Source: Anaerolineaceae bacterium
GTDB lineage: Bacteria > Chloroflexota > Anaerolineae > Anaerolineales > Anaerolineaceae
Direction of reading: 5' to 3'
DNA length: 64,000 nt
Assembly: GCA_016841445.1 (NCBI GenBank)
Contig: JAENZD010000001.1
Coordinates: 1,054,001-1,118,000 of the forward strand
The notes under the pieces were generated by a model, which was not told the DNA's origin, ran no database searches, and saw only the letters and a program-made list of their open reading frames with translations. A program made the position numbers and the translations under genes. This document shows, piece after piece, positions 1 through 64,000 of this stretch (the first letter of the stretch is position 1; each line of letters opens with the position of its first letter).

Positions 1-232
1 ATTAAGTGCTAATATTGCTATTTCTGGTGCGAAAAATTCTCAATGCTTTTCTTTTTGAAGAGATCAAGATCTGCATAAAGGGAACAAACGAAGGATATGA
101 ATAGTCGCAGATATACTACTTCAGCCCAATTTTAACACTAATTTCTCCTTGATGGTCCATTTATGGCTGGTCCAGTTGAAATTGCTGGCCTTTGGTCTAC
201 CGCTTGGTATTGCGTCGGAAAGAAACGCATTA

Positions 233-1792
233 TTACGCCAATTCAAGGAAGGGCTGGAACTTTGTAAAATTTGCTTCGAAGTCATTTTGCAATGATATGG
301 CTGTTTTCGTAAAGGATTTTTTATCCTCCCAGGTACTGATGGGCTGCAAGAATTTTCCTGGGATCCCATCGATTTTATCCGGGACTGAGATATTAAATAT
401 TGGATCTTTGTGAAAAGTAGTAGTGTTATGTTCAGCTGAGAGTGCCCAGCACAGCATCTGCCTTGTATATTTCAGGGGCATTCGGTAGCCAGAATTGTAA
501 TCGCCACCTGTCCAACCCGTATTGATGAGCCAAACATTACTGTCATGTATTTCCAATTTATTTTTAAGCAAATTCGCATAGATGTTAGGCGTTAATGGAA
601 TAAATGGTTCTCCAAAACAAGTAGAAAAAGTTGCTTTGGGCATTTGACCTAACCCCCTCTCAGTTCCTGCGACTTTTGATGTGTAACCTGAGAGATAAAA
701 ATAAACAGCGCTCTCGTGATCCAGTTTGGCTATAGGGGGCATCACGCCAAATGCATCGGCTGTCAGAAGGAAAATATTTGAAGGATGGCCGGTCATACCT
801 GAGGAGACAATGTCGTCCACAAAGGTAAGTGGGTAGGCAGCGCGGCTGTTTTCTGTATAACGAGCGTCGTCAAAATCAGCCAGATGATCATCAGGTGAGA
901 CAACTACATTTTCAAGAACAGATCCAAACCGGTTTGAAGCTTTCCATATAACCGGTTCACATTCTTGGCTAAGACGAATTGTTTTGGCGTAGCAGCCACC
1001 TTCAAAGTTGAAAACACCATTTTCTCCCCAGCCGTGTTCATCATCTCCAACGAGTTTTCTATCAGGGGTTGAGGATAATGTGGTTTTGCCGGTGCCCGAT
1101 AACCCAAAAAACAGAGCAACATCACCGCTTGGACCAACATTTGCTGAACAATGCATTGGCAGGACGTTATCGGCAGGTAAGATGGCATTCATCACGGTGA
1201 AAGCAGATTTTTTGATCTCTCCCATATATTTGGACGCAGCTATTAATACAGTCTTCTTTTGTAAATTTATTGCAATCGCTGCTTTTGATTTGACATTATC
1301 AATATTCGGGTTCGCATAAAAATCCGGTGCCACTAATACAGTTAAATCCGGTTTTTGTGAATGTTTTTGACCCGAATAAATAAAAAGGTTTTGTGATGCT
1401 AAAGCTTGCCACGCATATTCCGTCACAATCCGCACAGAGAGGCGGTATGACGGGTCAGCACCGATAAAACAATCGATGATATACAGGTTCCGGTTGCTCA
1501 GGTAAGCTGAAATCCGATTCTGAAGTTTCTCAAAATCTTGTGGAGAAATTATTTTGTTAACCTTACCCCACCATAGGTCGTACCGATATTGATAGTCAAC
1601 GATAAACTTATCATCAGGCGAACGACCTGTATAAGGTGCTGTTATCACTGCGAGCGCGCCATCACTTGTGATGACACCCTCGTTGTTCTGCAGCGCTTCA
1701 GTAACTAACTGGGCTTTGCCTGGATTGTGTTGTATTCGTCCATGATGGACAATCCCCATATTTTCTAACCATTCTACGGTGGTGAGAGCCAT
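233..1792 (-). CDS. pckA: Phosphoenolpyruvate carboxykinase (ATP)
   Basis: The 519-residue product catalyses the ATP-dependent interconversion of oxaloacetate and PEP plus CO2 in the cytoplasm, linking the C4 acids to gluconeogenesis or fermentation. The family kinase-1a loop GLSGTGKTT is at about residues 230-238. It is followed by the metal-binding GDDEHGW stretch, and the substrate-binding TGRSPDDKF is near residues 55-63. Length is normal for the ATP class (about 520-540). The ATG is preceded by a strong AGGAGGT Shine-Dalgarno sequence. It is last on a minus-strand run, with 53 bp separating it from the lipoprotein gene upstream. No clear terminator is seen downstream. The identification is firm. 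Confidence 0.97.
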   Translation of the reverse strand: MALTTVEWLENMGIVHHGRIQHNPGKAQLVTEALQNNEGVITSDGALAVITAPYTGRSPDDKFIVDYQYRYDLWWGKVNKIISPQDFEKLQNRISAYLSNRNLYIIDCFIGADPSYRLSVRIVTEYAWQALASQNLFIYSGQKHSQKPDLTVLVAPDFYANPNIDNVKSKAAIAINLQKKTVLIAASKYMGEIKKSAFTVMNAILPADNVLPMHCSANVGPSGDVALFFGLSGTGKTTLSSTPDRKLVGDDEHGWGENGVFNFEGGCYAKTIRLSQECEPVIWKASNRFGSVLENVVVSPDDHLADFDDARYTENSRAAYPLTFVDDIVSSGMTGHPSNIFLLTADAFGVMPPIAKLDHESAVYFYLSGYTSKVAGTERGLGQMPKATFSTCFGEPFIPLTPNIYANLLKNKLEIHDSNVWLINTGWTGGDYNSGYRMPLKYTRQMLCWALSAEHNTTTFHKDPIFNISVPDKIDGIPGKFLQPISTWEDKKSFTKTAISLQNDFEANFTKFQPFLELA

Positions 1793-1845
1793 AGAATTTC
1801 TACCTCCTATTAATTTGTTTCGTATTTTGTATAGCAGCGCATTTC

Positions 1846-4314
1846 TTACTGGCCTAAAATTCCCGAATACCAGTATTTGACAACCGCTTCAGCGGGTTTG
1901 TTAGCGATAGATGAGGTCCCATTGTGTTGTTCGATTTTGGGTTCAAATCCTCGTATTGATATGCCGGTTATCCATTCGCGACTTGCGGTAATAGGGAAGA
2001 GGGCATTGTATATCAATGCTTGTTCGTCTAAATCTGTTGCATAACCATTAATTTCGTAACTGGAAAATATCCCATCATTGGAGCAGTTCTCATTGATGAT
2101 CTGGCAACCCTGTGCGCCACCATCAATACTTGGATAGCCAAATGCCAGTAAGACCGGTTTCCCAGTACTTCGATAGACTTCATAGATCAGGTTGTCGATT
2201 ACAGCCGTGAAGTTATACCCTAACTCTTCAATGATTGGTTGACTGCCTGTACTGAGAGGGGTGTCGATGCTGACGTAAATTTGATCGAATTCGCTGATGA
2301 ACCGCGGGAGAGGGTCCATCGTGAGATTCGCATTTGAAACCCATACCAATTGTCCATGATAAACCTTGCGGATATCATTGAGCAACGCTAGCCAGTATGT
2401 CTCAGAGAGTTCGGGAACATCTGTCTCAGTTCCTTCAGGGTAAATTCCACCCTGGAAGGAGGCTATAGTAGATTTCCCGCCGATATAAAGGGAACTAACA
2501 TTTGAAGTTTCCGCTAATTTCGCATAGCTAACTATTAGGTTGCTGTAATTTTCAAACCAAAAATCCCACCATTGTTCGGAATGGGTTGAGCTTTCAATCA
2601 CGCTTGAACTGGTGGGGTCAACCAGGGGCTGGGGAAATAATCCAGTTGAAAAGCCAGCAGCCTGAGCTGCATCCAGGATCTCAGACAACTCATAATTGAA
2701 AGGTGTAACCCCAATCACCGGTTGAAAGAAAGGTGGATTGGATGAATGGGACAAGGATGGGGAAAAGATGATCGTATTTATGCCCAAGCTGTCGATTCCG
2801 GCCATCTTTTGCGGGAGAATTTCAATCCAGGAGGGATCCATTACAGAAGTAAACTCAACGGCAGTGGTATATGTCGCTCCTTTGAATGGAATAATGGCTT
2901 CAAGGACTTGGGATTCTGTCTCAATGGGATTCTCAACAGCAACAGAATCAAAATTTATCGGTACCGTCAGGGGAGTAGAAGTGGCTTGGGCGTTTCCTTC
3001 TGTCTTGCCCGAATTCCATGTGATGATGTCAATGCAATTTTGATCGTTGCAAAACCGATAAGTTAAATTTGATTGACTATCCAGGGGAGAAAACAGGACA
3101 AAAATGAAACTTTCAGGACTTGATTGCCATAATGGTATGGGTTCGGTCCAATCTGCGGTTTTAAGCTGAATATAAGGAACGTTTTCAAGAAGATACCCTG
3201 GTGGAGCTGTTACCTGGAAGATGACTGGTTCAAACTCATTTGATCGCCATTTGAAAATGTCAAAGTTTATGGTTATATCGTGGTCGGGTACGATTAGCTG
3301 CCTTGTTTGTAAACCGCCTGATGAGAACTGTTCAGCATTCCAATAACCATCACCGAGAGTGAATTTAAAACGCAGATCCGATTCTTGATGCAATGTTAAA
3401 TTGATTGTGTGTGAGCCATCAGCTTGTTTCGTCAGGCCGGGTAATCTTCCGGGCTTTACGCTCATCCCGCCCATGAGGTTAGTGAACGTATTTCCGAATT
3501 GGGATAAATTTCCTGCAATATGGATTGGCAATCCCAAATCGTCTGCAGGTGGCTTGACTATAAATGTGACATTGATAAGGGGCATAGGCTGCAAGTTTAC
3601 GGTAGCTGTGGTAGTCGTTCCTGAGGAAATGACCGCTCCCTGTTGAAAAGTCCTGTAACTACCATCAATGGCATAAAACACAATATTATGCAATCCTAAT
3701 GGCAATCCCCCAAAGTTGAACCTGCCGTTCATATCTGTAAACGTCATTATGCCCCCAGCACTGACCAAGATGTCAGGAATGGGTTCGTTGGTTATTGAAT
3801 CTAGAATTGTCCCTGTTAACAAGCCCGTTACCTGGTTGGTGATTTCTCCGGACCAGGAAGTAATTTTATCCACAAATGAATTATTTCTATCTCCAAATGC
3901 TAACCGGTACCTGATTGGATTGCCGTCAGCGGTTGCTTCGGGTGTGATCGTACTCCCAATTCTAGCGTAGCGGTATTTTAGAACAGACCCTCTGGTGATT
4001 GAGAGGGTGTATTGAAATTCTAAATCGCTTAAACGTACCATATCATAGCGAAGCGGGTTATATGGCAGACCTGTCACCTCATCCAGAACTTCAATGACCA
4101 ACCTTTCCCCGGCAGATATGGGTTGGTCAAGCACTGCAATGAACTCGAGATTAACAATTGTTGTTTCAGGAGAATTGTTGGTGACTTCACCATCCGAGGA
4201 TGGTGCTGTTGGCATGTAACAGCCCGAAACGAATAAGACAAGGATCAGCAATCCCAATACAGGCAGATGATTAATCACCTTGTAAAAATGAGGATTAATC
4301 TGACTCGACCTCAT
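1846..4314 (-). CDS. Modular lipoprotein with carbohydrate-binding-like modules and a glycosidase-like barrel
   Basis: This 822-residue protein begins with a lipoprotein signal peptide (lipobox FVSGC at about residues 28-32), so it should be anchored outside the membrane. Residues of about 50-150, 245-350 and 360-460 look like beta-sandwich modules of the starch-binding/pullulanase type. A carboxypeptidase-regulatory-like module (about 165-235) sits between them. The last 340 residues look like a TIM barrel similar to GH113-like or other glycoside hydrolases, with no catalytic residues that I can assign confidently. The start codon overlaps the 3' end of nusB by 20 bp, suggesting translational coupling. 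A role in sensing or degrading extracellular glycans is inferred from the modules only. Confidence 0.75.
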   Translation of the reverse strand: MRSSQINPHFYKVINHLPVLGLLILVLFVSGCYMPTAPSSDGEVTNNSPETTIVNLEFIAVLDQPISAGERLVIEVLDEVTGLPYNPLRYDMVRLSDLEFQYTLSITRGSVLKYRYARIGSTITPEATADGNPIRYRLAFGDRNNSFVDKITSWSGEITNQVTGLLTGTILDSITNEPIPDILVSAGGIMTFTDMNGRFNFGGLPLGLHNIVFYAIDGSYRTFQQGAVISSGTTTTATVNLQPMPLINVTFIVKPPADDLGLPIHIAGNLSQFGNTFTNLMGGMSVKPGRLPGLTKQADGSHTINLTLHQESDLRFKFTLGDGYWNAEQFSSGGLQTRQLIVPDHDITINFDIFKWRSNEFEPVIFQVTAPPGYLLENVPYIQLKTADWTEPIPLWQSSPESFIFVLFSPLDSQSNLTYRFCNDQNCIDIITWNSGKTEGNAQATSTPLTVPINFDSVAVENPIETESQVLEAIIPFKGATYTTAVEFTSVMDPSWIEILPQKMAGIDSLGINTIIFSPSLSHSSNPPFFQPVIGVTPFNYELSEILDAAQAAGFSTGLFPQPLVDPTSSSVIESSTHSEQWWDFWFENYSNLIVSYAKLAETSNVSSLYIGGKSTIASFQGGIYPEGTETDVPELSETYWLALLNDIRKVYHGQLVWVSNANLTMDPLPRFISEFDQIYVSIDTPLSTGSQPIIEELGYNFTAVIDNLIYEVYRSTGKPVLLAFGYPSIDGGAQGCQIINENCSNDGIFSSYEINGYATDLDEQALIYNALFPITASREWITGISIRGFEPKIEQHNGTSSIANKPAEAVVKYWYSGILGQ

Positions 4315-4747
4315 CCTGACCGATCTCCAAGCTTAATTTGATTTCTTTCAAATTATCGATAAATCCGCCCAGTACGCCATTGATGAAACGAGGTGACCCT
4401 TCTGAACCGTATTTTTTTGCCAATTCCACCGCTTCGTTCACGACAACTTTCACAGGCGTTTTTTTGTAGACCGCAATTTCCCATAATGCAATTCTCAATA
4501 AGTTTCGGTCAATGATCGCGACTTGATCCAGCGGCCAATCAGGTGCAAATTCCTCAATAAATTCATCCAGGGAATAACCGAATTCTGTTACCCCCGCGAC
4601 GATCTGGCTGATAAAAAGTTTGAGAGACTCATCCATTTTTAGCCATTCAAACCGATCTGCCAAGACTGTACCAGGTTGGTGACCGCTAATATCTACTTCG
4701 TAAAGCACTTGTAAGGCAATGCTTCGGGCTTTTGTTCGGGATTTCAT
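4295..4747 (-). CDS. nusB: Transcription antitermination factor NusB
   Basis: The 150-residue all-helical protein matches NusB: an N-terminal SRTKARSIALQVLYE segment and the C-terminal VNEAVELAKKYG and FINGVLGGF motifs. NusB binds boxA RNA with NusE (S10) and promotes antitermination on rRNA operons. It lies 26 bp downstream of the Asp23-family gene, a pairing common in Gram-positive-type genomes. The downstream lipoprotein gene starts inside its 3' end. Length and motif order are normal. Confidence 0.95.
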   Translation of the reverse strand: MKSRTKARSIALQVLYEVDISGHQPGTVLADRFEWLKMDESLKLFISQIVAGVTEFGYSLDEFIEEFAPDWPLDQVAIIDRNLLRIALWEIAVYKKTPVKVVVNEAVELAKKYGSEGSPRFINGVLGGFIDNLKEIKLSLEIGQDEVESD

Positions 4748-4773
4748 TGGCAGGGCTTTTCAGTTAGCGATGA

Positions 4774-5115
4774 TCATGCGTTGAAGTCGATATCCATAAT
4801 GTGGATATTAACACCACCAACATCCAAACCGATCATCTCGGCTATTGATCGTGATACTCTTGATTGAATCTCTCGTGAAATATCGCGAACATTCATATCG
4901 CTGATCAGAATGACATAAATCTCAACGAATACAAGTCCATCTTTGACCTGAACTTTGACTCCTCTGCATTCCTCAGAAGTGATGAGATGTGATAAACCAT
5001 CACGACAACCTGACATTCGACTGACACCCTTGACGCTTAAGGTGGTCAATCGTGCGATTTTGTTGAGCACCTCAGATGATACCGTTGTTTTTCCGATTTC
5101 ATTATAGGTTGTCAT
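4774..5115 (-). CDS. Asp23/Gls24 family envelope stress protein
   Basis: The 113-residue protein has the DUF322 (Asp23/Gls24) pattern: a beta-rich core with TVSSEVLNKIARLTTLSVKGV, then GVKVQVKDGLVFVEIYV and a C-terminal VNIHIMDIDF. Members are small cytoplasmic or membrane-associated proteins linked to cell-envelope homeostasis. The gene precedes nusB as in many Firmicutes and Chloroflexota, and the two are probably cotranscribed. Its exact molecular role is not established. Confidence 0.88.
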   Translation of the reverse strand: MTTYNEIGKTTVSSEVLNKIARLTTLSVKGVSRMSGCRDGLSHLITSEECRGVKVQVKDGLVFVEIYVILISDMNVRDISREIQSRVSRSIAEMIGLDVGGVNIHIMDIDFNA

Positions 5116-5162
5116 AGTTGTTCACTTTACTCCATTGAATAGGTTGCAGATGAGCTAGCTAA

Positions 5163-5684
5163 TTATAATTGAGAATCTTCTGGAGGGAGTTGCCCGGAGA
5201 TCCAAATAACCATTAATATCAAATCATCCTCATTGATTTCATCATTGGGATGGTCTTTTTTATATTTCTTTGTTAATTTCTCAAAAGTCAATTTATTTGG
5301 CCATTCATTAATGAATCCTTCAGTTTCATCAAATTGTCTTTCCAGGGGCAAAACATGCCAATCCTCTTTCTCCATCCATGAGCGGACTTCCTCTGCAAAA
5401 TCAGCATTAATCTGAGCCCAGGTAGACAATGTAAAGGGTATCACGTCGTCTTTTTCTTCGAAAGCTGAAGCGTACGCCCGAACCTGGAGGGGAATTGGTG
5501 CTACTAGAGGATTTCGGAATCCAAGAACTTTAATATGCTGCTTGAATTGTTTTGAAAAAGCAATTTGGTTTTCTTTTGATAAACTTCCTTTATTGATGAG
5601 GATATTTTCCAATACCTGGTGCAAATAATCGCGGTTAATGAAAACATTGATGGTTTTATATGGAAGGTACTCAATCTCTGACAT
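5163..5684 (-). CDS. Hypothetical protein, 173 aa
   Basis: I do not recognise this family. The reading frame is open for another 34 codons upstream, but the ATG at 5684 is preferred. It has an AGGAGGA ribosome site six bases upstream, and a plausible TGGGCA-17-TATAAT promoter (minus strand, 5754-5782) lies between it and the longer start. The protein is soluble, mixed charge, with no membrane segment and no cysteine cluster. Near the C-terminus a lysine-rich helix (KLTKKYKKDHPND) is followed by an acidic stretch. It lies upstream of asp23-nusB on the same strand, with only about 47 bp separating it from the asp23 start. No function is proposed. Confidence 0.65.
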   Translation of the reverse strand: MSEIEYLPYKTINVFINRDYLHQVLENILINKGSLSKENQIAFSKQFKQHIKVLGFRNPLVAPIPLQVRAYASAFEEKDDVIPFTLSTWAQINADFAEEVRSWMEKEDWHVLPLERQFDETEGFINEWPNKLTFEKLTKKYKKDHPNDEINEDDLILMVIWISGQLPPEDSQL

Positions 5685-5800
5685 AATACATCCTCCTAAA
5701 TTATTTACATTTTGCACGGTTAAGATAGTAGATTTTTTATATATGTTGTTTGAATTATACTCAATCTTGGGATGCCTGCCCATCATGCCGATAATTGAAT

Positions 5801-5825
5801 CAAAAAAGGCTTGAAAAAGCCTATT
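5801..5825 (-). terminator. Intrinsic terminator after the small acidic protein gene
   Basis: On the minus strand a GGCTT/AAGCC stem with a four-base loop is followed immediately by six U residues. It lies about 85 bp past the stop codon of the minus-strand gene ending at 5908, and before the next minus-strand gene. Confidence 0.65.
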
Positions 5826-5907
5826 TTGATCATTAATTACAAGTAGATATTGATAGACTCCAGGTTTGGAGTAAGCTATCAGTTGTTTTTCTTAATACTA
5901 TTGAGGG

Positions 5908-6168
5908 TCAGAAATCGTCTTCAGAGTCATCCAATTCCAGATCGATGAGGTCGTCTTCATCATCGATCCAGAGATCTTCTTCCTCTTCCTCTTCAATTTC
6001 ATCCCATTCATCTAATTCTTCTTGTTCGTCCCAATCCTCAATGCTTATTTCATCATTCGGCTGATAGGTCTTGCATCCAGCTTCAGGATCAAGTTCAATT
6101 GCGGCAGCGCTGCAATATTTACCGTCCAAGAATAGGCAGTCCAGATAGTGACAATGAATGCGAGGCAT
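5908..6168 (-). CDS. Small protein with N-terminal Cys cluster and acidic tail
   Basis: This 86-residue protein has two halves. Residues 6-32 hold four cysteines (C6, C11, C19, C32) with nearby histidines, suggesting a small metal-binding knuckle. Residues of about 45-86 are almost entirely Asp/Glu. The ATG at 6168 follows a good TAGGAGA ribosome site and the gene ends at its own terminator, so it is a real single gene despite its size. No family is assigned. Acidic tails of this kind often mimic nucleic acid or bind basic partners, but that is speculation here. Confidence 0.7.
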   Translation of the reverse strand: MPRIHCHYLDCLFLDGKYCSAAAIELDPEAGCKTYQPNDEISIEDWDEQEELDEWDEIEEEEEEDLWIDDEDDLIDLELDDSEDDF

Positions 6169-6282
6169 ATTTTCTCCTACTGAATTTTCCCTAAGGGTTA
6201 TTAGGAAGCGATTTTACACCATGTTTTTAATTTCGTAAAGGTTAAAAACCGCAAATTTTCTGGAAGCATTATAACAGCTTTT

Positions 6283-8478
6283 TTATCCGGGTCGGCGGCG
6301 TTTCGCTTCCAATACGTTGGGAAGGTTTTCCAGCCTGGTCAGGATGCGGCTGAGTTGGGATATACCTTGAACGCCAAGCACCAGCTTGATTGCAGCAAGA
6401 TGCTGGTTCATCTTCATACTCATATCAATCAGGTTCACGCTTTCTTCGGAGATTATATTAGAAATATCTGCCATCAAACCCTGGCGATCATAAGCTTTAA
6501 TTTGGACCGGTACAGTAAAGGTTTTGCCTGGATGTCCCCAGGAGACTTTGATCAAGCGCTCTTTTTCGTCGACGCGCAAAATATTTGGGCAGTCCTGTCG
6601 ATGGATCGTTGCACCACGTCCCCGTGTGATATAACCAATAATCTCATCACCTGGCATAGGATTGCAGCATTTTCCGATCGTCGTGGCAATCCCCTTGAGG
6701 CCCATGACCTGTACAGAATCTGAGGGCATAATCCCTGAGGGCTCTTCAACAAGGTCGAGTTCGAATTCACTTTCTAAATCTTCATCTTCGATTTCTGCAA
6801 TTTTGTTGATGATCCTACCTGCCCCAATATCCCCGCAGCCGATTGCGACATAAAGATCATCAACAGTCCGCATCGCAAATTCAGGATATATTGTATCGAG
6901 GTTGACATCTTTTATCCCAAGACGCTTGAATTCTTTTTCAAGAACGGCTTTACCTTGAGACAGGTTCAATTCACGGTCCTGTTGTTTAAACCATTGTTTT
7001 ATTTTGGAGCGTGCCCGGCTTGTTTTTACTAGGCCCAGGTTCGGATTAAGCCAATCCCGCGATGGCCCACCACGTTTCGCTGTAAGAACTTCGACCTGGT
7101 TTCCAGTTTCGAGAACATAATCAAGCGAAACCAATTTCCCGTTGATTTTTGCTCCACGGCAGCGATGACCAATCTCAGTGTGGACATGGTACGCAAAATC
7201 AATTGGGGTAGAGCCTGCAGGTAGGTCGATTATATCACCTTGTGGTGTTAAAACATACACCCGATCTTTGAAAACATCTGATTTCCAACTTTCTACAATG
7301 TCTTCATCGTCTTCATCCTGACGCAACGAAAAAAGACTCCTCAGCCAACTGATCTTTTGTTGGTAAGACTCCTTGATCTTCGCTCCCCCTTCTTTATAAC
7401 GCCAATGAGCTGCAATACCGAATTCAGCACTTTCATGCATCTCTTCGGTGCGGATTTGGATCTCTAAAGGTCGGCCATCATCAAAAATGACTGCAGTATG
7501 CAAGGACTGGTAATTATTGTCCTTTTTTGCCGCGATATAATCATCAAATTCACCAGGAATGGGACGCCATTTCATGTGGACGACACCTAATGCCTTATAG
7601 CAAGTTGCCACGTCATCAACGATCAACCTTACCCCACGTAAATCCATGAGCATCTCAAAGGGCATTTCTTTACGCTTCATTTTTTGATAGATCGAGTAAA
7701 TATGTTTAGGCCTACCAGATATTTTTGCAGTAATACCTTCCTCTGATAAGGCTTTTTGAAGGCGATTAATGATCTCCTCGATTTGATGTTCGCGATCTGC
7801 TCTGCGGTTAGCTAATTTTTCTGCAATTTCTTTGTATTCTGTTGGGGCAACAAAACGGAATGCACGATCCTGTAATTCCCATTTTACTTGCCAAATTCCC
7901 AATCGATTTGCCAACGGAGCAAAAATATCCAGGGTTTCCTGGGCAATATCCTTTTGTAAATTTTCATCTAATTTGGATAGCATACGCATAATATGCAACC
8001 GGTCTGCTAATTTTACTAGAACAACCCTGATATCATCACTCATCGCTAAGAATGTTTTACGGAGGGTTTCAGCTATCTCCTCTTCACGAACTTTACGATG
8101 TGAAACAACAGTTTTTTGAGGGCTTTTACCTTCAATTAGCAGATCACCCCGTAGTAGATTGGGTAGGTTTGTGAGTTTTGTAACACCGTCTATTAATGTG
8201 GCAATCTCGGTATTAAATTCCTTTTCTATTTCATCAAGTGAAATTTCAGTGTCCTCGATCACATCATGCAATAATCCTGCGATGATCAGTTCAGGTGGTA
8301 CTGAAAGTTCAGCTAAAATCAATGCAACCGAAATACAATGAGAAAAGTAAGGCAGACCACTCACCAATAACTGATCACCATGAGCCTGCTCACCAAGTTC
8401 ATAGGCTTTTTTGATCTGTTCAATATCCAGAGCTGAATAATTCTGGGGCAGTTTTTCTAAAAATTGTTCAAATTGCAT
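6283..8478 (-). CDS. rel: RelA/SpoT-family (p)ppGpp synthetase/hydrolase
   Basis: The 731-residue protein has the full long-RSH layout. An HD hydrolase domain carries an intact HDxxED motif at residues 71-76. The synthetase domain contains GRPKHIYSIYQKM and the NYQSLHT and EIQIRTEEMHE motifs. A TGS domain lies around residues 390-450, and a C-terminal ACT domain ends the protein. It makes and degrades the stringent-response alarmone. The metal-related motif preceding YIA reads EFDD (about residues 310-313), the form usual in synthetase-only RelA rather than the RxKD of bifunctional enzymes, although the hydrolase motif is intact. The ribosome site is weak. Confidence 0.95.
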   Translation of the reverse strand: MQFEQFLEKLPQNYSALDIEQIKKAYELGEQAHGDQLLVSGLPYFSHCISVALILAELSVPPELIIAGLLHDVIEDTEISLDEIEKEFNTEIATLIDGVTKLTNLPNLLRGDLLIEGKSPQKTVVSHRKVREEEIAETLRKTFLAMSDDIRVVLVKLADRLHIMRMLSKLDENLQKDIAQETLDIFAPLANRLGIWQVKWELQDRAFRFVAPTEYKEIAEKLANRRADREHQIEEIINRLQKALSEEGITAKISGRPKHIYSIYQKMKRKEMPFEMLMDLRGVRLIVDDVATCYKALGVVHMKWRPIPGEFDDYIAAKKDNNYQSLHTAVIFDDGRPLEIQIRTEEMHESAEFGIAAHWRYKEGGAKIKESYQQKISWLRSLFSLRQDEDDEDIVESWKSDVFKDRVYVLTPQGDIIDLPAGSTPIDFAYHVHTEIGHRCRGAKINGKLVSLDYVLETGNQVEVLTAKRGGPSRDWLNPNLGLVKTSRARSKIKQWFKQQDRELNLSQGKAVLEKEFKRLGIKDVNLDTIYPEFAMRTVDDLYVAIGCGDIGAGRIINKIAEIEDEDLESEFELDLVEEPSGIMPSDSVQVMGLKGIATTIGKCCNPMPGDEIIGYITRGRGATIHRQDCPNILRVDEKERLIKVSWGHPGKTFTVPVQIKAYDRQGLMADISNIISEESVNLIDMSMKMNQHLAAIKLVLGVQGISQLSRILTRLENLPNVLEAKRRRPG

Positions 8479-8506
8479 CGCGTATCTACTTTCGTCGCGT
8501 CCGTAT

Positions 8507-9115
8507 TTAATTCAGTCTTAATTTTATCTCATTAATCAAATCCATTCCCTTTTGATAATGGATGGTTAGAATTCCCAAATCCTGGGCAGCCTCGACATTC
8601 TCAATAAAATCATCGACAAATAAAATTTGATGAAGGTTGCAATTTAATTTATGAGCCAGAATTTGGTAGATCTCGGGGTCTGGTTTTGCGATACCTAATT
8701 CAGAAGAAATCAGGATGTGGTCAACCGTTTTTCCCTCCTCAATGCCGTAATCTGAATAGAGAACTTTCCTGAAATCCATCCATGCGTTGCTCAATAAGGC
8801 GGTGGTATATTTTGGTCTGAGATTCTTGATAAACTCAATTAACTGCTGATCCAGACGATCGCCGGACCAAAATCGCAGCTTGAAAGCTTCCAGATCTTCT
8901 TTTGAAAGCGAAAGCTGGTTGCCAACATTATCCCAAACTGCCTGCGATTCCATCTTCCCAACAGTTGAGGCTTTCGCTTGTGCAGATTCAAACACCAATT
9001 TTTCAGAACCACCTGGGGGAAGGTGATATTGATGTTCGATTTTTTGGCGGCCAGTATGATCTTCGGTGCGCAACAGCACACCTCCGATATCAAGTATGAC
9101 TGCATTTATCATCAT
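8507..9115 (-). CDS. HAD-superfamily hydrolase, subfamily IA
   Basis: The 202-residue protein shows the HAD motifs in order. Motif I is VILDIGGVLL, so the first Asp is present while the second position of the usual DxD is Gly. Motif II is LLSNAW, motif III is the Lys in GIAKPDPEIY, and motif IV is ILFVDDFIENVEAA. It probably dephosphorylates a small metabolite; the DxG form of motif I is common in YihX-like members. The start overlaps the upstream oxidoreductase stop by four bases (ATGA), so the two are translationally coupled and may share a pathway. Confidence 0.85.
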   Translation of the reverse strand: MMINAVILDIGGVLLRTEDHTGRQKIEHQYHLPPGGSEKLVFESAQAKASTVGKMESQAVWDNVGNQLSLSKEDLEAFKLRFWSGDRLDQQLIEFIKNLRPKYTTALLSNAWMDFRKVLYSDYGIEEGKTVDHILISSELGIAKPDPEIYQILAHKLNCNLHQILFVDDFIENVEAAQDLGILTIHYQKGMDLINEIKLRLN

Positions 9116-10275
9116 TTTAATATTTCTTCAGATTTGAAACTGCGGTAGAAAGAGAGCTTATTCAAAATGATTTTATCCGCTTCGGTAAGTTCATTCAATA
9201 TTAGATGTGTTAAGACCTCCCCAACTGCAGGCCCGAACATAAACCCCTGACCACACATACCCACTGCCAGGAGCAAACCATCTAGACCTGCCACCTGCCC
9301 GATGATTGGCGATCCATCTGGGGTCATTGGATAGGTGCCGCGCCAAACACGACGGACCCTGATGTGTTTGAGAACAGGCATAATTTCAAGTAACCGCCTG
9401 GCTGCCCTGGGTAAGAAATCACTTGATGCAAGAATATGTGTTCCTAAAATGGCTGGTTCTGGTGTCATACAAAAGATGATCTTCCCCGTAGGGTGCTGAT
9501 AGAAATAAAAATTTGCAGAACCAGGCCGATCACGCATATCCACGATCATTGGATCAAAAATCCTACTGATGGGCTCCGTGATAGCCGCCTCGTGGGAATC
9601 TGGTTCGACGGGTACATCTAACCCAATTTTGGCCGATAATGGTTTTGCCCATCCCCCAGCAGCATTGATCACCCATTTACTGAAATACTCGCCTTTTACC
9701 GTTCTTACACCCAAGGTTCTGCTGTCACTGGCGATAAAATCATCAACAGGCTCATTAAAATGGAATTCTGCGTTTGCTTCTACCGCTCTTTTATGGAATG
9801 CATATGCAGATATGAGAGGTGATGCACTCCCGTCATCAGGCGAGAAAGTTCCTCCGGATAATCCCTCCGGATTGATATTTGGAATGATTTCCAAAAGCGT
9901 CTGTTTATCTACCCATGAGATTTTGAGATCCTGTTTTTGCTGCCAAAGTGTCAGGTCCTGTAGAACCCGTGCATTTTCATCATCGTAAGCGACGAAGGAA
10001 TAACCACCTTGATGCCATTCAATATCGTCTCCATGTAGTTCTTGCCAGGTTGAAAATATATCCAGGCTGCGTTTCCCGAGGTTGATCTTGGCTGGATCAG
10101 AGTGAGTTGCCCGAATGCCACCTATGGCATGTTTGTTGGAAGCCTGGCCGACGCTGGCGAGAGAATCCAGCACCAGGACTTTCAGGCCTGCCTTTGAGAG
10201 GAAATATGCAGAAGGAACGCCGATCGAACCTGCGCCAATGATGATCACATCGTAGAAATTTTTTTGCTGATTCAT
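9112..10275 (-). CDS. FAD-dependent oxidoreductase (DAO family), sarcosine-oxidase-beta-like
   Basis: The 387-residue flavoprotein has an N-terminal dinucleotide fold (VIIIGAGSIGVPSAYFLSKAG) and the DAO-type C-terminal signature (TPDGSPIIGQVAGLDGLLLAVGMCGQGF). It probably oxidises a secondary amine or amino acid such as sarcosine, proline or an opine. The gene starts three bases after the large iron-sulfur flavoprotein gene, and the pair resembles the beta/alpha subunits of heteromeric opine, proline or HCN-forming dehydrogenases. The substrate cannot be read from the sequence. Confidence 0.85.
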   Translation of the reverse strand: MNQQKNFYDVIIIGAGSIGVPSAYFLSKAGLKVLVLDSLASVGQASNKHAIGGIRATHSDPAKINLGKRSLDIFSTWQELHGDDIEWHQGGYSFVAYDDENARVLQDLTLWQQKQDLKISWVDKQTLLEIIPNINPEGLSGGTFSPDDGSASPLISAYAFHKRAVEANAEFHFNEPVDDFIASDSRTLGVRTVKGEYFSKWVINAAGGWAKPLSAKIGLDVPVEPDSHEAAITEPISRIFDPMIVDMRDRPGSANFYFYQHPTGKIIFCMTPEPAILGTHILASSDFLPRAARRLLEIMPVLKHIRVRRVWRGTYPMTPDGSPIIGQVAGLDGLLLAVGMCGQGFMFGPAVGEVLTHLILNELTEADKIILNKLSFYRSFKSEEILK

Positions 10276-10278
10276 GGA

Positions 10279-12390
10279 TCAACAATCCTCCTGCTGATTT
10301 CTTGCCAATGTTTCCAGCGGCATTTCAACGAATACTGGACGGAGGGTCAGGTCAGTTACTTCATCAACAGGAATCCCCTCTTCCCTAAAAATCTTCTTTA
10401 TCAGCGGCAGGCAGGTTTTCCCGCCGCAAGAACCCATGGTTGCCTTGGTCGCAGCTTTGATCTGGTTAATATCTCTTACACCAGCCAATATAAGTTCCCT
10501 AATCTCATCAGCAGTGACATGTTCACAACGACAAATGATGGTTTCTTGTTCTGTTTCTTCCAGGTAATTGTCTGATTTTTGGTCCGTTTCATTCCAACCT
10601 GAAACCAGCTGAATGCCAGACACTTTCGTTGCAATAAACGCAGGAACTTGCACGCGAACGATCAATGTTCGTGAGTACTGTGGCAACTGCCGGATCTTCA
10701 GAACAGGATGTTTCCCCAGCACAGCTCCATCAACATCTGTCACAGGTACGATATCTCCTTCGTGGATGTAATCATGGGAGAATTCAATGGGAATTGAAAT
10801 GATGGGATACTCCGGGTCTTTTCGGAAATCAACCAGCGTGATGGCTAAACCGGGACAAACTGCCACACAGCGTTCGCAAGCGATGCAGTTTTTTCCATCA
10901 AGCGTGCAAAATTCTGGAAGTTTACGGATATCATTATGATCAATCTGGATCAATCCACGGGGGCAAACCGAAGAACAGGGATCGCAGGGTATTTCCTGGC
11001 GGCAATGCATAACTGGAAAGACATCTTCTTCTTGTCTGTCTTCATCGAGTTGTAAAACTTCTCCGGGACGGGATTTTAAGACTTGCTCAAATTCATGCCA
11101 TCCTTCAGGGACCTCAGGTGCAGAATATTTCAGTGCTTTTGCTATTTCCAATCCTTTTATTTTTCCGGAGAACATCGCGGCAGAGGCTTCAGCAATTTCT
11201 TCAGCATCTCCGGCTGCAAAAACGGGCAGGTCAACCTCTTTCGCCTTATGGATGAATTCATCAACCGGATTTAAACCGACAGCGATCAGGACACAATCAC
11301 ATGCAATTTCTTTTTCGGTACCAATGATTGGTTGGAATTTTTTATCTACTTCACAAATAACGACGCTTTGGACATGATCTTTGCCTTTTGCCTCAAGAAT
11401 GGTATGCGACGTCATTATTGGTACATTGAACCGGGCAAGCTTATCTTCATGCACTTTATATCCACCACATTGCGGCATGGCTTCAACCAGCCCTACGACA
11501 TCAATGCCAGCTTGCAGTGCATGATAACCGGCAATCAATCCTACATTGCCTCCCCCGACAACGAAAAGGTGTTCCGCAGGTTTTACTAAATCCCGATTGA
11601 CAAGCGTTTGAAAAGCGCCTGCTCCGTAAATACCTGGCAGTGTGTTGCCTTTAAAGGGCAGACTTCGTTCTCGGGCACCAGTGGCAACCAATAGGATCTC
11701 AGGTCTGATAAGCAGGTATTCATCCGAGTCAGCACGCCATAAACCGACAGTTTTGTTTTCAAAGATGCCTACAGCAGTCGTTTGAAGCCAAACTTCCACA
11801 TTATCAATTTCTATTACCTGTGATTCGAGTTTTGCCGCAATATCGATACCGCGTGTTCCAGCGTAAACGGCCTCTTTTGAACCAAAAAAACGGTGAGTTT
11901 GAAGGACGAGCTTACCACCTAAACGGGCTTTATCATCCACGAGTAATGTGTTAATCCCTAAATTGCCAAGTTCTTTTGCTGCAGAAAGCCCCGCTGGACC
12001 GCCGCCCAGGATCAAAACCGGGATGTTAATAATCTCTTTCACACCCTTTGATTCTGGTTGATCTGCAGAGGTTGGTAAATGGGAGATATCCGGTAAACCA
12101 TCAGCAGGCATCACAGAAATACCTGGTTTGACAATGGTCATACAGGATTTCACAGGCCGACCATCGACCAGAACTAAACATTGTGAACATTGTCCATTTG
12201 CGCAAAACAATCCCATAGGTTTCCCATCTTTGGGATGGTGACCAAAAATATCTATACCATTTGCGATCAGCGCCGATGCAATTGTTTCACCTTCTTTGGC
12301 CGTTAGCTTATCCCAATTCCAATGAAATTCTATCGTGCCTGCTTCGGGGACATTCAAGATCGGGTGAGATTTTATTCTATTATGAGGCAT
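10279..12390 (-). CDS. Multi-domain FAD/NAD(P) and iron-sulfur oxidoreductase subunit
   Basis: This 703-residue protein combines several redox modules. A 2Fe-2S ferredoxin-like domain is N-terminal (CANGQCSQC plus a fourth Cys, about residues 63-82). Two dinucleotide folds follow (LILGGGPAGLSAAKELG and FVVGGGNVGLIAG). Two 4Fe-4S motifs come next (CDPCSSVCP; CIACERCVAVCP), and a C-terminal BFD-like 2Fe-2S domain ends it (ICRCEHVT ... GSCGGKTC). This matches the alpha subunit of sarcosine/opine/proline dehydrogenases with A and B subunits fused and a ferredoxin insert. It should pass electrons from the DAO subunit to a carrier. The extra 4Fe-4S pair suggests ferredoxin coupling. Confidence 0.88.
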   Translation of the reverse strand: MPHNRIKSHPILNVPEAGTIEFHWNWDKLTAKEGETIASALIANGIDIFGHHPKDGKPMGLFCANGQCSQCLVLVDGRPVKSCMTIVKPGISVMPADGLPDISHLPTSADQPESKGVKEIINIPVLILGGGPAGLSAAKELGNLGINTLLVDDKARLGGKLVLQTHRFFGSKEAVYAGTRGIDIAAKLESQVIEIDNVEVWLQTTAVGIFENKTVGLWRADSDEYLLIRPEILLVATGARERSLPFKGNTLPGIYGAGAFQTLVNRDLVKPAEHLFVVGGGNVGLIAGYHALQAGIDVVGLVEAMPQCGGYKVHEDKLARFNVPIMTSHTILEAKGKDHVQSVVICEVDKKFQPIIGTEKEIACDCVLIAVGLNPVDEFIHKAKEVDLPVFAAGDAEEIAEASAAMFSGKIKGLEIAKALKYSAPEVPEGWHEFEQVLKSRPGEVLQLDEDRQEEDVFPVMHCRQEIPCDPCSSVCPRGLIQIDHNDIRKLPEFCTLDGKNCIACERCVAVCPGLAITLVDFRKDPEYPIISIPIEFSHDYIHEGDIVPVTDVDGAVLGKHPVLKIRQLPQYSRTLIVRVQVPAFIATKVSGIQLVSGWNETDQKSDNYLEETEQETIICRCEHVTADEIRELILAGVRDINQIKAATKATMGSCGGKTCLPLIKKIFREEGIPVDEVTDLTLRPVFVEMPLETLARNQQEDC

Positions 12391-12458
12391 TAATTCGCGA
12401 AAACCCTTCTGATGAGTATTGGTGAGTAGCTTTGGGGTTACGATTTTTTTGCATGGTT

Positions 12459-12487
12459 AATATAACGAATTTAAAGGATTGTTTCAA
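12459..12487 (-). promoter_or_regulatory. Sigma70-type promoter for the dehydrogenase operon
   Basis: On the minus strand TTGAAA (12482-12487) and TATATT (12459-12464) are separated by exactly 17 bp, each one base from consensus. The predicted start lies about 60 bp upstream of the ATG at 12390. Confidence 0.5.
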
Positions 12488-12578
12488 CTGCCTTTCATCT
12501 TTTTACAATAGTATCATCAATCATAAAATGAAACCAAGATTTCTTGATTTTTCATTTCATGCAGATACTACTTTCTTT

Positions 12579-13013
12579 TCACCCTAATTTTTGATATTCC
12601 TGATATGCATTTTTCCATGGTTTCCCCATCCGATGTTTGTCGCTTACTTTTACGGAATCGAAATGTCCCATAACTTCCAGTAAAAGCTGAGCAATCTTAT
12701 TCCAATCCCGGAGATTGAAGGCTTGTTTGATTTCCTCTGCAATAGCCCCAGTCCATGCCCATTCCAACCGGTATTTATCTGCCTTCACCCAGTAGCCTCT
12801 TTTTTCCCAGGCAGCAACGGATTGATCAATCCCCTTAGCAATGTGTTTTAATGCACCAATAATAAAAGCGACCATGTCATGAGTGTTTCCATCAGGTTTT
12901 TCTTGCCGCATAAATTCGCGGATCGTAATAACAATGGCCTTGCCGAGTTTTGCTCGTTCCTGACCTGGCGTTGATGTTCGTTTGATCTGTGTCACTTGCT
13001 CTCCTGGTGGCAT
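12579..13013 (-). CDS. Hypothetical protein, about 140 aa
   Basis: This small soluble helical protein is not one I recognise. It has a Trp-rich central part (VAAWEKRGYWVKADKYRLEW) followed by two amphipathic helices. The ATG at 13013 has no ribosome site. An in-frame GTG six codons later (12995) is preceded by GGAGAG and may be the true start. It stands alone, divergent from tRNA-Leu and trigger factor. No function is proposed. Confidence 0.6.
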   Translation of the reverse strand: MPPGEQVTQIKRTSTPGQERAKLGKAIVITIREFMRQEKPDGNTHDMVAFIIGALKHIAKGIDQSVAAWEKRGYWVKADKYRLEWAWTGAIAEEIKQAFNLRDWNKIAQLLLEVMGHFDSVKVSDKHRMGKPWKNAYQEYQKLG

Positions 13014-13082
13014 CGAGGTATTCGAGGCGTTTATTATACTAGACTATTAACGCATTTCTTATAATTTAATATCATCATGTTA

Positions 13083-13111
13083 TTGACGATAAAAATCCTC
13101 TCGCGTATAAT
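13083..13111 (+). promoter_or_regulatory. Near-consensus promoter of tRNA-Leu
   Basis: TTGACG (13083-13088), a 17-bp spacer and a perfect TATAAT (13106-13111) precede the tRNA by 16 bp, placing the start site about 10 bp before the mature 5' end. Trigger factor downstream may be read through from this promoter. Confidence 0.8.
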
Positions 13112-13127
13112 TCCAGTGCAATTTGAA

Positions 13128-13209
13128 GGGGAAGTGCTGGAATTGGCAGACAGGCGTGACTTAGGATCACGTGCGGCAACGCGTGAGAGTTCGACCCTCT
13201 CCTTCCCCA
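13128..13209 (+). tRNA. tRNA-Leu (anticodon UAG)
   Basis: The sequence folds as a class II tRNA. The 7-bp acceptor stem is GGGGAAG/CTTCCCC. The anticodon stem CGTGA/TCACG carries loop CTTAGGA (anticodon TAG). A long variable arm follows, then T-arm GAGAG-TTCGACC-CTCTC and discriminator A. The CCA end is not encoded. It reads CUA-type leucine codons and has its own strong promoter immediately upstream. Confidence 0.95.
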
Positions 13210-13244
13210 CACAGCAAAATATTTTTATTTAAAGGACAGGCACA

Positions 13245-14804
13245 TTGAATATAGAAAAGCAAATCCAAGAAGATCGACAGGCGAAGTTAACCGTTGAGTA
13301 TACAACTGAAGAATTTGAAGGTTACAAGCGGCGCGCAGCTAAAAAAATATCAAAAAGCACAAAAATCCCCGGGTTTCGACCTGGAAAAGCTCCTTATAAT
13401 GTTGTTCTGAACCATTATGGGGAAGGCGCAATTCTGCAAGAAGCGATTGATATCTTGCTGGATGATGATTACGGGAAGATCCTGGATCAGGCAGAAATTG
13501 AACCCTCTGGTGTCGGAAACCTCGAGAAAATTGAAAGTTATGATCCTCCAACGTTTGTTTTTATGGTTCCATTAGAGCCTGTCGTTAATTTGGGAGCATA
13601 TCGTGAAGTTAGAAAGCCTTATGATCTTGAGGATTTCGATCCTAGCGAAGTTGATGCCTTTATCGACAACATCCGGCGTAATGCTGCGACGATCATCCCC
13701 GCAGACCGCCCCGCGAAAGAGAGCGACCTGGTTTACTTCAACCTGAGTGGAGAAGTTTTAAACCCGGAAGAGGGTGAGGATGGGACTATTACCGATAAAA
13801 CACCGCAGCAAGCGCTCATTCCAGCTGATGGCGAAGAGAATGAAAATGAATGGCCTTTTGTTGGTTTTGCAAAGGAACTTAGTGGCATTAAGGCAGGCGA
13901 TGTCAAAGAGATCCAGCATTCTTACCCTGAAGATGATGGCGATGAGGATTTGCAGGGCAAAACAGCTGTATTCACCATTGAAGTTCAATCGGTAAAAGAG
14001 TTAGAACTTCCTGAATTTGATGAAGAATTCGTGAAATCAATGGGTAATTACGAGTCAGTTGACGATTTTAGAGCACAAGTTGAAGAGCGACTGCGAAGCG
14101 AACACCAAAATTCGTATGATGAAACATATTTCAATGAGATCCTCAACGAGATCACCGAAAAAGCAGATGTGCAATATCCACCTCAAATGTTAGAACATGA
14201 AGCAGAACATGTTTTGGAAGATATTAAAGGTCGATTAAACCAACAAAATATGGATTTTGAAACTTATCTTAAATTGCGAGACAAAGATGAGGAAACTTTC
14301 ATTGAAGAGGAAATTAAACCAGTAGCGAAACAAAGGCTTGAACGTTCACTGGTGGTTGATTCAATCATTGAATCCGAAGGTCTAAAGATAAATGAGGGAA
14401 TGCTAAAAGGTCATATCAACGAGATCATGAGCGAAATGATCTATTCTGGGCAGATCGAAGAAATGCAGAAGCAGATGGGAAAAGAAGAATTCTCCAGAGC
14501 GATCAGTATGGAAGGCGTGAGCCGAACCATGAACAAACAGGTCATTGAACGGTTGAGACTTATCGGAACCGGTCAACCGATCCCAGAAGATGAACCTGAA
14601 GAAGCGGTCAAAGAAAAAGACGAGGAATCTAAGGAAGTTGAAGCTGTTGAACAGCCAGAAAAAGCGGAAACTGTGAAAGATGTTGAGGAAGCCTCCGACG
14701 AAATTGAAGCTGAAGAAGAATTAGATTCAGAATTTGAAGAAAGCCCGGCCGAAACATCAGAAGAAACAGTCGGTGAAGCAAGCTCAGAAGACGTAGTAAA
14801 CTAA
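13245..14804 (+). CDS. tig: Trigger factor (ribosome-associated chaperone and prolyl isomerase)
   Basis: The 519-residue protein contains the ribosome-binding signature [12 protein letters not shown] in the N-terminal domain. A central FKBP-like prolyl isomerase domain (about 150-250) and the helical C-terminal chaperone domain follow. It ends in a roughly 75-residue Glu/Asp-rich tail (about 445-519), beyond the usual 430-450 length. Translation must start at TTG (13245), preceded by AGGACAGG, as no ATG fits the family N-terminus. It lies 36 bp after tRNA-Leu and 40 bp before clpP, the common tig-clpP order. The acidic tail is unusual but reads as low-complexity extension rather than a frameshift. 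Confidence 0.95.
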
Positions 14805-14844
14805 CGATAAGGAACGAATAAAAAATAGACAGAAGAAGGTAAAA

Positions 14845-15450
14845 ATGATGAACACCGATATATCATCCGTCATTCCAATGGTTATTGAGACCTCTGGACG
14901 CGGAGAACGTGCTTACGATATTTACTCACTATTATTGAAAAACAGGATTGTTTTTTTAGGTTCGCCAATCAATGATCAGGTTGCCAACCTGGTCGTTGCC
15001 CAACTCTTGTATTTAAGCCGGGAAGATCCTGAAAGTGGGATCCAGATGTATATAAACTCCCCAGGCGGGCAAGTTTATGCGGGTATGGCTATTTACGACA
15101 CGATGCGCATGATCCCTAATAAGATCAGTACGGTCGCTGTTGGTGTAGCTGCAAGTTTTGGCACGGTTTTGTTGGCTGCGGGGAGCAAAGGACAACGCTA
15201 CGCACTGCCGCACGCCACAATTCACATGCACCAACCACTTGGCGGCGCGCAAGGCCAGGCATCAGATATCGAAATTCAGGCGAAAGAGATTTTAAGGTTG
15301 AAGGAACGGCTGAACGAGATCCTTGCAGAAGCAACGGGTCAGGAAATTGATACCATTATTAAGGATACAGAGCGTGATTATTACATGAGTGCACAAGAGG
15401 CAGTCGATTACGGCCTGGTAGATAAAGTTCTTGAAACACCTGAAAAATAG
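14845..15450 (+). CDS. clpP: ATP-dependent Clp protease proteolytic subunit
   Basis: The 201-residue serine peptidase carries the complete triad: Ser104 in VAASFGT, His129 in IHMHQP, and Asp178 in ERDYYMSA. It forms the tetradecameric ClpP chamber that works with ClpX or ClpA. Two ATGs are adjacent at the start, with AGAAGG upstream. It follows trigger factor and is closed by an intrinsic terminator. No clpX follows in this window, unlike the common tig-clpP-clpX order. Confidence 0.97.
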
Positions 15451-15472
15451 TAGAAAATAAAGGTACGTGCTT

Positions 15473-15505
15473 ATGCCGGAAAGCGAAAGCGATCCGGCAT
15501 TTTTT
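15473..15505 (+). terminator. Intrinsic terminator after clpP
   Basis: An 8-bp stem ATGCCGGA/TCCGGCAT encloses an internal GC-GAAA-GC mini-hairpin and is followed by six U residues. It ends 14 bp before the next gene, so the HAD gene may depend on read-through. Confidence 0.85.
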
Positions 15506-15519
15506 AAAAGGAGAAATGA

Positions 15520-16323
15520 ATGAGTCAAATCCGGTTTGATCAAATAAAAGGCCTTATCATTGATATGGATGGCGTTTTGTGGCGAGATAATAAGCCAATT
15601 GGTAATTTGGTTTCATTATTTGAGGGGATCAAAGACCTGGGATTACAATTTATTTTAGCCACGAATAATGCAACCCGGACTGTAGATGAATATCATGCTA
15701 AGCTGAATGGGTTTGGGGTCGAACTTGAAGAATGGCAGGTGATCAATGTTGCACAGGCTACCGGGATATTCTTGCAGGAAAAATACCCGAACGGCGTGCG
15801 TGCCTACGTGGTTGGGCAGCCAAGTTTAAAGAAGACTTTAGAATCTTATGGTGTGGCACTTGCAGACGAAACCCAACTGGACATTGATGTGGTCGTAGCC
15901 TCACTGGACTATGACTTGAATTATTCAAAGCTGAAGCATGCCTCACTCCTTATCCAATCTGGAGCTGAATTTATTGGGACAAATCAAGACGCCACATTTC
16001 CAACACCAGAAGGATTAATTCCTGGTTCAGGGACAGTTATCGGCGCTATCGAAATAGCTTCAGGGACTAAAGCTGAGATGATTGGCAAACCACAACCCTT
16101 ACTTTACCAAATGGCACTCAAACGCTTATCTCTTCTCCCTTCAGAGGTGCTGGCTATCGGTGATCGTTTAGAAACAGATATTGCGGGAGCACAAGCTGCA
16201 GGCATACATACTGCGCTGGTACTAACAGGCGTTTCAACAAGATCTCAAGCAGAGGATTATAAACCGATGCCCGAGATCATCATCAGTAATTTTTCAGAAT
16301 TGATCGATACATGGACAAAATGA
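15520..16323 (+). CDS. HAD-IIA family phosphatase (NagD/4-nitrophenylphosphatase-like)
   Basis: The 267-residue protein has motif I GLIIDMDGVLW, motif II ATNNATRT and the C-terminal GKPQP...AIGDRLETDIAGAQAAG motif, the NagD/AraL pattern with a C2 cap domain. It should remove phosphate from a sugar phosphate or similar metabolite in the cytoplasm. The ribosome site AAAAGGAG precedes the ATG. Its 3' end overlaps rlmN, so the two are coupled. Confidence 0.92.
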   Translation: MSQIRFDQIKGLIIDMDGVLWRDNKPIGNLVSLFEGIKDLGLQFILATNNATRTVDEYHAKLNGFGVELEEWQVINVAQATGIFLQEKYPNGVRAYVVGQPSLKKTLESYGVALADETQLDIDVVVASLDYDLNYSKLKHASLLIQSGAEFIGTNQDATFPTPEGLIPGSGTVIGAIEIASGTKAEMIGKPQPLLYQMALKRLSLLPSEVLAIGDRLETDIAGAQAAGIHTALVLTGVSTRSQAEDYKPMPEIIISNFSELIDTWTK

Positions 16324-17366
16324 GACCATTGATCTACGATTTAGATCTTGCAGAACTTGAAGCTGAATTAACTGCCTTGGGGCAGCCCGGTTTTCGAGCG
16401 AAGCAAATTTGGGTTGCGATCTACCAGAAATTAAAGACATCACCTGAAGAGATCACAACACTCCCGAAACCGCTGCGTGAGGCACTAGCAGAACGTTATT
16501 CGTTCCAGGCTCTGGAGCCGGTTAAACGGATTGAATCTGCTGATGGGTTAACTGTGAAGGATTTATTCAGGCTGCATGATGGATTTCCTGTAGAAGCGGT
16601 GTTGATGTATTACGAAGAAAGAAGAACACTCTGCATCTCTTCACAATCAGGATGTGCGATAGGATGTTCGTTTTGCGCTACCGGACAGATGGGCTTCAAA
16701 CGGCACCTGACCAGTGGTGAAATCGTTGCCCAGGTCCTTTATTACGCGAGATTGCTCGCTGAAACCGAGCAGCGGATCACAAATGTTGTTGTGATGGGGA
16801 TGGGAGAACCATTCTTGAATTTTGATAACACCATGTCGGCATTAGACCGGTTGAATCACCCGGAAGGGTTTGGTCTGGGTGCACGAAGGTTGACAGTTAG
16901 CACAGTTGGGATCGTACCTGGAATTATAAAATTTGCGGATGCTGAAACCCAGTACAATCTTGCCATATCCTTACATACCGTAGATAATGAATTTAGATCG
17001 AGCCTAATTCCAGTTAACCGAAAGTATTCTGTAGAAGAGATACTGAATGCCTGCCGGTATTATATTCAAAAAACAAGCCGGCGCATCACATTTGAATATG
17101 CCCTGATTGATAATATCAATGATTCGACCAAAGATGCTGATGCATTAGTCAGAAAAATTCGCGGCATGATGTGTCATGTTAATTTGATACCGTTGAATCC
17201 GACAACCGGATATTCCGGACAGCCAACACAGGCGGATAAAGTCCAAAAATTTTCTGAGGTTTTGGAAGCTAATGGTATCCCTTGCACCGTTCGGCTGCGA
17301 CGAGGTATTGAAATTGGTGCGGGATGTGGTCAACTGGCTGCTGAAGAGCTCTCAAATTTTGATTAA
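16311..17366 (+). CDS. rlmN: Dual-specificity rRNA/tRNA adenine-C2 methyltransferase RlmN
   Basis: This radical-SAM enzyme methylates C2 of A2503 in 23S rRNA (and A37 in some tRNAs). The CxxxCxxC cluster motif CAIGCSFC is at residues 115-122. The second active-site cysteine lies near residue 343 in GAGCGQLA, and the VVMGMGEPFLN motif is present. Length (351) is typical. The first ATG overlaps the HAD gene by 13 bp. A second ATG at 16320 forms an ATGA junction with the HAD stop and is an equally likely start. Confidence 0.96.
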   Translation: MDKMRPLIYDLDLAELEAELTALGQPGFRAKQIWVAIYQKLKTSPEEITTLPKPLREALAERYSFQALEPVKRIESADGLTVKDLFRLHDGFPVEAVLMYYEERRTLCISSQSGCAIGCSFCATGQMGFKRHLTSGEIVAQVLYYARLLAETEQRITNVVVMGMGEPFLNFDNTMSALDRLNHPEGFGLGARRLTVSTVGIVPGIIKFADAETQYNLAISLHTVDNEFRSSLIPVNRKYSVEEILNACRYYIQKTSRRITFEYALIDNINDSTKDADALVRKIRGMMCHVNLIPLNPTTGYSGQPTQADKVQKFSEVLEANGIPCTVRLRRGIEIGAGCGQLAAEELSNFD

Positions 17367-17386
17367 AGAATGTTCTGGGAACAAAG

Positions 17387-18298
17387 ATGAGCGAAAATAT
17401 AGTCAATAAATGGCTTAAAGGTTTAGAAAAAACCCGGAAAGTAGCATTTGGACGAATTGCAAATTTCCTGGGTGCATCAGAAATTAATGATGAAACCTGG
17501 GAGGAACTGGAAGCACTTTTGATCCAGGCAGATATGGGTGTGGAAACAACACTGGCTGTGGTCGATTCAGTGCGTGAAGAAATTCACAGCAAAGGATTGA
17601 CTCAAAATGAGGAGTTGGTCCAGGCTCTAAAGCAGGACTTGAGTGATCGTCTGGATGAACCGAAATTTCCCGATTTTATGGAAAAACCAACGGTGATCAT
17701 GCTTGTTGGTGTCAATGGGTCAGGGAAAACAACGTCTGCAGCAAAACTTGCGTATCAATACCAATCACAGGGAAAGAGCGTCCTTCTGGTTGCTGCAGAT
17801 ACCTATCGAGCGGCTGCAATCGATCAATTGCGAATTTGGGCTGACAGGGTTAATGTACCCATGGTGGCTGGACAGCAAGGTGGCGATCCTGGCGCTGCAG
17901 CTTATGATGGAATCACGGCAGCTGTTGCACGAAAATCAGACATAGTGATCATTGATACGGCCGGCAGACTGCACACCCGATATAATCTCATGGAAGAGAT
18001 TAAGAAAGTGGAGCGAGTGAGCGGGAAAGCCCTTCCAGGGGCACCACACGCTACCTGGCTGGTTCTTGATGCAACAACAGGGCAGAATGCCCTTCAGCAA
18101 GCGAAATCATTCCAGAAAGCCTTGAAAATAGATGGTGTGATATTGGCTAAGCTGGATTCATCTGCAAAAGGCGGCATGGCGTTTGCGATCAAGGCACAAT
18201 TAGGATTGCCTATAGTATTTGCCGGTCTTGGCGAAGCCGTTGAAGATCTGCGAATTTTTGATCGTAAATCGTTTGTAAATGGTATTATCGAATCGTAA
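17387..18298 (+). CDS. ftsY: Signal recognition particle receptor FtsY
   Basis: The 303-residue SRP GTPase has the NG domain only, with no long acidic A domain. G1 is GVNGSGKTT, followed by DTYRAAAIDQL, DTAGRLH and KLDSSAKGG. It docks the SRP-ribosome complex at the membrane for co-translational insertion. It sits between rlmN (20 bp gap) and prfB (11 bp gap), so the three genes are probably one operon. Confidence 0.96.
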   Translation: MSENIVNKWLKGLEKTRKVAFGRIANFLGASEINDETWEELEALLIQADMGVETTLAVVDSVREEIHSKGLTQNEELVQALKQDLSDRLDEPKFPDFMEKPTVIMLVGVNGSGKTTSAAKLAYQYQSQGKSVLLVAADTYRAAAIDQLRIWADRVNVPMVAGQQGGDPGAAAYDGITAAVARKSDIVIIDTAGRLHTRYNLMEEIKKVERVSGKALPGAPHATWLVLDATTGQNALQQAKSFQKALKIDGVILAKLDSSAKGGMAFAIKAQLGLPIVFAGLGEAVEDLRIFDRKSFVNGIIES

Positions 18299-18309
18299 AT
18301 GGAGGATGA

Positions 18310-19393
18310 ATGTCAATCGAATTAACTGAGCGTATTAATGTGGCATTTGAGAAATTGTTGAATTTACAGGAGCATCTTTGACTTAGCTGGTAAAAAGGAT
18401 GTCCTTCTCAATTTAGAAAAAGAAGCGCAAAAACCTGATTTGTGGAACAATCAAAAACATGCCCAATCGGTGATGATCCGCCAATCAGAAATTCGAGAAG
18501 AAATCGAATCATACGAAGATCTCAAAAAACGAACTGAAGATACCCTGGAGATGATTGAAATTGCCGATCAATCCATGATGGAAGAGCTCGAGAGGGAGGT
18601 TGAAAAGATCGAAGCAGCTGTTGATCATCTGGAATTAAAAACACTGCTTTCAGGGAAATATGATCGCGGGAATGCGCTGCTTGCAATCCATGCTGGCGCC
18701 GGCGGAACGGATTCTCAGGATTGGGCTGCGATGCTTGAGCGAATGTACCTGCGTTGGGCTGAAAGAAGGGGATACGAGACTGATATCCTGGATCGCACTG
18801 CTGGTGAGGAAGCCGGGATCAAAAGTGTGACCATTGGCATCAGCGGGCTCCTCGCGTATGGTTATCTTAGACCTGAAAAAGGTGTGCACCGTTTGGTACG
18901 GTTATCACCTTTTGACGCGGCACACAGGCGCCATACATCTTTTGCGCTCGTTGAAGTTTTACCCGAAATGAGCGATTTAGATGATGTAAAAGTCCCCCCG
19001 GACGATATTAAGCTTGATGTTTATAAATCGTCTGGTGCGGGCGGGCAAAATGTCCAGAAAAATGCGACAGCGGTGCGGTTAACACATATCCCGACTGGGC
19101 TGGTGGTCACTTGCCAAAATGAACGCTCACTTGTCCAAAATAAAGAAAACGCACTCCGTGTATTGAAAGCACGTTTGTTACAAATGAAACAGGAAGAGCA
19201 AGAAGAAAAGATTTCAGAATTAAGAGGTGAATATACTAAGGCTGAATGGGGTTCCCAAATCCGGTCTTATGTCCTTCACCCATACCAGATGGTCAAAGAT
19301 CACCGGACAAATTTTGAAATGGGAAATGCCCAGGCAGTACTGGATGGTGAAATAGATCCATTTATCGAGGCATTCCTGAGAAAGATCGATTAA
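18310..19393 (+). CDS. prfB: Peptide chain release factor 2, with programmed +1 frameshift
   Basis: RF2 recognises UGA and UAA stop codons. A 23-codon first frame starts at ATG 18310 (ribosome site GGAGGATGA) and ends at an in-frame TGA (18379-18381). The remaining 337 codons follow in the +1 frame, giving 360 residues, the normal RF2 length. The junction has the classical signals: an internal AGGAG just upstream, then CTT TGA C. The product has the stop-recognition tripeptide SPF and the catalytic GGQ in SSGAGGQNVQ. This is autoregulation, not a broken gene. Annotating only the second frame would lose the N-terminus. Confidence 0.96.
18368..18382 (+). promoter_or_regulatory. prfB programmed frameshift site
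   Basis: AGGAG (18368-18372) acts as an internal Shine-Dalgarno element. It is three bases upstream of the slippery CTT (18376-18378) and the TGA C stop context. When RF2 is scarce the ribosome slips +1 from CUU to UUU and continues, so the protein controls its own synthesis. Confidence 0.93.
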
Positions 19394-20362
19394 TTAATCC
19401 AATTTCCGGGCTAACTCAACCATTTCCATAGAGATTTCTTTTTTATTTGCAACCACTTCTTCAAGGGGAGTGGTTGTAATTTTTCCTTTATTTAGGCCAA
19501 CCAAAACGCCAAACTCTCCACGGTCCACAGCTTCGATCGCACCATTTCCAAGCCGGCTGGCAAGAATCCGGTCGAATGCACCGGGTTCGCCGCCGCGCTG
19601 AACATGCCCAAGGATCGTTGCCCTGATTTTGAAACCAAGCCGATCCCTATGTTTTTCGAAGAACTCGATCAAGGCATTCGCATTATATTTTGCACCTTCT
19701 GCGACGACGATAATCGCATGCTCTTTCCCATGTTCGTACGCCAAGTGTAAGGTCTCTGCAACTTCTTCAGGATCTGATTCAACCTCGGGAATGACAATAT
19801 ATTCTGCGCCACCAGCGATACCTGCCATGAGTGCTATATAACCGCAATTCCGACCCATGACTTCTAATAAAAATGCACGTTGGTGAGAAGAGGCTGTCAC
19901 TTTAAGGCGATCGATCGCTTCTAAAGCGATATTCAGGGCCGTGTCAACCCCAATTGTCATTTCTGAGCCATACAAATCATTGTCAATCGTTGATGCGATC
20001 CCCACGATAGGATAATCCAGTTTATGGAGATGATAGGAGCCAGTTTGTGATCCATTACCACCGATAACAACCAATGCATCAATCCCAAGTTGGCGCAAAG
20101 CCCGAATCCCTTTCAGGCGACCTTCCTCGGTTTTGAATTCCGCACAGCGTGCTGATCCAAGGATCGTACCGCCTTTTTGCAGAATCCCACCGACGTCGCG
20201 CGTGCCCATTTCGACGATATTGCCAGAAATTAGACCTGCATAGCCTTGTTTTACACCAAACATTCCCCATCCCTTGGCTACACCGCATCTAATTACAGAA
20301 CGAATTGCTGCATTCATACCTGGGGCATCACCACCGCTTGTTAATACTGCAACACGCTTCAT
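19394..20362 (-). CDS. pfkA: 6-phosphofructokinase
   Basis: The 322-residue enzyme phosphorylates fructose-6-phosphate in glycolysis. Conserved elements are the N-terminal TSGGDAPGMNA, LGSARC, the catalytic TIDND, SHQR and EVMGRNCG. The nucleotide/metal motif reads GGNGS rather than the usual GGDGS. The Gly that marks ATP use (Asp in PPi-dependent enzymes) is kept, while the preceding Asp (Asp103 in E. coli) is Asn. The ATG follows AAGGAAA. It is convergent with prfB, with the two stop codons directly adjacent and no room for a separate terminator. Confidence 0.94.
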   Translation of the reverse strand: MKRVAVLTSGGDAPGMNAAIRSVIRCGVAKGWGMFGVKQGYAGLISGNIVEMGTRDVGGILQKGGTILGSARCAEFKTEEGRLKGIRALRQLGIDALVVIGGNGSQTGSYHLHKLDYPIVGIASTIDNDLYGSEMTIGVDTALNIALEAIDRLKVTASSHQRAFLLEVMGRNCGYIALMAGIAGGAEYIVIPEVESDPEEVAETLHLAYEHGKEHAIIVVAEGAKYNANALIEFFEKHRDRLGFKIRATILGHVQRGGEPGAFDRILASRLGNGAIEAVDRGEFGVLVGLNKGKITTTPLEEVVANKKEISMEMVELARKLD

Positions 20363-20485
20363 TTTCCTTACTCCTTTTTCGTCATATCAGAGTCAAATTA
20401 ATTCTATCCTTATTATAATCTACTGCAGAAACGGATTATAATCATTAAAAATCATAGATTATTTTACTTGAGAAAGGTGATGTTT

Positions 20486-20974
20486 ATGAAGAAACTATTC
20501 AAAGATTTCCGAGATTTCATTTCACGCGGGAACATGATCGACCTGGCCGTTGGTATTATCATTGGCGCAGCCTTCAGTTCGGTTGTGAACTCAATTGTAA
20601 ATAACCTGTTGATGCCGCCTTTGGGATTGTTGTTTGGCAACACGGATTTTTCTGATCTGTTTGCTGTTTTAAAAACGGGAACCGAAGAACTACCTCCAGG
20701 TGCAACACTGGAAATGGCAGCTGAAGTCGGGGCAGTGACCTTAAATTATGGCCAGTTTATCACAGATCTGATCAGCTTTCTGTTATTAGCACTGGGTGTT
20801 TTCTTTATTGTCAAGGCATTTCAAACCCTTCAGAATCGAGGAAAGAAATCTGAAGAAAAGGTGGAAGATCCTACTGAAAAGACTTGTCCGTATTGCCAGG
20901 AATCGGTCTCGATCAACGCTTCCCGCTGTCCTTTCTGTACCTCCCATTTGGAAGCAACAATGAGTGAAGAATGA
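20486..20974 (+). CDS. mscL: Large-conductance mechanosensitive channel with C-terminal zinc ribbon
   Basis: The protein (about 162 residues) has the MscL core: FKDFISRGNMIDLAVGIIIGAAF (first membrane helix), a periplasmic loop, and a second helix around LISFLLLALGVFFIV. After the usual cytoplasmic helix it carries an extra CPYC-x(11)-CPFC zinc ribbon, not part of standard MscL. The ATG at 20486 is chosen over upstream TTG and ATG codons because GAAAGG is spaced about eight bases from it. The channel opens under osmotic downshock. It overlaps the next gene by four bases. Confidence 0.93.
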   Translation: MKKLFKDFRDFISRGNMIDLAVGIIIGAAFSSVVNSIVNNLLMPPLGLLFGNTDFSDLFAVLKTGTEELPPGATLEMAAEVGAVTLNYGQFITDLISFLLLALGVFFIVKAFQTLQNRGKKSEEKVEDPTEKTCPYCQESVSINASRCPFCTSHLEATMSEE

Positions 20975-21762
20975 TGAAAGATATCTTAGTTGCTATTCTT
21001 GAAGATGATGCATTTTCCAGAAATTGGATGGCGCTTTTAATGGTTCGAGACTGGCGAACCCGCTTAGTAGGTGAATTTAAGAACCGGGCAGAATTATGCC
21101 AATACTTGAATGACTACAACCCGGAATTTGATATATTGGCAATGGATGTTAATCTCTTCAACAAAGAATTTACCATTGATGAGGTATGTCAGAACCTGTC
21201 TGATGGAAATCGGGCAACAAAAGTACTGCTAACAGGGATCAAACCGCGAATGGATGTATTAAAACAAATTCACGATGAACGAATTTGTGGTTACGTTTTG
21301 AAGGATGAAGTCGGTTACTCATTAAGCTGGATCATTTCTTTTGCTTATCGAGGTCATTGGGTGCTTACGCCTGGCACGTTACACCTGGCAAATCAGATCA
21401 ATTTCCAACTACCGGCAAATAAGCTGATCCTGGATGGCAGGAGATATCTACCAGGGTTCACAGATCACGAAGCTGAAGTTGCCAGATTTGCATTCATCTT
21501 CAGTTCGGGCCGCCGCGAACTTGCAGATGAACTAAAAATATCTGAACAGTGGAGTTATGGTTTGATCAGTGAGCTTTATAAGAAGATGGGGTTAACTGAG
21601 ATCTTATCTGGTGAAGTCGATTTATTCTCTTATATTGGTGACAGTCCAGTAATCAAAAGCCATTTTGAGGAGATCATAAGCCAACTGGGGACTTCAAAGA
21701 AAGCAAAGGATCTGGAAACACTCGCATACCATTTAATCACCATGCCGGAAATAATAAATTAA
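20971..21762 (+). CDS. Response-regulator-like protein (receiver plus HTH-like domain)
   Basis: The 263-residue protein begins with a receiver-type domain. Acidic pocket EDD is at residues 11-13, a likely phosphoacceptor Asp59 is in ILAMDVNLF, then Thr in VLLTG and Lys in GYVLKDE. The C-terminal part (about 165-215) resembles a LuxR-type helix-turn-helix but is divergent. It is coupled to mscL by an ATGA overlap, and no histidine kinase is adjacent. A role in controlling transcription, perhaps in osmotic or envelope stress, is an inference from the neighbour. Confidence 0.7.
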   Translation: MMKDILVAILEDDAFSRNWMALLMVRDWRTRLVGEFKNRAELCQYLNDYNPEFDILAMDVNLFNKEFTIDEVCQNLSDGNRATKVLLTGIKPRMDVLKQIHDERICGYVLKDEVGYSLSWIISFAYRGHWVLTPGTLHLANQINFQLPANKLILDGRRYLPGFTDHEAEVARFAFIFSSGRRELADELKISEQWSYGLISELYKKMGLTEILSGEVDLFSYIGDSPVIKSHFEEIISQLGTSKKAKDLETLAYHLITMPEIIN

Positions 21763-21770
21763 AGGAAAAA

Positions 21771-21804
21771 AGAAGGGCTTAGTTTGAATTTAAGCCCTTC
21801 TTTG
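21771..21804. terminator. Bidirectional terminator between the response regulator and serpin genes
   Basis: An 11-bp perfect stem (AGAAGGGCTTA/TAAGCCCTTCT, 21771-21781 and 21791-21801) lies between convergent genes. It is flanked by A-rich sequence on the left and T residues on the right, so it can serve both strands. Confidence 0.85.
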
Positions 21805-21831
21805 ATACTGGCAGTTATTTTCTTACCTTAT

Positions 21832-23187
21832 CTAGGGCTCAGTTACCCGTCCCATAAACAGAATTGATCCAGTTGGTTGGTGTTGAATAAAAAACAAAAA
21901 AGGTCTGTCGATGACCAGGGACTTTGGCTCACCTGGCATAGCTGATTCTATTTTCATAATGACTGCTGTTGCGGCAGCAGCTTCAGTACCTTCCTCATCA
22001 ACGGTGATTGTTGCTTTGTGCAGTACCTCTGAGATGTAGAGCTTTTCGACACCTGTAATTCCAGAGAAATCAGCAGTTTCTGACTGGAAAGCTTCTGTCA
22101 TACCCAATGATTTGAGTGGACCGGTCGCATTGGTTGTCGTTTCAAAGTCGAATTTGGGCATCTCAAGATTGACAGCCTCAGAAGACATGTCCCCAATAAT
22201 CTCATTTAGGAATTGTGTGGACAATGACCCTTCGAAACCTTCATAAGCCCCGAGTTCTGGAACAAGGATCAGCATGTTGAAATCAGGACTGAGGTAAGGC
22301 AGTGCGATTGCGTTGAAACCTTCACCTTCCACATACTGGAAGTTTTCACCCATAACTTTCATCATTTCAACACTGATCTCGGACCCATCTAATGTTGTAA
22401 AAGGTGCTGCAGCTGTCTGAGTTTCGCTGAAAGGATACCGCCAGGATCCATTGAAATAGATGGCATTTGCTAAGACCAGACGGGTCAGGCTATCAATGGC
22501 ACCCTGAGGAATGAGGTCTTGAATTTTATCTTGGGTTTCTTCTTCAACCCAATCATTGATCGCAACACGTGAGGTTTCGGGGTTTTGGATAAAATCGACA
22601 TTGTAAATTCCAGCGCCATAATTGACAGCGAGGGTATCTAAAAATGCTTCTTTGAAATCATAACCGCTTTGACCCCAAATTGAATTAGCAATATTCAGCT
22701 CGAATTGGCTGCCTTCAACCTCCTCCATGTCCATATTTTGTGACGCCTCAATTTCAAGGAGTAATGCATTAATCGCGGCGTGGAGTTCTGTTTCAGAAAG
22801 GGTCAATTTTAGCCCATCCAACATCGCCTGCTCAGTTGTGGATTCAGCACCAGCCAGCGTCATACTCAGAGCGAGGGAGATGCTGAATGGTGAGAAGATG
22901 ATATTGCTTGTGCCATTACGAATCTGATCGTAGAATGAAAGGGCAAACTCGGTTTGACTCTGTGATAAAGTCTCAAGAGCCTCCGGATCTACCTGGGGAG
23001 AGGTTTCACGGCCAAGACTGCTTTTTACTAATTCTGTTTCTCCGGACGGCATGTCAGTCTCTTCGATGACACCGGTGGGTTCTTCCTGTCCACTTGGTTC
23101 AGTTGGTTCACCTGCATCCGTTGGTTGACTGCAACCACTGATCAGTACAATGATGATCAGCAGACAGGCCATCATAACTTTCTTCAT
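21832..23187 (-). CDS. Serpin-family lipoprotein (protease inhibitor)
   Basis: The 451-residue product has a lipoprotein signal (lipobox ISGC), a roughly 50-residue Pro/Glu/Thr-rich linker, and a full serpin domain from about residue 75. Serpin landmarks are FSPFSISLALSMTLAGA, LVLANAIYFNGSW, the breach region HKATITVDEEGTEAAAATAV (hinge) and the C-terminal DRPFLFFI. Counting from the hinge as in antitrypsin puts Glu-Ser at P1-P1', though the count may be off by one. The short-side-chain hinge predicts an inhibitory serpin acting on extracellular serine or cysteine proteases. The ribosome site is GGAGG. Confidence 0.93.
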   Translation of the reverse strand: MKKVMMACLLIIIVLISGCSQPTDAGEPTEPSGQEEPTGVIEETDMPSGETELVKSSLGRETSPQVDPEALETLSQSQTEFALSFYDQIRNGTSNIIFSPFSISLALSMTLAGAESTTEQAMLDGLKLTLSETELHAAINALLLEIEASQNMDMEEVEGSQFELNIANSIWGQSGYDFKEAFLDTLAVNYGAGIYNVDFIQNPETSRVAINDWVEEETQDKIQDLIPQGAIDSLTRLVLANAIYFNGSWRYPFSETQTAAAPFTTLDGSEISVEMMKVMGENFQYVEGEGFNAIALPYLSPDFNMLILVPELGAYEGFEGSLSTQFLNEIIGDMSSEAVNLEMPKFDFETTTNATGPLKSLGMTEAFQSETADFSGITGVEKLYISEVLHKATITVDEEGTEAAAATAVIMKIESAMPGEPKSLVIDRPFLFFIQHQPTGSILFMGRVTEP

Positions 23188-23259
23188 TTTTCCTCCAATT
23201 TATACTTTGTTACCTACTTATAATATGGACGTAAAATTTTTGAGAATTGTTCCACGACA

Positions 23260-23904
23260 TCATTGCCCAACCAAAATAACCCTGGCAGGGGAACCCTCTG
23301 ACCCGCGTAATAATAAAGGTAAGCAAAAAATCTCATATATGCCCTCTTCAATTGTTGAAAGATCGATTCCCTCTAATAAAACCACATTTTCTGATAGTAG
23401 GATTTTATGAGGACGAGTTGTGTCCGAGAAGGAGCCGATTGAGAGATAATCCACCCCGATTAAATCTAAGTTGAATTCAGCGAGATATTCAGCACCGCTT
23501 CTATCAAAACCAACGTAATCTTTTTGAAAGGTACCTGGATTATTGAGCCATAACTCTGAATTGCTTGTACGAAATAATAGCTTTTTAATCATTCCAATAT
23601 GATCTTTCATCGGGTGGGATTCAATCACATCTCTTGTGATCGTTTTAATCCCGTTGTCTAACCGCATCACGAGGGCATCGCCAACTAATTTTTCAATCGG
23701 GATTTGGTCAACTGTTTTTCCTGAATCGATGAAGTGTTTTGGTGAATCAATGTGCGTACCTGTATGAACACTCATCCGCAGCAAGGAGACATTCGATCCT
23801 TGACCGTTATGGATGGATGACACCTGCCGCAACGCAACGTCTGGATCACCCGGCCAAACGACCATTCCCGTTTCTGTTGGTATCGTTATATCGTAAATTT
23901 TCAT
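23260..23904 (-). CDS. Cyclase-family metal-dependent hydrolase (kynurenine-formamidase-like)
   Basis: The roughly 214-residue protein has the family metal motif HTGTHIDSPKHF together with a second catalytic region around VGDALVMRL. Members hydrolyse amides or cyclic metabolites using Zn or Mn. The start at 23904 is preferred over a codon six residues earlier because ACAGGAA is correctly spaced. It then begins 14 bp after the CapA-like gene ends. The substrate is unknown; tryptophan degradation genes are not nearby. Confidence 0.85.
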   Translation of the reverse strand: MKIYDITIPTETGMVVWPGDPDVALRQVSSIHNGQGSNVSLLRMSVHTGTHIDSPKHFIDSGKTVDQIPIEKLVGDALVMRLDNGIKTITRDVIESHPMKDHIGMIKKLLFRTSNSELWLNNPGTFQKDYVGFDRSGAEYLAEFNLDLIGVDYLSIGSFSDTTRPHKILLSENVVLLEGIDLSTIEEGIYEIFCLPLLLRGSEGSPARVILVGQ

Positions 23905-23918
23905 GGTATTTATTCCTG

Positions 23919-25625
23919 TCACGGTATTGGCGCATATTCGAAAATCCTGGAGAGTAAAGCAACCCTCTCTTCAGGGGTCATCGGTCGAGGCCGGGCATAA
24001 TCCTCCAGTTTGGCAGTTAGTAATTCAACGCTGATCAACTGACCATCATAAAAAATAAGGCGGTCGATAAACTCATCTCTTGTTCCGGGCATTAGCGTAT
24101 CACTGTAATATACAGCCATCTGGTCAAAAAACAGGTTTCCCAGTCCATAATGGATAAATGTTTCACCCTCAAAAACCATAATTTTAGGGGTGTGAGCCTG
24201 GCTGCCGTTGACGACTACCGCACCAGCTTGTGCTAACGCGCTGAAATCGGCTTCCATTTGAGCGCTTGGGTAACCTGTATAATCTTCCGCATATTGAACT
24301 GTGACAACTGGCAGATAACCTTTCAATCTGAGATCGGCTATCAACGCCTTCATCCATCCATAATCCCCACAAGGTGCGGAACCAGGCTGTGTATCCGTCG
24401 CCCAATCTCGAGCAGGGCCAACCAGGTTGCATCCAAGGAACGCAAAATTGTTTCCATGATGTTCTATTAGAGCTGGAGATTGCGCTTCAGAGATGTTCCA
24501 CCCACCGGCATATGTATGCCAACCTTCAGCTTCATACATTTCCAAGGTGAGATTTGCAGCAGGAACGCCATAATCCAAAATATGATTTCCGCTCAGTTCA
24601 ATGATGTCTGCGCCGATATTTTTAATCAAACCAATGTACTCAGGATCCGAACAAAATACCAAATCTGGTTGAACCGGATCTGGATAAGGGCAATTTTCAG
24701 AAAAAGGAATTTCGTTACTGATGTGGGTAATATCGGCATTAACCAGCCATTGCCGAATATCTTGACCCGGATAGTTTATACCGTTAGTTTCCATTTTATA
24801 TGCTGTTGCCCTGGTTAAGGCTGTAACCCCCGTCATGATCAAGATCGTTCTTTTCTCACTATCATAATTTCCTTCAGGAAATGAAAGTAATAAATCAGAT
24901 CGCTCAGTATCAAGGAAAATGTGCGCTGTTAAAGGATAGTTTTCAGAGATAAATTCATCATCAATAGGAGCCATACCATTGATCCGAAGTACCTTCCAAT
25001 GCTGGCTCAATTCTTCAAAAGGCATAATTGCAATAACGGGTTGGTTGGTTAGCGCGGTCATTTGAAGTTGGTCTTGTTCAACAATCTGGATGATTGATTC
25101 ATCAATCCAGTCAAAGAGGACTGAAATAACCGAAGAAGTTTCTTTGGTCATGAGTAAACCAAAATCTTCAAATCCAGGTACGGTTTCACCATGCAGGAAT
25201 GCTGTCAGATCATCCAAAGTAATATCATCTTCCAGCGTATAGAAAGGTGCTGCTAAGACATAAACCCAATTGGCTTGAGAGGTTGTTTCAGATGGGGCAG
25301 GAGCAGGACTTATCATAACCCGGATATCAGCTAAATTCTCATCTCTTGTTGTTTGGAATTGAGCCAGGCTTAACTGATCATAAAAGCTTTTCGGCAACCC
25401 CTCTTGTAAGAAAATCAAAGGGTGAAGGTTCTGCGAACTTTTCAATTCATTTGATTCACCTGTTGTTTCAGATAAATTTGCTGCTTCCGGGGTTAAAGTC
25501 CTCAAAACGCTGGCATAAATTGTTGAAAGGGGGGGTGGTTCCGGGGTGAGAGATGCCGGCATCGAACACGCGGTGATAGAAAAAATCAAAATAAAAACCA
25601 TACCAATGTAAAGCTGGTTGCGCAA
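23919..25625 (-). CDS. CapA-like lipoprotein with degenerate metallophosphatase motifs
   Basis: The 568-residue lipoprotein (lipobox SITAC) starts at TTG with GAGG upstream. Residues of about 60-250 look like a PstS-type substrate-binding-like segment (PFEELSQHWKVLRING ... YPLTAH). From about 255 the fold follows CapA/PGA_cap, the poly-gamma-glutamate synthesis family. SGNHILDYG is intact, but three expected metal-ligand motifs are altered. GDxMLxR reads GVTALTR, HWGxEY reads QYAEDY, and the first His of GSHPH is Gln (GSQAH). It may be a non-catalytic binding protein. Confidence 0.75.
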   Translation of the reverse strand: MRNQLYIGMVFILIFSITACSMPASLTPEPPPLSTIYASVLRTLTPEAANLSETTGESNELKSSQNLHPLIFLQEGLPKSFYDQLSLAQFQTTRDENLADIRVMISPAPAPSETTSQANWVYVLAAPFYTLEDDITLDDLTAFLHGETVPGFEDFGLLMTKETSSVISVLFDWIDESIIQIVEQDQLQMTALTNQPVIAIMPFEELSQHWKVLRINGMAPIDDEFISENYPLTAHIFLDTERSDLLLSFPEGNYDSEKRTILIMTGVTALTRATAYKMETNGINYPGQDIRQWLVNADITHISNEIPFSENCPYPDPVQPDLVFCSDPEYIGLIKNIGADIIELSGNHILDYGVPAANLTLEMYEAEGWHTYAGGWNISEAQSPALIEHHGNNFAFLGCNLVGPARDWATDTQPGSAPCGDYGWMKALIADLRLKGYLPVVTVQYAEDYTGYPSAQMEADFSALAQAGAVVVNGSQAHTPKIMVFEGETFIHYGLGNLFFDQMAVYYSDTLMPGTRDEFIDRLIFYDGQLISVELLTAKLEDYARPRPMTPEERVALLSRIFEYAPIP

Positions 25626-25762
25626 TTCGCCTCAAATTTTTATAAAATCATATAATCGACTGATACAATTCATCGATAAGCGCTTTTAATTATAATATGA
25701 TAGTTCCTGATAGGATTAACCGATATAATCATTATGATCGGTACCGAAAGGAACGCTTCGAT

Positions 25763-26917
25763 ATGAAAGATGTTGCAGTTATCGGAATTGGCCAAACGCC
25801 AGTTTCAGAACATTGGGATAAATCATTAAGAGAATTAGCTGGAGATGCAGCCCTGGATGCAATCAGGGAAGCCCAGGTTGCCCATGTCGACAGTATTTTT
25901 GTTGGCAATATGCTTTCAGGGACAGCGAACGCACAGGGGCATCTGGGTGCAATGATCGCTGATTGGACCGGCCAAAGATTTACAGAAGCTGTAAAAATTG
26001 AATCGGCTTGCAGTTCCGGCAGCGCTGCTTTTCGGGCGGGCTATTTAGCGGTAGCTTCAGGCGACATAGATATTGCGCTGGTTGTGGGGGTCGAAAAGAT
26101 GACGGATTCACCGGGAAATGAAATCACCGCAGCACTGGCAACCGCCGCAGATGCTGATTGGGAAGTTGATCAAGGGGTGTCGTTTGTTGCGCTGAATGCG
26201 CTGATAATGAAACGATACATGCATGAATATGGTTGGAAAGGCATTGATTTTGCTGAGTTTGCGATCAATGCACATGCTAACGCAGTTTATAATCCTTATG
26301 CCCGATTTCAAAAGCCAATTAATGAGAATCTATTCATTAATTCAGCGATGATCTGTGATCCAATAAACTTGATGGATGCATCACCTATAGGCGATGGCGC
26401 AGCTGCTGCAGTGTTGATCAGGCGTGATCAATTGCCTGCCAGTGCATCAAAAATACTTGTAGCCGGTTCATCCTCGGCGACTGATACGATATCCATTCAT
26501 AATCGAAAAACCCCTCTTTGGTTATCTGCGGCTGAAAAATCTGCAAAAACAGCCTATGAGCAAGCAGAGATCACCCCCAATGACATTGGGGTTTTTGAAT
26601 ATCACGATGCGTTCACAATCATGGCAGCGCTTTCTCTGGAGGCTTGTGGATTTGCGGAAGCTGGTCAGGGGCCCGCTTTAGCAAAACAAGGTGATATCAA
26701 GATCGCTGGCAGGATACCGGTGGCAACACGTGGCGGATTAAAAGCGCGTGGACATCCCGTTGGTGCGACAGGTATGTACCAAATTGTGGAAGTTGTCCAG
26801 CAACTGCGGGGTCAGGCTGGTGAAACCCAGGTGCCGAATCCAACCTTCGGAATGGCTCAAAATATCGGGGGCAGTGGGTCAAATATTGTTACGCATATTT
26901 TGAAAAGAGAAAATTAA
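25763..26917 (+). CDS. Thiolase-family protein (acetyl-CoA acetyltransferase-like)
   Basis: The 384-residue protein has the thiolase nucleophile Cys in ESACSSGSAAF and the C-terminal HPVGATGMYQIVE motif. EYHDAFTIMAALSLEACGF is typical of the archaeal/SCP-x-like subgroup. The long in-frame extension upstream is rejected because the ATG at 25763 has AAAGGAAC nine bases before it and starts the canonical DVAVIGIGQTP. It probably condenses or cleaves acyl-CoA thioesters. The partner HMG-CoA synthase or Zn-ribbon protein seen in archaea is absent. It is a single gene closed by a terminator. Confidence 0.9.
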   Translation: MKDVAVIGIGQTPVSEHWDKSLRELAGDAALDAIREAQVAHVDSIFVGNMLSGTANAQGHLGAMIADWTGQRFTEAVKIESACSSGSAAFRAGYLAVASGDIDIALVVGVEKMTDSPGNEITAALATAADADWEVDQGVSFVALNALIMKRYMHEYGWKGIDFAEFAINAHANAVYNPYARFQKPINENLFINSAMICDPINLMDASPIGDGAAAAVLIRRDQLPASASKILVAGSSSATDTISIHNRKTPLWLSAAEKSAKTAYEQAEITPNDIGVFEYHDAFTIMAALSLEACGFAEAGQGPALAKQGDIKIAGRIPVATRGGLKARGHPVGATGMYQIVEVVQQLRGQAGETQVPNPTFGMAQNIGGSGSNIVTHILKREN

Positions 26918-26927
26918 TGACCAAAAG

Positions 26928-26952
26928 CCACCTCAAAAGGTGGTTTTTTCTT
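26928..26952 (+). terminator. Intrinsic terminator after the thiolase gene
   Basis: Stem CCACCT/AGGTGG (26928-26933, 26938-26943) with loop CAAA, followed by a T-rich run, begins 10 bp after the stop codon. Confidence 0.88.
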
Positions 26953-27015
26953 TTTTGAAGTTTCAGCGCGAGTATAATTGTTTTACTGAGCCCTATTAAC
27001 CGGAAGAGAATTTAC

Positions 27016-30000
27016 ATGTTTGAATTCCATGTTTCACGAGCTGCGAGAGAGAAATATAGTTTCGAGGAATCGATTTTTGGTTTTGACGGAAATGTCATCT
27101 TTACAGATTTCCTGTCGGCGAGGAAATTCACTGAAAAATTAAACCAAAAGCGGGATCTCGTAAATTTTCCTGAACAAGCTGTTAAACCAGGCGATATTAA
27201 CGCAATTGGATTAATTGATGAGATACTGCACCTGGTTGTCTCTTTATACCGAAGAGATATCGATCGTGAAGTCATCAAGGAAGCATTAGTAAAAAGTAAA
27301 GAGGTTCATGGGGAAGAAAAAGTACAAAAAACACTGCTTCAGTTTCTCAAAGACTTCCCACCTAGCCAGGTTTATCAGGGGCAAATGACTGCCGAAGAAT
27401 ATTTGGAGTCTTCCACGAATGATTACGAAAATGCGGTTATCACGATCGAAGAGATGATGATGCTGTGGATCACAAACCGGAACCCTGCTGTTTCTCGGTT
27501 CTCAGAAATATTTGATGACTCCGACCTTTCTCAAATCACGATCTACCGGCAATTAATGGAAACCATGAAGAAATTCTTCAAGGAAAAACCATTTTTTGGT
27601 CCTGATCACCAGGATCTTTACACAATGCTCAGAAGCCCCGCTGTTGCAGAGCCCTATTCCCTGGCGGGACAATTGGAATATATCCGTCAAAAGTGGGGAT
27701 CCTTACTTGGAGGATATCTCTATCGATTGCTAAATTCGTTGGATTTGATCAAAGAAGAAAATAAAGCTGTTTTTGATGGTCCTGGACCGGCGCATGGACC
27801 AAGTTTTGAATTCTTGTCGGATGAAGAAAATTTTAGCCCGGATAGCGATTGGATGCCCCGCACCGTGATGATTGCTAAAAATACCTATGTGTGGTTGCAT
27901 CAGCTTTCAGAGCAATATCATAGAGAAATTAAACATCTTGATCAAATTCCGGATGAAGAATTGGATAAACTGGCCAATTGGGGTTTTAATGGATTATGGT
28001 TGATTGGCCTCTGGGAGCGTAGTGATTCATCAAAACGGATCAAACAACTATGCGGGAATCCAGAAGCGGTTGCATCCGCATATTCCCTGAAGAATTATAC
28101 AATTTCTGGTGATCTCGGTGGGGATGAAGCTTACCAGCAGCTGCGCGATAAAGCATGGCAGCACAGGATCCGCCTGGCAAGTGATATGGTCCCGAACCAT
28201 ATGGGGATTGATTCTGATTGGGTGATCGAGCATCCGGAGTGGTTCATTTCCTTACCCTACAGCCCCTTTCCATCTTATTCATTTTCTGGTGCTGACCTGA
28301 GCCCTGTGGATTGGTTGAGCATTCAGATTGAAGATCATTATTACGATCGTACTGATGCCGCAGTAGTTTTTAAACGAACGCATAAGCATAATGGGGACAC
28401 GAGATTTATTTATCATGGCAATGACGGCACAAGCATGCCGTGGAATGATACCGCTCAGCTCAATTATCTTAACGCAGAGGTACGGGAAGCAGTCATCCAG
28501 ACCATTTTGCATGTCGCAAGGAAGTTTCCAATCATCCGATTTGATGCTGCAATGACCCTGGCTAAAAAACACTATCAGCGGTTGTGGTATCCACAGCCGG
28601 GAACAGGGGGGGATATCGCCAGTAGGGCAGAATATGGACTGACGAGGGAAGCGTTTGACGAAGCATTTCCGAAGGAGTTTTGGCGCGAGGTTGTTGAACG
28701 CGTCGCAACAGAGGTCCCGGATACACTGCTGCTGGCTGAGGCATTTTGGATGATGGAGGGATTCTTCGTTCGAACATTAGGAATGCATAGGGTCTATAAC
28801 AGTGCTTTCATGAACATGCTGCGGAATGAGGATAACGCAAAATACCGGCTTGTTATAAAGAACACGCTTGAGTTTGACCCTGAAATCCTCAAGCGTTATG
28901 TAAATTTCATGAACAACCCCGATGAGAAAACAGCTGTCGAACAATTTGGAAAAGGTGATAAGTATTTTGGAATCTGCACGCTCATGGCAACCATGCCCGG
29001 GCTGCCAATGTTTGGACATGGACAAATTCAGGGTTTTGCTGAGAAATATGGGATGGAATATTTCAGGCCTTACTGGGACGAAGAACCAGATTCTTATTTG
29101 ATCCAGCGTCACCAGGAGCAGATCTTTCCGCTTTTGAAGCGTCGAGATCTCTTTTCGGGAGTAAACCATTTCCTGATGTATGATTTTTACACTGGTGAAG
29201 GCCAGGTCAACGAGCATGTGTTTGCATATTCGAATGGCAACAATAATCAGCGCGCCCTGGTTGTTTATCATAACCGGTATGGTTCTACTCGGGGATGGAT
29301 TCATACTTCTGCAAGCTATCTTAATAAGGAGAACGGTCAGCTTCAAAACCAAAATTTGTCAAAAGGTCTGAATATCAAAAGTGGTTCAAACCGATTTTTG
29401 ATCTATAGAGATGCTGTTTCCGGACTTGAATATATCCGGCCTACCCAGGAAATCCGGGACAAAGGCCTTTACTTTGAACTGCAAGCTTATGAATGCCATG
29501 TTTTCATGGATTTCAGAGAAGTTGAAGATAATGGGTTAAGCCAGTACTCGCAGCTCAATCATTATTTGAACGGTAGGGGTGTTCCCAATATTGATAGTGC
29601 ATTAAGTGAGCTGATGCTTGCACCAATTCTTAATCCCCTTAAATCACTGATCAATCCTGAAAGCCTTCGCGAACTTTATCACAATCGTGTGAGTGATCCA
29701 GACGGAAAATCAAACATTGATCTTTTCCACATGCATGGTGAGAAATTCAGGAGGTTTATTGAAGCGATCAACAGCTTTGTTCATATGCAAACACCAGCCA
29801 CGCCCATCGTTAGGGAAGAGCAGCGTGGATTAGAAGCTATTTTAAATTTAGCGATTTTTGACGACAGGTATCCATTCCCGGGTTCGAAGACCTACGATGA
29901 AACTTTAGCCTATATCCGGAAGAATCTTGGAGATTATCCATTTATCTGGTATGTCCTTTTTATGTGGAATGACCTCAGGTTATTAGGACGAGTTATAACA

Positions 30001-30462
30001 TCTGGATCACAATCAGCTGAAATAAGCAGAAGTTGGCTGGAAGAATGGGGTATTACAAGAATAGTCCACCAATCCCTGGTTGATTTGGGGTTCGAACACC
30101 AGCAAGCACAAAGTGGGGTTACGATCTTAAAGTTGCTGGTCAGCCAACAAAATTGGATCCTGAGAATCAAGGAGAAGTCCGCTTATACGTTTATAGAAGC
30201 CTTGCTGCAGGAAGATGAAGTCCGAACTTTTCTAAACATCAATCGCTATCGAGGCACTTTATATTTTAATAAAGAGGCGTTTGAGTCATTGATGTGGTGG
30301 ATGATGGTCACTGCGCTAATCCGGTTGGTCAGTGATCCAGAAAAAAGCCTGTCTGAAGATCTGGAAATCCTCATTGATGCTTTTGGTTTGATCAGTGATT
30401 CACTCAAGGAAGAAGAAAATTCTGAATATCAGGTTGATATTTTACTGGACTCGTTGAAATAA
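27016..30462 (+). CDS. Large GH13 alpha-amylase-family protein
   Basis: This 1148-residue cytoplasmic protein (no signal peptide) has an uncharacterised N-terminal region of about 270 residues. A GH13 barrel (about 280-660) and a long C-terminal region follow. GH13 regions are visible: I DMVPNH (about 390), II IRFDAAMTLA (nucleophile Asp, about 508), III LLLAEAFW (acid/base Glu, about 573). Region IV reads MNNPDEK (about 630), with the catalytic Asp kept but the usual preceding His absent. It probably acts on intracellular alpha-glucans or maltooligosaccharides. Its 3' end overlaps the convergent GH57 gene by 34 bp. Specific activity is uncertain. Confidence 0.85.
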   Translation: MFEFHVSRAAREKYSFEESIFGFDGNVIFTDFLSARKFTEKLNQKRDLVNFPEQAVKPGDINAIGLIDEILHLVVSLYRRDIDREVIKEALVKSKEVHGEEKVQKTLLQFLKDFPPSQVYQGQMTAEEYLESSTNDYENAVITIEEMMMLWITNRNPAVSRFSEIFDDSDLSQITIYRQLMETMKKFFKEKPFFGPDHQDLYTMLRSPAVAEPYSLAGQLEYIRQKWGSLLGGYLYRLLNSLDLIKEENKAVFDGPGPAHGPSFEFLSDEENFSPDSDWMPRTVMIAKNTYVWLHQLSEQYHREIKHLDQIPDEELDKLANWGFNGLWLIGLWERSDSSKRIKQLCGNPEAVASAYSLKNYTISGDLGGDEAYQQLRDKAWQHRIRLASDMVPNHMGIDSDWVIEHPEWFISLPYSPFPSYSFSGADLSPVDWLSIQIEDHYYDRTDAAVVFKRTHKHNGDTRFIYHGNDGTSMPWNDTAQLNYLNAEVREAVIQTILHVARKFPIIRFDAAMTLAKKHYQRLWYPQPGTGGDIASRAEYGLTREAFDEAFPKEFWREVVERVATEVPDTLLLAEAFWMMEGFFVRTLGMHRVYNSAFMNMLRNEDNAKYRLVIKNTLEFDPEILKRYVNFMNNPDEKTAVEQFGKGDKYFGICTLMATMPGLPMFGHGQIQGFAEKYGMEYFRPYWDEEPDSYLIQRHQEQIFPLLKRRDLFSGVNHFLMYDFYTGEGQVNEHVFAYSNGNNNQRALVVYHNRYGSTRGWIHTSASYLNKENGQLQNQNLSKGLNIKSGSNRFLIYRDAVSGLEYIRPTQEIRDKGLYFELQAYECHVFMDFREVEDNGLSQYSQLNHYLNGRGVPNIDSALSELMLAPILNPLKSLINPESLRELYHNRVSDPDGKSNIDLFHMHGEKFRRFIEAINSFVHMQTPATPIVREEQRGLEAILNLAIFDDRYPFPGSKTYDETLAYIRKNLGDYPFIWYVLFMWNDLRLLGRVITSGSQSAEISRSWLEEWGITRIVHQSLVDLGFEHQQAQSGVTILKLLVSQQNWILRIKEKSAYTFIEALLQEDEVRTFLNINRYRGTLYFNKEAFESLMWWMMVTALIRLVSDPEKSLSEDLEILIDAFGLISDSLKEEENSEYQVDILLDSLK

Positions 30463-31883
30463 GAGATGTTTTCCTCAGAAAAATCCTTGATTCTCTGATA
30501 TCGTTCAGCAAAAACAGTATCACCTCGCAAACCAGTGTGAGAATCTTTAACTTTCTTCAGAACAGCTAACGCTCTTGATTTGATTTGTTCACCAGTGACC
30601 TGTTCCGTAAGCCATGTTGCTTGTGCAGCGTACGCAATGTTATTTTGAGGTTCGATCCGGTGGAAACGGTCAAAAAACCAACCACAAGATGTGAACATCC
30701 TTTGACGTTCATATTGTGCTGCCAGGATCATCCCGATCTTGCTGAGTTCCTTTTTAGTCAACGATTTATTGATAAATTGCTTTAAGAGGGATTTGAGATC
30801 TGTCTCACCAAGAAAAACATGGATGTACTCATTGCGTAACTGCCAAATTCTACGTGTGTACTGGGAGACAAAAGCCTGATATTGATGATCCAGCTCCTCA
30901 GATAATTTGTCCATAGCCCATCTAAGCGGGGCTTTCCAATCAGCATCGACAGTGCACCCACATTCTCCCATCCATCTCATGATGCCATGGTGACATGACC
31001 AGGAGGTGTATTCAGAGATTTGGACAAATTCTGTGGGTTGATGATCAATGAGCCATAGACCAGGGTAGGTGATGTCAAAATTTCTATGATGGAGTGCACC
31101 ATTCAACAAGTGTGATAGGAACTTGTCACGAAAAGTCTTATGATGCCCATACAATTCACCGTCCGAGGCAATTAAAGTCATTCGGTCAGAGGGAGAATCC
31201 TTAGAGGAAACTGCAGATGTAATCCAATGATCAACAAAATACTCTGCATTGCGCGTAGCCTCAGATTGAAAACTCACTGATGTGCTGAGCCCCTGGTGAT
31301 AAATGAAAATGATCATTGGCTCGCGTTCTCCGGGGAGATTCACGAGATAAGGTTGGTCCAAATCCAATTTTTCATGGTCCTCAATCTGCCAGGGTGCAAG
31401 CATCGTAAATTTGATGCCATTATCTGCGAGGTAAGAGAGCGTTTCAATATCAACCGCAGTTTCCGGAAGCCATATCCCCAAAGGTTTATGCCCAAACCGG
31501 TGATCAAAATCGGCAATTCCCCATTTAATTTGTGTAACCTTATCCCGTTTATTTGCCAGGGGAAGGATGATATGGTTGTAGGCTTGCGCCATACCGTTGC
31601 CCACACCATGGCGGTCAAAGTTATTTCGTTCCTGGGAGATTATCGCTTGATATGTTTTTGGGTCATGTAATTCGATCCAGCGAAACAATGTTGGCCCGAT
31701 GTTGAAACTGATCTTTTCAAAATTACCTGCTTCAGCATTAGGTTGATAACATTCTTTGTGAATTCGCTCATTCCAGTTATGATAAGGTTGAGCTCCCATT
31801 TCATCGGGGATAAGACCGGATAATGGATCTTCCCGAGGTGGTTGATAAAAGTGCCCATGCACACATACGGCATCTAAACCCAT
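30429..31883 (-). CDS. Glycoside hydrolase family 57 protein (DUF3536-like)
   Basis: The 484-residue protein has the GH57 N-terminal motif HGHFYQPPRE (residues 9-18) and a likely nucleophile Glu in GIWLPETAVD (about 140). Family members act on alpha-glucans such as amylose or glycogen. It has no signal peptide, so it should be cytoplasmic. No ribosome site precedes the ATG. It overlaps the GH13 gene tail-to-tail, pointing to joint storage-polysaccharide turnover. It is shorter than many DUF3536 proteins. Confidence 0.85.
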   Translation of the reverse strand: MGLDAVCVHGHFYQPPREDPLSGLIPDEMGAQPYHNWNERIHKECYQPNAEAGNFEKISFNIGPTLFRWIELHDPKTYQAIISQERNNFDRHGVGNGMAQAYNHIILPLANKRDKVTQIKWGIADFDHRFGHKPLGIWLPETAVDIETLSYLADNGIKFTMLAPWQIEDHEKLDLDQPYLVNLPGEREPMIIFIYHQGLSTSVSFQSEATRNAEYFVDHWITSAVSSKDSPSDRMTLIASDGELYGHHKTFRDKFLSHLLNGALHHRNFDITYPGLWLIDHQPTEFVQISEYTSWSCHHGIMRWMGECGCTVDADWKAPLRWAMDKLSEELDHQYQAFVSQYTRRIWQLRNEYIHVFLGETDLKSLLKQFINKSLTKKELSKIGMILAAQYERQRMFTSCGWFFDRFHRIEPQNNIAYAAQATWLTEQVTGEQIKSRALAVLKKVKDSHTGLRGDTVFAERYQRIKDFSEENISYFNESSKIST

Positions 31884-31889
31884 AAATAA

Positions 31890-32831
31890 TTATTTTCGCT
31901 TTCTAGAAAAGATTAGTCGCCACCAATTTCGCTTGAAATTTCTGTCTTCCAAGTACCCTAGTCGTTGACTTAAACGCGCTGGGAGTAAATCAAATGTTCT
32001 GGGCAGGTTATCAAGAGCTGTAATGCGGTCAGCTGCCAGGTAGTCCAGCCAGAAGACTGATGTTGGAAAGTTTGGCACTAGGATTTCAATTAATTCTGTA
32101 AAAATGTTCAAGAAAACAGGTGGGACATCAATATACTGACGTTTGATGTTTAATTTCTCAGTAATAATGTCACAAATTTGTTTAAAACTCAAGTACTCCG
32201 GTCCACCAATTTCAATTGTTGAATTAATTGTCCAGGGCAGATCTAAAGACCAGGACATTACTGTCACAAGATCTTCAACCCATATCGGTTGCAAAAGGGA
32301 TTTGCCTTTTTCTGGAAGCATCACAAAAAAAGGTGAAATTTTTAAAAGGTAAGCTAGCCCATTTGTAAAATGGTCGTTCTCTCCAAAAGCTACCGCTGTT
32401 CTGAAAATGGTATAAGGAATCCCGGAATTTTTGATGTGACTTTCTGCTATTGCTTTAGCTTTCAAAAGGGGATATGCCGATGCCCGGTCAGCGCCCAGGT
32501 GACTGATATAAAAGAATCTTTTTAATTTCGAATGGGCTGCTGCCTGGATAATTGCTCTTGTTCCCTCTACATCAACCTCGGTTAGTTCAGCCTGCCTGCC
32601 TAATGCTTCAGCACTTGCAAGATGAAAAATGAAATCAACGTTTTTCAAGGCTGCTCGCAGACCTTTTTCATCAGATAAACTGGAAACAGCAACTTCAAGA
32701 GGAACGCCTTTTGGAAGATCAGGTGATTTTTGAGATGGACGAATGAGGAGTTTAATCTGAAATCCAAGATCTGTTAAATGCCTGGTAAGCACTTTACCAA
32801 TAAATCCGGTTCCGCCTGTGATGAGAATCAT
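31890..32831 (-). CDS. NAD(P)-binding epimerase/NDUFA9-like SDR protein
   Basis: The roughly 313-residue protein has an atypical SDR fold: the N-terminal cofactor loop GGTGFIG, FHLASAEALG, and a YPLLKAKAIAE region in place of a clear YxxxK. The LQPIWVEDLV motif is typical of the NDUFA9/NmrA-like group. The ATG at 32831 is preferred over a TTG two codons earlier. It lies six bp upstream of the GH57 gene on the same strand, so the two are probably cotranscribed. Substrate unknown. Confidence 0.85.
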   Translation of the reverse strand: MILITGGTGFIGKVLTRHLTDLGFQIKLLIRPSQKSPDLPKGVPLEVAVSSLSDEKGLRAALKNVDFIFHLASAEALGRQAELTEVDVEGTRAIIQAAAHSKLKRFFYISHLGADRASAYPLLKAKAIAESHIKNSGIPYTIFRTAVAFGENDHFTNGLAYLLKISPFFVMLPEKGKSLLQPIWVEDLVTVMSWSLDLPWTINSTIEIGGPEYLSFKQICDIITEKLNIKRQYIDVPPVFLNIFTELIEILVPNFPTSVFWLDYLAADRITALDNLPRTFDLLPARLSQRLGYLEDRNFKRNWWRLIFSRKRK

Positions 32832-32932
32832 AACCAATGAATTATAGCAGAAATCAGATCAAAAGTTGGCATAACCCTTGCACATAGTTTGTTTGTATAA
32901 GTGTTAATATTGATCACCTGAAGAGGATGATG

Positions 32933-34195
32933 ATGATAAATAGCTCAATAAAACTTGGATACTCGTATTTTCAAAAACCTGAATATTTCGTCAAGAAGCA
33001 AGTTGTCGAATGGACGTCTTCCCTGAAAAAGCAGGGAGCATCTATGATCCTGCTTGAATCCTCCTTTACACGAGCAATTCCCGAAGATGTATTCTTGACC
33101 GCAAAAGAATACGAGCTTGAACCAATTATACATTTTACATCCGAGCTGCCTTTGGCAAGGAAATTCAATGATATCTCAATATTACTGGACGTGTACGCAA
33201 GGTGGGGGGTAAGGAAAGTCATATTTGGAGATCGACCAAACCTTCGCCAAGCCTGGCTGAGTACGGGTTGGCAGTTTGAGAACCTGGTTGATCATTTCCT
33301 GGATAGATTTATTCCCCTGGCAAATTATGGCGTTCATAAGGGATTAACACCCATTCTATCGCCCTTACAACCGGGTGGAGATTACTGGGATACCGCTTTC
33401 GCTGAATTAGCCTTTAAAGGGTTACGCCAACGACGATTGGATGAGGTCATTGAGAAACTTGTCCTGGGTTGTTATGGCTTCACATTTAGTAAAAAGCTCA
33501 CCTGGGGCAGCGGTGGACCGCAGCGATGGCCATTGTCAAAGCCATATCTGACACCAGATGGGCAAGAAGATCAATTGGGTTTTCATAATTATGAATGGAT
33601 ACAAGCAATCGCAGAGCAATCGATCGGCGTAAAATTGCCAGTCATAATTCTTAACGCTGGTCACCCAGGAACCATTTACAGCCAACCAGATTCTGAAAAA
33701 ACGCTTATAGACATCCAAACCATCCAATCTACTTTGTCGAACCAAAATGAACCCGAAAGCAAATCTAGTGAAATGGAAATTGATCAATCAATTGAGGGCA
33801 TACTCTTTTCATTACCCACATTCGCTCAAATTGTTCCTGAATCGTTAACGCCAAAATCATTCTTGCAGATGTTCCAGGAAAAAGACGGAAAGCAAGAAGC
33901 CAAAACTAATACTAAAAAGGTGCAAAAGATCATCTCCCACTATCTATTACTACCATCAAGATCTTCCGGAGTCGCTGATGTCGTTCTTAATAAAGTTCGT
34001 CCGATAATAAAGAAATACCAACCAACAGTAGGATTTTCACTTGATGAGGCTGCTTTAGCACAAAAAGTAAGCATCTATCCAGATTCGTTGTTGTTCAGTG
34101 AAGAAAAAATAAACACGCTGAGGGCTTCGGGATGTCAGGTTGAGATTCTTCCAGAAAGCGGAATAGATATTGCAACAAGCTTACAAAGATCATAA
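32933..34195 (+). CDS. Uncharacterised barrel-like protein upstream of ftsZ
   Basis: I do not recognise this roughly 420-residue protein. Its first two thirds alternate strands and helices in a TIM-barrel-like way (MILLESSFT, RKVIFGDRPN, VIILNAGHPG). A linker rich in Ser/Gln/Glu follows (about 265-285), and a C-terminal region ends the protein. Three ATGs are in tandem; the third (32933) has the best spacing from AAGAGG. There is no signal peptide. It is 27 bp upstream of ftsZ and should be cotranscribed, but the link to cell division is only positional. A glycosidase-like or scaffold role is possible. Confidence 0.65.
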   Translation: MINSSIKLGYSYFQKPEYFVKKQVVEWTSSLKKQGASMILLESSFTRAIPEDVFLTAKEYELEPIIHFTSELPLARKFNDISILLDVYARWGVRKVIFGDRPNLRQAWLSTGWQFENLVDHFLDRFIPLANYGVHKGLTPILSPLQPGGDYWDTAFAELAFKGLRQRRLDEVIEKLVLGCYGFTFSKKLTWGSGGPQRWPLSKPYLTPDGQEDQLGFHNYEWIQAIAEQSIGVKLPVIILNAGHPGTIYSQPDSEKTLIDIQTIQSTLSNQNEPESKSSEMEIDQSIEGILFSLPTFAQIVPESLTPKSFLQMFQEKDGKQEAKTNTKKVQKIISHYLLLPSRSSGVADVVLNKVRPIIKKYQPTVGFSLDEAALAQKVSIYPDSLLFSEEKINTLRASGCQVEILPESGIDIATSLQRS

Positions 34196-34222
34196 CCCGG
34201 CAATCAATTGAAAGAGGATCTC

Positions 34223-35431
34223 ATGGATAATTATTCAGTCTCAGAAGAAACAAAAAGAACACCCATCAAAGCTAATGCACCTGTTATTAAAGTCGTAGGC
34301 TTGGGTGGTGGGGGCTGTAATGCTGTTAACCGAATGATCGAACATGGAATGAAGGGGGTTGAGTTTATTGCCTGTAACACAGACCAGCAAGCCCTGACAA
34401 GTTCAATGGCGGATGTTAAAATACAGCTTGGCCCAAAGAGTACCCGGGGATTAGGGGCAGGCGGAATTCCCACAATTGGTGAGAAGGCTGCTGAAGAAAG
34501 TGTTCAAACGTTAGCCAATGCTCTGGATGGAGCGGACATGGTGTTTTTAACTGCTGGTATGGGCGGTGGTACCGGTACAGGCGCTATACATGTTGCAGCA
34601 AGAGTGGCAAAGACGATGGGTGCATTAACCATAGCTGTGGTCACCACACCATTCTCGTTTGAAATGGGACGACGACAGAAAAATGCTGCGATGGGTCTTC
34701 AAAAGCTTCGGAATTTTATCGATACAATGATCACGGTACCCAATGACAAGCTGTTAGAAGTTGCCCCCGAAGATCTTCCATTAGAAATAGCTTTCAAGTT
34801 GGCAGACGATGTTCTGCGCCAGGGTGTCAGCGGGATATCTGAACTCCTGACAGAAACCGGTATTATCAATGTTGATTTTGCCCATATCCGCCACATCATG
34901 AAACTTGGGGGTGGTGCTTTAATGTCCATTGGCACCGGAGAGGGTGAGGACAAAGCAATGCAGGCACTCAACCAGGCGCTTCATCACCCGCTTTTGGAAG
35001 AAATTGATTTAGATTCTGCTTCTGGAATCATAGCCAATTTCAGCGGCGGAGAAGATCTGACATTTTCTGAGGTTACAGAGACGTTAACTTACCTCCATGA
35101 GCAAGCTGGTGGCGATGTCGAGATCATCCCTGGGGTTATCAATGACCCTAATTTATCAAACCGAGCTCAAATTATATTGATCATCACAGGATTAGGCGCA
35201 GTTCCTATTGAGCAGGCAATTCCAGGTGCAGAACGATACATGGCTGAGATCAGGGCGATTGAGGAAAAAGAAAATCAAACCAGGGAGGTTGTGAATGATC
35301 GACCCAGAAATGATCAGGTTGATCGATACCGCAATGAAAATGGATCCTATGCTTATTCACAACCTCGATCATCCGTCTATTCAGCAGATTTGGATGTCCC
35401 AGCATTTTTGAGGAAGAGAGTAAGAGGGTGA
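34223..35431 (+). CDS. ftsZ: Cell division GTPase FtsZ
   Basis: The 402-residue tubulin homologue has the G-box [10 protein letters not shown], the N-terminal [13 protein letters not shown] and the T7 catalytic loop [10 protein letters not shown] short variable linker ends in a basic conserved tail, [14 protein letters not shown], which binds membrane tethers such as FtsA or SepF. AAAGAGG with proper spacing selects the ATG at 34223 over an upstream TTG. It is not in a dcw cluster here, and no ftsA or ftsQ is nearby. It heads a short run of two tiny genes. Confidence 0.96.
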
Positions 35432-35432
35432 T

Positions 35433-35651
35433 ATGGATAAAAGCGCATTAGATAAGGTATGTCACCAAATTTACAAGCGATTCCCACCGTTAAAAGATAC
35501 AAAGCCGAAAGTCTCAAAACAGGCAGGTGATAATTATCTACTTGTTTATTCAGGGTCAGGCAAAAGTCCAGATGGACGATCAATCCAGCAGACTGTACGC
35601 GTCGTGGCCAGTGGGGATGGCAAAATTATTAAAACGTCAATGAGTCGCTAA
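35433..35651 (+). CDS. Small conserved-looking protein downstream of ftsZ, 72 aa
   Basis: This 72-residue basic protein starts one base after the ftsZ stop codon, with AAGAGGGTG (inside ftsZ) as ribosome site, so translation is coupled to FtsZ. It has a helical first half and a beta-rich second half (NYLLVYSGSG ... QTVRVVASGDGKIIKTS). No family is recognised. Its tight coupling to ftsZ suggests a related role, but nothing in the sequence proves that. Confidence 0.7.
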   Translation: MDKSALDKVCHQIYKRFPPLKDTKPKVSKQAGDNYLLVYSGSGKSPDGRSIQQTVRVVASGDGKIIKTSMSR

Positions 35652-35743
35652 AGGGAAAAATGTCATTACACGAAGTTACACAAATCTGTGAAATTAAATT
35701 CTGGAATACCATAACGCCTATTATGAATGAAAAAGGAGCACTG

Positions 35744-35884
35744 ATGAAGGTCATTAAATTACTCCAAAAGTTTTTCAAATCCCGTGTTGGATATCTTTTA
35801 TTTTTGTTCACGACTTTTGCTGCTGTGGGATTTCTTTCGGGATTGATTATGGGCCGGGTTATCTGGTTGGTGCAGATCCAATAA
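35744..35884 (+). CDS. Very small single-pass membrane protein, 46 aa
   Basis: An AAGGAG ribosome site six bases before the ATG at 35744 supports translation of a 46-residue protein. A basic amphipathic N-terminus (KVIKLLQKFFKSR) is followed by one hydrophobic helix (about 17-40). The frame is open further upstream but without a comparable start. It lies 92 bp after the 72-aa gene and may belong to the ftsZ operon. No function can be assigned; a membrane anchor or small regulator is conceivable. Confidence 0.55.
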   Translation: MKVIKLLQKFFKSRVGYLLFLFTTFAAVGFLSGLIMGRVIWLVQIQ

Positions 35885-35945
35885 CATTAGCGGCGTTAAT
35901 AGAAGTTTTCCATTTTTGTTCATTGATTAAAGTAAAACTATCTTT

Positions 35946-36194
35946 CACTTTTTATCCGTACTTTGGAAGATTGGCGACCTGAATCTTTATGTTGCAGATA
36001 CTGGTTTGGAACCGAATTTTGCATCATCAAAATTTGTTGTAGAAATACAGAGTGAAGAGTTAGAAAATTCGTTCTTAAAAGGTCTAACAAACGAAGGTGA
36101 ATTATTAAGTGATCTCAAGAAAATGCCGTTTGTTCCGACGATTGGCACTGCCAAGGATAAATTTGGGATTACCTGGGATATCGTTGTTTGCTGA
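35946..36194 (+). pseudogene. Truncated remnant of a VOC/PhnB-like (YjdN) protein
   Basis: The frame encodes about 80 residues resembling the C-terminal half of YjdN/PhnB-type VOC proteins: a GDLNLYVADTG segment, SSKFVVEI, then GTAKDKFGITWDIVV in the place of the family's VTDKFGVPWMINVV. No start codon with a ribosome site exists, the frame simply runs open upstream, and the expected N-terminal half is absent. It therefore looks like a 5'-truncated relic. The family similarity is from memory, not from a search. Confidence 0.45.
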
Positions 36195-36213
36195 AATTTT
36201 CGGAATTAAGAAA

Positions 36214-36242
36214 AGACTGAGAATGACTCCCAGTCTTTTTTG
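36214..36242. terminator. Bidirectional terminator at 36.2 kb
   Basis: AGACTG/CAGTCT arms (36214-36219, 36231-36236) with A-rich sequence on the left and T6 on the right. It lies between the convergent ftsZ-side genes and the DUF4380 gene. Confidence 0.75.
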
Positions 36243-36277
36243 TTTCTGTTGATTATCAATTGAGAATACATATTGTT

Positions 36278-37186
36278 TTAAAATGATTTGCCTAATTTGT
36301 CAACCAGAACAATCACATCATCTTCAGTTTGAGGTGCTTTGATATCACCGATTAAGGACCAGTGTTCCTGATGTTCGATGAAACCTTTTGGTGGGATTGA
36401 TTCTAAAGTACCCAGACTTTCTAATTCCAACATATCCCCATTTGTAAACACTTCGAAGTTCACGCCCATATCCGGATAAATTCCTTCAAATTGAATTGGG
36501 ATCTGCTTTATGAAAAGGCAATTGTGATTGGCGTAGGCTGCCCATCCATCAGGGGAAAAGATGCCTAATTTTTGCGGTTCAGGGATATCTGAATTCTGCT
36601 TAAGCAAGAGGTACTTATAGCCTAATACCCAACGTGGATCGCTTAAGTTGGTGTAAGGCCAGATTGTCAGTGAAGAGGTAGGAAGGATAAATTCAGGATG
36701 TGGTCCACGCTGTGGAAAGGAGAGGATAGCAACGCCACCCTGAGACATGACTGATAATGCCCAAGGTGCTGTTTCGATCGACCAGAGGTTGTGATTGATC
36801 AATTTATGTTTTAAGTAAACTTCTGGTTTATCCGGGCTGATTGTTATTTCGATCTGTTTTTGAACGCCCGTTGTCGGTTCCGGTTTTTGGGTAACGATCA
36901 GTCCGTTTTCAATCTCCTGAATTAACACGGGTTCAACATCCGGGTAATATGAACGGGGCTGAGCCTCTGGTGCGTGCCAGAGACGATGACCGCCAAAGAT
37001 CAGCCATTCACTGGATTCTGTCTTCCCCAATTGATCCTTGTATTCTTTAAACATATTTTCATGACCGATAAAACCAAACCGGATAATCCGTGGCCCAACA
37101 TCTCCTGTGACGATGAGGTCAATATCATTATTGAAAAGGCGATAACAATTCTCCCAACCACCATAATTCACTTTTTCCATCATCAT
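36278..37186 (-). CDS. DUF4380-like sugar-related protein
   Basis: The 302-residue protein looks like the galactose-mutarotase-like DUF4380 group. Its N-terminus is NDIDLIVTGDVGPRIIRFGF, followed by GGHRLWHAPE and a beta-sandwich run typical of aldose epimerase folds. It is cytoplasmic and probably binds or converts a sugar, but no enzyme activity is established. The start (ATGATGATG) has GGAGGATAGGA upstream. The MocA gene starts just upstream on the same strand, and the two probably form one sugar operon. Confidence 0.75.
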   Translation of the reverse strand: MMMEKVNYGGWENCYRLFNNDIDLIVTGDVGPRIIRFGFIGHENMFKEYKDQLGKTESSEWLIFGGHRLWHAPEAQPRSYYPDVEPVLIQEIENGLIVTQKPEPTTGVQKQIEITISPDKPEVYLKHKLINHNLWSIETAPWALSVMSQGGVAILSFPQRGPHPEFILPTSSLTIWPYTNLSDPRWVLGYKYLLLKQNSDIPEPQKLGIFSPDGWAAYANHNCLFIKQIPIQFEGIYPDMGVNFEVFTNGDMLELESLGTLESIPPKGFIEHQEHWSLIGDIKAPQTEDDVIVLVDKLGKSF

Positions 37187-37236
37187 TCCTATCCTCCGGG
37201 TGATTACCTAATTGATAAACCTATTATAATTCAAAC

Positions 37237-38358
37237 CTAATTCTTTCCAAATTGAGGAATTACTACTCTCTCCGCATTATTCATAGATGATAAATGTGCG
37301 CATAGGCCAGCGCATGTGATTGCAGCTGATTTGTACACATCCACTTCGGGTTCACGGTTTTCAATAAGAGCCATCAGAAATTGATGTGCAACATGCGGAT
37401 GGGATCCACCATGCTCATTTCCCTGTTTGTATGATAATAGCGATGTATCTGAAATGGCATCACGTTTGGTGAAGATTTTGACCTCATCTGGCAGGCGTTT
37501 ATCGGTGTCAGGAACACCAATTCTTTGGGCATCATCAATTCCCGTAAATATTACATGCCCATCATCAGTCATCTGTTCCCACTCAAAAGACATCTTGGTA
37601 CCGTATAAAGCAAAACTTTCACGATACTGCCTGACCGTATCAAAAAAGCAGCGGGTGCATTCAGCGACCACGTCAGAGCCATGAAAATCAAAGGTTGCGG
37701 TTTGAACAGCCCAAGGTGAACCATATTTCTGTGCTTTTTCTTCACTGATTCTGCCGGATCCATGGCACACAACAGATTTCGGCATTGACCCAATCAATTC
37801 GGTTACTGGGGCAACGGCATGGGTTCCATAGTAAAAGGGGGGCATACCTAACCAGTATTCTCCAAAGCCACCAAGGTTCAGATTTTGCATGTGGTCACTG
37901 CGCATAAATTGAATTTTGCCAAACTTTCCTTTCTCTAAAAGGTCTTTGACATATAAATATTCTCGGGTATATAAAGCTGTTTCCATCATCATATAGTATT
38001 TTCCCACTTTTTCACTGAGTTCGACGATATGCTCACATTCCTCGATACTTGTGGCCATGGGAACAGTACAGGCAACATGTTTTCCGGCTGTCAATGCCAT
38101 GACAGTCTGCTTGTAATGTCCAGGAACAGGAGTAACGATATGAATAGCATCCAACTCAGGATTCTTAATCATTTCCTCATAATCCGTGTAACGCAAATCG
38201 GAGGGAATCCCGAATTCATCACCAACAGACTTCAGCGTTTGTGGTGTTCGCGTGCAAATAGCAATTTTGCCACCATGCTGATGAGCTTGGTAAATTGGGA
38301 TGAATTCTTTACCAAAACCAAGGCCAACAATTCCAATATTTATCTTTTTTGAATCCAT
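37237..38358 (-). CDS. Gfo/Idh/MocA-family oxidoreductase
   Basis: The roughly 373-residue NAD(P)-dependent enzyme has the N-terminal cofactor fold IGIVGLGFG, the HIVTPVPGHYKQTVMAL stretch and, in place of the usual EKP, a CTVPMATS sequence. The loss of the EKP catalytic Lys makes its dehydrogenase activity uncertain. Family members oxidise sugars, inositols or sugar acids. The ATG at 38358 follows TTTGGAG; a TTG four codons earlier is rejected. A GGTC/GACC dyad 42 bp upstream may be its operator. It is followed by the DUF4380 gene. Confidence 0.85.
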   Translation of the reverse strand: MDSKKINIGIVGLGFGKEFIPIYQAHQHGGKIAICTRTPQTLKSVGDEFGIPSDLRYTDYEEMIKNPELDAIHIVTPVPGHYKQTVMALTAGKHVACTVPMATSIEECEHIVELSEKVGKYYMMMETALYTREYLYVKDLLEKGKFGKIQFMRSDHMQNLNLGGFGEYWLGMPPFYYGTHAVAPVTELIGSMPKSVVCHGSGRISEEKAQKYGSPWAVQTATFDFHGSDVVAECTRCFFDTVRQYRESFALYGTKMSFEWEQMTDDGHVIFTGIDDAQRIGVPDTDKRLPDEVKIFTKRDAISDTSLLSYKQGNEHGGSHPHVAHQFLMALIENREPEVDVYKSAAITCAGLCAHLSSMNNAERVVIPQFGKN

Positions 38359-38399
38359 TTTTTTCTCCAAAGGTTATAGATATTTACTATTAATCATCT

Positions 38400-38418
38400 G
38401 CAGGTCAATATGACCTGC
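38400..38418. promoter_or_regulatory. Dyad upstream of the MocA gene, candidate operator
   Basis: GCAGGTC-AATAT-GACCTGC is a perfect 7-bp inverted repeat centred about 50 bp upstream of the ATG at 38358. On the minus strand its right half provides TTGACC, a plausible -35 box, so a bound regulator would block transcription. The -10 (TAAATA) is weak and the regulator is unknown. Confidence 0.5.
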
Positions 38419-38689
38419 TGAACGTTTTGTAAGATTTAGAAAATATAGAAATGACCATCATAAGTAAAAACGCCAATGATTTCGGGTAGATTTTTTAGCC
38501 AGTTTTTAATAAGGGTGCCTCACATATAATGTAATTGATATGGATACCAAGGAAAACAGGACAATTCCGTAAAGAATTGTATCAGAAGTTCATAGCTAAA
38601 TGGGGAATATAGTTAGTTGTTTTTAGCAAACTGTATGATAACCGTTGGAAAACTCGTAAGAATGTACCATTTATTAAATCTCAATAGTT
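38419..38689. other. Non-coding stretch between the MocA operator and the candidate small RNA
   Basis: No credible ORF, tRNA or promoter was found in this AT-rich part of the divergent gap. The sequences on either side are described separately (dyad at 38400 and RNA candidate from 38690). Confidence 0.5.
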
Positions 38690-38779
38690 AAAGCGAAAAG
38701 CCCGCTGCAACGGGCTTTCCCTGGATTTCCCTACAATTTACTAGTGGTTGTAGGAGATAAATATGAGGAATTTCCTCAT
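38690..38779 (-). ncRNA. Candidate small RNA of about 90 nt
   Basis: The minus strand between a strong promoter (38786-38814) and a terminator hairpin (38697-38718, tail CTTTTCGCTTT) would be transcribed as about 90 nt with three hairpins. Hairpin 1 comes from the palindrome ATATGAGGAA-A-TTCCTCATAT. Hairpin 2 is CCTACAA/TTGTAGG (38730-38736 with 38748-38754, 11-base loop). Hairpin 3 is AAAGCCCG/CGGGCTTT. A linker reads UUAUCUCCU, complementary to Shine-Dalgarno sequences. No ORF explains the promoter and terminator. It matches no RNA family I recognise. Existence and function are inference. Confidence 0.5.
38697..38718 (-). terminator. Orphan terminator (minus strand) of the RNA candidate
   Basis: Arms AAAGCCCG and CGGGCTTT are separated by six bases. 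The minus-strand tail CTTTTCGCTTT is identical to the tail after the terminator of the peroxiredoxin gene at 47.6 kb, which supports this orientation. No protein gene reads into it from the right. Confidence 0.6.
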
Positions 38780-38781
38780 AT
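38761..38781. repeat. Perfect 21-bp palindrome at a predicted start site
   Basis: ATATGAGGAA, one central base, TTCCTCATAT: ten perfectly matched base pairs. It covers the predicted +1 of the minus-strand promoter at 38786-38814, the position of a classic repressor site. It would also fold as a 5' hairpin in the transcript. Confidence 0.7.
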
Positions 38782-38785
38782 ACAA

Positions 38786-38814
38786 ATTTTACATTAATGG
38801 AATTCCGATGTCAA
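38786..38814 (-). promoter_or_regulatory. Strong sigma70-type promoter with no protein gene downstream
   Basis: On the minus strand TTGACA (38809-38814) is a perfect -35. It is followed by 17 bp and TAAAAT (38786-38791), five of six matches to consensus. Transcription would start near 38779 and run toward the terminator at 38697. Confidence 0.65.
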
Positions 38815-38965
38815 GGAATGATTACCTCCTAAGTTATTATTGACCATATTCGTATAGCGCATAAGTGCGGGAGCTTTCTTTAGGATCAAACATCTGAATA
38901 ACCCTTCAAAGAATATTACCTGATGACTTCTGAATAATTGGACCTAACAAGTAGTTAATATTATC

Positions 38966-39001
38966 TTGCCTTATATTACTATTCCATGATAGAATAGTAT
39001 T
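38966..39001 (+). promoter_or_regulatory. PadR promoter and overlapping operator
   Basis: TTGCCT (38966-38971), 18 bp and TAGAAT (38990-38995) place +1 at about 39002, the A of the PadR ATG, predicting a leaderless mRNA. An inverted repeat TACTATTC-N7-GAATAGTA (38977-38984 and 38992-38999) covers the -10 box, as expected for PadR autorepression. No Shine-Dalgarno sequence precedes the ATG. Confidence 0.6.
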
Positions 39002-39571
39002 ATGAATCAACCCGTTCCTGATGAAGTCGTTTTAGGATTGCTTAAAGCTGAACCGATGCATGGTTACCGCTTGCTTGAAAAGTTTCGATCAAAGGATGAA
39101 CTTGGTCGTGTTTGGACGATGAGCACAAGTCAACTTTACGCTGTCCTAAGGCGGCTGGAAGAGGCAGGAAAGATCAAAGGAAAAGAGATACCTGTGTCAG
39201 ATGCGCCATCAAAAGTGGTGTACTCAGTCTCATCTCATGGCATTGATACTTTAGAAAACTGGTTGTATGATGAGAACCCTCCTTCCAGTATTCATTTGAT
39301 AAGGGTCACCTTTCTCAGCCGTTTATACGTTGCATCCACCCTGGGTTATGACGTAAATCTAATTATCGTAAATCAAAAGAAAGTTTGTAAAGAACAACTT
39401 GAATTTTTTCTTACGGAAAGAGAAAAGCAATTATCAGAGATCGAGAAATTGACGATTGATTTTATTATTGGTCAATTAGAGGCAGCTATCAAATGGCTGA
39501 CGGTAGCAAAGCTGCCTGGGATTCAACAAAAACAAAACGATAACAGTAACAATGAGGATGGAAAATTATGA
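39002..39571 (+). CDS. PadR-family transcriptional regulator
   Basis: The 189-residue protein has the PadR winged helix: VVLGLLKAEPMHGYRLLEKF, then TMSTSQLYAVLRRLEEAGKI and the wing SKVVYSVSSHGID. A C-terminal helical dimerisation region (about 115-180) follows. Such proteins repress transport or phenolic-stress genes and bind ligands in the dimer interface. It is first in an operon with a FecCD-type importer (ATGA overlap with the next gene), so it probably controls that uptake system and itself through the dyad that abuts its start codon. Confidence 0.92.
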   Translation: MNQPVPDEVVLGLLKAEPMHGYRLLEKFRSKDELGRVWTMSTSQLYAVLRRLEEAGKIKGKEIPVSDAPSKVVYSVSSHGIDTLENWLYDENPPSSIHLIRVTFLSRLYVASTLGYDVNLIIVNQKKVCKEQLEFFLTEREKQLSEIEKLTIDFIIGQLEAAIKWLTVAKLPGIQQKQNDNSNNEDGKL

Positions 39572-40626
39572 ACAAAGCCTTGTTTCGTGTAGTATTTTCT
39601 ATTGTTGTCCTGTCGATGGTCCTTTTAGGGTGTTCCCCAAAACAAGAGACCGCTGTAGATGTCAAATTAACGCTAATTGACCAGGCAGGAATTACGCTAA
39701 CCATTCCACAACCGGTTGAACGGGTTATTTCGACGTATGGGCCAGCAACTTCGTTCATTTATGCAGTAGGAGGAGGAGACCGTTTAGTCTCAGCCAGCTA
39801 TCTTGGGGCTCGAGATCCTTTTGGCGCAATGATGATGGAAAAAATTGATCCAAATTTCAGAGAAATCCAGGGAGATGAATTTTTTTCGCAAGAAGATTTT
39901 AATCTTGAACATGCAGCTTCATTGAACCCAGATCTTATCATTGTCAGTTCCCGTTCGGTCTGGTTGGAATCTGCTGCACAGTTAGAAATTCCCATTTTCC
40001 AGGTATTTGCCGAGACTGAAGAAACGCTGAAAGAAGCGATGCTGCTGACCGGTGAGATATTTGGATCGGATGCGGCGGATCAAGCTGCAGCATGGGTTGA
40101 TTACTATGATGAGATTGTTGCTGGTGTTCAGGAAACAACGGATAGGATCTCATTGGACCAGCGTGTTCGTGTTCTTTTTACAGGCACGGAACCGCTGCGG
40201 GTAGCAAGCGGTGATATGTACCAAACCAGTATCATCGAGGCTGCAGGTGGTATTTCGGTAAGTGAGGAATTGTCCGGCTATTGGAACGATATTAATCTTG
40301 AGCAGGTGGCGATATGGGATCCAGATGTGATCATCGTTCCACCTTACGGTGGAGCGTCTGTTGAAGCAATTACTGAAAGCCCTGAGTGGCAGATCATCAA
40401 AGCGGTCCAGGATGGACATGTTTATCGAATGCCAAAGCTTGTTGTACCCTGGGATACGCCTGCCCCTGATTCGGTATTGGGTATTGTCTGGATGGCTCAA
40501 CTCCTCAATCCGGAAATTGTAGATATTGATTGCAAAGAAGAGGCAGCATATTTCTATAATACCTTTTATGAATATCAATTAACTGATGAAGAACTCACAA
40601 CCATTTGCCAGTTCAATGTTGAATAA
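39568..40626 (+). CDS. ABC importer substrate-binding lipoprotein (BtuF/FhuD-like)
   Basis: The 352-residue protein has a signal peptide ending at lipobox LLGC (about residue 22). It has the cluster-A binding fold typical of vitamin B12, haem and siderophore receptors: PVERVISTYGPATSFIYAVGGGDRLV, NPDLIIVSS and WDPDVIIVPP. It delivers its ligand to the permease encoded next. The ligand (metal chelate, haem, corrinoid or other) cannot be read from sequence. No cobalamin riboswitch precedes the operon. Confidence 0.9.
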   Translation: MNKALFRVVFSIVVLSMVLLGCSPKQETAVDVKLTLIDQAGITLTIPQPVERVISTYGPATSFIYAVGGGDRLVSASYLGARDPFGAMMMEKIDPNFREIQGDEFFSQEDFNLEHAASLNPDLIIVSSRSVWLESAAQLEIPIFQVFAETEETLKEAMLLTGEIFGSDAADQAAAWVDYYDEIVAGVQETTDRISLDQRVRVLFTGTEPLRVASGDMYQTSIIEAAGGISVSEELSGYWNDINLEQVAIWDPDVIIVPPYGGASVEAITESPEWQIIKAVQDGHVYRMPKLVVPWDTPAPDSVLGIVWMAQLLNPEIVDIDCKEEAAYFYNTFYEYQLTDEELTTICQFNVE

Positions 40627-41638
40627 GATATTCGAACGAAAGGGATGGAAGTTAACTTTCATCTTACTACTGCCATTAATCATCTTTATCATATCGATCA
40701 TGCTTGGTCGATATAATATTGGACCATTTGATGTTATCCGAATATTGTTTTCTACCGGGTTGGGAGAAGGTCTTCCGGATATTCCCAATATCGCACAACA
40801 ACTAATCCTCAGGATTCGATTACCTCGAATTCTTGCAGCACTGCTTGTCGGTGCGAGTTTCGGCGCAACTGGAACAGCATTCCAGGCTATCTTTAAAAAC
40901 CCCCTGGTCGATTCTAATATATTAGGTGTTACGTCAGGCGCTGGTTTTGGCGCATCGCTCGCTATCTTGTTATTAAGCGAACAATGGCAGATACAGGTAT
41001 CAGCCTTCATTTTTGGGTTGCTGGCTGTTTTTCTAGCATTTCTTGGGAGTAGACTTTATAAATCCACGCCAATTTTAGTCTTAACGCTTATGGGGATTCT
41101 TATTGGGTCCTTGTTTAGCTCATTAACAGCGTTATTGAAGTATGTAGCTGACCCCCTGGATGCATTACCAGCGATAACATTCTGGTTATTAGGAAGCCTC
41201 ACAGGAATCACATGGGATAACATAGGTGTGCTAGGCGTGGTCACAATTATTGGCGTGATCTTTTTTATGATGATCAGGTGGCGGTTGAATATCCTTTCGC
41301 TTGGAGATTCTGAAGCGAAAACATTGGGGATTAATCCAACCTCTAACAAAGTCATCATCATTATTGCTGCGACGCTCATGACGGCCGCTGCTGTTTCCGT
41401 TAGTGGCGTGATTGGTTGGGTTGGATTGGTAATTCCTCATGCCGGTAGACTACTGGTTGGACCCAACCATAAATCTCTCCTCCCGGTTTCAGTGTGTTTA
41501 GGTGCAGCGTATATGATGATCATCGATGATATTGCCCGTACTTTGTTGCCTGGTGAAATTCCATTAGGTGTGCTAACAGGATTGATTGGCGTCCCAATTC
41601 TCATCATTCTCATGCGTCGAAATAGGACGGGGTGGTGA
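40616..41638 (+). CDS. FecCD-family ABC transporter permease
   Basis: The roughly 340-residue membrane protein has about ten hydrophobic helices. It carries the family motifs RLPRILAALLVGASFGATGTAFQ and, near the end, VSGVIGWVGLVIPHAGRLLVG, which carries the ATPase coupling helix. It forms the pore of a type II importer. ATGs occur at 40586 and 40616, both inside the 3' end of the binding-protein gene; the second gives the smaller overlap. Neither has a clear ribosome site, so coupling is likely. Confidence 0.92.
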   Translation: MLNKIFERKGWKLTFILLLPLIIFIISIMLGRYNIGPFDVIRILFSTGLGEGLPDIPNIAQQLILRIRLPRILAALLVGASFGATGTAFQAIFKNPLVDSNILGVTSGAGFGASLAILLLSEQWQIQVSAFIFGLLAVFLAFLGSRLYKSTPILVLTLMGILIGSLFSSLTALLKYVADPLDALPAITFWLLGSLTGITWDNIGVLGVVTIIGVIFFMMIRWRLNILSLGDSEAKTLGINPTSNKVIIIIAATLMTAAAVSVSGVIGWVGLVIPHAGRLLVGPNHKSLLPVSVCLGAAYMMIIDDIARTLLPGEIPLGVLTGLIGVPILIILMRRNRTGW

Positions 41639-42978
41639 CAGTGTACCTTTCAGCGCAAAATCTTAGTTATGCATATTCACCGGGAAGAACCGTATTACAT
41701 GATATATCCCTTTCGGTAAAAGCGGGAGAAACGCTGTATGTCCTGGGACGTAATGGGGGTGGCAAGACCACCCTTTTATCCTGCCTGGCAGGATTGCTGA
41801 AACCTGGAACTGGCTCAGTAAGGATTAATGATAAGAATCTCTATAATTATAATGGTTCAGAAAGGGCGCAGCTCATTGGATTGATTCCCCAGATGCATTT
41901 GCCTGTTTTTGCATACAGCGTTGAAGAGATGGTTATGATGGGGCGGACACCCCATCTCAATTGGATGGGGGCACCTTCATTCGAAGATAAGCGGGTAGTT
42001 GAGGAAGCGATGGAGCAAGTTGGCATCTCTGAACTTCGGGAGCAACCTTATATTGAGATTAGCGGTGGCGAACGCCAATTAACATTGATCGCCAGGGGAC
42101 TGGCTCAACAATGCCAGGTTCTACTCATGGATGAACCAACGGCTCATCTTGACTTGAGTAACCAGCAGAGAGTGTTGGAAATTGTTCAACAATTAAAGCT
42201 TAAAGGACTTTCTTTCATAATATCCTCACATGCACCAAATGATGCATTTGGGTTTGCTGACCGTGTATTGTTATTAAATGATGGTTGGGTGATGGATTAT
42301 GGTTCACCCGAAGATGTGCTTACAGAAGTGATGTTATCTTCAGTGTATGGAATCCAGGCAGAGGTTGTTTATGCCCACGACAATGGTTTCAAGGTTCCGC
42401 GTGCGATTGTTTCACGGCGGCCGTCAAATGTAGCGCCTGAATCAATTAATGAACCTGGCGGATTCTTATATAAAGTTTTTGAGCAACGACTTTCGTCCCC
42501 CCAACTATTAATTGTGACTGGCCTGAGTGGAGCTGGAAAGACAACATGGTGTTCCAGGCTTGCAAAATTTGCTAAAGCGAGGGGTTTCAGCGTTGAAGGT
42601 GTTCTTTCACCCGGAATATTCGAGACTGGGAAGAAAACAGGGATATCAGTCGAATCTCTTAGCACAGGAGAAGCCAAGCAGCTCGCCAGTTTGAGAGATT
42701 CAGAGAACGCAAAACTCGCAACACCTCGCTGGTCTTTTTCCCCAGAAATCTTAGAGTGGGCGAATCAGACGCTTATTCAAAAGGATTCAAAAGACTTGTT
42801 GGTCATCGATGAGCTGGGTCCTTTGGAGTTTTTACAAGGCAAGGGTTTAACAGCGGGTTTAGACCGAATAGATGCAGGTCAATATAAAGTTGCATGTGCT
42901 GTTGTTCGTTCATCACTCCTGCCAAAAGCACTTCAAAGGTGGCCAAAAGCTAAGGTGATCCATGGGTCATTCCAGTAA
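41632..42978 (+). CDS. ABC ATPase fused to a THEP1-like NTPase
   Basis: The 448-residue protein starts at GTG, overlapping the permease. Residues of about 1-255 are a FepC/BtuD-type importer ATPase: Walker A GRNGGGKTT, signature ISGGERQ, Walker B VLLMDEPTAHLD. After a short linker a second P-loop domain begins near residue 288: Walker A GLSGAGKTT (about 297) and LLVIDELGPLEF (about 390). It matches the THEP1/NTPase_1 pattern of small nucleoside triphosphatases. The fusion is continuous with no frameshift. THEP1 domains usually stand alone; what the second NTPase does in an importer is unknown. Confidence 0.88.
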   Translation: MVTVYLSAQNLSYAYSPGRTVLHDISLSVKAGETLYVLGRNGGGKTTLLSCLAGLLKPGTGSVRINDKNLYNYNGSERAQLIGLIPQMHLPVFAYSVEEMVMMGRTPHLNWMGAPSFEDKRVVEEAMEQVGISELREQPYIEISGGERQLTLIARGLAQQCQVLLMDEPTAHLDLSNQQRVLEIVQQLKLKGLSFIISSHAPNDAFGFADRVLLLNDGWVMDYGSPEDVLTEVMLSSVYGIQAEVVYAHDNGFKVPRAIVSRRPSNVAPESINEPGGFLYKVFEQRLSSPQLLIVTGLSGAGKTTWCSRLAKFAKARGFSVEGVLSPGIFETGKKTGISVESLSTGEAKQLASLRDSENAKLATPRWSFSPEILEWANQTLIQKDSKDLLVIDELGPLEFLQGKGLTAGLDRIDAGQYKVACAVVRSSLLPKALQRWPKAKVIHGSFQ

Positions 42979-43172
42979 AAAATTTCAGTTATAAATTAAA
43001 TTTGATCCGTTACTTTTAAGGGTGGAGGTATTACTCTGGCAGAATTGATCAGCTCATTAATTTCTAAAAAGTAAGAGGTACAATCATTCAAAGATAGGAA
43101 CCATCAACTTCAGAAAATTGTTTTTGAGTACGTTTGTATCTTTATTAAACAAAATTATTGGAGCTGGAAAAT

Positions 43173-44165
43173 ATGAACAAGAATCCTGTAACATTATTAA
43201 CCTTACAATGGGGTGATTTACCTTTTGAAGAAGTTTGTAAAAAAGCCAGTGAGATGGGGTATGAGGGATTAGAAATTGGTTGTGGTGGAGATCATATGGA
43301 TTTGATCAAAGCCGCAACTGATATGAATTATGTTAAAGAAAAACTTGGTATTTTAGATAAATATCACCTCAAAACCTGGGCAATTTCAACTCATTTGGCA
43401 GGCAAGATAGTTGGGGATACCTATGACATTCGACATGATAACCTGGTACCTGATAAATTAAAAGGGAAACCTAAAGAGATGAGGGCATGGGCGATTGATC
43501 AAATGATGCATGCGCCTCAAGCACTCAAGAACTTGGACTGCAATGTTACGACGAGTTTTTTAGGTTCGCCCATCTGGAACTTTTGGTATTCATTTCCACA
43601 AACAACTGAAGCAATGATTGAAGATGGGTATAATCGAATCAAAGATCTTTGGACACCGATATTTGATGAATTCGATAGGTTTGGTGTTAAGTTTGCGTTT
43701 GAAGTGCATTCAACTGAAATTGCATATGATATCTATACATCGGTAAGGTTATTGGATGTCTTGGAGAATAGGGAAACTTTTGGGTTTAATTTTGATCCCA
43801 GTCACCTGTTATGGCAGGGAATAAAACCCCATATATTTATCCGACATTTCCCGAAAAAGATTTATCATACCCATATGAAAGATGTCTATGTCTCCTCTGA
43901 AGATACTGCCAGTATTATTGGCTCACATTTACCTTTTGGTGATCCACGGCGAAGATGGAATTTTAGAAGTATTGGGCGGGGAATGGTTGATTTTGAAGAT
44001 ATTATCCGGGAATTAAATTATGCAGGATATACTGGCCCATACTCTGTAGAATGGGAAGACAGTAATATGGAGCGAGAGCAAGGTGCGAAAGAATCATGTG
44101 ATTATATCAAGAAGCTGCGCATCAATCCTTCAGCTTTTGCTTTTGATGCGGCATTAAAGAATTAA
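43173..44165 (+). CDS. Sugar phosphate isomerase/epimerase (AP-endonuclease-2 barrel)
   Basis: The 330-residue TIM-barrel protein belongs to the xylose-isomerase-like superfamily. FEEVCKKASEMGYEGLEIGCGGDH opens the barrel. Metal ligands are suggested by FEVHST, NFDPSHLLW and TGPYSVEWED. It probably isomerises or dehydrates a sugar or inositol intermediate using a divalent metal. The ATG at 43173 (GGAG upstream) is chosen over a TTG five codons earlier. It is followed after 50 bp by a Gfo/Idh/MocA gene, a common pairing. Confidence 0.9.
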   Translation: MNKNPVTLLTLQWGDLPFEEVCKKASEMGYEGLEIGCGGDHMDLIKAATDMNYVKEKLGILDKYHLKTWAISTHLAGKIVGDTYDIRHDNLVPDKLKGKPKEMRAWAIDQMMHAPQALKNLDCNVTTSFLGSPIWNFWYSFPQTTEAMIEDGYNRIKDLWTPIFDEFDRFGVKFAFEVHSTEIAYDIYTSVRLLDVLENRETFGFNFDPSHLLWQGIKPHIFIRHFPKKIYHTHMKDVYVSSEDTASIIGSHLPFGDPRRRWNFRSIGRGMVDFEDIIRELNYAGYTGPYSVEWEDSNMEREQGAKESCDYIKKLRINPSAFAFDAALKN

Positions 44166-44215
44166 ATTGTTTGGAAATTTCAAACCATTTATTGATATTT
44201 TGTATAAGGAGAGAT

Positions 44216-45358
44216 ATGAAAAAGTTCAGGACAGGTATTGTTGGTGTTGGATTCATCGGAGCAGCACACATTGAGGCACTTCGCCGTCTAGGGAATATTG
44301 AAGTTGTTGCTATCGCAGATCCAGTAAATGCTCCCCATAAAGCAGAAAGACTTGGTGTGCCGAAGGCTTATGATAATTACCAGGAAATGATAGAAAAAGA
44401 ATCGTTAGATGTTGTCCATGTCTGCACACCGAATTTTACACACAGTGAAATTACTGTATTTGCAATGGATAATGGAGTCAATGTCGTTTGTGAAAAGCCC
44501 ATGTGTGTCACAATTCAAGAAGCTGATTTGATGGTTGCAAAGGCAAAAGAAACAGGATTAATGAATGGATTAAACTTCCATAACCGATGGTATCCAATGA
44601 CTTCCGAATTAACAGAAATGATTAAAGATGGTGACTTGGGTCCTATTCATGTCATATTTGGAGAATTCACACAAGATTGGTTGCTATATGATACAGATTA
44701 TAACTGGCGGATCGAATCTTCTGAATCAGGCACAACACGTGCGGTCTCAGATATTGGATCTCATTGGATGGATTTAGTGCAGCATGTGACGGGTTTAGAG
44801 ATTAAAGAAGTGTTCGCTGATTTTAAAACCCTTCATGCAACGAGAAGGAAACCAAAATCTGAAGTTTTGGAAACTTTCATAACCTCGAGTGATGATGACA
44901 ACTTTGAAGAAATACCGATAGATACTGAAGATCATGCCAGTGTCCTATTTCACTTTTCAAATGGTGCTGTCGGCAGCGCAATCTTCAGTCAGATTATTAC
45001 TGGTAGAAAATGTAAATTGGCGATGAGCATTTCAGGCATGAAACAGACAGCGTATTGGTGCAGTGATACCTGCAATGAACTCTGGTTAGGTCGCAGAGGC
45101 GATTACAATCAAGTCTTTGAAAAAGATGCCAGCCTAATGCATAAGAAAACGATGGTTAATGCAGGTTATCCTGGTGGTCATGCAGAGGGATTTCCCGATG
45201 CAATAAAAAATAATTTTCGGGCGATGTATGCAAACATTGGTAAACCAAATAATGCACCTGATTATGCAACATTTTTCGATGGGCGAAATGAACTAATATT
45301 ATGTGAGAAGATCCTGGAAAGTGCTCGCACTCACAAATGGGTTAAGGTGGATTATTAA
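44216..45358 (+). CDS. Gfo/Idh/MocA-family oxidoreductase
   Basis: The 380-residue enzyme has the cofactor motif GIVGVGFIGAAHIEAL, the family EKP motif (VVCEKPMC), and a second-domain catalytic region SDIGSHWMDLVQ. It should oxidise a sugar or cyclitol with NAD(P). AAGGAG eight bases upstream selects the ATG at 44216 over a longer in-frame extension. With the preceding isomerase and following ROK kinase it forms a sugar-catabolism set. Confidence 0.92.
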   Translation: MKKFRTGIVGVGFIGAAHIEALRRLGNIEVVAIADPVNAPHKAERLGVPKAYDNYQEMIEKESLDVVHVCTPNFTHSEITVFAMDNGVNVVCEKPMCVTIQEADLMVAKAKETGLMNGLNFHNRWYPMTSELTEMIKDGDLGPIHVIFGEFTQDWLLYDTDYNWRIESSESGTTRAVSDIGSHWMDLVQHVTGLEIKEVFADFKTLHATRRKPKSEVLETFITSSDDDNFEEIPIDTEDHASVLFHFSNGAVGSAIFSQIITGRKCKLAMSISGMKQTAYWCSDTCNELWLGRRGDYNQVFEKDASLMHKKTMVNAGYPGGHAEGFPDAIKNNFRAMYANIGKPNNAPDYATFFDGRNELILCEKILESARTHKWVKVDY

Positions 45359-45506
45359 TCCCATCCGAGGCAGCGTTGGAAACAGATTCTTACGAAAAAT
45401 TCGTTTATAGCTGTAGAAAGATATTCGGCTAAATTTTGTTTACTGTAATATGATATAAAATATATTTCTGATGTAGATATTCAGTAATAAGTTAATGGAG
45501 AAAAGA

Positions 45507-46484
45507 ATGAAGGTTGTTGTTGGCTGCGATCTTGGCGGAACAAATATTAAAGCTGGACTGGTTGATATCGAAAATGGCGAGGTAATAATTTCAGAATCGA
45601 TTCCCACGAAAGCTCGAAAAGGCCCAGAAGTTGTTATGGAACGGATGGCTGCCCATATAACAGAACTTATTAAAAGGTCTGGGATCCCCAATAAAGAAAT
45701 ATTAGGTTTAGGTATCAGTATTCCCGGTATGCTTGATTTGGATACGAATACTACCTTATTTCTTCCTAATCTAGTTGGTGGTTGGCGTAATGTACCGGTT
45801 GGGGATCGGATGTCATCTTATTTGGATTTGGAAGTATCTATTCTTAACGATGTTCAGGCTATTACATATGGGGAATGGGGATTTGGCGCAGGAAAAGGGG
45901 TTAATTCAATGGCTTGCTTTGCAATTGGAACAGGCGTTGGTGGTGGATTAATTGTAAAAAACGAGCTGGTTTTAGGATTAGGGGGCAGTGCAGGCGAATT
46001 AGGACATCAAACGGTTGAACTGAATGGACCGATCTGCGGCTGCGGTAATCATGGTTGTGTGGAGGTTTATGCTTCCGGACCCGCTATTGCAGCTTCTGCC
46101 GCCAGGGGTGTTCTTCAAGGATGGTCAACGAAAATTGTGGACATGATTGACAATGATCTGAACCAATTGACACCCGAAATCGTCACGAAGGCTGCTAATT
46201 TAGGTGATAAGTTTGCGCTGGAAGTATTGGAAAGAGCAGGAACCTATCTGGGCGTCGGTGTTGCTAATGTTCTGACAACCTTGGCCGTCGAGCGGATCGT
46301 CATCGGTGGAGGTGTTGCTAAAGCGGGAGATCTTCTTTTGAATCCAATCAGGAAAGCGATTAAGGAGCGGGTATTTTTGATGCCAGTTGAAAATGTAGAT
46401 GTTGTCCAGGCAAAATTAGGAACCGGTGCAGGTATCGTTGGGATGGCCGCCTGGCGGGCGCGAAAGAGTGGTATTGAATTATAA
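45507..46484 (+). CDS. ROK-family sugar kinase (glucokinase-like)
   Basis: The roughly 325-residue protein has the phosphate-binding DLGGTNIKAGLVD, the catalytic ILNDVQAI region, and the ROK zinc motif GHQTVELNGPICGCGNHGCVE (CxCGxxGCxE). It phosphorylates glucose or a related hexose with ATP. GGAG six bases upstream supports the ATG at 45507. No DNA-binding domain is present, so it is a kinase rather than a ROK repressor. Confidence 0.92.
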   Translation: MKVVVGCDLGGTNIKAGLVDIENGEVIISESIPTKARKGPEVVMERMAAHITELIKRSGIPNKEILGLGISIPGMLDLDTNTTLFLPNLVGGWRNVPVGDRMSSYLDLEVSILNDVQAITYGEWGFGAGKGVNSMACFAIGTGVGGGLIVKNELVLGLGGSAGELGHQTVELNGPICGCGNHGCVEVYASGPAIAASAARGVLQGWSTKIVDMIDNDLNQLTPEIVTKAANLGDKFALEVLERAGTYLGVGVANVLTTLAVERIVIGGGVAKAGDLLLNPIRKAIKERVFLMPVENVDVVQAKLGTGAGIVGMAAWRARKSGIEL

Positions 46485-46594
46485 ATCTATTTAGGGAGCC
46501 GAAACATTATTTAATAAATTTAGATTTGATGTTGTTTATAACTATTCTATTGATACAACACTCAGGTTCATGAAAAAGTATTAGAAGAAAGATA

Positions 46595-47578
46595 ATGGAA
46601 TACTATCCTTTGTTTTTTAAGCCTGTCCTGAAAGATTACCTTTGGGGTGGCAGAAAATTGGAACAGTTTGGCAGAGCACTCCCAGAATCTGGAACAATTG
46701 CCGAGAGTTGGGAGATTTCAGGCCATGAAGATGGTATGACATTGGTCGAAAACGGAGTCTATGCAGGAAAATCACTCAATGATTTAATAAAACTACTTGG
46801 TGAAGGCTTGGTGGGGAGGAATAACAAGTGGGCTTTGGAACGCGGGATATTTCCACTTTTGGTAAAACTGATCGATGCAAATCAAAGTTTATCCGTCCAG
46901 GTTCACCCTGGTGATGATTATGCTTTGGCGAATGAAGGAAATGAACTGGGGAAAACAGAGATGTGGGTGGTTTTGGATGCTAAACCTGGTGCGGCTATCA
47001 TTTATGGATTAACCAGACAAACAAACCACGAAGAACTACAGGAAGCTATTATAGGTGGTGATATTACCGACTTTCTCCATATAACCACAATCAAAAAGGG
47101 CGATCATGTCTGTGTCCCTTCAGGCACCCTCCATGCCATACTTGCAGGTTCAATATTAGTGGAAGTGCAGCAAAGTTCAAATATAACTTACCGCGTTTAC
47201 GACTGGGGTAGGGTCAATGAAAACGGAAAATCTCGTGAACTGCATATCGACAAGTCGCTGGATGTGATTAACTATGAACAAGTCAGCCTGGCTCTTTCTG
47301 AACCAATTGTTATTGAAAAAGATGAACAGAGATTAACCGAACGATTATGCCAGAATCGTTACTTTACAACTGACCGGCTAGCCTTGGGTAAAGGGGAGCT
47401 TTTTTCCGGTCTTTGTGATGGTTCTACGCTTGAAATTTGGGGTATTCTGTCTGGTTCTATTGAATTGAATGGTTATTTGATGGAGGGAGTTAAGTTTGTC
47501 CTCCTGCCTGCTGGCTTAGGACCTTACCAAATATCTGTTCTTAATGATGCAACTTTACTGCGAACTTATATGAATTAA
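46595..47578 (+). CDS. manA: Mannose-6-phosphate isomerase, class I
   Basis: The 327-residue cupin enzyme interconverts mannose-6-P and fructose-6-P. LFFKPVLKDYLWGG is the N-terminal family motif. The zinc ligands are in QVHPGDDYA, GKTEMW and PSGTLHAI, and VYDWGR is typical of the class I short form (about 320 residues). It follows the ROK kinase by 110 bp, so the kinase and isomerase can feed mannose-type sugars into glycolysis. Confidence 0.94.
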   Translation: MEYYPLFFKPVLKDYLWGGRKLEQFGRALPESGTIAESWEISGHEDGMTLVENGVYAGKSLNDLIKLLGEGLVGRNNKWALERGIFPLLVKLIDANQSLSVQVHPGDDYALANEGNELGKTEMWVVLDAKPGAAIIYGLTRQTNHEELQEAIIGGDITDFLHITTIKKGDHVCVPSGTLHAILAGSILVEVQQSSNITYRVYDWGRVNENGKSRELHIDKSLDVINYEQVSLALSEPIVIEKDEQRLTERLCQNRYFTTDRLALGKGELFSGLCDGSTLEIWGILSGSIELNGYLMEGVKFVLLPAGLGPYQISVLNDATLLRTYMN

Positions 47579-47636
47579 GAAGGAAAATAGGCTGCTTAAG
47601 TAAATTGGCTTTCCTTATCCATTGATACAAAAGCGA

Positions 47637-47662
47637 AAAGTCCGGAGTGCACTCCGGACTTT
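47637..47662. terminator. Bidirectional terminator between manA and the peroxiredoxin gene
   Basis: A perfect 26-bp palindrome (AAAGTCCGGAGTG and its complement) separates the convergent genes. The minus-strand tail CTTTTCGCTTTT matches the tail of the orphan terminator at 38.7 kb. Confidence 0.9.
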
Positions 47663-47688
47663 GTAATATCTGCGCCAAGAATATTTTA

Positions 47689-48402
47689 TTAATCGAAAGC
47701 TTCTTCTGGCTTCCATTCCATCCAAACCTTGCCTGCTAATGCCGGACTAGGTTTGAGAGTCTTTTTGCCAGGCTGCCACCCTGCAGGGGTAACTTCGCCG
47801 GTTTTGACGACATGCTGGAAAGCTTTCACCTGGCGAAGCAGCTCGACAACGTTGCGACCTACTTCAGTTGTCATGACTTCCATTGCACGAATGTTGAAAT
47901 CGGGGTCTATGAGGAAACGACCGCGGATATCGACACCGCTTTGCTCATCATAAACACCGTATAATTGACCGACCCTACCACCCGCATCGGCTAATAATGG
48001 AAACGGCACGCCGCCCTCCACCATTTTTGAAAGTTCTACTTCTTGCCAAATTTTGTGGGAGAAATGACTGTTTGTACTGATTGCCAAAAACTCCACACCA
48101 AGTTCCTGGAATTCGGGATATTTAACAGCGACCGCTGTTAGTTCGGTCGGTCAGACAAAGGTGAAATCCCCTGGATAGAAGCAAACAACGATCCATTTGC
48201 CTTTGTGATCGGATAATCTTATGTTTTTAAAACCCTCACCTTGAAAAGCAGTCAGCTCAAAATCAGGTGCGGGTTTTCCAACGCGTGCTATTTCCATAAA
48301 AGCCTCCTTTTTGGATGCAATTTCTGTTGGGTTGACTTCGGGTTTCTTTTGTACAATCGGGCCCTTGGAAGGGGTTGCACAACCTGCGGGTTTTTCTGGC
48401 AT
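47689..48402 (-). CDS. Selenocysteine-containing peroxiredoxin (AhpC/Prx1 family)
   Basis: Read through one in-frame TGA (48151-48153), the gene encodes 237 residues of a typical AhpC/Prx protein. The TGA replaces the peroxidatic Cys: PGDFTFV-U-PTELTA. The downstream frame is unbroken, ending [12 protein letters not shown]...GKVWMEW. The usual resolving Cys (VCPA) is Thr (VTPA), so it would be a 1-Cys (1-Sec) enzyme reducing peroxides with an external thiol. A SECIS-like hairpin follows the TGA. Two in-frame starts each have a ribosome site: 48402 (GGGAGGT) and 48297 (AAGGAGG, giving the canonical N-terminus). PrxU-type selenoproteins are known in anaerobes. The decoding genes lie outside the window. 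Confidence 0.88.
48123..48153 (-). promoter_or_regulatory. UGA and SECIS-like hairpin in the peroxiredoxin gene
   Basis: On the minus strand, ten bases after the TGA, TAACAGC pairs perfectly with GCTGTTA around the tetraloop GGTC (48130-48133). The loop begins 17 bases after the TGA. E. coli fdhF also carries GGUC in its apical loop, about 18 bases after the UGA. The hairpin should recruit SelB for selenocysteine insertion. Confidence 0.8.
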
Positions 48403-48777
48403 TCGACCTCCCGTGTTGAAATTTGGCGCAATAATATTCTCACTGAATCATAACATAGATTAATATTTTACAGCATTTTCCATAACTTTAATTTTTATGA
48501 AATGGAGCGGGAAATATTGCTGATATGCTTTTCGCTTCTATTGATCGAGGAAAGTTTATAACGATAATACTCAGGCAATTCACAAAATCAATTCACGTAA
48601 ACAGCTCTTGATGGATATGGTTAACAGCACGGTAATTATGAAATTAATGAATTACTCGGCAACCACCTTCAATTAAAGCTACAAATTACATATATCTGAG
48701 AAACATCAGTTTTAACCAAGGAGGGTTTGACGATATTCGTTTATAATGATCTACGATTACTCTCAAAAAGGTGAGTT
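48403..48777. other. AT-rich intergenic region between divergent peroxiredoxin and ggt genes
   Basis: No ORF, RNA gene or convincing promoter pair could be identified. The left end holds the GGGAGGT ribosome site for the peroxiredoxin and the right end AAGGTGA for the next gene. Both promoters must lie here. Confidence 0.5.
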
Positions 48778-50463
48778 ATGGAATATGATTTTGAATTTCG
48801 GTCTCGACGCAGCAATGTCTTTTCTACACGGGGAATAGCAGCCTCCAGTCAACCCTTGGCATCTCTGGCAGGTTTAGATACCCTGAGAAAAGGGGGGAAT
48901 GCAGCAGATGCTGCTGTTACTGTTGCAGCTGCCTTGAACGTTGTTGAACCCTTTTCAACAGGGATAGGTGGTGATTGTTTTGCCCTGTACTGGGATTCTA
49001 AAACGAAAAAAGTTTATGGATTAAACAGCAGCGGACCAGCGCCTAAGTCAGCCATGATTTCGGCAGTGACTAGTGCAGGATATAAGAAATACCCACTTTA
49101 TACAGGTCACGCTGTCAGCGTGCCGGGAACGGTAGCTGGATGGGATGCGTTGTTAAATCGTTTCGGTACGCTTTCTTTGAGAGAAACGCTTGAACCCGCA
49201 ATTCGCTATGCATTAGATGGTTTCCCGGTGACAGAATGGATTGGTTCACTGTGGAAATTAATGGCGAAAGTACTGCTGCGGGATAAAATCGACAAGGATC
49301 TTCCTCGCCACCTGCAGCGTCTTGGACCACCGCAGCCAAGCGGTCACGAATTTCTGCTGGACGGCAGAGCGCCTGAAGCAGGCGAAATCATGACTTTGAC
49401 AACCCTGGGTGAAACACTAAAAGCAATATCGGAAGGGGGAAGAGATATATTTTACAAAGGCGACCTCGCAGAGAGGATTTGCCAATATACACAGAAATAC
49501 GGCGGATGGCTTGAAATATCCGATCTGGCTGATTATGAACCAGAGTGGGTTGAGTCCATCACTGCAGATTATCGCGGGGTGCAGCTTCACGAGTGCCCTC
49601 CGAACGGTCAGGGGCTTGCCGCCATCATGGCTGTTAAAATAGCCACTGCATTTGACCTGGCAAAAATGGATATGTCCGACCGTACCCATATCATGATTGA
49701 ATGTATGCGTTTGGGATTTTCAGAAGCCCTTCAATGGGTCTCAGACCCGCATTTTGCGGCAATCCCTTATGATAAATTGATTTCTGAGGAATATATTCAC
49801 GAAAAGCAGCAGCAGCTATCTATGAAGCATGCGATTAAACACCTGACAGATGGAACCCAACCTGTGGGTGAGGATACAGTTTACCTCAGTGTCATTGATG
49901 GGGAAGGTAATGCTTGCTCATTCATCAACAGCCTGTACAGGGGCGGTGGATCAGGATTGGTCGTGCCGGGGACAGGTATTTTCTTGCAAAACCGAGCTGC
50001 CCTTTTCAGCCTTGATCCTGGACACCCGAATGCGCTGGAAGGGGGCAAGCGACCTTACCATACGATCATACCTGCCATGCTGACAAAAGACGGAGAGCTT
50101 TTTGGCAGCTATGGTATCATGGGCGGGTTCATGCAGCCCCAGGCACACCTGCAGGTTTTATCCAATCTGGTGGACTGCGGGCAAAACCCCCAGCAGTCAC
50201 TGGATATGCCGCGTTTTTGCTTGAATGTGGATGCTGGCGGTGGTGTGGGTGCACTGGACCCCGGCGGCGAGGTATGGATAGAGAAAGGTTTCAGTTTTGA
50301 TGAGATGGCATCCCTCACAAACCGTGGGCACCGCCTTTCTCCGCTCAGCGGACTTAACCGGAAATACTTCGGCGGAGGGCAGGTAATATTACGCAATCCT
50401 GAGACGGGTGTGATGACGGCTGGTTCTGACCCGCGCAAGGACGGCTGCGCGATGGGGTGGTAA
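48778..50463 (+). CDS. ggt: Gamma-glutamyltransferase family protein
   Basis: The 561-residue Ntn-hydrolase precursor has the N-terminal GGNAADAAVTVAAALNVVEP and FSTGIGGDCFALYW motifs. The probable autoprocessing and nucleophile Thr lies in GEDTVYLSVIDGEGNACSF, followed by GGKRPYHTIIPAM. It cleaves or transfers gamma-glutamyl groups, e.g. of glutathione or poly-glutamate. No signal peptide is seen, unlike periplasmic E. coli GGT, so it may be cytoplasmic. Confidence 0.9.
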   Translation: MEYDFEFRSRRSNVFSTRGIAASSQPLASLAGLDTLRKGGNAADAAVTVAAALNVVEPFSTGIGGDCFALYWDSKTKKVYGLNSSGPAPKSAMISAVTSAGYKKYPLYTGHAVSVPGTVAGWDALLNRFGTLSLRETLEPAIRYALDGFPVTEWIGSLWKLMAKVLLRDKIDKDLPRHLQRLGPPQPSGHEFLLDGRAPEAGEIMTLTTLGETLKAISEGGRDIFYKGDLAERICQYTQKYGGWLEISDLADYEPEWVESITADYRGVQLHECPPNGQGLAAIMAVKIATAFDLAKMDMSDRTHIMIECMRLGFSEALQWVSDPHFAAIPYDKLISEEYIHEKQQQLSMKHAIKHLTDGTQPVGEDTVYLSVIDGEGNACSFINSLYRGGGSGLVVPGTGIFLQNRAALFSLDPGHPNALEGGKRPYHTIIPAMLTKDGELFGSYGIMGGFMQPQAHLQVLSNLVDCGQNPQQSLDMPRFCLNVDAGGGVGALDPGGEVWIEKGFSFDEMASLTNRGHRLSPLSGLNRKYFGGGQVILRNPETGVMTAGSDPRKDGCAMGW

Positions 50464-50592
50464 GTAAGTTACTTATAAGCTTTTTTGAAAAACAGATAGG
50501 CTGTATACATCAGTGCAGCTTATTGTAAAGGTTGAGAGATCCCAAAAATTTTTATTGAATTGGAATATGTCAAAATCGACTTTTCAATGATT

Positions 50593-51849
50593 TTAAATCA
50601 TTTCCTTACGAGACGCTTCTATTGTCGCAAGCTGATCCTGACATTTTCCTAACTTAACAAGCCCGGAAACGAGGTCATCGATTCCTTCCTGTCCAGATCG
50701 GAAGATCGATTCACCCATCCAGACCGCTTCAGAGCTGTATGCGCGATCTGCATCAGGGAAGGTCATGCTCTCGAAATCAAAATATTCCGGGAATGCGCTG
50801 GGAACCGGCAGCTTAGAAAGAGTCGGTTTAAACAGATCATAGCGGTTCATTGGCGGGTAGCCTGTATCCACCGGGATGCCTTCATTGGATAAGGCGTAGC
50901 AGAAGGTTTCATTTTTGCAATGGAAGAACTCAGGATCGATCTTAATTACGTAGCGGTACAAGTTCCGGCGTGTTTGACGCAGATCACGCTTGAGCATCCG
51001 TATCCCAGGTACTTCGCTGAGTGATTCCTCAAGGTAATCTGCCATGGCTTCACGTTCTTCAAATTGCTTTGGAAATCGCTCCAAAGCGACCAAACCAAGG
51101 GCTGCATGAAGTTCTGACCAGCGGTAATTCACTCCGAAGGTGAATTCCTGTCCATCTGCATCCTTAGGACGTCCGCAATCGATGATACTGGCAGCACGAT
51201 CAGCCATATGCTTGTCTTTGCAAAGGAGTACTCCACCTTCCCCTGTCGTGAGCGATTTCCAGGACTGCAGACTGAATGATCCAAAATCGCCAATTGTGCC
51301 AGCGCCCATACCACGCCAGCGTGCGCCATGTGCATGCGCACTATCTTCTACGACCACCAGATTATATTTTTGGGCAATTTCCATGATGGCGTCCATGTCC
51401 ACCATTTGTGAGGCGATGTGGACCACAAATATTGCTTTTGTTTTGGGTGTGATTGCTTCTTCTACCCTGGAAGGGTCGACACAGTATGTTTCGGGGTCGA
51501 TGTCCACGAAAACAGGGATCGCCCCAGCGGCCATTGGTGCAGAGGCCGTTGCCTGGAAAGTGTATGCAGGAACGATCACTTCATCACCCCAGCCAATCCC
51601 AGCCGCACGCATGGCAACTTCCATAGTAATGGAGCCGTTCATCATGGGCACTGCATAACCGCCGCCTTGTAACTCGGAAAATTTTTCTGCAAACTCAGCT
51701 GTTTGAGGTCCGGGAAAAGGTGCGCCGCCCCAACGGCCTGTTTGAATTGTCCTTGTAACAGCCATGATTTCTTGTTCATCGAAAATCGGCCATTTCGGAT
51801 AGCCTTCAGTGCGAATAGGATCCCCGCCTAATACTGCTAATTTTGTCAT
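50593..51849 (-). CDS. DegT/DnrJ/EryC1/StrS-family PLP aminotransferase
   Basis: The 418-residue protein has the PLP Lys in SFSLQSWKSLTTGEGG and VVEDSAHAHGARW for cofactor binding. The N-terminal GRWGGAPFPGPQTAEFAEKF resembles scyllo-inosose and AHBA-type sugar aminotransferases. It probably transfers an amino group to a keto-sugar or keto-inositol. AGGAGCATGA precedes the ATG. It lies 98 bp downstream of the kinase gene on the same strand, possibly in one operon with it and GH4. Confidence 0.9.
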   Translation of the reverse strand: MTKLAVLGGDPIRTEGYPKWPIFDEQEIMAVTRTIQTGRWGGAPFPGPQTAEFAEKFSELQGGGYAVPMMNGSITMEVAMRAAGIGWGDEVIVPAYTFQATASAPMAAGAIPVFVDIDPETYCVDPSRVEEAITPKTKAIFVVHIASQMVDMDAIMEIAQKYNLVVVEDSAHAHGARWRGMGAGTIGDFGSFSLQSWKSLTTGEGGVLLCKDKHMADRAASIIDCGRPKDADGQEFTFGVNYRWSELHAALGLVALERFPKQFEEREAMADYLEESLSEVPGIRMLKRDLRQTRRNLYRYVIKIDPEFFHCKNETFCYALSNEGIPVDTGYPPMNRYDLFKPTLSKLPVPSAFPEYFDFESMTFPDADRAYSSEAVWMGESIFRSGQEGIDDLVSGLVKLGKCQDQLATIEASRKEMI

Positions 51850-51947
51850 TCATGCTCCTAGAAATGATCAGTGACTTTTACGAATAGATCAATTTTAGAT
51901 CACCCGAATAGTATACAGCAGAACCATGTTTTCAGGTATTGTTGAAT

Positions 51948-52958
51948 TTAAGAGATCAAATTAACTCGATCAAGCAATGCCCTTGTTGATTGGTTCAATG
52001 TTTTTCGAAAATCTTGCGATAAAAGATCAACTTTCTCCGCAGCTAAAAGCACTGCGCCCAAAACCGGGGGAACCTCAAGCGATATAAACCTGGCATTAGG
52101 TGCAAATGCGAGAATTGTCTGGGAAAATGGCGAGATATAGATATCACCGGATTTGAACATGCTTCCAATCAGGACGATATCGAAATTTTCATCTTTAATA
52201 TCAAGCTGCTTAATGACAGAAATGACGTTTTTTGCCAGGTCATGGGCGGAGAAATCAACAATATCTTGTGCCACCTTATCTCCATCGATAGCTGCCTGGA
52301 TGATGTCCTTTGCCAGGGTGGGTGAAAGGTTGATTTGATGCGTGGCTAAACCTTCGATCAGTGTATCTTCGCTTTCAACCCCTGTATGCTCCATAAAAAT
52401 TGAAGTGAGTTTCGTTTTTGGTCCGCGCAGTGACCAGGCATAAGTGGCAGCGGTTATGGCTAGCCAGACCAATTCCGATGCACCGCCAAACTCCCCGAAT
52501 GAAATGCTGTTTCCGGTAATCCTTCCACTTTCCCCAGCTTTCCCTCGACCGCGGATATTATTTCCAGTTCCTGCATCGACAGCGATCCCCCAGCCATCCG
52601 GTGCACCCGCAATCAAACCGATCTCAGCGTCATTAGCGATCTTATATTTTGCAGGAATGCTAAGTGAGTCAATTGCGTCTATCATCATTGGTTTTTCAGA
52701 GGGCCAATCATAACCTGAAATTCCAAAACCCATTGCCAAAATTTCTTCTTGACTAACCTTCACTTTATGCAGGCAATCGGAAATGACCGAATTAATCGTA
52801 TTTGTCATGCCCTCTACACCAACCACCTCATAATTTCCACCACCACCTTGGGAAAATCCAAGCGCCTTCCCATTAGTATCTGCAAGCATAGCATGGGTTT
52901 TGGTTGACCCAACATCCACTCCGAGTAAATATTTCTTCAGACTCATTTGGGTTGCCAT
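51948..52958 (-). CDS. BadF/BadG/BcrA/BcrD-type sugar kinase (GlcNAc-kinase-like)
   Basis: The roughly 336-residue ASKHA-fold protein has phosphate 1 LLGVDVGSTKTHAMLAD, connect motif NDAEIGLIAG and phosphate 2 AVDAGTGNNIRGRG. It resembles N-acetylglucosamine kinases. The ATG at 52958 (AGGA upstream) lies ten bases after the GH4 stop. The longer frame running into GH4 is rejected. Cotranscription with GH4 suggests it phosphorylates the released sugar or its glycoside. Confidence 0.88.
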   Translation of the reverse strand: MATQMSLKKYLLGVDVGSTKTHAMLADTNGKALGFSQGGGGNYEVVGVEGMTNTINSVISDCLHKVKVSQEEILAMGFGISGYDWPSEKPMMIDAIDSLSIPAKYKIANDAEIGLIAGAPDGWGIAVDAGTGNNIRGRGKAGESGRITGNSISFGEFGGASELVWLAITAATYAWSLRGPKTKLTSIFMEHTGVESEDTLIEGLATHQINLSPTLAKDIIQAAIDGDKVAQDIVDFSAHDLAKNVISVIKQLDIKDENFDIVLIGSMFKSGDIYISPFSQTILAFAPNARFISLEVPPVLGAVLLAAEKVDLLSQDFRKTLNQSTRALLDRVNLIS

Positions 52959-52968
52959 ATTTTCCTGA

Positions 52969-54264
52969 TCAATCAAAGAAATGGGGAAGAAATTTTCGGT
53001 TGGTTTCCAGCATATCATCCAATACAATCCCGATCTTGTCGGCCGAAGGACCAAGTGGATGTGCGAGCAGCGCTTCGTATGCAAATTTCCGGCTGCCAAG
53101 AACTGCAGCTTCAACCGTCATCAATTCATAGGCTTTAACCCTCGATACCAGGCTCCCACAGACTGGCGGCAGCGGTTTTGCCGGTATTGGAAATATCCCG
53201 GTTGATGTGACTCGACAGGGCATCTCCAAAACCCAGTCATTCGGCCAACCCGGGACAGCGCCGTTTTGGTGGATGTTCAGGACGTGAATCTCATTAAGGT
53301 TATTGTAATGGGCATTCATAAGCTGGGTCGCAACGGTTGAGTAATAAGCACCACCGCGCTGCATCAGGTCTTCAGGTATTTCATTCCGGTCTTTCTTTTG
53401 ATAAAGCTTCAGTAATTTTGCTTCGATCTCTAATACCACTTCTGCTCGAGACGGGGGCCACTGCTCCTGCAGCTTCAGGAATTTATCCCTGTAATAATAA
53501 TAGCGAAGGTAGCTGTTCGGCAGCATTCCTAAAATAGTCAACGTTTCAGGATCAAAAAGTGGATCTTCCGCTGATTTCATTTCATTTATCAATGTTTTCA
53601 TAATGAGAGGCCAGTAGTCCTGTCCCTCAACCTCAAAGCCATAATACCATGTCAGGTGGTTCAGCCCCAGGGTATTAATTTTGGCACTTTCAGACGGTAT
53701 TTCCTTTTCCAGTTTTTTTGAAATTTTGTTGAGGATTTCCATTTTGGTGGTCAATGCTGCATTACAGACACCAACAGCATTCACAATTGGCGCGAACCTC
53801 ATCAGGGCCTCAGTAATTAACCCTGAAGGGTTAGTGAAGTTGATCAATAGGGCATTCGGTGCAGACTTACGGATCTCTTCTGCAATATCCAGGATGACCG
53901 GGATGGTGCGCAAAGCTTTCGCCATTCCGCCAACACCGGTTGTTTCCTGGCCGATCAGCCCGTTGCGCTTTCCCAGGTACTCATCATTTCGCCGGGCTTC
54001 CATTTGACCTACCCTGAGCTGTGTAATGACATATGAGGCATCACGAATGGCGTTTGATCGCTCCTGGCTTAATCTGATTTTGAACCGAGCATTTTTTACT
54101 TCTGCCATGTGTTTAACGAAATTTCCGACAATGTCGAGGCGTTTTTTATCAATGTCCATTAACCATAATTCATCAATCGGAAAAACATCCTGGCGATCAA
54201 TAAAACCTTGCAGCAATTCAGGTGTGTAGGTGGATCCGCCCCCAATCACGGTTACCTTTAGCAT
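52969..54264 (-). CDS. GH4-family 6-phospho-beta-glucosidase-like enzyme
   Basis: The 431-residue protein has the NAD-binding VTVIGGGSTYTPELLQG, the GH4 motifs NFTNPSGLITEAL and GVCNA, and the metal-binding GLNHLTWYYG. GH4 enzymes use NAD+ and Mn2+ with a redox elimination mechanism, usually on 6-phospho-glycosides. No PTS genes are near, so the adjacent kinase may supply the phosphorylated substrate. GAGGG precedes the ATG. Confidence 0.92.
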   Translation of the reverse strand: MLKVTVIGGGSTYTPELLQGFIDRQDVFPIDELWLMDIDKKRLDIVGNFVKHMAEVKNARFKIRLSQERSNAIRDASYVITQLRVGQMEARRNDEYLGKRNGLIGQETTGVGGMAKALRTIPVILDIAEEIRKSAPNALLINFTNPSGLITEALMRFAPIVNAVGVCNAALTTKMEILNKISKKLEKEIPSESAKINTLGLNHLTWYYGFEVEGQDYWPLIMKTLINEMKSAEDPLFDPETLTILGMLPNSYLRYYYYRDKFLKLQEQWPPSRAEVVLEIEAKLLKLYQKKDRNEIPEDLMQRGGAYYSTVATQLMNAHYNNLNEIHVLNIHQNGAVPGWPNDWVLEMPCRVTSTGIFPIPAKPLPPVCGSLVSRVKAYELMTVEAAVLGSRKFAYEALLAHPLGPSADKIGIVLDDMLETNRKFLPHFFD

Positions 54265-54368
54265 GTCTAACCCTCAGTTCTTTGTTTCTTTTCAGTGTTT
54301 TAATTATAATGGGCATCAGAACAATTTGGAAATATTACCAATTTTTTCGGTTCAAAGGATTGATCCTC

Positions 54369-55484
54369 ATGCGAGTTAAATGTTTTGAATGTGGCAAGGA
54401 AGGTGATCTAACGATAGAAGCATGGTGCTGCAACTGCGGTGGGGCGTGGGAACCTGCAGGAATTCCTCCGTTTGATCTTAATGCGATTAAAAAGGGTGAT
54501 TCCTCCATCTGGCGTTACGGGAGCATATTAGGTCTTGATATTCTAGAGCCTTTCAAAAGGATGGGTGTGGGGTGGACGCCGCTGGTACCCGTCAAAATAT
54601 TTGATAAAAACACGTTATTGAAACTTGAATATTTATCACCTTCTGGATCATTTAAGGATCGAGGGGTGAACACGATGGTCAACCAGCTCATCTCCATGAA
54701 TGTTAATACCATTGTGGAGGATTCATCGGGTAATGCTGGGGCATCCGTGGCAGCTCATGCGGCCCGATTTGGCTTAAACGGACGGATTTTTGTCCCTGAG
54801 TATGCATCTCCCGGGAAGATAAAGCAGATAGCAGATTATGGTGTGGAAGTGATCACTATTCAGGGTACCCGCAGAGACGTTGAGAAGGCCGCACAGGCCG
54901 CTATTATGCCAGGGGTAGCTTATGCCTCACATGCTTATCATCCGGCTTACCTGGCGGGTCAGGTTACGGCTGCTTATGAATGTTGGGAGCAGTTGGGAGG
55001 AAAAGCCCCGGATTGGATCCTGCTGCCGGTAGCACAAGGCGGGCAGTTCCTGGGGTACTGGTTTGGTTTCAGCTATCTGCTACAGGCTGGATTGATAGAG
55101 AAAATGCCTCATATGGTTGCAGTTCAATCCGCGCAAGTTGCACCTATCTTTCATGCTTGGCGGAAAGGACTTGGTGATATTCCTGGTGTTGAAGCTTTAG
55201 GTCCCACGTTAGCTGAAGGTGTGGCGATCGGTAAACCAGTTCGGGGAAAACGCATACTGCAAGCGCTCCGTGAAACAGACGGTCGGGTTATAGCCATAAA
55301 TGAAACTGAGATCATTGATGCTCAAAAACTGTGCTCCCGACTTGGATACTTCATTGAGCTCACGAGCGCATTGGCTGTCGCCGGTATGAAACATTTATTA
55401 GATGAGATAACTGAGGAAGAGGATATTCTTTTACCCTTAACTGGAAATGGGTTGAAAGGTGTGCCAAAAATTTATTCTGGGTAG
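54369..55484 (+). CDS. thrC: Threonine synthase
   Basis: The 371-residue PLP enzyme converts O-phosphohomoserine to threonine. It starts with a zinc-ribbon-like CFECGK...CCNCGG segment, as in the short threonine synthase class. The PLP Lys is in SPSGSFKDRGV, followed by EDSSGNAGASVAAHAA. The first in-frame ATG at 54222 lies inside GH4 and would add an unrelated 49-residue extension. The ATG at 54369 has AAAGGA nine bases upstream. It is divergent from GH4. Confidence 0.92.
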   Translation: MRVKCFECGKEGDLTIEAWCCNCGGAWEPAGIPPFDLNAIKKGDSSIWRYGSILGLDILEPFKRMGVGWTPLVPVKIFDKNTLLKLEYLSPSGSFKDRGVNTMVNQLISMNVNTIVEDSSGNAGASVAAHAARFGLNGRIFVPEYASPGKIKQIADYGVEVITIQGTRRDVEKAAQAAIMPGVAYASHAYHPAYLAGQVTAAYECWEQLGGKAPDWILLPVAQGGQFLGYWFGFSYLLQAGLIEKMPHMVAVQSAQVAPIFHAWRKGLGDIPGVEALGPTLAEGVAIGKPVRGKRILQALRETDGRVIAINETEIIDAQKLCSRLGYFIELTSALAVAGMKHLLDEITEEEDILLPLTGNGLKGVPKIYSG

Positions 55485-55666
55485 TCAGAAAAACCCTTAA
55501 GAAAGGCAGCCAGTTTTTGCAGCTTATTACAAGTGGAAAAGACAGACGACAAATAACAAGCGGGTTTTTAAGAACGATACTAAGCAATCCAGAAATTAGG
55601 GGGGTGTAAATCTGAGAAAAATATTGTATTCTTGAGGAGGTTAGACCTTTAGGTTAGGAGATCTGA

Positions 55667-56653
55667 ATGAAAGAAGAAGCATTTCGCGAATACCTCACAA
55701 AACGAGGGTTACCTGGGGTTGAGGTAGAATCGCATGTCCGGTTTATTAGTGAACTTGAGATCCGTTTAAACCAAGATTCTGCATCCTGGGCTTTTGAAGA
55801 TCTCAGCCAAGAGTCAACACAGGCAATCGTGGATGATTTGATTTTGCGCGGGGAGAATACGATTCAGAATTTACTGGCTCTTGCTAGATATGCATATCTC
55901 ATGAAAAATGATGCAATGTATTCGAAATTGTTCCAACTCCTGGATGGTTATGAGGCGATGGATAATCTTTATATCAGATTAGGCAATTATGTGGGCGAGG
56001 ATTTACGTGATATTGTTTTTGAGGATCTTCCATTACAACCACTAGGAGTATCCAACCAGGAAAAATCAAAATTTACTGGTCGCGTTTTGCGCCGAATGAC
56101 ACGTATTTTCGAAGAGAGCACCTGCCGCGAAATTCTAAGTGACAGCCTGAGGGATTTGCTAGATGTGAATTACCAGGAAGATTACCAAGCATTTCATGAA
56201 TATTGTGATGGCGATATTGATGCATATCTGGATTGGAAAGGGGCCAGATTTACAGAAAATTTACAGGACTTTAATAAACGGCAAGCATTGTGGTTTGGTC
56301 AAGAAATAACGGAGGATGTCCTATCCTTTGTGAAGAGCAACCCACAAATCGGTCGTGGTATTCATGAAGGTAATGTAATCATCGAAACAAAGATTCCCTA
56401 CAATACAAAAGCTTATCTAGAAGAAAGTGATCCTGATAAGAAACGCTACCATTATTGCCATTGTCCGTGGGCAAAAGAATCACTGAGAAAGAAAGATTAT
56501 AAGATATCGCCAATCTTTTGCCAGTGTTCTGCTGGCTTTCATAAACGCCCATATGAGGTCATATTTGAACAACCCCTGAAAGCCGATGTGTTAAAAAGCG
56601 TTTTGGCCGAGGATGATGTTTGCCAATTTGCTATTCATTTACCTGGAGATTGA
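55667..56653 (+). CDS. DUF6144-like hypothetical protein
   Basis: The 328-residue soluble protein is helical in its first two thirds. It carries a C-terminal cysteine-rich part: YHYCHCPWAKE and, about 25 residues later, FCQCSAGFHKRPYEV. This resembles the DUF6144 group known mainly from anaerobes. The two Cys pairs might bind a metal or react with a substrate. The ATG has TTAGGAG spaced six bases upstream. No function is established; neighbours give no clue. Confidence 0.7.
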   Translation: MKEEAFREYLTKRGLPGVEVESHVRFISELEIRLNQDSASWAFEDLSQESTQAIVDDLILRGENTIQNLLALARYAYLMKNDAMYSKLFQLLDGYEAMDNLYIRLGNYVGEDLRDIVFEDLPLQPLGVSNQEKSKFTGRVLRRMTRIFEESTCREILSDSLRDLLDVNYQEDYQAFHEYCDGDIDAYLDWKGARFTENLQDFNKRQALWFGQEITEDVLSFVKSNPQIGRGIHEGNVIIETKIPYNTKAYLEESDPDKKRYHYCHCPWAKESLRKKDYKISPIFCQCSAGFHKRPYEVIFEQPLKADVLKSVLAEDDVCQFAIHLPGD

Positions 56654-56767
56654 TTTAAGCAATAAGCAATGATATTAAGAGCATAATTGAATAGTGTTGT
56701 TATTTAACCTTAAAACTCTGATAAAATTCTGGCATTGATTTATGATCAATCGTTAAAAGGATACTTA

Positions 56768-57436
56768 ATGAACCATCCGTCTGGCATTGCCATTTCAAAG
56801 TGTATCTATCAAATAGACCAAGTATTAACCGCTCCCAGGATAACTGAGCAAGAGACAATTGAAGGCTGCCAAACGGCTGTTCAGTCACAGGTTTCAACTG
56901 TCTGGGTCAAACCCTGTTATGTTCGCCAGACAATCAACGTCTTTCACAACACATCGCTTAATATCGGGACTTTTATTGGATATCCATATGGCATCAATAC
57001 CACTTATGTAAAATTGGCTGAAACCAAACGAGCATTGTCTGAAGGGGCGATTATGGCGGGACTATCCCTTAATGTGGGAGACATTGTCGGAGAAAATTAC
57101 ACAGCGATCATTGAAGAGATTAAATGTATAAGCGGTCTAGCTCGCATGAATGGCGCGGGTTGTTTGGTATTGATAGATCTTTCGCTTTTAGATGTTCCAC
57201 AGGTTTTGCACATAGCGGAAGCCGCGGTGAAGGGAGGTGCAGATGGAGCCATTCTACGCGTTGAGAACGAAATAGATCCAAAGACTGAACAATTTACAGA
57301 ATTAGTTGACAATCTCAGAGGGAATAATTTATCAACGACTCTTCATATTGCAGGCCAAATGTCAATAGAAAAATTAGAGGTCGTTTTAGAGGCTGGTTTC
57401 GGTCGTATTGGAATGCCTATAAGTCAGAAACTGTAA
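56768..57436 (+). CDS. DeoC-like aldolase-fold protein lacking the Schiff-base lysine motif
   Basis: The 222-residue protein follows the deoxyribose-phosphate aldolase barrel: VSTVWVKPCYVR, then IGTFIGYPYG, then the SLNVGDIVGENY region. However the motif that holds the catalytic Lys in DeoC (KTSTGF) is replaced around GADGAILRVENEI, and the K-x-x-GG motif becomes IAGQM. It is therefore probably not a true DERA. AAAGGA supports the ATG at 56768 over an earlier start. Confidence 0.7.
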   Translation: MNHPSGIAISKCIYQIDQVLTAPRITEQETIEGCQTAVQSQVSTVWVKPCYVRQTINVFHNTSLNIGTFIGYPYGINTTYVKLAETKRALSEGAIMAGLSLNVGDIVGENYTAIIEEIKCISGLARMNGAGCLVLIDLSLLDVPQVLHIAEAAVKGGADGAILRVENEIDPKTEQFTELVDNLRGNNLSTTLHIAGQMSIEKLEVVLEAGFGRIGMPISQKL

Positions 57437-57486
57437 ATAATGAGATTTAATCAGTTTTTTCCAAGCTTAATATTTCTTTTAACGAC

Positions 57487-57690
57487 CTAAACCTCACCAG
57501 CATTCACCAACCTGGCGAAATGCTCAAAAGAGCGATCATACGTTGCCTCAGCCCTGTCAGGGAAAGCACACGCTGGGAGTTCACGCATCCTCAAGTGGTA
57601 ACTGATACAGTCGCAGCAGATACCCTTTCTTGGGCAGGGGGAATAAGAACAATTGCAGTTTTTGTGATTCCGTTCTTTTTTACAATCCAT
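57487..57690 (-). CDS. Small cysteine-rich protein (DUF6485-like)
   Basis: The 67-residue protein has eight cysteines in its first 41 residues (C3, C12, C14, C19, C25, C26, C28, C41), a metal-binding pattern resembling DUF6485 proteins of anaerobes. The start at 57690 follows AGGAGAGAA; a longer frame is rejected. It is alone on the minus strand between plus-strand genes. Function unknown. Confidence 0.75.
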   Translation of the reverse strand: MDCKKERNHKNCNCSYSPCPRKGICCDCISYHLRMRELPACAFPDRAEATYDRSFEHFARLVNAGEV

Positions 57691-57853
57691 TTCTCTCCTA
57701 ATGACAGTTAGGTTTAGTCGTAGCACCTATTCTAATATGCGATTAAATAATTCGCAAATCTAACATTTTAGAACATCCTTCACTATTCAATCCCAAAAAA
57801 TTGGCTAAATTAAGGTATATTTACTGGGTGAAAGATAGAGAAGGAATGAATCA

Positions 57854-58567
57854 ATGGACCATTTTAAAATATTACTTTTGATTGCTAGGCCTGCAGCAGG
57901 CAAGAGCGAAATCATCCACTTCCTCAAACAAACCCCGATTGAGGAAAGATTGGCGCAGTTCCATATTGGAGTATTTGAGGAGATTGATGATTTCCCTATG
58001 CTTTGGACCTGGTTTGAAGAAGATGCGCTTCTTGAGAAAATGGGGAAACCACGCCTCCACACCACATCAGACGGGTATTTCAAAGAAGAATATTTTTGGA
58101 ATTTGCTGATTGAACGGATGAGTTTGGACTATCGGAAGTTAATGCGAGATTATTTGGGTCACACAGTCATCCTGGAATTCTCCCGAGGATCAGAGCACGG
58201 GGGGTATCAGAGTGCTTTTCAGCATCTTTCTGACGAAATATTGGAAAACATGGCAATTCTATATCTTGATGTGCCCTGGGAAGAATCTTTGCGAAAGAAT
58301 CGCGCAAGGTTCAATCCAAACCGGCCAGACAGCATCCTTGAGCATGGGTTGCCGGATGAAAAACTTGAGAAGTTATATCGGGAGACAGATTGGGATTCAT
58401 TAATTAAAGCCCAAAATGGCTTTCTGCAAATCAAAGGGATAAATGTTCCTTATAGTGTGTTCGACAACGCAGACGATGTCACAACGAATCCGGGGGAGGT
58501 GTTAGAAAGACGACTCAAAAAGGCATTAGATTTGTTGTGGAGCAGGTATACAACCAGACGCGAATAA
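57854..58567 (+). CDS. P-loop nucleotide-binding protein, kinase-like
   Basis: The 237-residue protein starts with a Walker A-like ARPAAGKSEI (about residues 11-20). It shows the alpha/beta alternation of nucleoside/nucleotide kinases, with VILEFSRGSEHGGY and a LYLDVPWEESLRKNRAR lid-like segment. It may phosphorylate a small molecule. AAGGAATGAATCA precedes the ATG. No family could be named with confidence. Confidence 0.7.
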   Translation: MDHFKILLLIARPAAGKSEIIHFLKQTPIEERLAQFHIGVFEEIDDFPMLWTWFEEDALLEKMGKPRLHTTSDGYFKEEYFWNLLIERMSLDYRKLMRDYLGHTVILEFSRGSEHGGYQSAFQHLSDEILENMAILYLDVPWEESLRKNRARFNPNRPDSILEHGLPDEKLEKLYRETDWDSLIKAQNGFLQIKGINVPYSVFDNADDVTTNPGEVLERRLKKALDLLWSRYTTRRE

Positions 58568-58710
58568 GGAAAATTATTTCGTCTCGAATTAATTTATATA
58601 TTTCGTATAGATTATAAGTCATTATGTGATTTATGCACCTGCTTTCGTGATTTGCCTTAAGTGGCGCATTTTCAGCTGGCAAAGAATATTAATTTTTTAA
58701 AAAGGAAAAA

Positions 58711-59898
58711 ATGTCTCAGAAAGGTTTCAAAATTCTACTTGGATTGGTTGGCTTGATTATACTTCTTATTGCTTTGGTCCCAAAGATATTTGACTACATC
58801 AATCAGCCTGATGAAGAAGAAACCATTATCGGCTACAGTACGGATACGGAAGTCGCAGTGGTTGAAACAATTATTGAAGAGGGGGAGGTAACTTTAGGGG
58901 ATGTGACACAACCTTATCAAAAACTCCTTGTGAGGGTCATGGAAGGGGAGTACACGAATTTAACATACGAAATAGACTATGGAAACCGCCAAATCAGGCA
59001 AAATATGGTGCAACTGCAGGTTGGAGATAAGATCATGGTCACCATTTCCTCGCTGCCTGATGGAACAGTGAGTGCTTTTTTTTCTGATTATTATCGGAAA
59101 AATTCATTGCTGTTGCTGTTTGGCATTTTTATTGGGGCAAGCATACTGATCAGCGGATGGAAAGGCGTACGGTCCCTGATTGGAATCCTCTTGAGTTTGG
59201 CAGTGATCATTTTGATCATCCTGCCAGGCATGCAGCAGGGGAGAGACCCGCTTTCTATCAGTATTTTGGGCTCTTTTCTATTCGTTGGTTTCAGCCTTTA
59301 TATCATCTATGGATGGAATGTAAAGACACACGCAGCCGTTCTGGGATCTTTTATCGCCCTGGTTATTATAGGTGTGCTTGCTTTCTTTTTTGTGAGCAAT
59401 GCCAGATTAACGGGCTATGGCGATGAAAATATGCTGTATATCTCACAACTGACACAAAATACACTTGACGTACGAAGTCTTTTATTGGCAGGCATCCTGA
59501 TAGGTACATTAGGGGTTTTAGATGACCTGGTCATTTCCCAGGCATCGGCTGTGTTTGAGTTATTTCGCAGCGCTCCAAACCAATCTTTTAGAAATTTATT
59601 CAAATCAGCCATGAACATTGGACAAGATCATATAGCTGCTACGGTTAATACGCTGGTACTGGCTTATGCAGGGGCATCTCTCCCTATGCTTCTTCTCTTT
59701 TCCTTCCGAAATGTCGATTTTGGATTGGCGATCAACCTTGAGTTTATCGCCGAAGAGATCGTGCGAACAGTGATTGGATCGCTTGGACTCTTTGCTGCAG
59801 TTCCAATAACAACAGCGCTGGCAGCCATCATTGCTGTCAAATATAGGGGATTAGGTAAGCTCAAGGTATATTTAGGTCCATTAAACGAGGAACGATAA
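58711..59898 (+). CDS. YibE/F-family membrane protein
   Basis: The 395-residue protein has one N-terminal membrane helix, an extracytoplasmic beta-rich domain of about 100 residues, then seven or so helices. The family motifs are VRSLIGILLSLAVI, LGVLDDLVISQASAVFEL and AYAGASLPMLLLF. It is a predicted transporter-like protein of unknown substrate. AAGGA precedes the ATG. There is no operon partner. Confidence 0.9.
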   Translation: MSQKGFKILLGLVGLIILLIALVPKIFDYINQPDEEETIIGYSTDTEVAVVETIIEEGEVTLGDVTQPYQKLLVRVMEGEYTNLTYEIDYGNRQIRQNMVQLQVGDKIMVTISSLPDGTVSAFFSDYYRKNSLLLLFGIFIGASILISGWKGVRSLIGILLSLAVIILIILPGMQQGRDPLSISILGSFLFVGFSLYIIYGWNVKTHAAVLGSFIALVIIGVLAFFFVSNARLTGYGDENMLYISQLTQNTLDVRSLLLAGILIGTLGVLDDLVISQASAVFELFRSAPNQSFRNLFKSAMNIGQDHIAATVNTLVLAYAGASLPMLLLFSFRNVDFGLAINLEFIAEEIVRTVIGSLGLFAAVPITTALAAIIAVKYRGLGKLKVYLGPLNEER

Positions 59899-59927
59899 TC
59901 TCTTGAGAAATATTACAGATCGACCAC

Positions 59928-59956
59928 TTGAGTGTTTGAGCGCACCAAAATATAAA
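59928..59956 (+). promoter_or_regulatory. Candidate promoter of the MFS gene
   Basis: TTGAGT (59928-59933), a 17-bp spacer and TATAAA (59951-59956) predict a start near 59963 and a leader of about 70 nt. Confidence 0.45.
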
Positions 59957-60032
59957 TTTATCGCGGGCTTTACTCTGACACAGCCTGATGATAAGATTAC
60001 CCAGCTAAATTCAATATATAGGATAACTATTC

Positions 60033-61226
60033 ATGATAAAAGACATTATGGCCAGGAAAAATAAGGAAATCTTCTACTTTATAACTTATGGGTTAAGCTG
60101 TATTTCGCTAGGTCTAGCAACTGCAGCAATTGGTCCATTATTACCGTCACTGGCTGATTTCGCAAAGGTAACACTTGGTCAGATCAGCTTTTTATTCACA
60201 GCACACAGCCTTGGGTATTTATTGGGTTCATCCGGCGGCGGAAGATTGTTTGACCGGTTCAAAGGTCATATCCTCATGCTCATCGCGAGCTTTTTAATGA
60301 TAATGATGAGCATCTTTATCCCTTTATCAACATCATTCTATCTCCTTTTGTTGGCTATCTTCATACTAGGATTGGGCCAGGGAATTGTGGATGTCGGGTC
60401 CAATGTAAATTTGATGTGGGTCTACAAATCCCGAGTGGGTCCATATATGAACGGATTGCATTTCTTCTTTGGTTTAGGCGCTTTTCTATCCCCTATCATC
60501 ATTCAGAATATTATGCGGTTTACTGATGGAACCCTCACCTGGCCTTTTTGGATCCTAGCGATATTATATATTCCTGGATTGATTGGCTTGTTCCTCCTCA
60601 AATCCCCATCAAATCCAGAAAAAAGTAAGACGGAAACGAATGCTAAACCTACCAATGTTTGGTTGGTCATACTGATGGTCGTATTGTTTTTTATCTATGT
60701 AGGTGTGGAAATGGGATTTGGTGGATGGATCTACACCTACGCGATTGAAGTAAAAATCATGAATGAAAGTAATGCTGCCTATATTAACTCCCTGTATTGG
60801 GGTGCGTTAACCATTGGGCGATTACTAACAGTTTTTATTTCAAGAAAGCTGCCGCCTTCGAAAATATTAATCGGGAATTTTTCTCTGGCGATTTTAGCCC
60901 TTACTGTTATCCTTATTTGGCCTCTAACGTCTACAGCGATTTGGATAGGCTCAGCTGGATTAGGGTTTGCATTATCATCAATTTTCCCAACTTTATTGGT
61001 TTTAGGTGAAACGCGCATGAGGATCACAGGCGGCATCACCGGGCTATTTTTTCTGGGAAGCAGCATCGGTGGGATGGTTGTTCCCATGGTTCTAGGACAA
61101 ATTATTGAATTTTTAGGCAGCTATGAAATTATGGCAACCTTATTGGGTTTGGTTTTAGTGGGTTTTGTGGTACTAATTTCAGTGATTGCAGCATCCAACC
61201 GAGCTGGTGAAAAAGAGAGAGTCTAA
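60033..61226 (+). CDS. Major facilitator superfamily transporter
   Basis: The 397-residue protein has 12 predicted membrane helices in two bundles. The FucP-like loop SSGGGRLFDRFKG after helix 2 and a charged linker (SNPEKSKTETNAK) lie between the halves. It probably moves a sugar or small metabolite by proton symport. The ATG follows AGGAT at good spacing. It is convergent with degV. The substrate cannot be inferred. Confidence 0.9.
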   Translation: MIKDIMARKNKEIFYFITYGLSCISLGLATAAIGPLLPSLADFAKVTLGQISFLFTAHSLGYLLGSSGGGRLFDRFKGHILMLIASFLMIMMSIFIPLSTSFYLLLLAIFILGLGQGIVDVGSNVNLMWVYKSRVGPYMNGLHFFFGLGAFLSPIIIQNIMRFTDGTLTWPFWILAILYIPGLIGLFLLKSPSNPEKSKTETNAKPTNVWLVILMVVLFFIYVGVEMGFGGWIYTYAIEVKIMNESNAAYINSLYWGALTIGRLLTVFISRKLPPSKILIGNFSLAILALTVILIWPLTSTAIWIGSAGLGFALSSIFPTLLVLGETRMRITGGITGLFFLGSSIGGMVVPMVLGQIIEFLGSYEIMATLLGLVLVGFVVLISVIAASNRAGEKERV

Positions 61227-61270
61227 ATTTATCGCAAGGTATTTCTCTTGCAATTTTGTTTGAAAAAATT

Positions 61271-62101
61271 TTATTGAGTAATATATAGAACGCCGATTGT
61301 GTTCGGACCGCAGTGACTGGCGATAGTTGCACCTGCCAGCGTTGTCAGAACCTCCTTGACGGGAGCTAGGTTCTTTAGATTTTCCACCAGGTAAGCTGCA
61401 TCCTCGTTACAGCCAGTATGCGTGACAAACACACGGGTCAGATCGACGTTTGGAAGATCTCTCTCAAAATTCTTTAATAAGGAATCAAGAGCTTTTTTAC
61501 GGCTGCCGCGCACTTTATCTAACACACCTAAGGTACCATCTTCACGCACGTGGATGACTGGCCGGATTTTCAACATGCTCCCGAAAATAGCTTGCAAAGC
61601 AGTACACCTGCCACCTTTGTAGAGATAGTCCATTGTATCGATCACGAAAGCCGTTTTTACCTTCTTTCGCATAGCATTTATTGCTTGAACAATCTCTGCT
61701 TGTGATTTTCCTTCGTCTCGTAGATCCGCGGCTTTAAGTGCTAAAAGTCCAATCCCTGTTGAGAGATTAAGAGAATCTATTAGGTACAACTGATCATTAT
61801 TCACCTGCTTTCCTGCCAATTCCGCATTTTGCATGGTCGCTGAAAGCCTTGAAGATAATCCCAAATAAATGACATTTCCCTCACGATCAAAAAAATCTAT
61901 AAATTCCTTCAAAGAAGGTGCTGCAGTTTTTGGGAGTTCTCCTGTCTGGTCGACACTGGAAAAGAGTTGAGAAAGTGTCAACTCATTATCTAGGTGATCT
62001 TTTTCATTGACAAGAACATGAAGAGGAATTGCTTCTAATTGATGCGTAGTAAGTAACAGCTGGCTGAGATCAGCACAGCTGTCGGTTAAAATGTTTAGCA
62101 T
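61271..62101 (-). CDS. DegV-family fatty-acid-binding protein
   Basis: The 276-residue protein has the DegV pattern: ILTDSCADLS, PLHVLVNEKDHLD, TAAPSLKEF, and the C-terminal SHCGPNTIGVLYI. DegV/FakB proteins bind a fatty acid and present it to the kinase FakA for phosphorylation. The ATG at 62101 with GAGGT upstream gives the canonical N-terminus; the longer frame is rejected. No FakA gene is in the window. Confidence 0.93.
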   Translation of the reverse strand: MLNILTDSCADLSQLLLTTHQLEAIPLHVLVNEKDHLDNELTLSQLFSSVDQTGELPKTAAPSLKEFIDFFDREGNVIYLGLSSRLSATMQNAELAGKQVNNDQLYLIDSLNLSTGIGLLALKAADLRDEGKSQAEIVQAINAMRKKVKTAFVIDTMDYLYKGGRCTALQAIFGSMLKIRPVIHVREDGTLGVLDKVRGSRKKALDSLLKNFERDLPNVDLTRVFVTHTGCNEDAAYLVENLKNLAPVKEVLTTLAGATIASHCGPNTIGVLYITQ

Positions 62102-62207
62102 AATGACCTCATAAATAATAAGAATAAAAGATAATGGCTGTATTATATCAGATTGTTTTCCGTGGAAATTCTTTGAGACGATTGCCAAATTGAGCTTTTT
62201 CTCTTTC

Positions 62208-62244
62208 TTTAAAAAGAAAAGCTCCCAGTCTGAATGGGAGCTTT
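62208..62244 (-). terminator. Terminator of the phosphonate-type ABC operon
   Basis: Perfect arms AAAGCTCCCA and TGGGAGCTTT (62218-62227, 62235-62244) are followed on the minus strand by a T-rich run. It lies 18 bp after the permease stop codon. Confidence 0.88.
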
Positions 62245-62261
62245 ATTGAAGATATTATTTT

Positions 62262-63842
62262 CTAGACAAAGCGTTCTCTGATTTCAGCGCTGACGTAATC
62301 CAAGACAGCAACCGTGATCGCAATGAACCAAACCGCTATACCCGCTTCTTGATATTTCCAGTTTCTGATCCACTGCACAAGGATATACCCAATCCCACCG
62401 CCACCAACAATACCGATGATCGTTGACATACGGATGTTAATATCCCACCGGTAAATTGTAAAGGAGACAAAGGGTGGAATAATTTGCGGGACAACCCCAA
62501 ACATAACAATCTGGAACCAGTTTGCACCTGTTGCTTGGACTGCTTCAATTGGACCTGGATCGATTGACTCGATCGCTTCTGAATAAAGTTTCCCGAGAGC
62601 AGCAATGGAGTGAACGGTCAGCGCAAGGATACCTGCAAAAGGACCTAACCCAACGATGATAATTGCCAGGATTGCCCAAATTAAAGGTTCAATCGAGCGA
62701 ATAACGTTGAGGATGAAGCGGACAAAGTAGTAAATGCCTAAAGTAAAGGCATTTGCACTCATCAGGTTTCTTGCTGCCAGGAAGCTTACTGGGACGGACA
62801 AAATGACGCCAAAGAACGTTGCCATCATGCCGATGAAGATCGTTTCTATCATTAATACGAAAGCAAGTTCTAACTCTTCGCTGATTTCCCAGGTCCCGAT
62901 CCTGCTGATTTGTTTGCCCTGGAGCTGCCATTCCGCAACACCTTGGACATTCGTGCGGATCGTATCTCCAATAGGAAACGGCCAAACAAGATCGACTTCA
63001 AAATAGCCATCCTCATCGGGCATGACTTTTAGGTTGGTATCCGTCTCTAAATCCCTGTGTATGTAAAATCTTCCAGCAGAATCACGCCACCAAATTTCCA
63101 CTTCCTGATCCGGATCGAAGTTGAAACCTTCGACATGAATGACTGTACCAGGCGTGACCATTCGTTCCCATTCATCTGTTTCCGGGTTTTTGCCAACTTC
63201 TTCCAAGGTTGGTGTTCCGCAGGTTGGATCAGCAATTAAGTAAGGCTTTTCTTCTCGTGGCTCCGATTGAGGCGGCGGAGAATCTGTGCAGGGGTAACCC
63301 AGCTCAGCAGTTCCAATAACCTCTTCTGTCGGATAAGAGATTGCTTTTTCCCAAGGCCAGAGCACCTGTTTTAGAATGGGGAAAGAATCATCAAATTGCG
63401 TGACAAAACCATACAGGTCAATTTTGCCAATTTGCCAGCCGATCAAGAAAAATACAATCAGGATGAGTGCAAAAACTATTACAGGTTTTCTTTTATCCGG
63501 TTTTCCAGCTGCTTTTGATACTTGATAAGCATCAACAATATTCCAGATATACATCAGGCCGAAAAAGACAGCAATGACGATAAAAACCGGCTGCAGTCTG
63601 AAGGCTTTTAGGACTATATCAACAATACCTGTGTCACGGGGTGCGGCAATTCTAAAACGCCAAATGAGGAGACCTACAAGCGAAGCAAAACTCCCGAAGA
63701 TGATAATTCCCCTTTTGATCGCCCTGCCAAGGGACTGACCCAATCCAGGAATTATAGCGGATAAAAGCGCAGCTAACCAGGCTGGAACAAGGCTTGGGAG
63801 TGAGGGTTCTTCTTTGTAAACTCTATCTTTTTTTGCTTTCAT
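62262..63842 (-). CDS. Phosphonate-type ABC permease (PhnE-like) with large N-terminal extension
   Basis: The 526-residue protein is about twice the usual PhnE size. Residues of about 20-140 form a membrane domain with an IPGLGQSLGRAIKRG motif. Residues of about 200-320 form an extracytoplasmic beta-rich region (GTVIHVEGFNFDPDQEVEIWW, IPT-like). The C-terminal 200 residues are a complete PhnE permease with the EAIESIDPGPIEAVQATGA coupling loop. It should import phosphonate or phosphite-type anions. Its start overlaps the ATPase stop by four bases. Confidence 0.85.
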   Translation of the reverse strand: MKAKKDRVYKEEPSLPSLVPAWLAALLSAIIPGLGQSLGRAIKRGIIIFGSFASLVGLLIWRFRIAAPRDTGIVDIVLKAFRLQPVFIVIAVFFGLMYIWNIVDAYQVSKAAGKPDKRKPVIVFALILIVFFLIGWQIGKIDLYGFVTQFDDSFPILKQVLWPWEKAISYPTEEVIGTAELGYPCTDSPPPQSEPREEKPYLIADPTCGTPTLEEVGKNPETDEWERMVTPGTVIHVEGFNFDPDQEVEIWWRDSAGRFYIHRDLETDTNLKVMPDEDGYFEVDLVWPFPIGDTIRTNVQGVAEWQLQGKQISRIGTWEISEELELAFVLMIETIFIGMMATFFGVILSVPVSFLAARNLMSANAFTLGIYYFVRFILNVIRSIEPLIWAILAIIIVGLGPFAGILALTVHSIAALGKLYSEAIESIDPGPIEAVQATGANWFQIVMFGVVPQIIPPFVSFTIYRWDINIRMSTIIGIVGGGGIGYILVQWIRNWKYQEAGIAVWFIAITVAVLDYVSAEIRERFV

Positions 63843-64000
63843 TCCTCCACCACCTCTCCTACGCTGCCTTCAAGTGATGTATCACTGATACGCACGGCCT
63901 CTTCACCGTAGATTGTTTTGAATTCATCATCCGTCATTTTTTGAATCTCTTTTTTCGTCCCCTGGTAAACGAGATGACCTTCCCTTAACCCGATAACAGA
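63839..64000 (-). CDS. phnC: Phosphonate ABC transporter ATP-binding protein, C-terminal end (cut by window)
   Basis: The last 53 codons of a gene continuing beyond the window encode SVIGLREGHLVYQGT and, further on, a DDEFKTIYGEEAV segment. This matches the C-terminus of PhnC, where RVIGLRDGRIV and IYG are typical. The stop overlaps the permease start (ATGA), so the genes form one operon. The Walker motifs are outside the window. Confidence 0.75.
   Translation of the reverse strand, partial: SVIGLREGHLVYQGTKKEIQKMTDDEFKTIYGEEAVRISDTSLEGSVGEVVEE

Follow-up and report, generated by a model that had tools for sequence, protein, structure and literature searches.

The name PrxU reportedly goes back to the selenocysteine (Sec) peroxiredoxin of Eubacterium acidaminophilum described by Sohling et al. 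in 2001. Passages of several surveys document how widespread such proteins are: 43 genes for Sec peroxiredoxins among the Sargasso Sea sequences (PMC1088965), 91 proteins from 78 organisms in 2016 (PMC5029168) and, catalogued in 2026, a Sec peroxiredoxin family with the motif TxxU (PMC13188914). For the Chloroflexi, the relevant passage of a 2006 survey gives three selenoproteins (PMC1794560), and passages on deep-sea members of the phylum describe Sec-containing formate dehydrogenases without using the word peroxiredoxin (PMC5736913). Among the titles and abstract openings returned by our literature search, no paper was recognised on a Sec peroxiredoxin of Chloroflexota, nor on an N-terminal resolving cysteine in PrxU, and an earlier report of either is possible. 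Because Sec peroxiredoxins are an established family and selenoproteins of Chloroflexi are known, the gene described here adds a member to a known kind. It is found in a 64,000 bp stretch of DNA (the window) from an Anaerolineaceae bacterium whose genome assembly (GCA_016841445.1; 3.35 Mb in 8 contigs) is 98.85% complete with 4.6% contamination.

A peroxiredoxin reading frame with one internal UGA

The minus strand of the window carries, from position 47689 to 48402, one frame of 237 codons whose sole internal stop is the TGA at 48151–48153. Under the standard code it is listed as two ORFs in the same frame, an 83-amino acid piece (48151–48402) and a 135-amino acid piece (47689–48096), both on the minus strand. 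When the TGA is read as Sec a single protein of 237 amino acids results, with one recoded codon (U84) and a TAA stop. The UGA occupies the position of the peroxidatic cysteine (FTFV-U-PTE), so that the original prediction of two in-frame half-genes broken only at the catalytic residue holds. It also lies in the last position of the motif PxxxTxxU, which passages of PMC13188914 describe. A Shine-Dalgarno-like GGAGG (48407–48411, minus strand), read from the sequence, precedes the ATG by 4 nt. Downstream, a possible intrinsic terminator with an 11-pair stem and a T-rich tail (47637–47662, minus strand) was found by a scan in which about one such match is expected by chance.

Assignment to PrxU, also part of that prediction, was borne out by the NCBIfam equivalog model NF040737. 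With UGA translated as Sec the protein scores 368.8 bits, 98.8 above the cut-off of 270, and the match spans nearly the whole model, the N-terminal tail of the window protein included; a six-frame search with the same model gave 362.7 bits for the gene. The score with the AhpC equivalog TIGR03137 (183.1 bits) is below its cut-off of 272. Pfam identifies PF00578 (AhpC-TSA; E-value 6.4e-37) and a 1-cysPrx_C domain. We conclude that the gene is almost certainly intact and codes a Sec peroxiredoxin of the PrxU family, in which Sec would be inserted at the UGA by means of SelB and a bacterial SECIS element (bSECIS). This reading keeps the gene of an oxidative-stress enzyme from being labelled as broken.

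The components for Sec insertion, whose absence from the genome would have spoken against a selenoprotein, are all four present. One SelB exceeds its cut-off (343 versus 242.25 bits, profile positions 2–581 of 581), as do SelA (533.1 versus 267.9 bits) and SelD (332.7 versus 125 bits), and one tRNA-Sec with anticodon TCA is found above the gathering score (69.5 versus 47 bits). Eight further tRNA-like matches are below the gathering score, and the three loci checked (L018–L020) are two tRNA-Ser and one tRNA-Leu. SelD (L098, G000:C6:427507-428439) is itself a Sec form, with an in-frame UGA in the motif SSCAGU. UGA serves also as a stop codon, since the SelA frame of the source genome terminates at UGA and the PrxU genes of two relatives (L063 and L089) stop at a UGA downstream of the recoded one.

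Two more likely selenoproteins with an AhpC/TSA fold are encoded by the source genome, with UGA in the motifs UPYC (L004, 1429–1899) and UPFC (L007, 1423–1890). For both, the best NCBIfam match is a redox protein related to SelL, with scores (73.2 bits for L004 and 84 bits for L007) below the cut-off of 120. A decayed copy of an L007-like gene (L096, G000:C3:1523924-1524298) has the stretch of the UPFC site out of frame and contains a TAG.

The UGA codon in relatives and the hairpin that follows it

The PrxU cut-off was passed in 14 of 400 genomes of the phylum and in 94 of 396 genomes of the class (two overlapping sets); among the class matches listed nearly all have UGA. The count in the class points to Sec peroxiredoxins being common in this group, which has Anaerolineae bins as its nearest named relatives. 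A scan of named genomes yielded 36 loci, of which the nearest by name are from Anaerolineaceae; others were from Syntrophomonadaceae, Thermodesulfobacterium, Dehalococcoidia, one Krumholzibacteriota and one actinobacterial bin. For alignment, 151 loci matching the window protein were collected, the window included, while ten class matches above the cut-off were left out (G552, G423, G566, G405, G564 twice, G430, G611, G600 and G735); removal of four loci without the active-site stretch and of two duplicates left 145 distinct rows.

At the Sec site these rows have TGA in 113 cases, spanning several phyla, TGC in 25, TGT in six and CGA in one. The alternation of UGA and Cys codons (113 versus 31 of 145 rows) anticipated from the sequence is thus observed, and neither TAA nor TAG, either of which would have argued against recoding, occurs at this codon in any of the 145. 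The row with CGA (Arg; L165, genome G657) retains six of the seven hairpin pairs described below and lacks the N-terminus in its frame; it represents decay or an assembly error. Elsewhere in the extended frame TAA or TAG is found in seven rows, in six of them 149–162 codons past the Sec site, that is, around the end of the protein. The seventh (L036, genome G367) is the only row with a TAA ahead of the Sec UGA, which indicates that some PrxU copies are decayed or misread.

A peroxiredoxin pseudogene, inactivated by a lone nonsense change of the catalytic codon, would also display a single in-frame stop, and the decayed copy L096 is evidence that peroxiredoxin-like genes do degenerate in this genome. 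This explanation is nevertheless most improbable. The same stop recurs at the same codon in the same-genus relative L038 (80% identical) and in 111 other distinct rows, which argues against chance; the 113 UGA rows come from several phyla. The frame is open on either side of the UGA, and past the tail the changes relative to the same-genus relative number 29, 8 and 90 at codon positions 1, 2 and 3.

The distribution of SelB was compared with the form of the gene. It exceeded the cut-off in all 21 UGA-form genomes tested and in five (all of one genus) of nine tested genomes for which the match listed has Cys at the site; in two of these nine (G675 and G605) that match is below the PrxU cut-off. 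The five genomes imply that the Cys form needs no loss of the machinery and that the machinery does not force Sec. Two same-genus genomes (G168 and G343) have SelB and gave no PrxU match at 1e-50, so PrxU is patchy within the genus. A quick tree, built from 106 rows with no bootstrap, requires the Sec/Cys label to change at least four times, and two changes are forced by well-supported branches. A Cys form (L083) groups with three Sec forms (L079, L080 and L082) in a branch with an SH-aLRT of 100; the tree does not give the direction of this change. Six of seven hairpin pairs are kept in L083, which carries TGC inside the Sec branch, and its hairpin is perhaps a fossil bSECIS.

The putative bSECIS of the window gene (48123–48140, minus strand) was identified by folding and covariation. 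Its 7-bp stem begins 10 nt past the UGA and pairs positions 14–20 with 25–31, the U of UGA being position 1; the 4-nt loop is GGUC (48130–48133) and is spaced by 17 nt from the UGA. These dimensions agree with the published model of bacterial SECIS elements, for which passages of PMC13188914 give a loop of 3–9 nt with a G within its first two positions, an upper stem of 4–16 bp and a UGA-to-loop distance of 16–37 nt. In the window sequence alone the hairpin is a weak signal: random synonymous recodings of the stretch retain all seven pairs in 14% of cases and at least six in 61%, and single-sequence folding of 50 nt favours another structure, one that pairs the UGA itself. The case for a bSECIS rests therefore on covariation.

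On average 6.26 of the seven pairs are kept in the 113 UGA rows versus 3.90 in the 31 Cys rows. In a register test on the first 41 distinct UGA rows the mean was 6.37 pairs, and all 38 slid registers gave lower values (maximum 4.34). The loop is GGUC or AGUU, its second base being G in 113 of 113 UGA rows. The most informative pair, 18–27, forms between third codon positions. In 112 rows the first of the two codons specifies Ala, Ser or Thr and the second Ala; in one row they specify Ala and Gly. It is a standard pair in 113/113 UGA rows and Watson-Crick in 112, compared with 66.5 ± 4.1 (maximum 82) in 10,000 permutations, although relatedness among rows inflates such covariation counts; its state changes at least 19 times among the 81 UGA rows of the quick tree. 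Seven of the 31 Cys rows have a standard pair there.

DNA alone leaves room, formally, for decoding of the UGA as an amino acid other than Sec, through a suppressor tRNA, a change of code or misreading as Trp or Cys. The complete set of Sec components in the source genome, the use of UGA as a stop in the SelA frame and in the PrxU genes of L063 and L089, the alternation of UGA and Cys codons in a redox position and a hairpin whose covariation is seen among the UGA rows but not among the Cys rows all speak against it, and we give it very little credence. In the favoured reading, insertion of Sec, the hairpin just 3′ of the UGA would let SelB bring Sec-tRNA(UCA), and the ribosome would place Sec at position 84.

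Active site, resolving residue and N-terminal tail

An AlphaFold2 model of the window protein, computed with 23 sequences, has a mean pLDDT of 83.7, with residues 1–9 and 19–35 below 50. Sec84, modelled as Cys, begins a helix. The best solved matches in a structure search with the model are yeast TSA2, human Prx4 and human Prx2 (Z about 22). Pro77 and Arg160 are present in 144 of 144 rows counted, and Thr81 in all 113 Sec rows and 29 of 31 Cys rows, the other two having Ser. By established peroxiredoxin chemistry, the selenolate of Sec84, held by Pro77, Thr81 and Arg160, would reduce the peroxide and become a selenenic acid, which a thiol would then reduce.

The source of this thiol is the less conventional aspect. 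The site of the C-terminal resolving Cys of typical 2-Cys peroxiredoxins (motif VCPA) is Thr205 in the window protein (47788–47790, minus strand, by alignment), which is thus outside the definition of that type. The reductant would then be either external, a thioredoxin-like protein or a small thiol, or Cys8 of the N-terminal tail. In the Sec rows residue 205 is Thr in 93, Met in 14, Leu in three, Ala in one, Cys in one and a gap in one; in the Cys rows it is Thr in 17, Cys in nine, Leu in three, Met in one and Val in one. The original prediction had linked the change of VCPA to VTPA with a selenolate that works with an external thiol. The change itself is real, but its link to Sec was rejected, as 22 of the 31 Cys rows also have a residue other than Cys there, and Cys8 is a possible partner besides an external thiol. 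Among the Sec rows, that of Thermodesulfobacterium hydrogeniphilum (L077) alone has retained VCPA and with it the C-terminal resolving Cys.

Residues 1–36 (48295–48402, minus strand) form an N-terminal extension, mostly of low confidence in the model. Its first 16 residues are common to the window protein and the same-genus relative, although conservation is lower across the first 40 codons as a whole, with 22 of 40 residues identical; the tail is likely coding sequence. Cys8 (48379–48381, minus strand) belongs to a tail motif [GS]C[VA]xP and is a candidate alternative resolving thiol. In an alignment whose rows were not selected for the tail, 89 Sec rows have a residue in its column, Cys in 88 of them, and 24 have a gap. 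The tail consensus is [GS]-C-[VA]-x-P-[AT]-x-G-P-[IL], which leads into a variable linker rich in Pro, Ala and Glu; it derives from 88 rows chosen by a pattern that itself demands Cys and, directly after it, V, A, Q or H. This loose pattern occurs in 88 of 113 Sec rows and three of 31 Cys rows (L083, L170 and L173), in which the Cys may be located upstream of the true start; a stricter pattern, which also constrains the residue preceding the Cys and three of those that follow, occurs in 85/113 and 0/31. Nine of the 31 Cys rows have a C aligned with Cys8, which at least in some belongs to a short start (MTCRIG, for example) and not to an extension.

The 25 UGA rows without the tail pattern include two cut at a contig end (L084 and L085), and the UGA forms of Syntrophomonadaceae, Thermodesulfobacterium and others have no tail. 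The tail label changes seven times on the quick tree. Many Cys rows have little upstream frame, so the contrast is one of tail versus no tail, and the tail follows lineages. Cys74 (48181–48183, minus strand), ten residues ahead of Sec, is a marker of the PrxU clade by alignment and tree, present in 112 of 113 Sec rows and six of 31 Cys rows. It changes once on the quick tree, whose alignment contained its column. Repeated gain alongside Sec was rejected on this ground, and Cys74 is a lineage marker that by itself says nothing on the chemistry.

One description of the cycle, to which we lean modestly, is a plain 1-Cys-like peroxiredoxin reduced by an external thiol, Cys8 having another role (metal binding, a partner, anchoring) or none. 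The UGA rows lacking the tail pattern (25 of 113, two of them truncated) agree with it, because they imply that a Sec peroxiredoxin does not require the tail; the retention of Cys8 in all but one of 89 rows, though much of the tail varies, does not. A single conserved Cys on a variable tether, in a protein without the usual resolving Cys, suggests a moved resolving residue. Under this second proposal, which we regard as tentative and rather doubtful, the tail Cys of tailed PrxU proteins would be carried close to the tip of a probably disordered N-terminal tether of ~35 residues and, in place of the lost C-terminal Cys, would resolve the selenenic acid by forming a selenenylsulfide, either within one subunit or with an adjacent one; Cys74 may join this adaptation. 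The conserved tail Cys offers a simple idea of how an enzyme might be recycled without the usual resolving residue.

Among the window genes adjoining PrxU, which code a phosphomannose isomerase, a gamma-glutamyltranspeptidase and a DegT-type aminotransferase, there is no clear reductant. The phosphomannose isomerase gene (L091, 3813–4820) adjoins PrxU in the window and in the same-genus relative. Twenty selected neighbour proteins of ten relatives were scanned and no common partner gene emerged: PrxU is found near genes for Fur and a ferredoxin-like protein in L062, a rubrerythrin-like protein in L089, Rrf2 in L064, and hemerythrin and desulfoferrodoxin in L077, the rest being varied or matchless.

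Comparison with known peroxiredoxins

The window protein shares its fold with the typical 2-Cys peroxiredoxins of the Prx1/AhpC type (PDB 4llr, 1qmv, 1n8j and 5dvb; Z 21.2–22.6, rmsd 2.2–2.9 Å, 37–45% identity), as well as the active-site Pro, Thr and Arg. It differs from them by Thr205 instead of the resolving Cys, Sec for the peroxidatic Cys, Cys74 for Phe and the N-terminal tail. Peroxiredoxin-like UxxC selenoproteins, described in passages of PMC1088965 and PMC13188914 and probably represented in the source genome by L004 and L007, belong to the same AhpC/TSA superfamily but carry UxxC, whereas the window protein has TxxU. The closest likeness is with PrxU, the thioredoxin-dependent peroxiredoxin of NF040737: the window protein is likewise above the cut-off and has Sec at the TxxU site. 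Nothing was found that sets it apart from this family, in which it was placed by the profile. Cys8 of the tail is the less ordinary feature of an otherwise known PrxU type.
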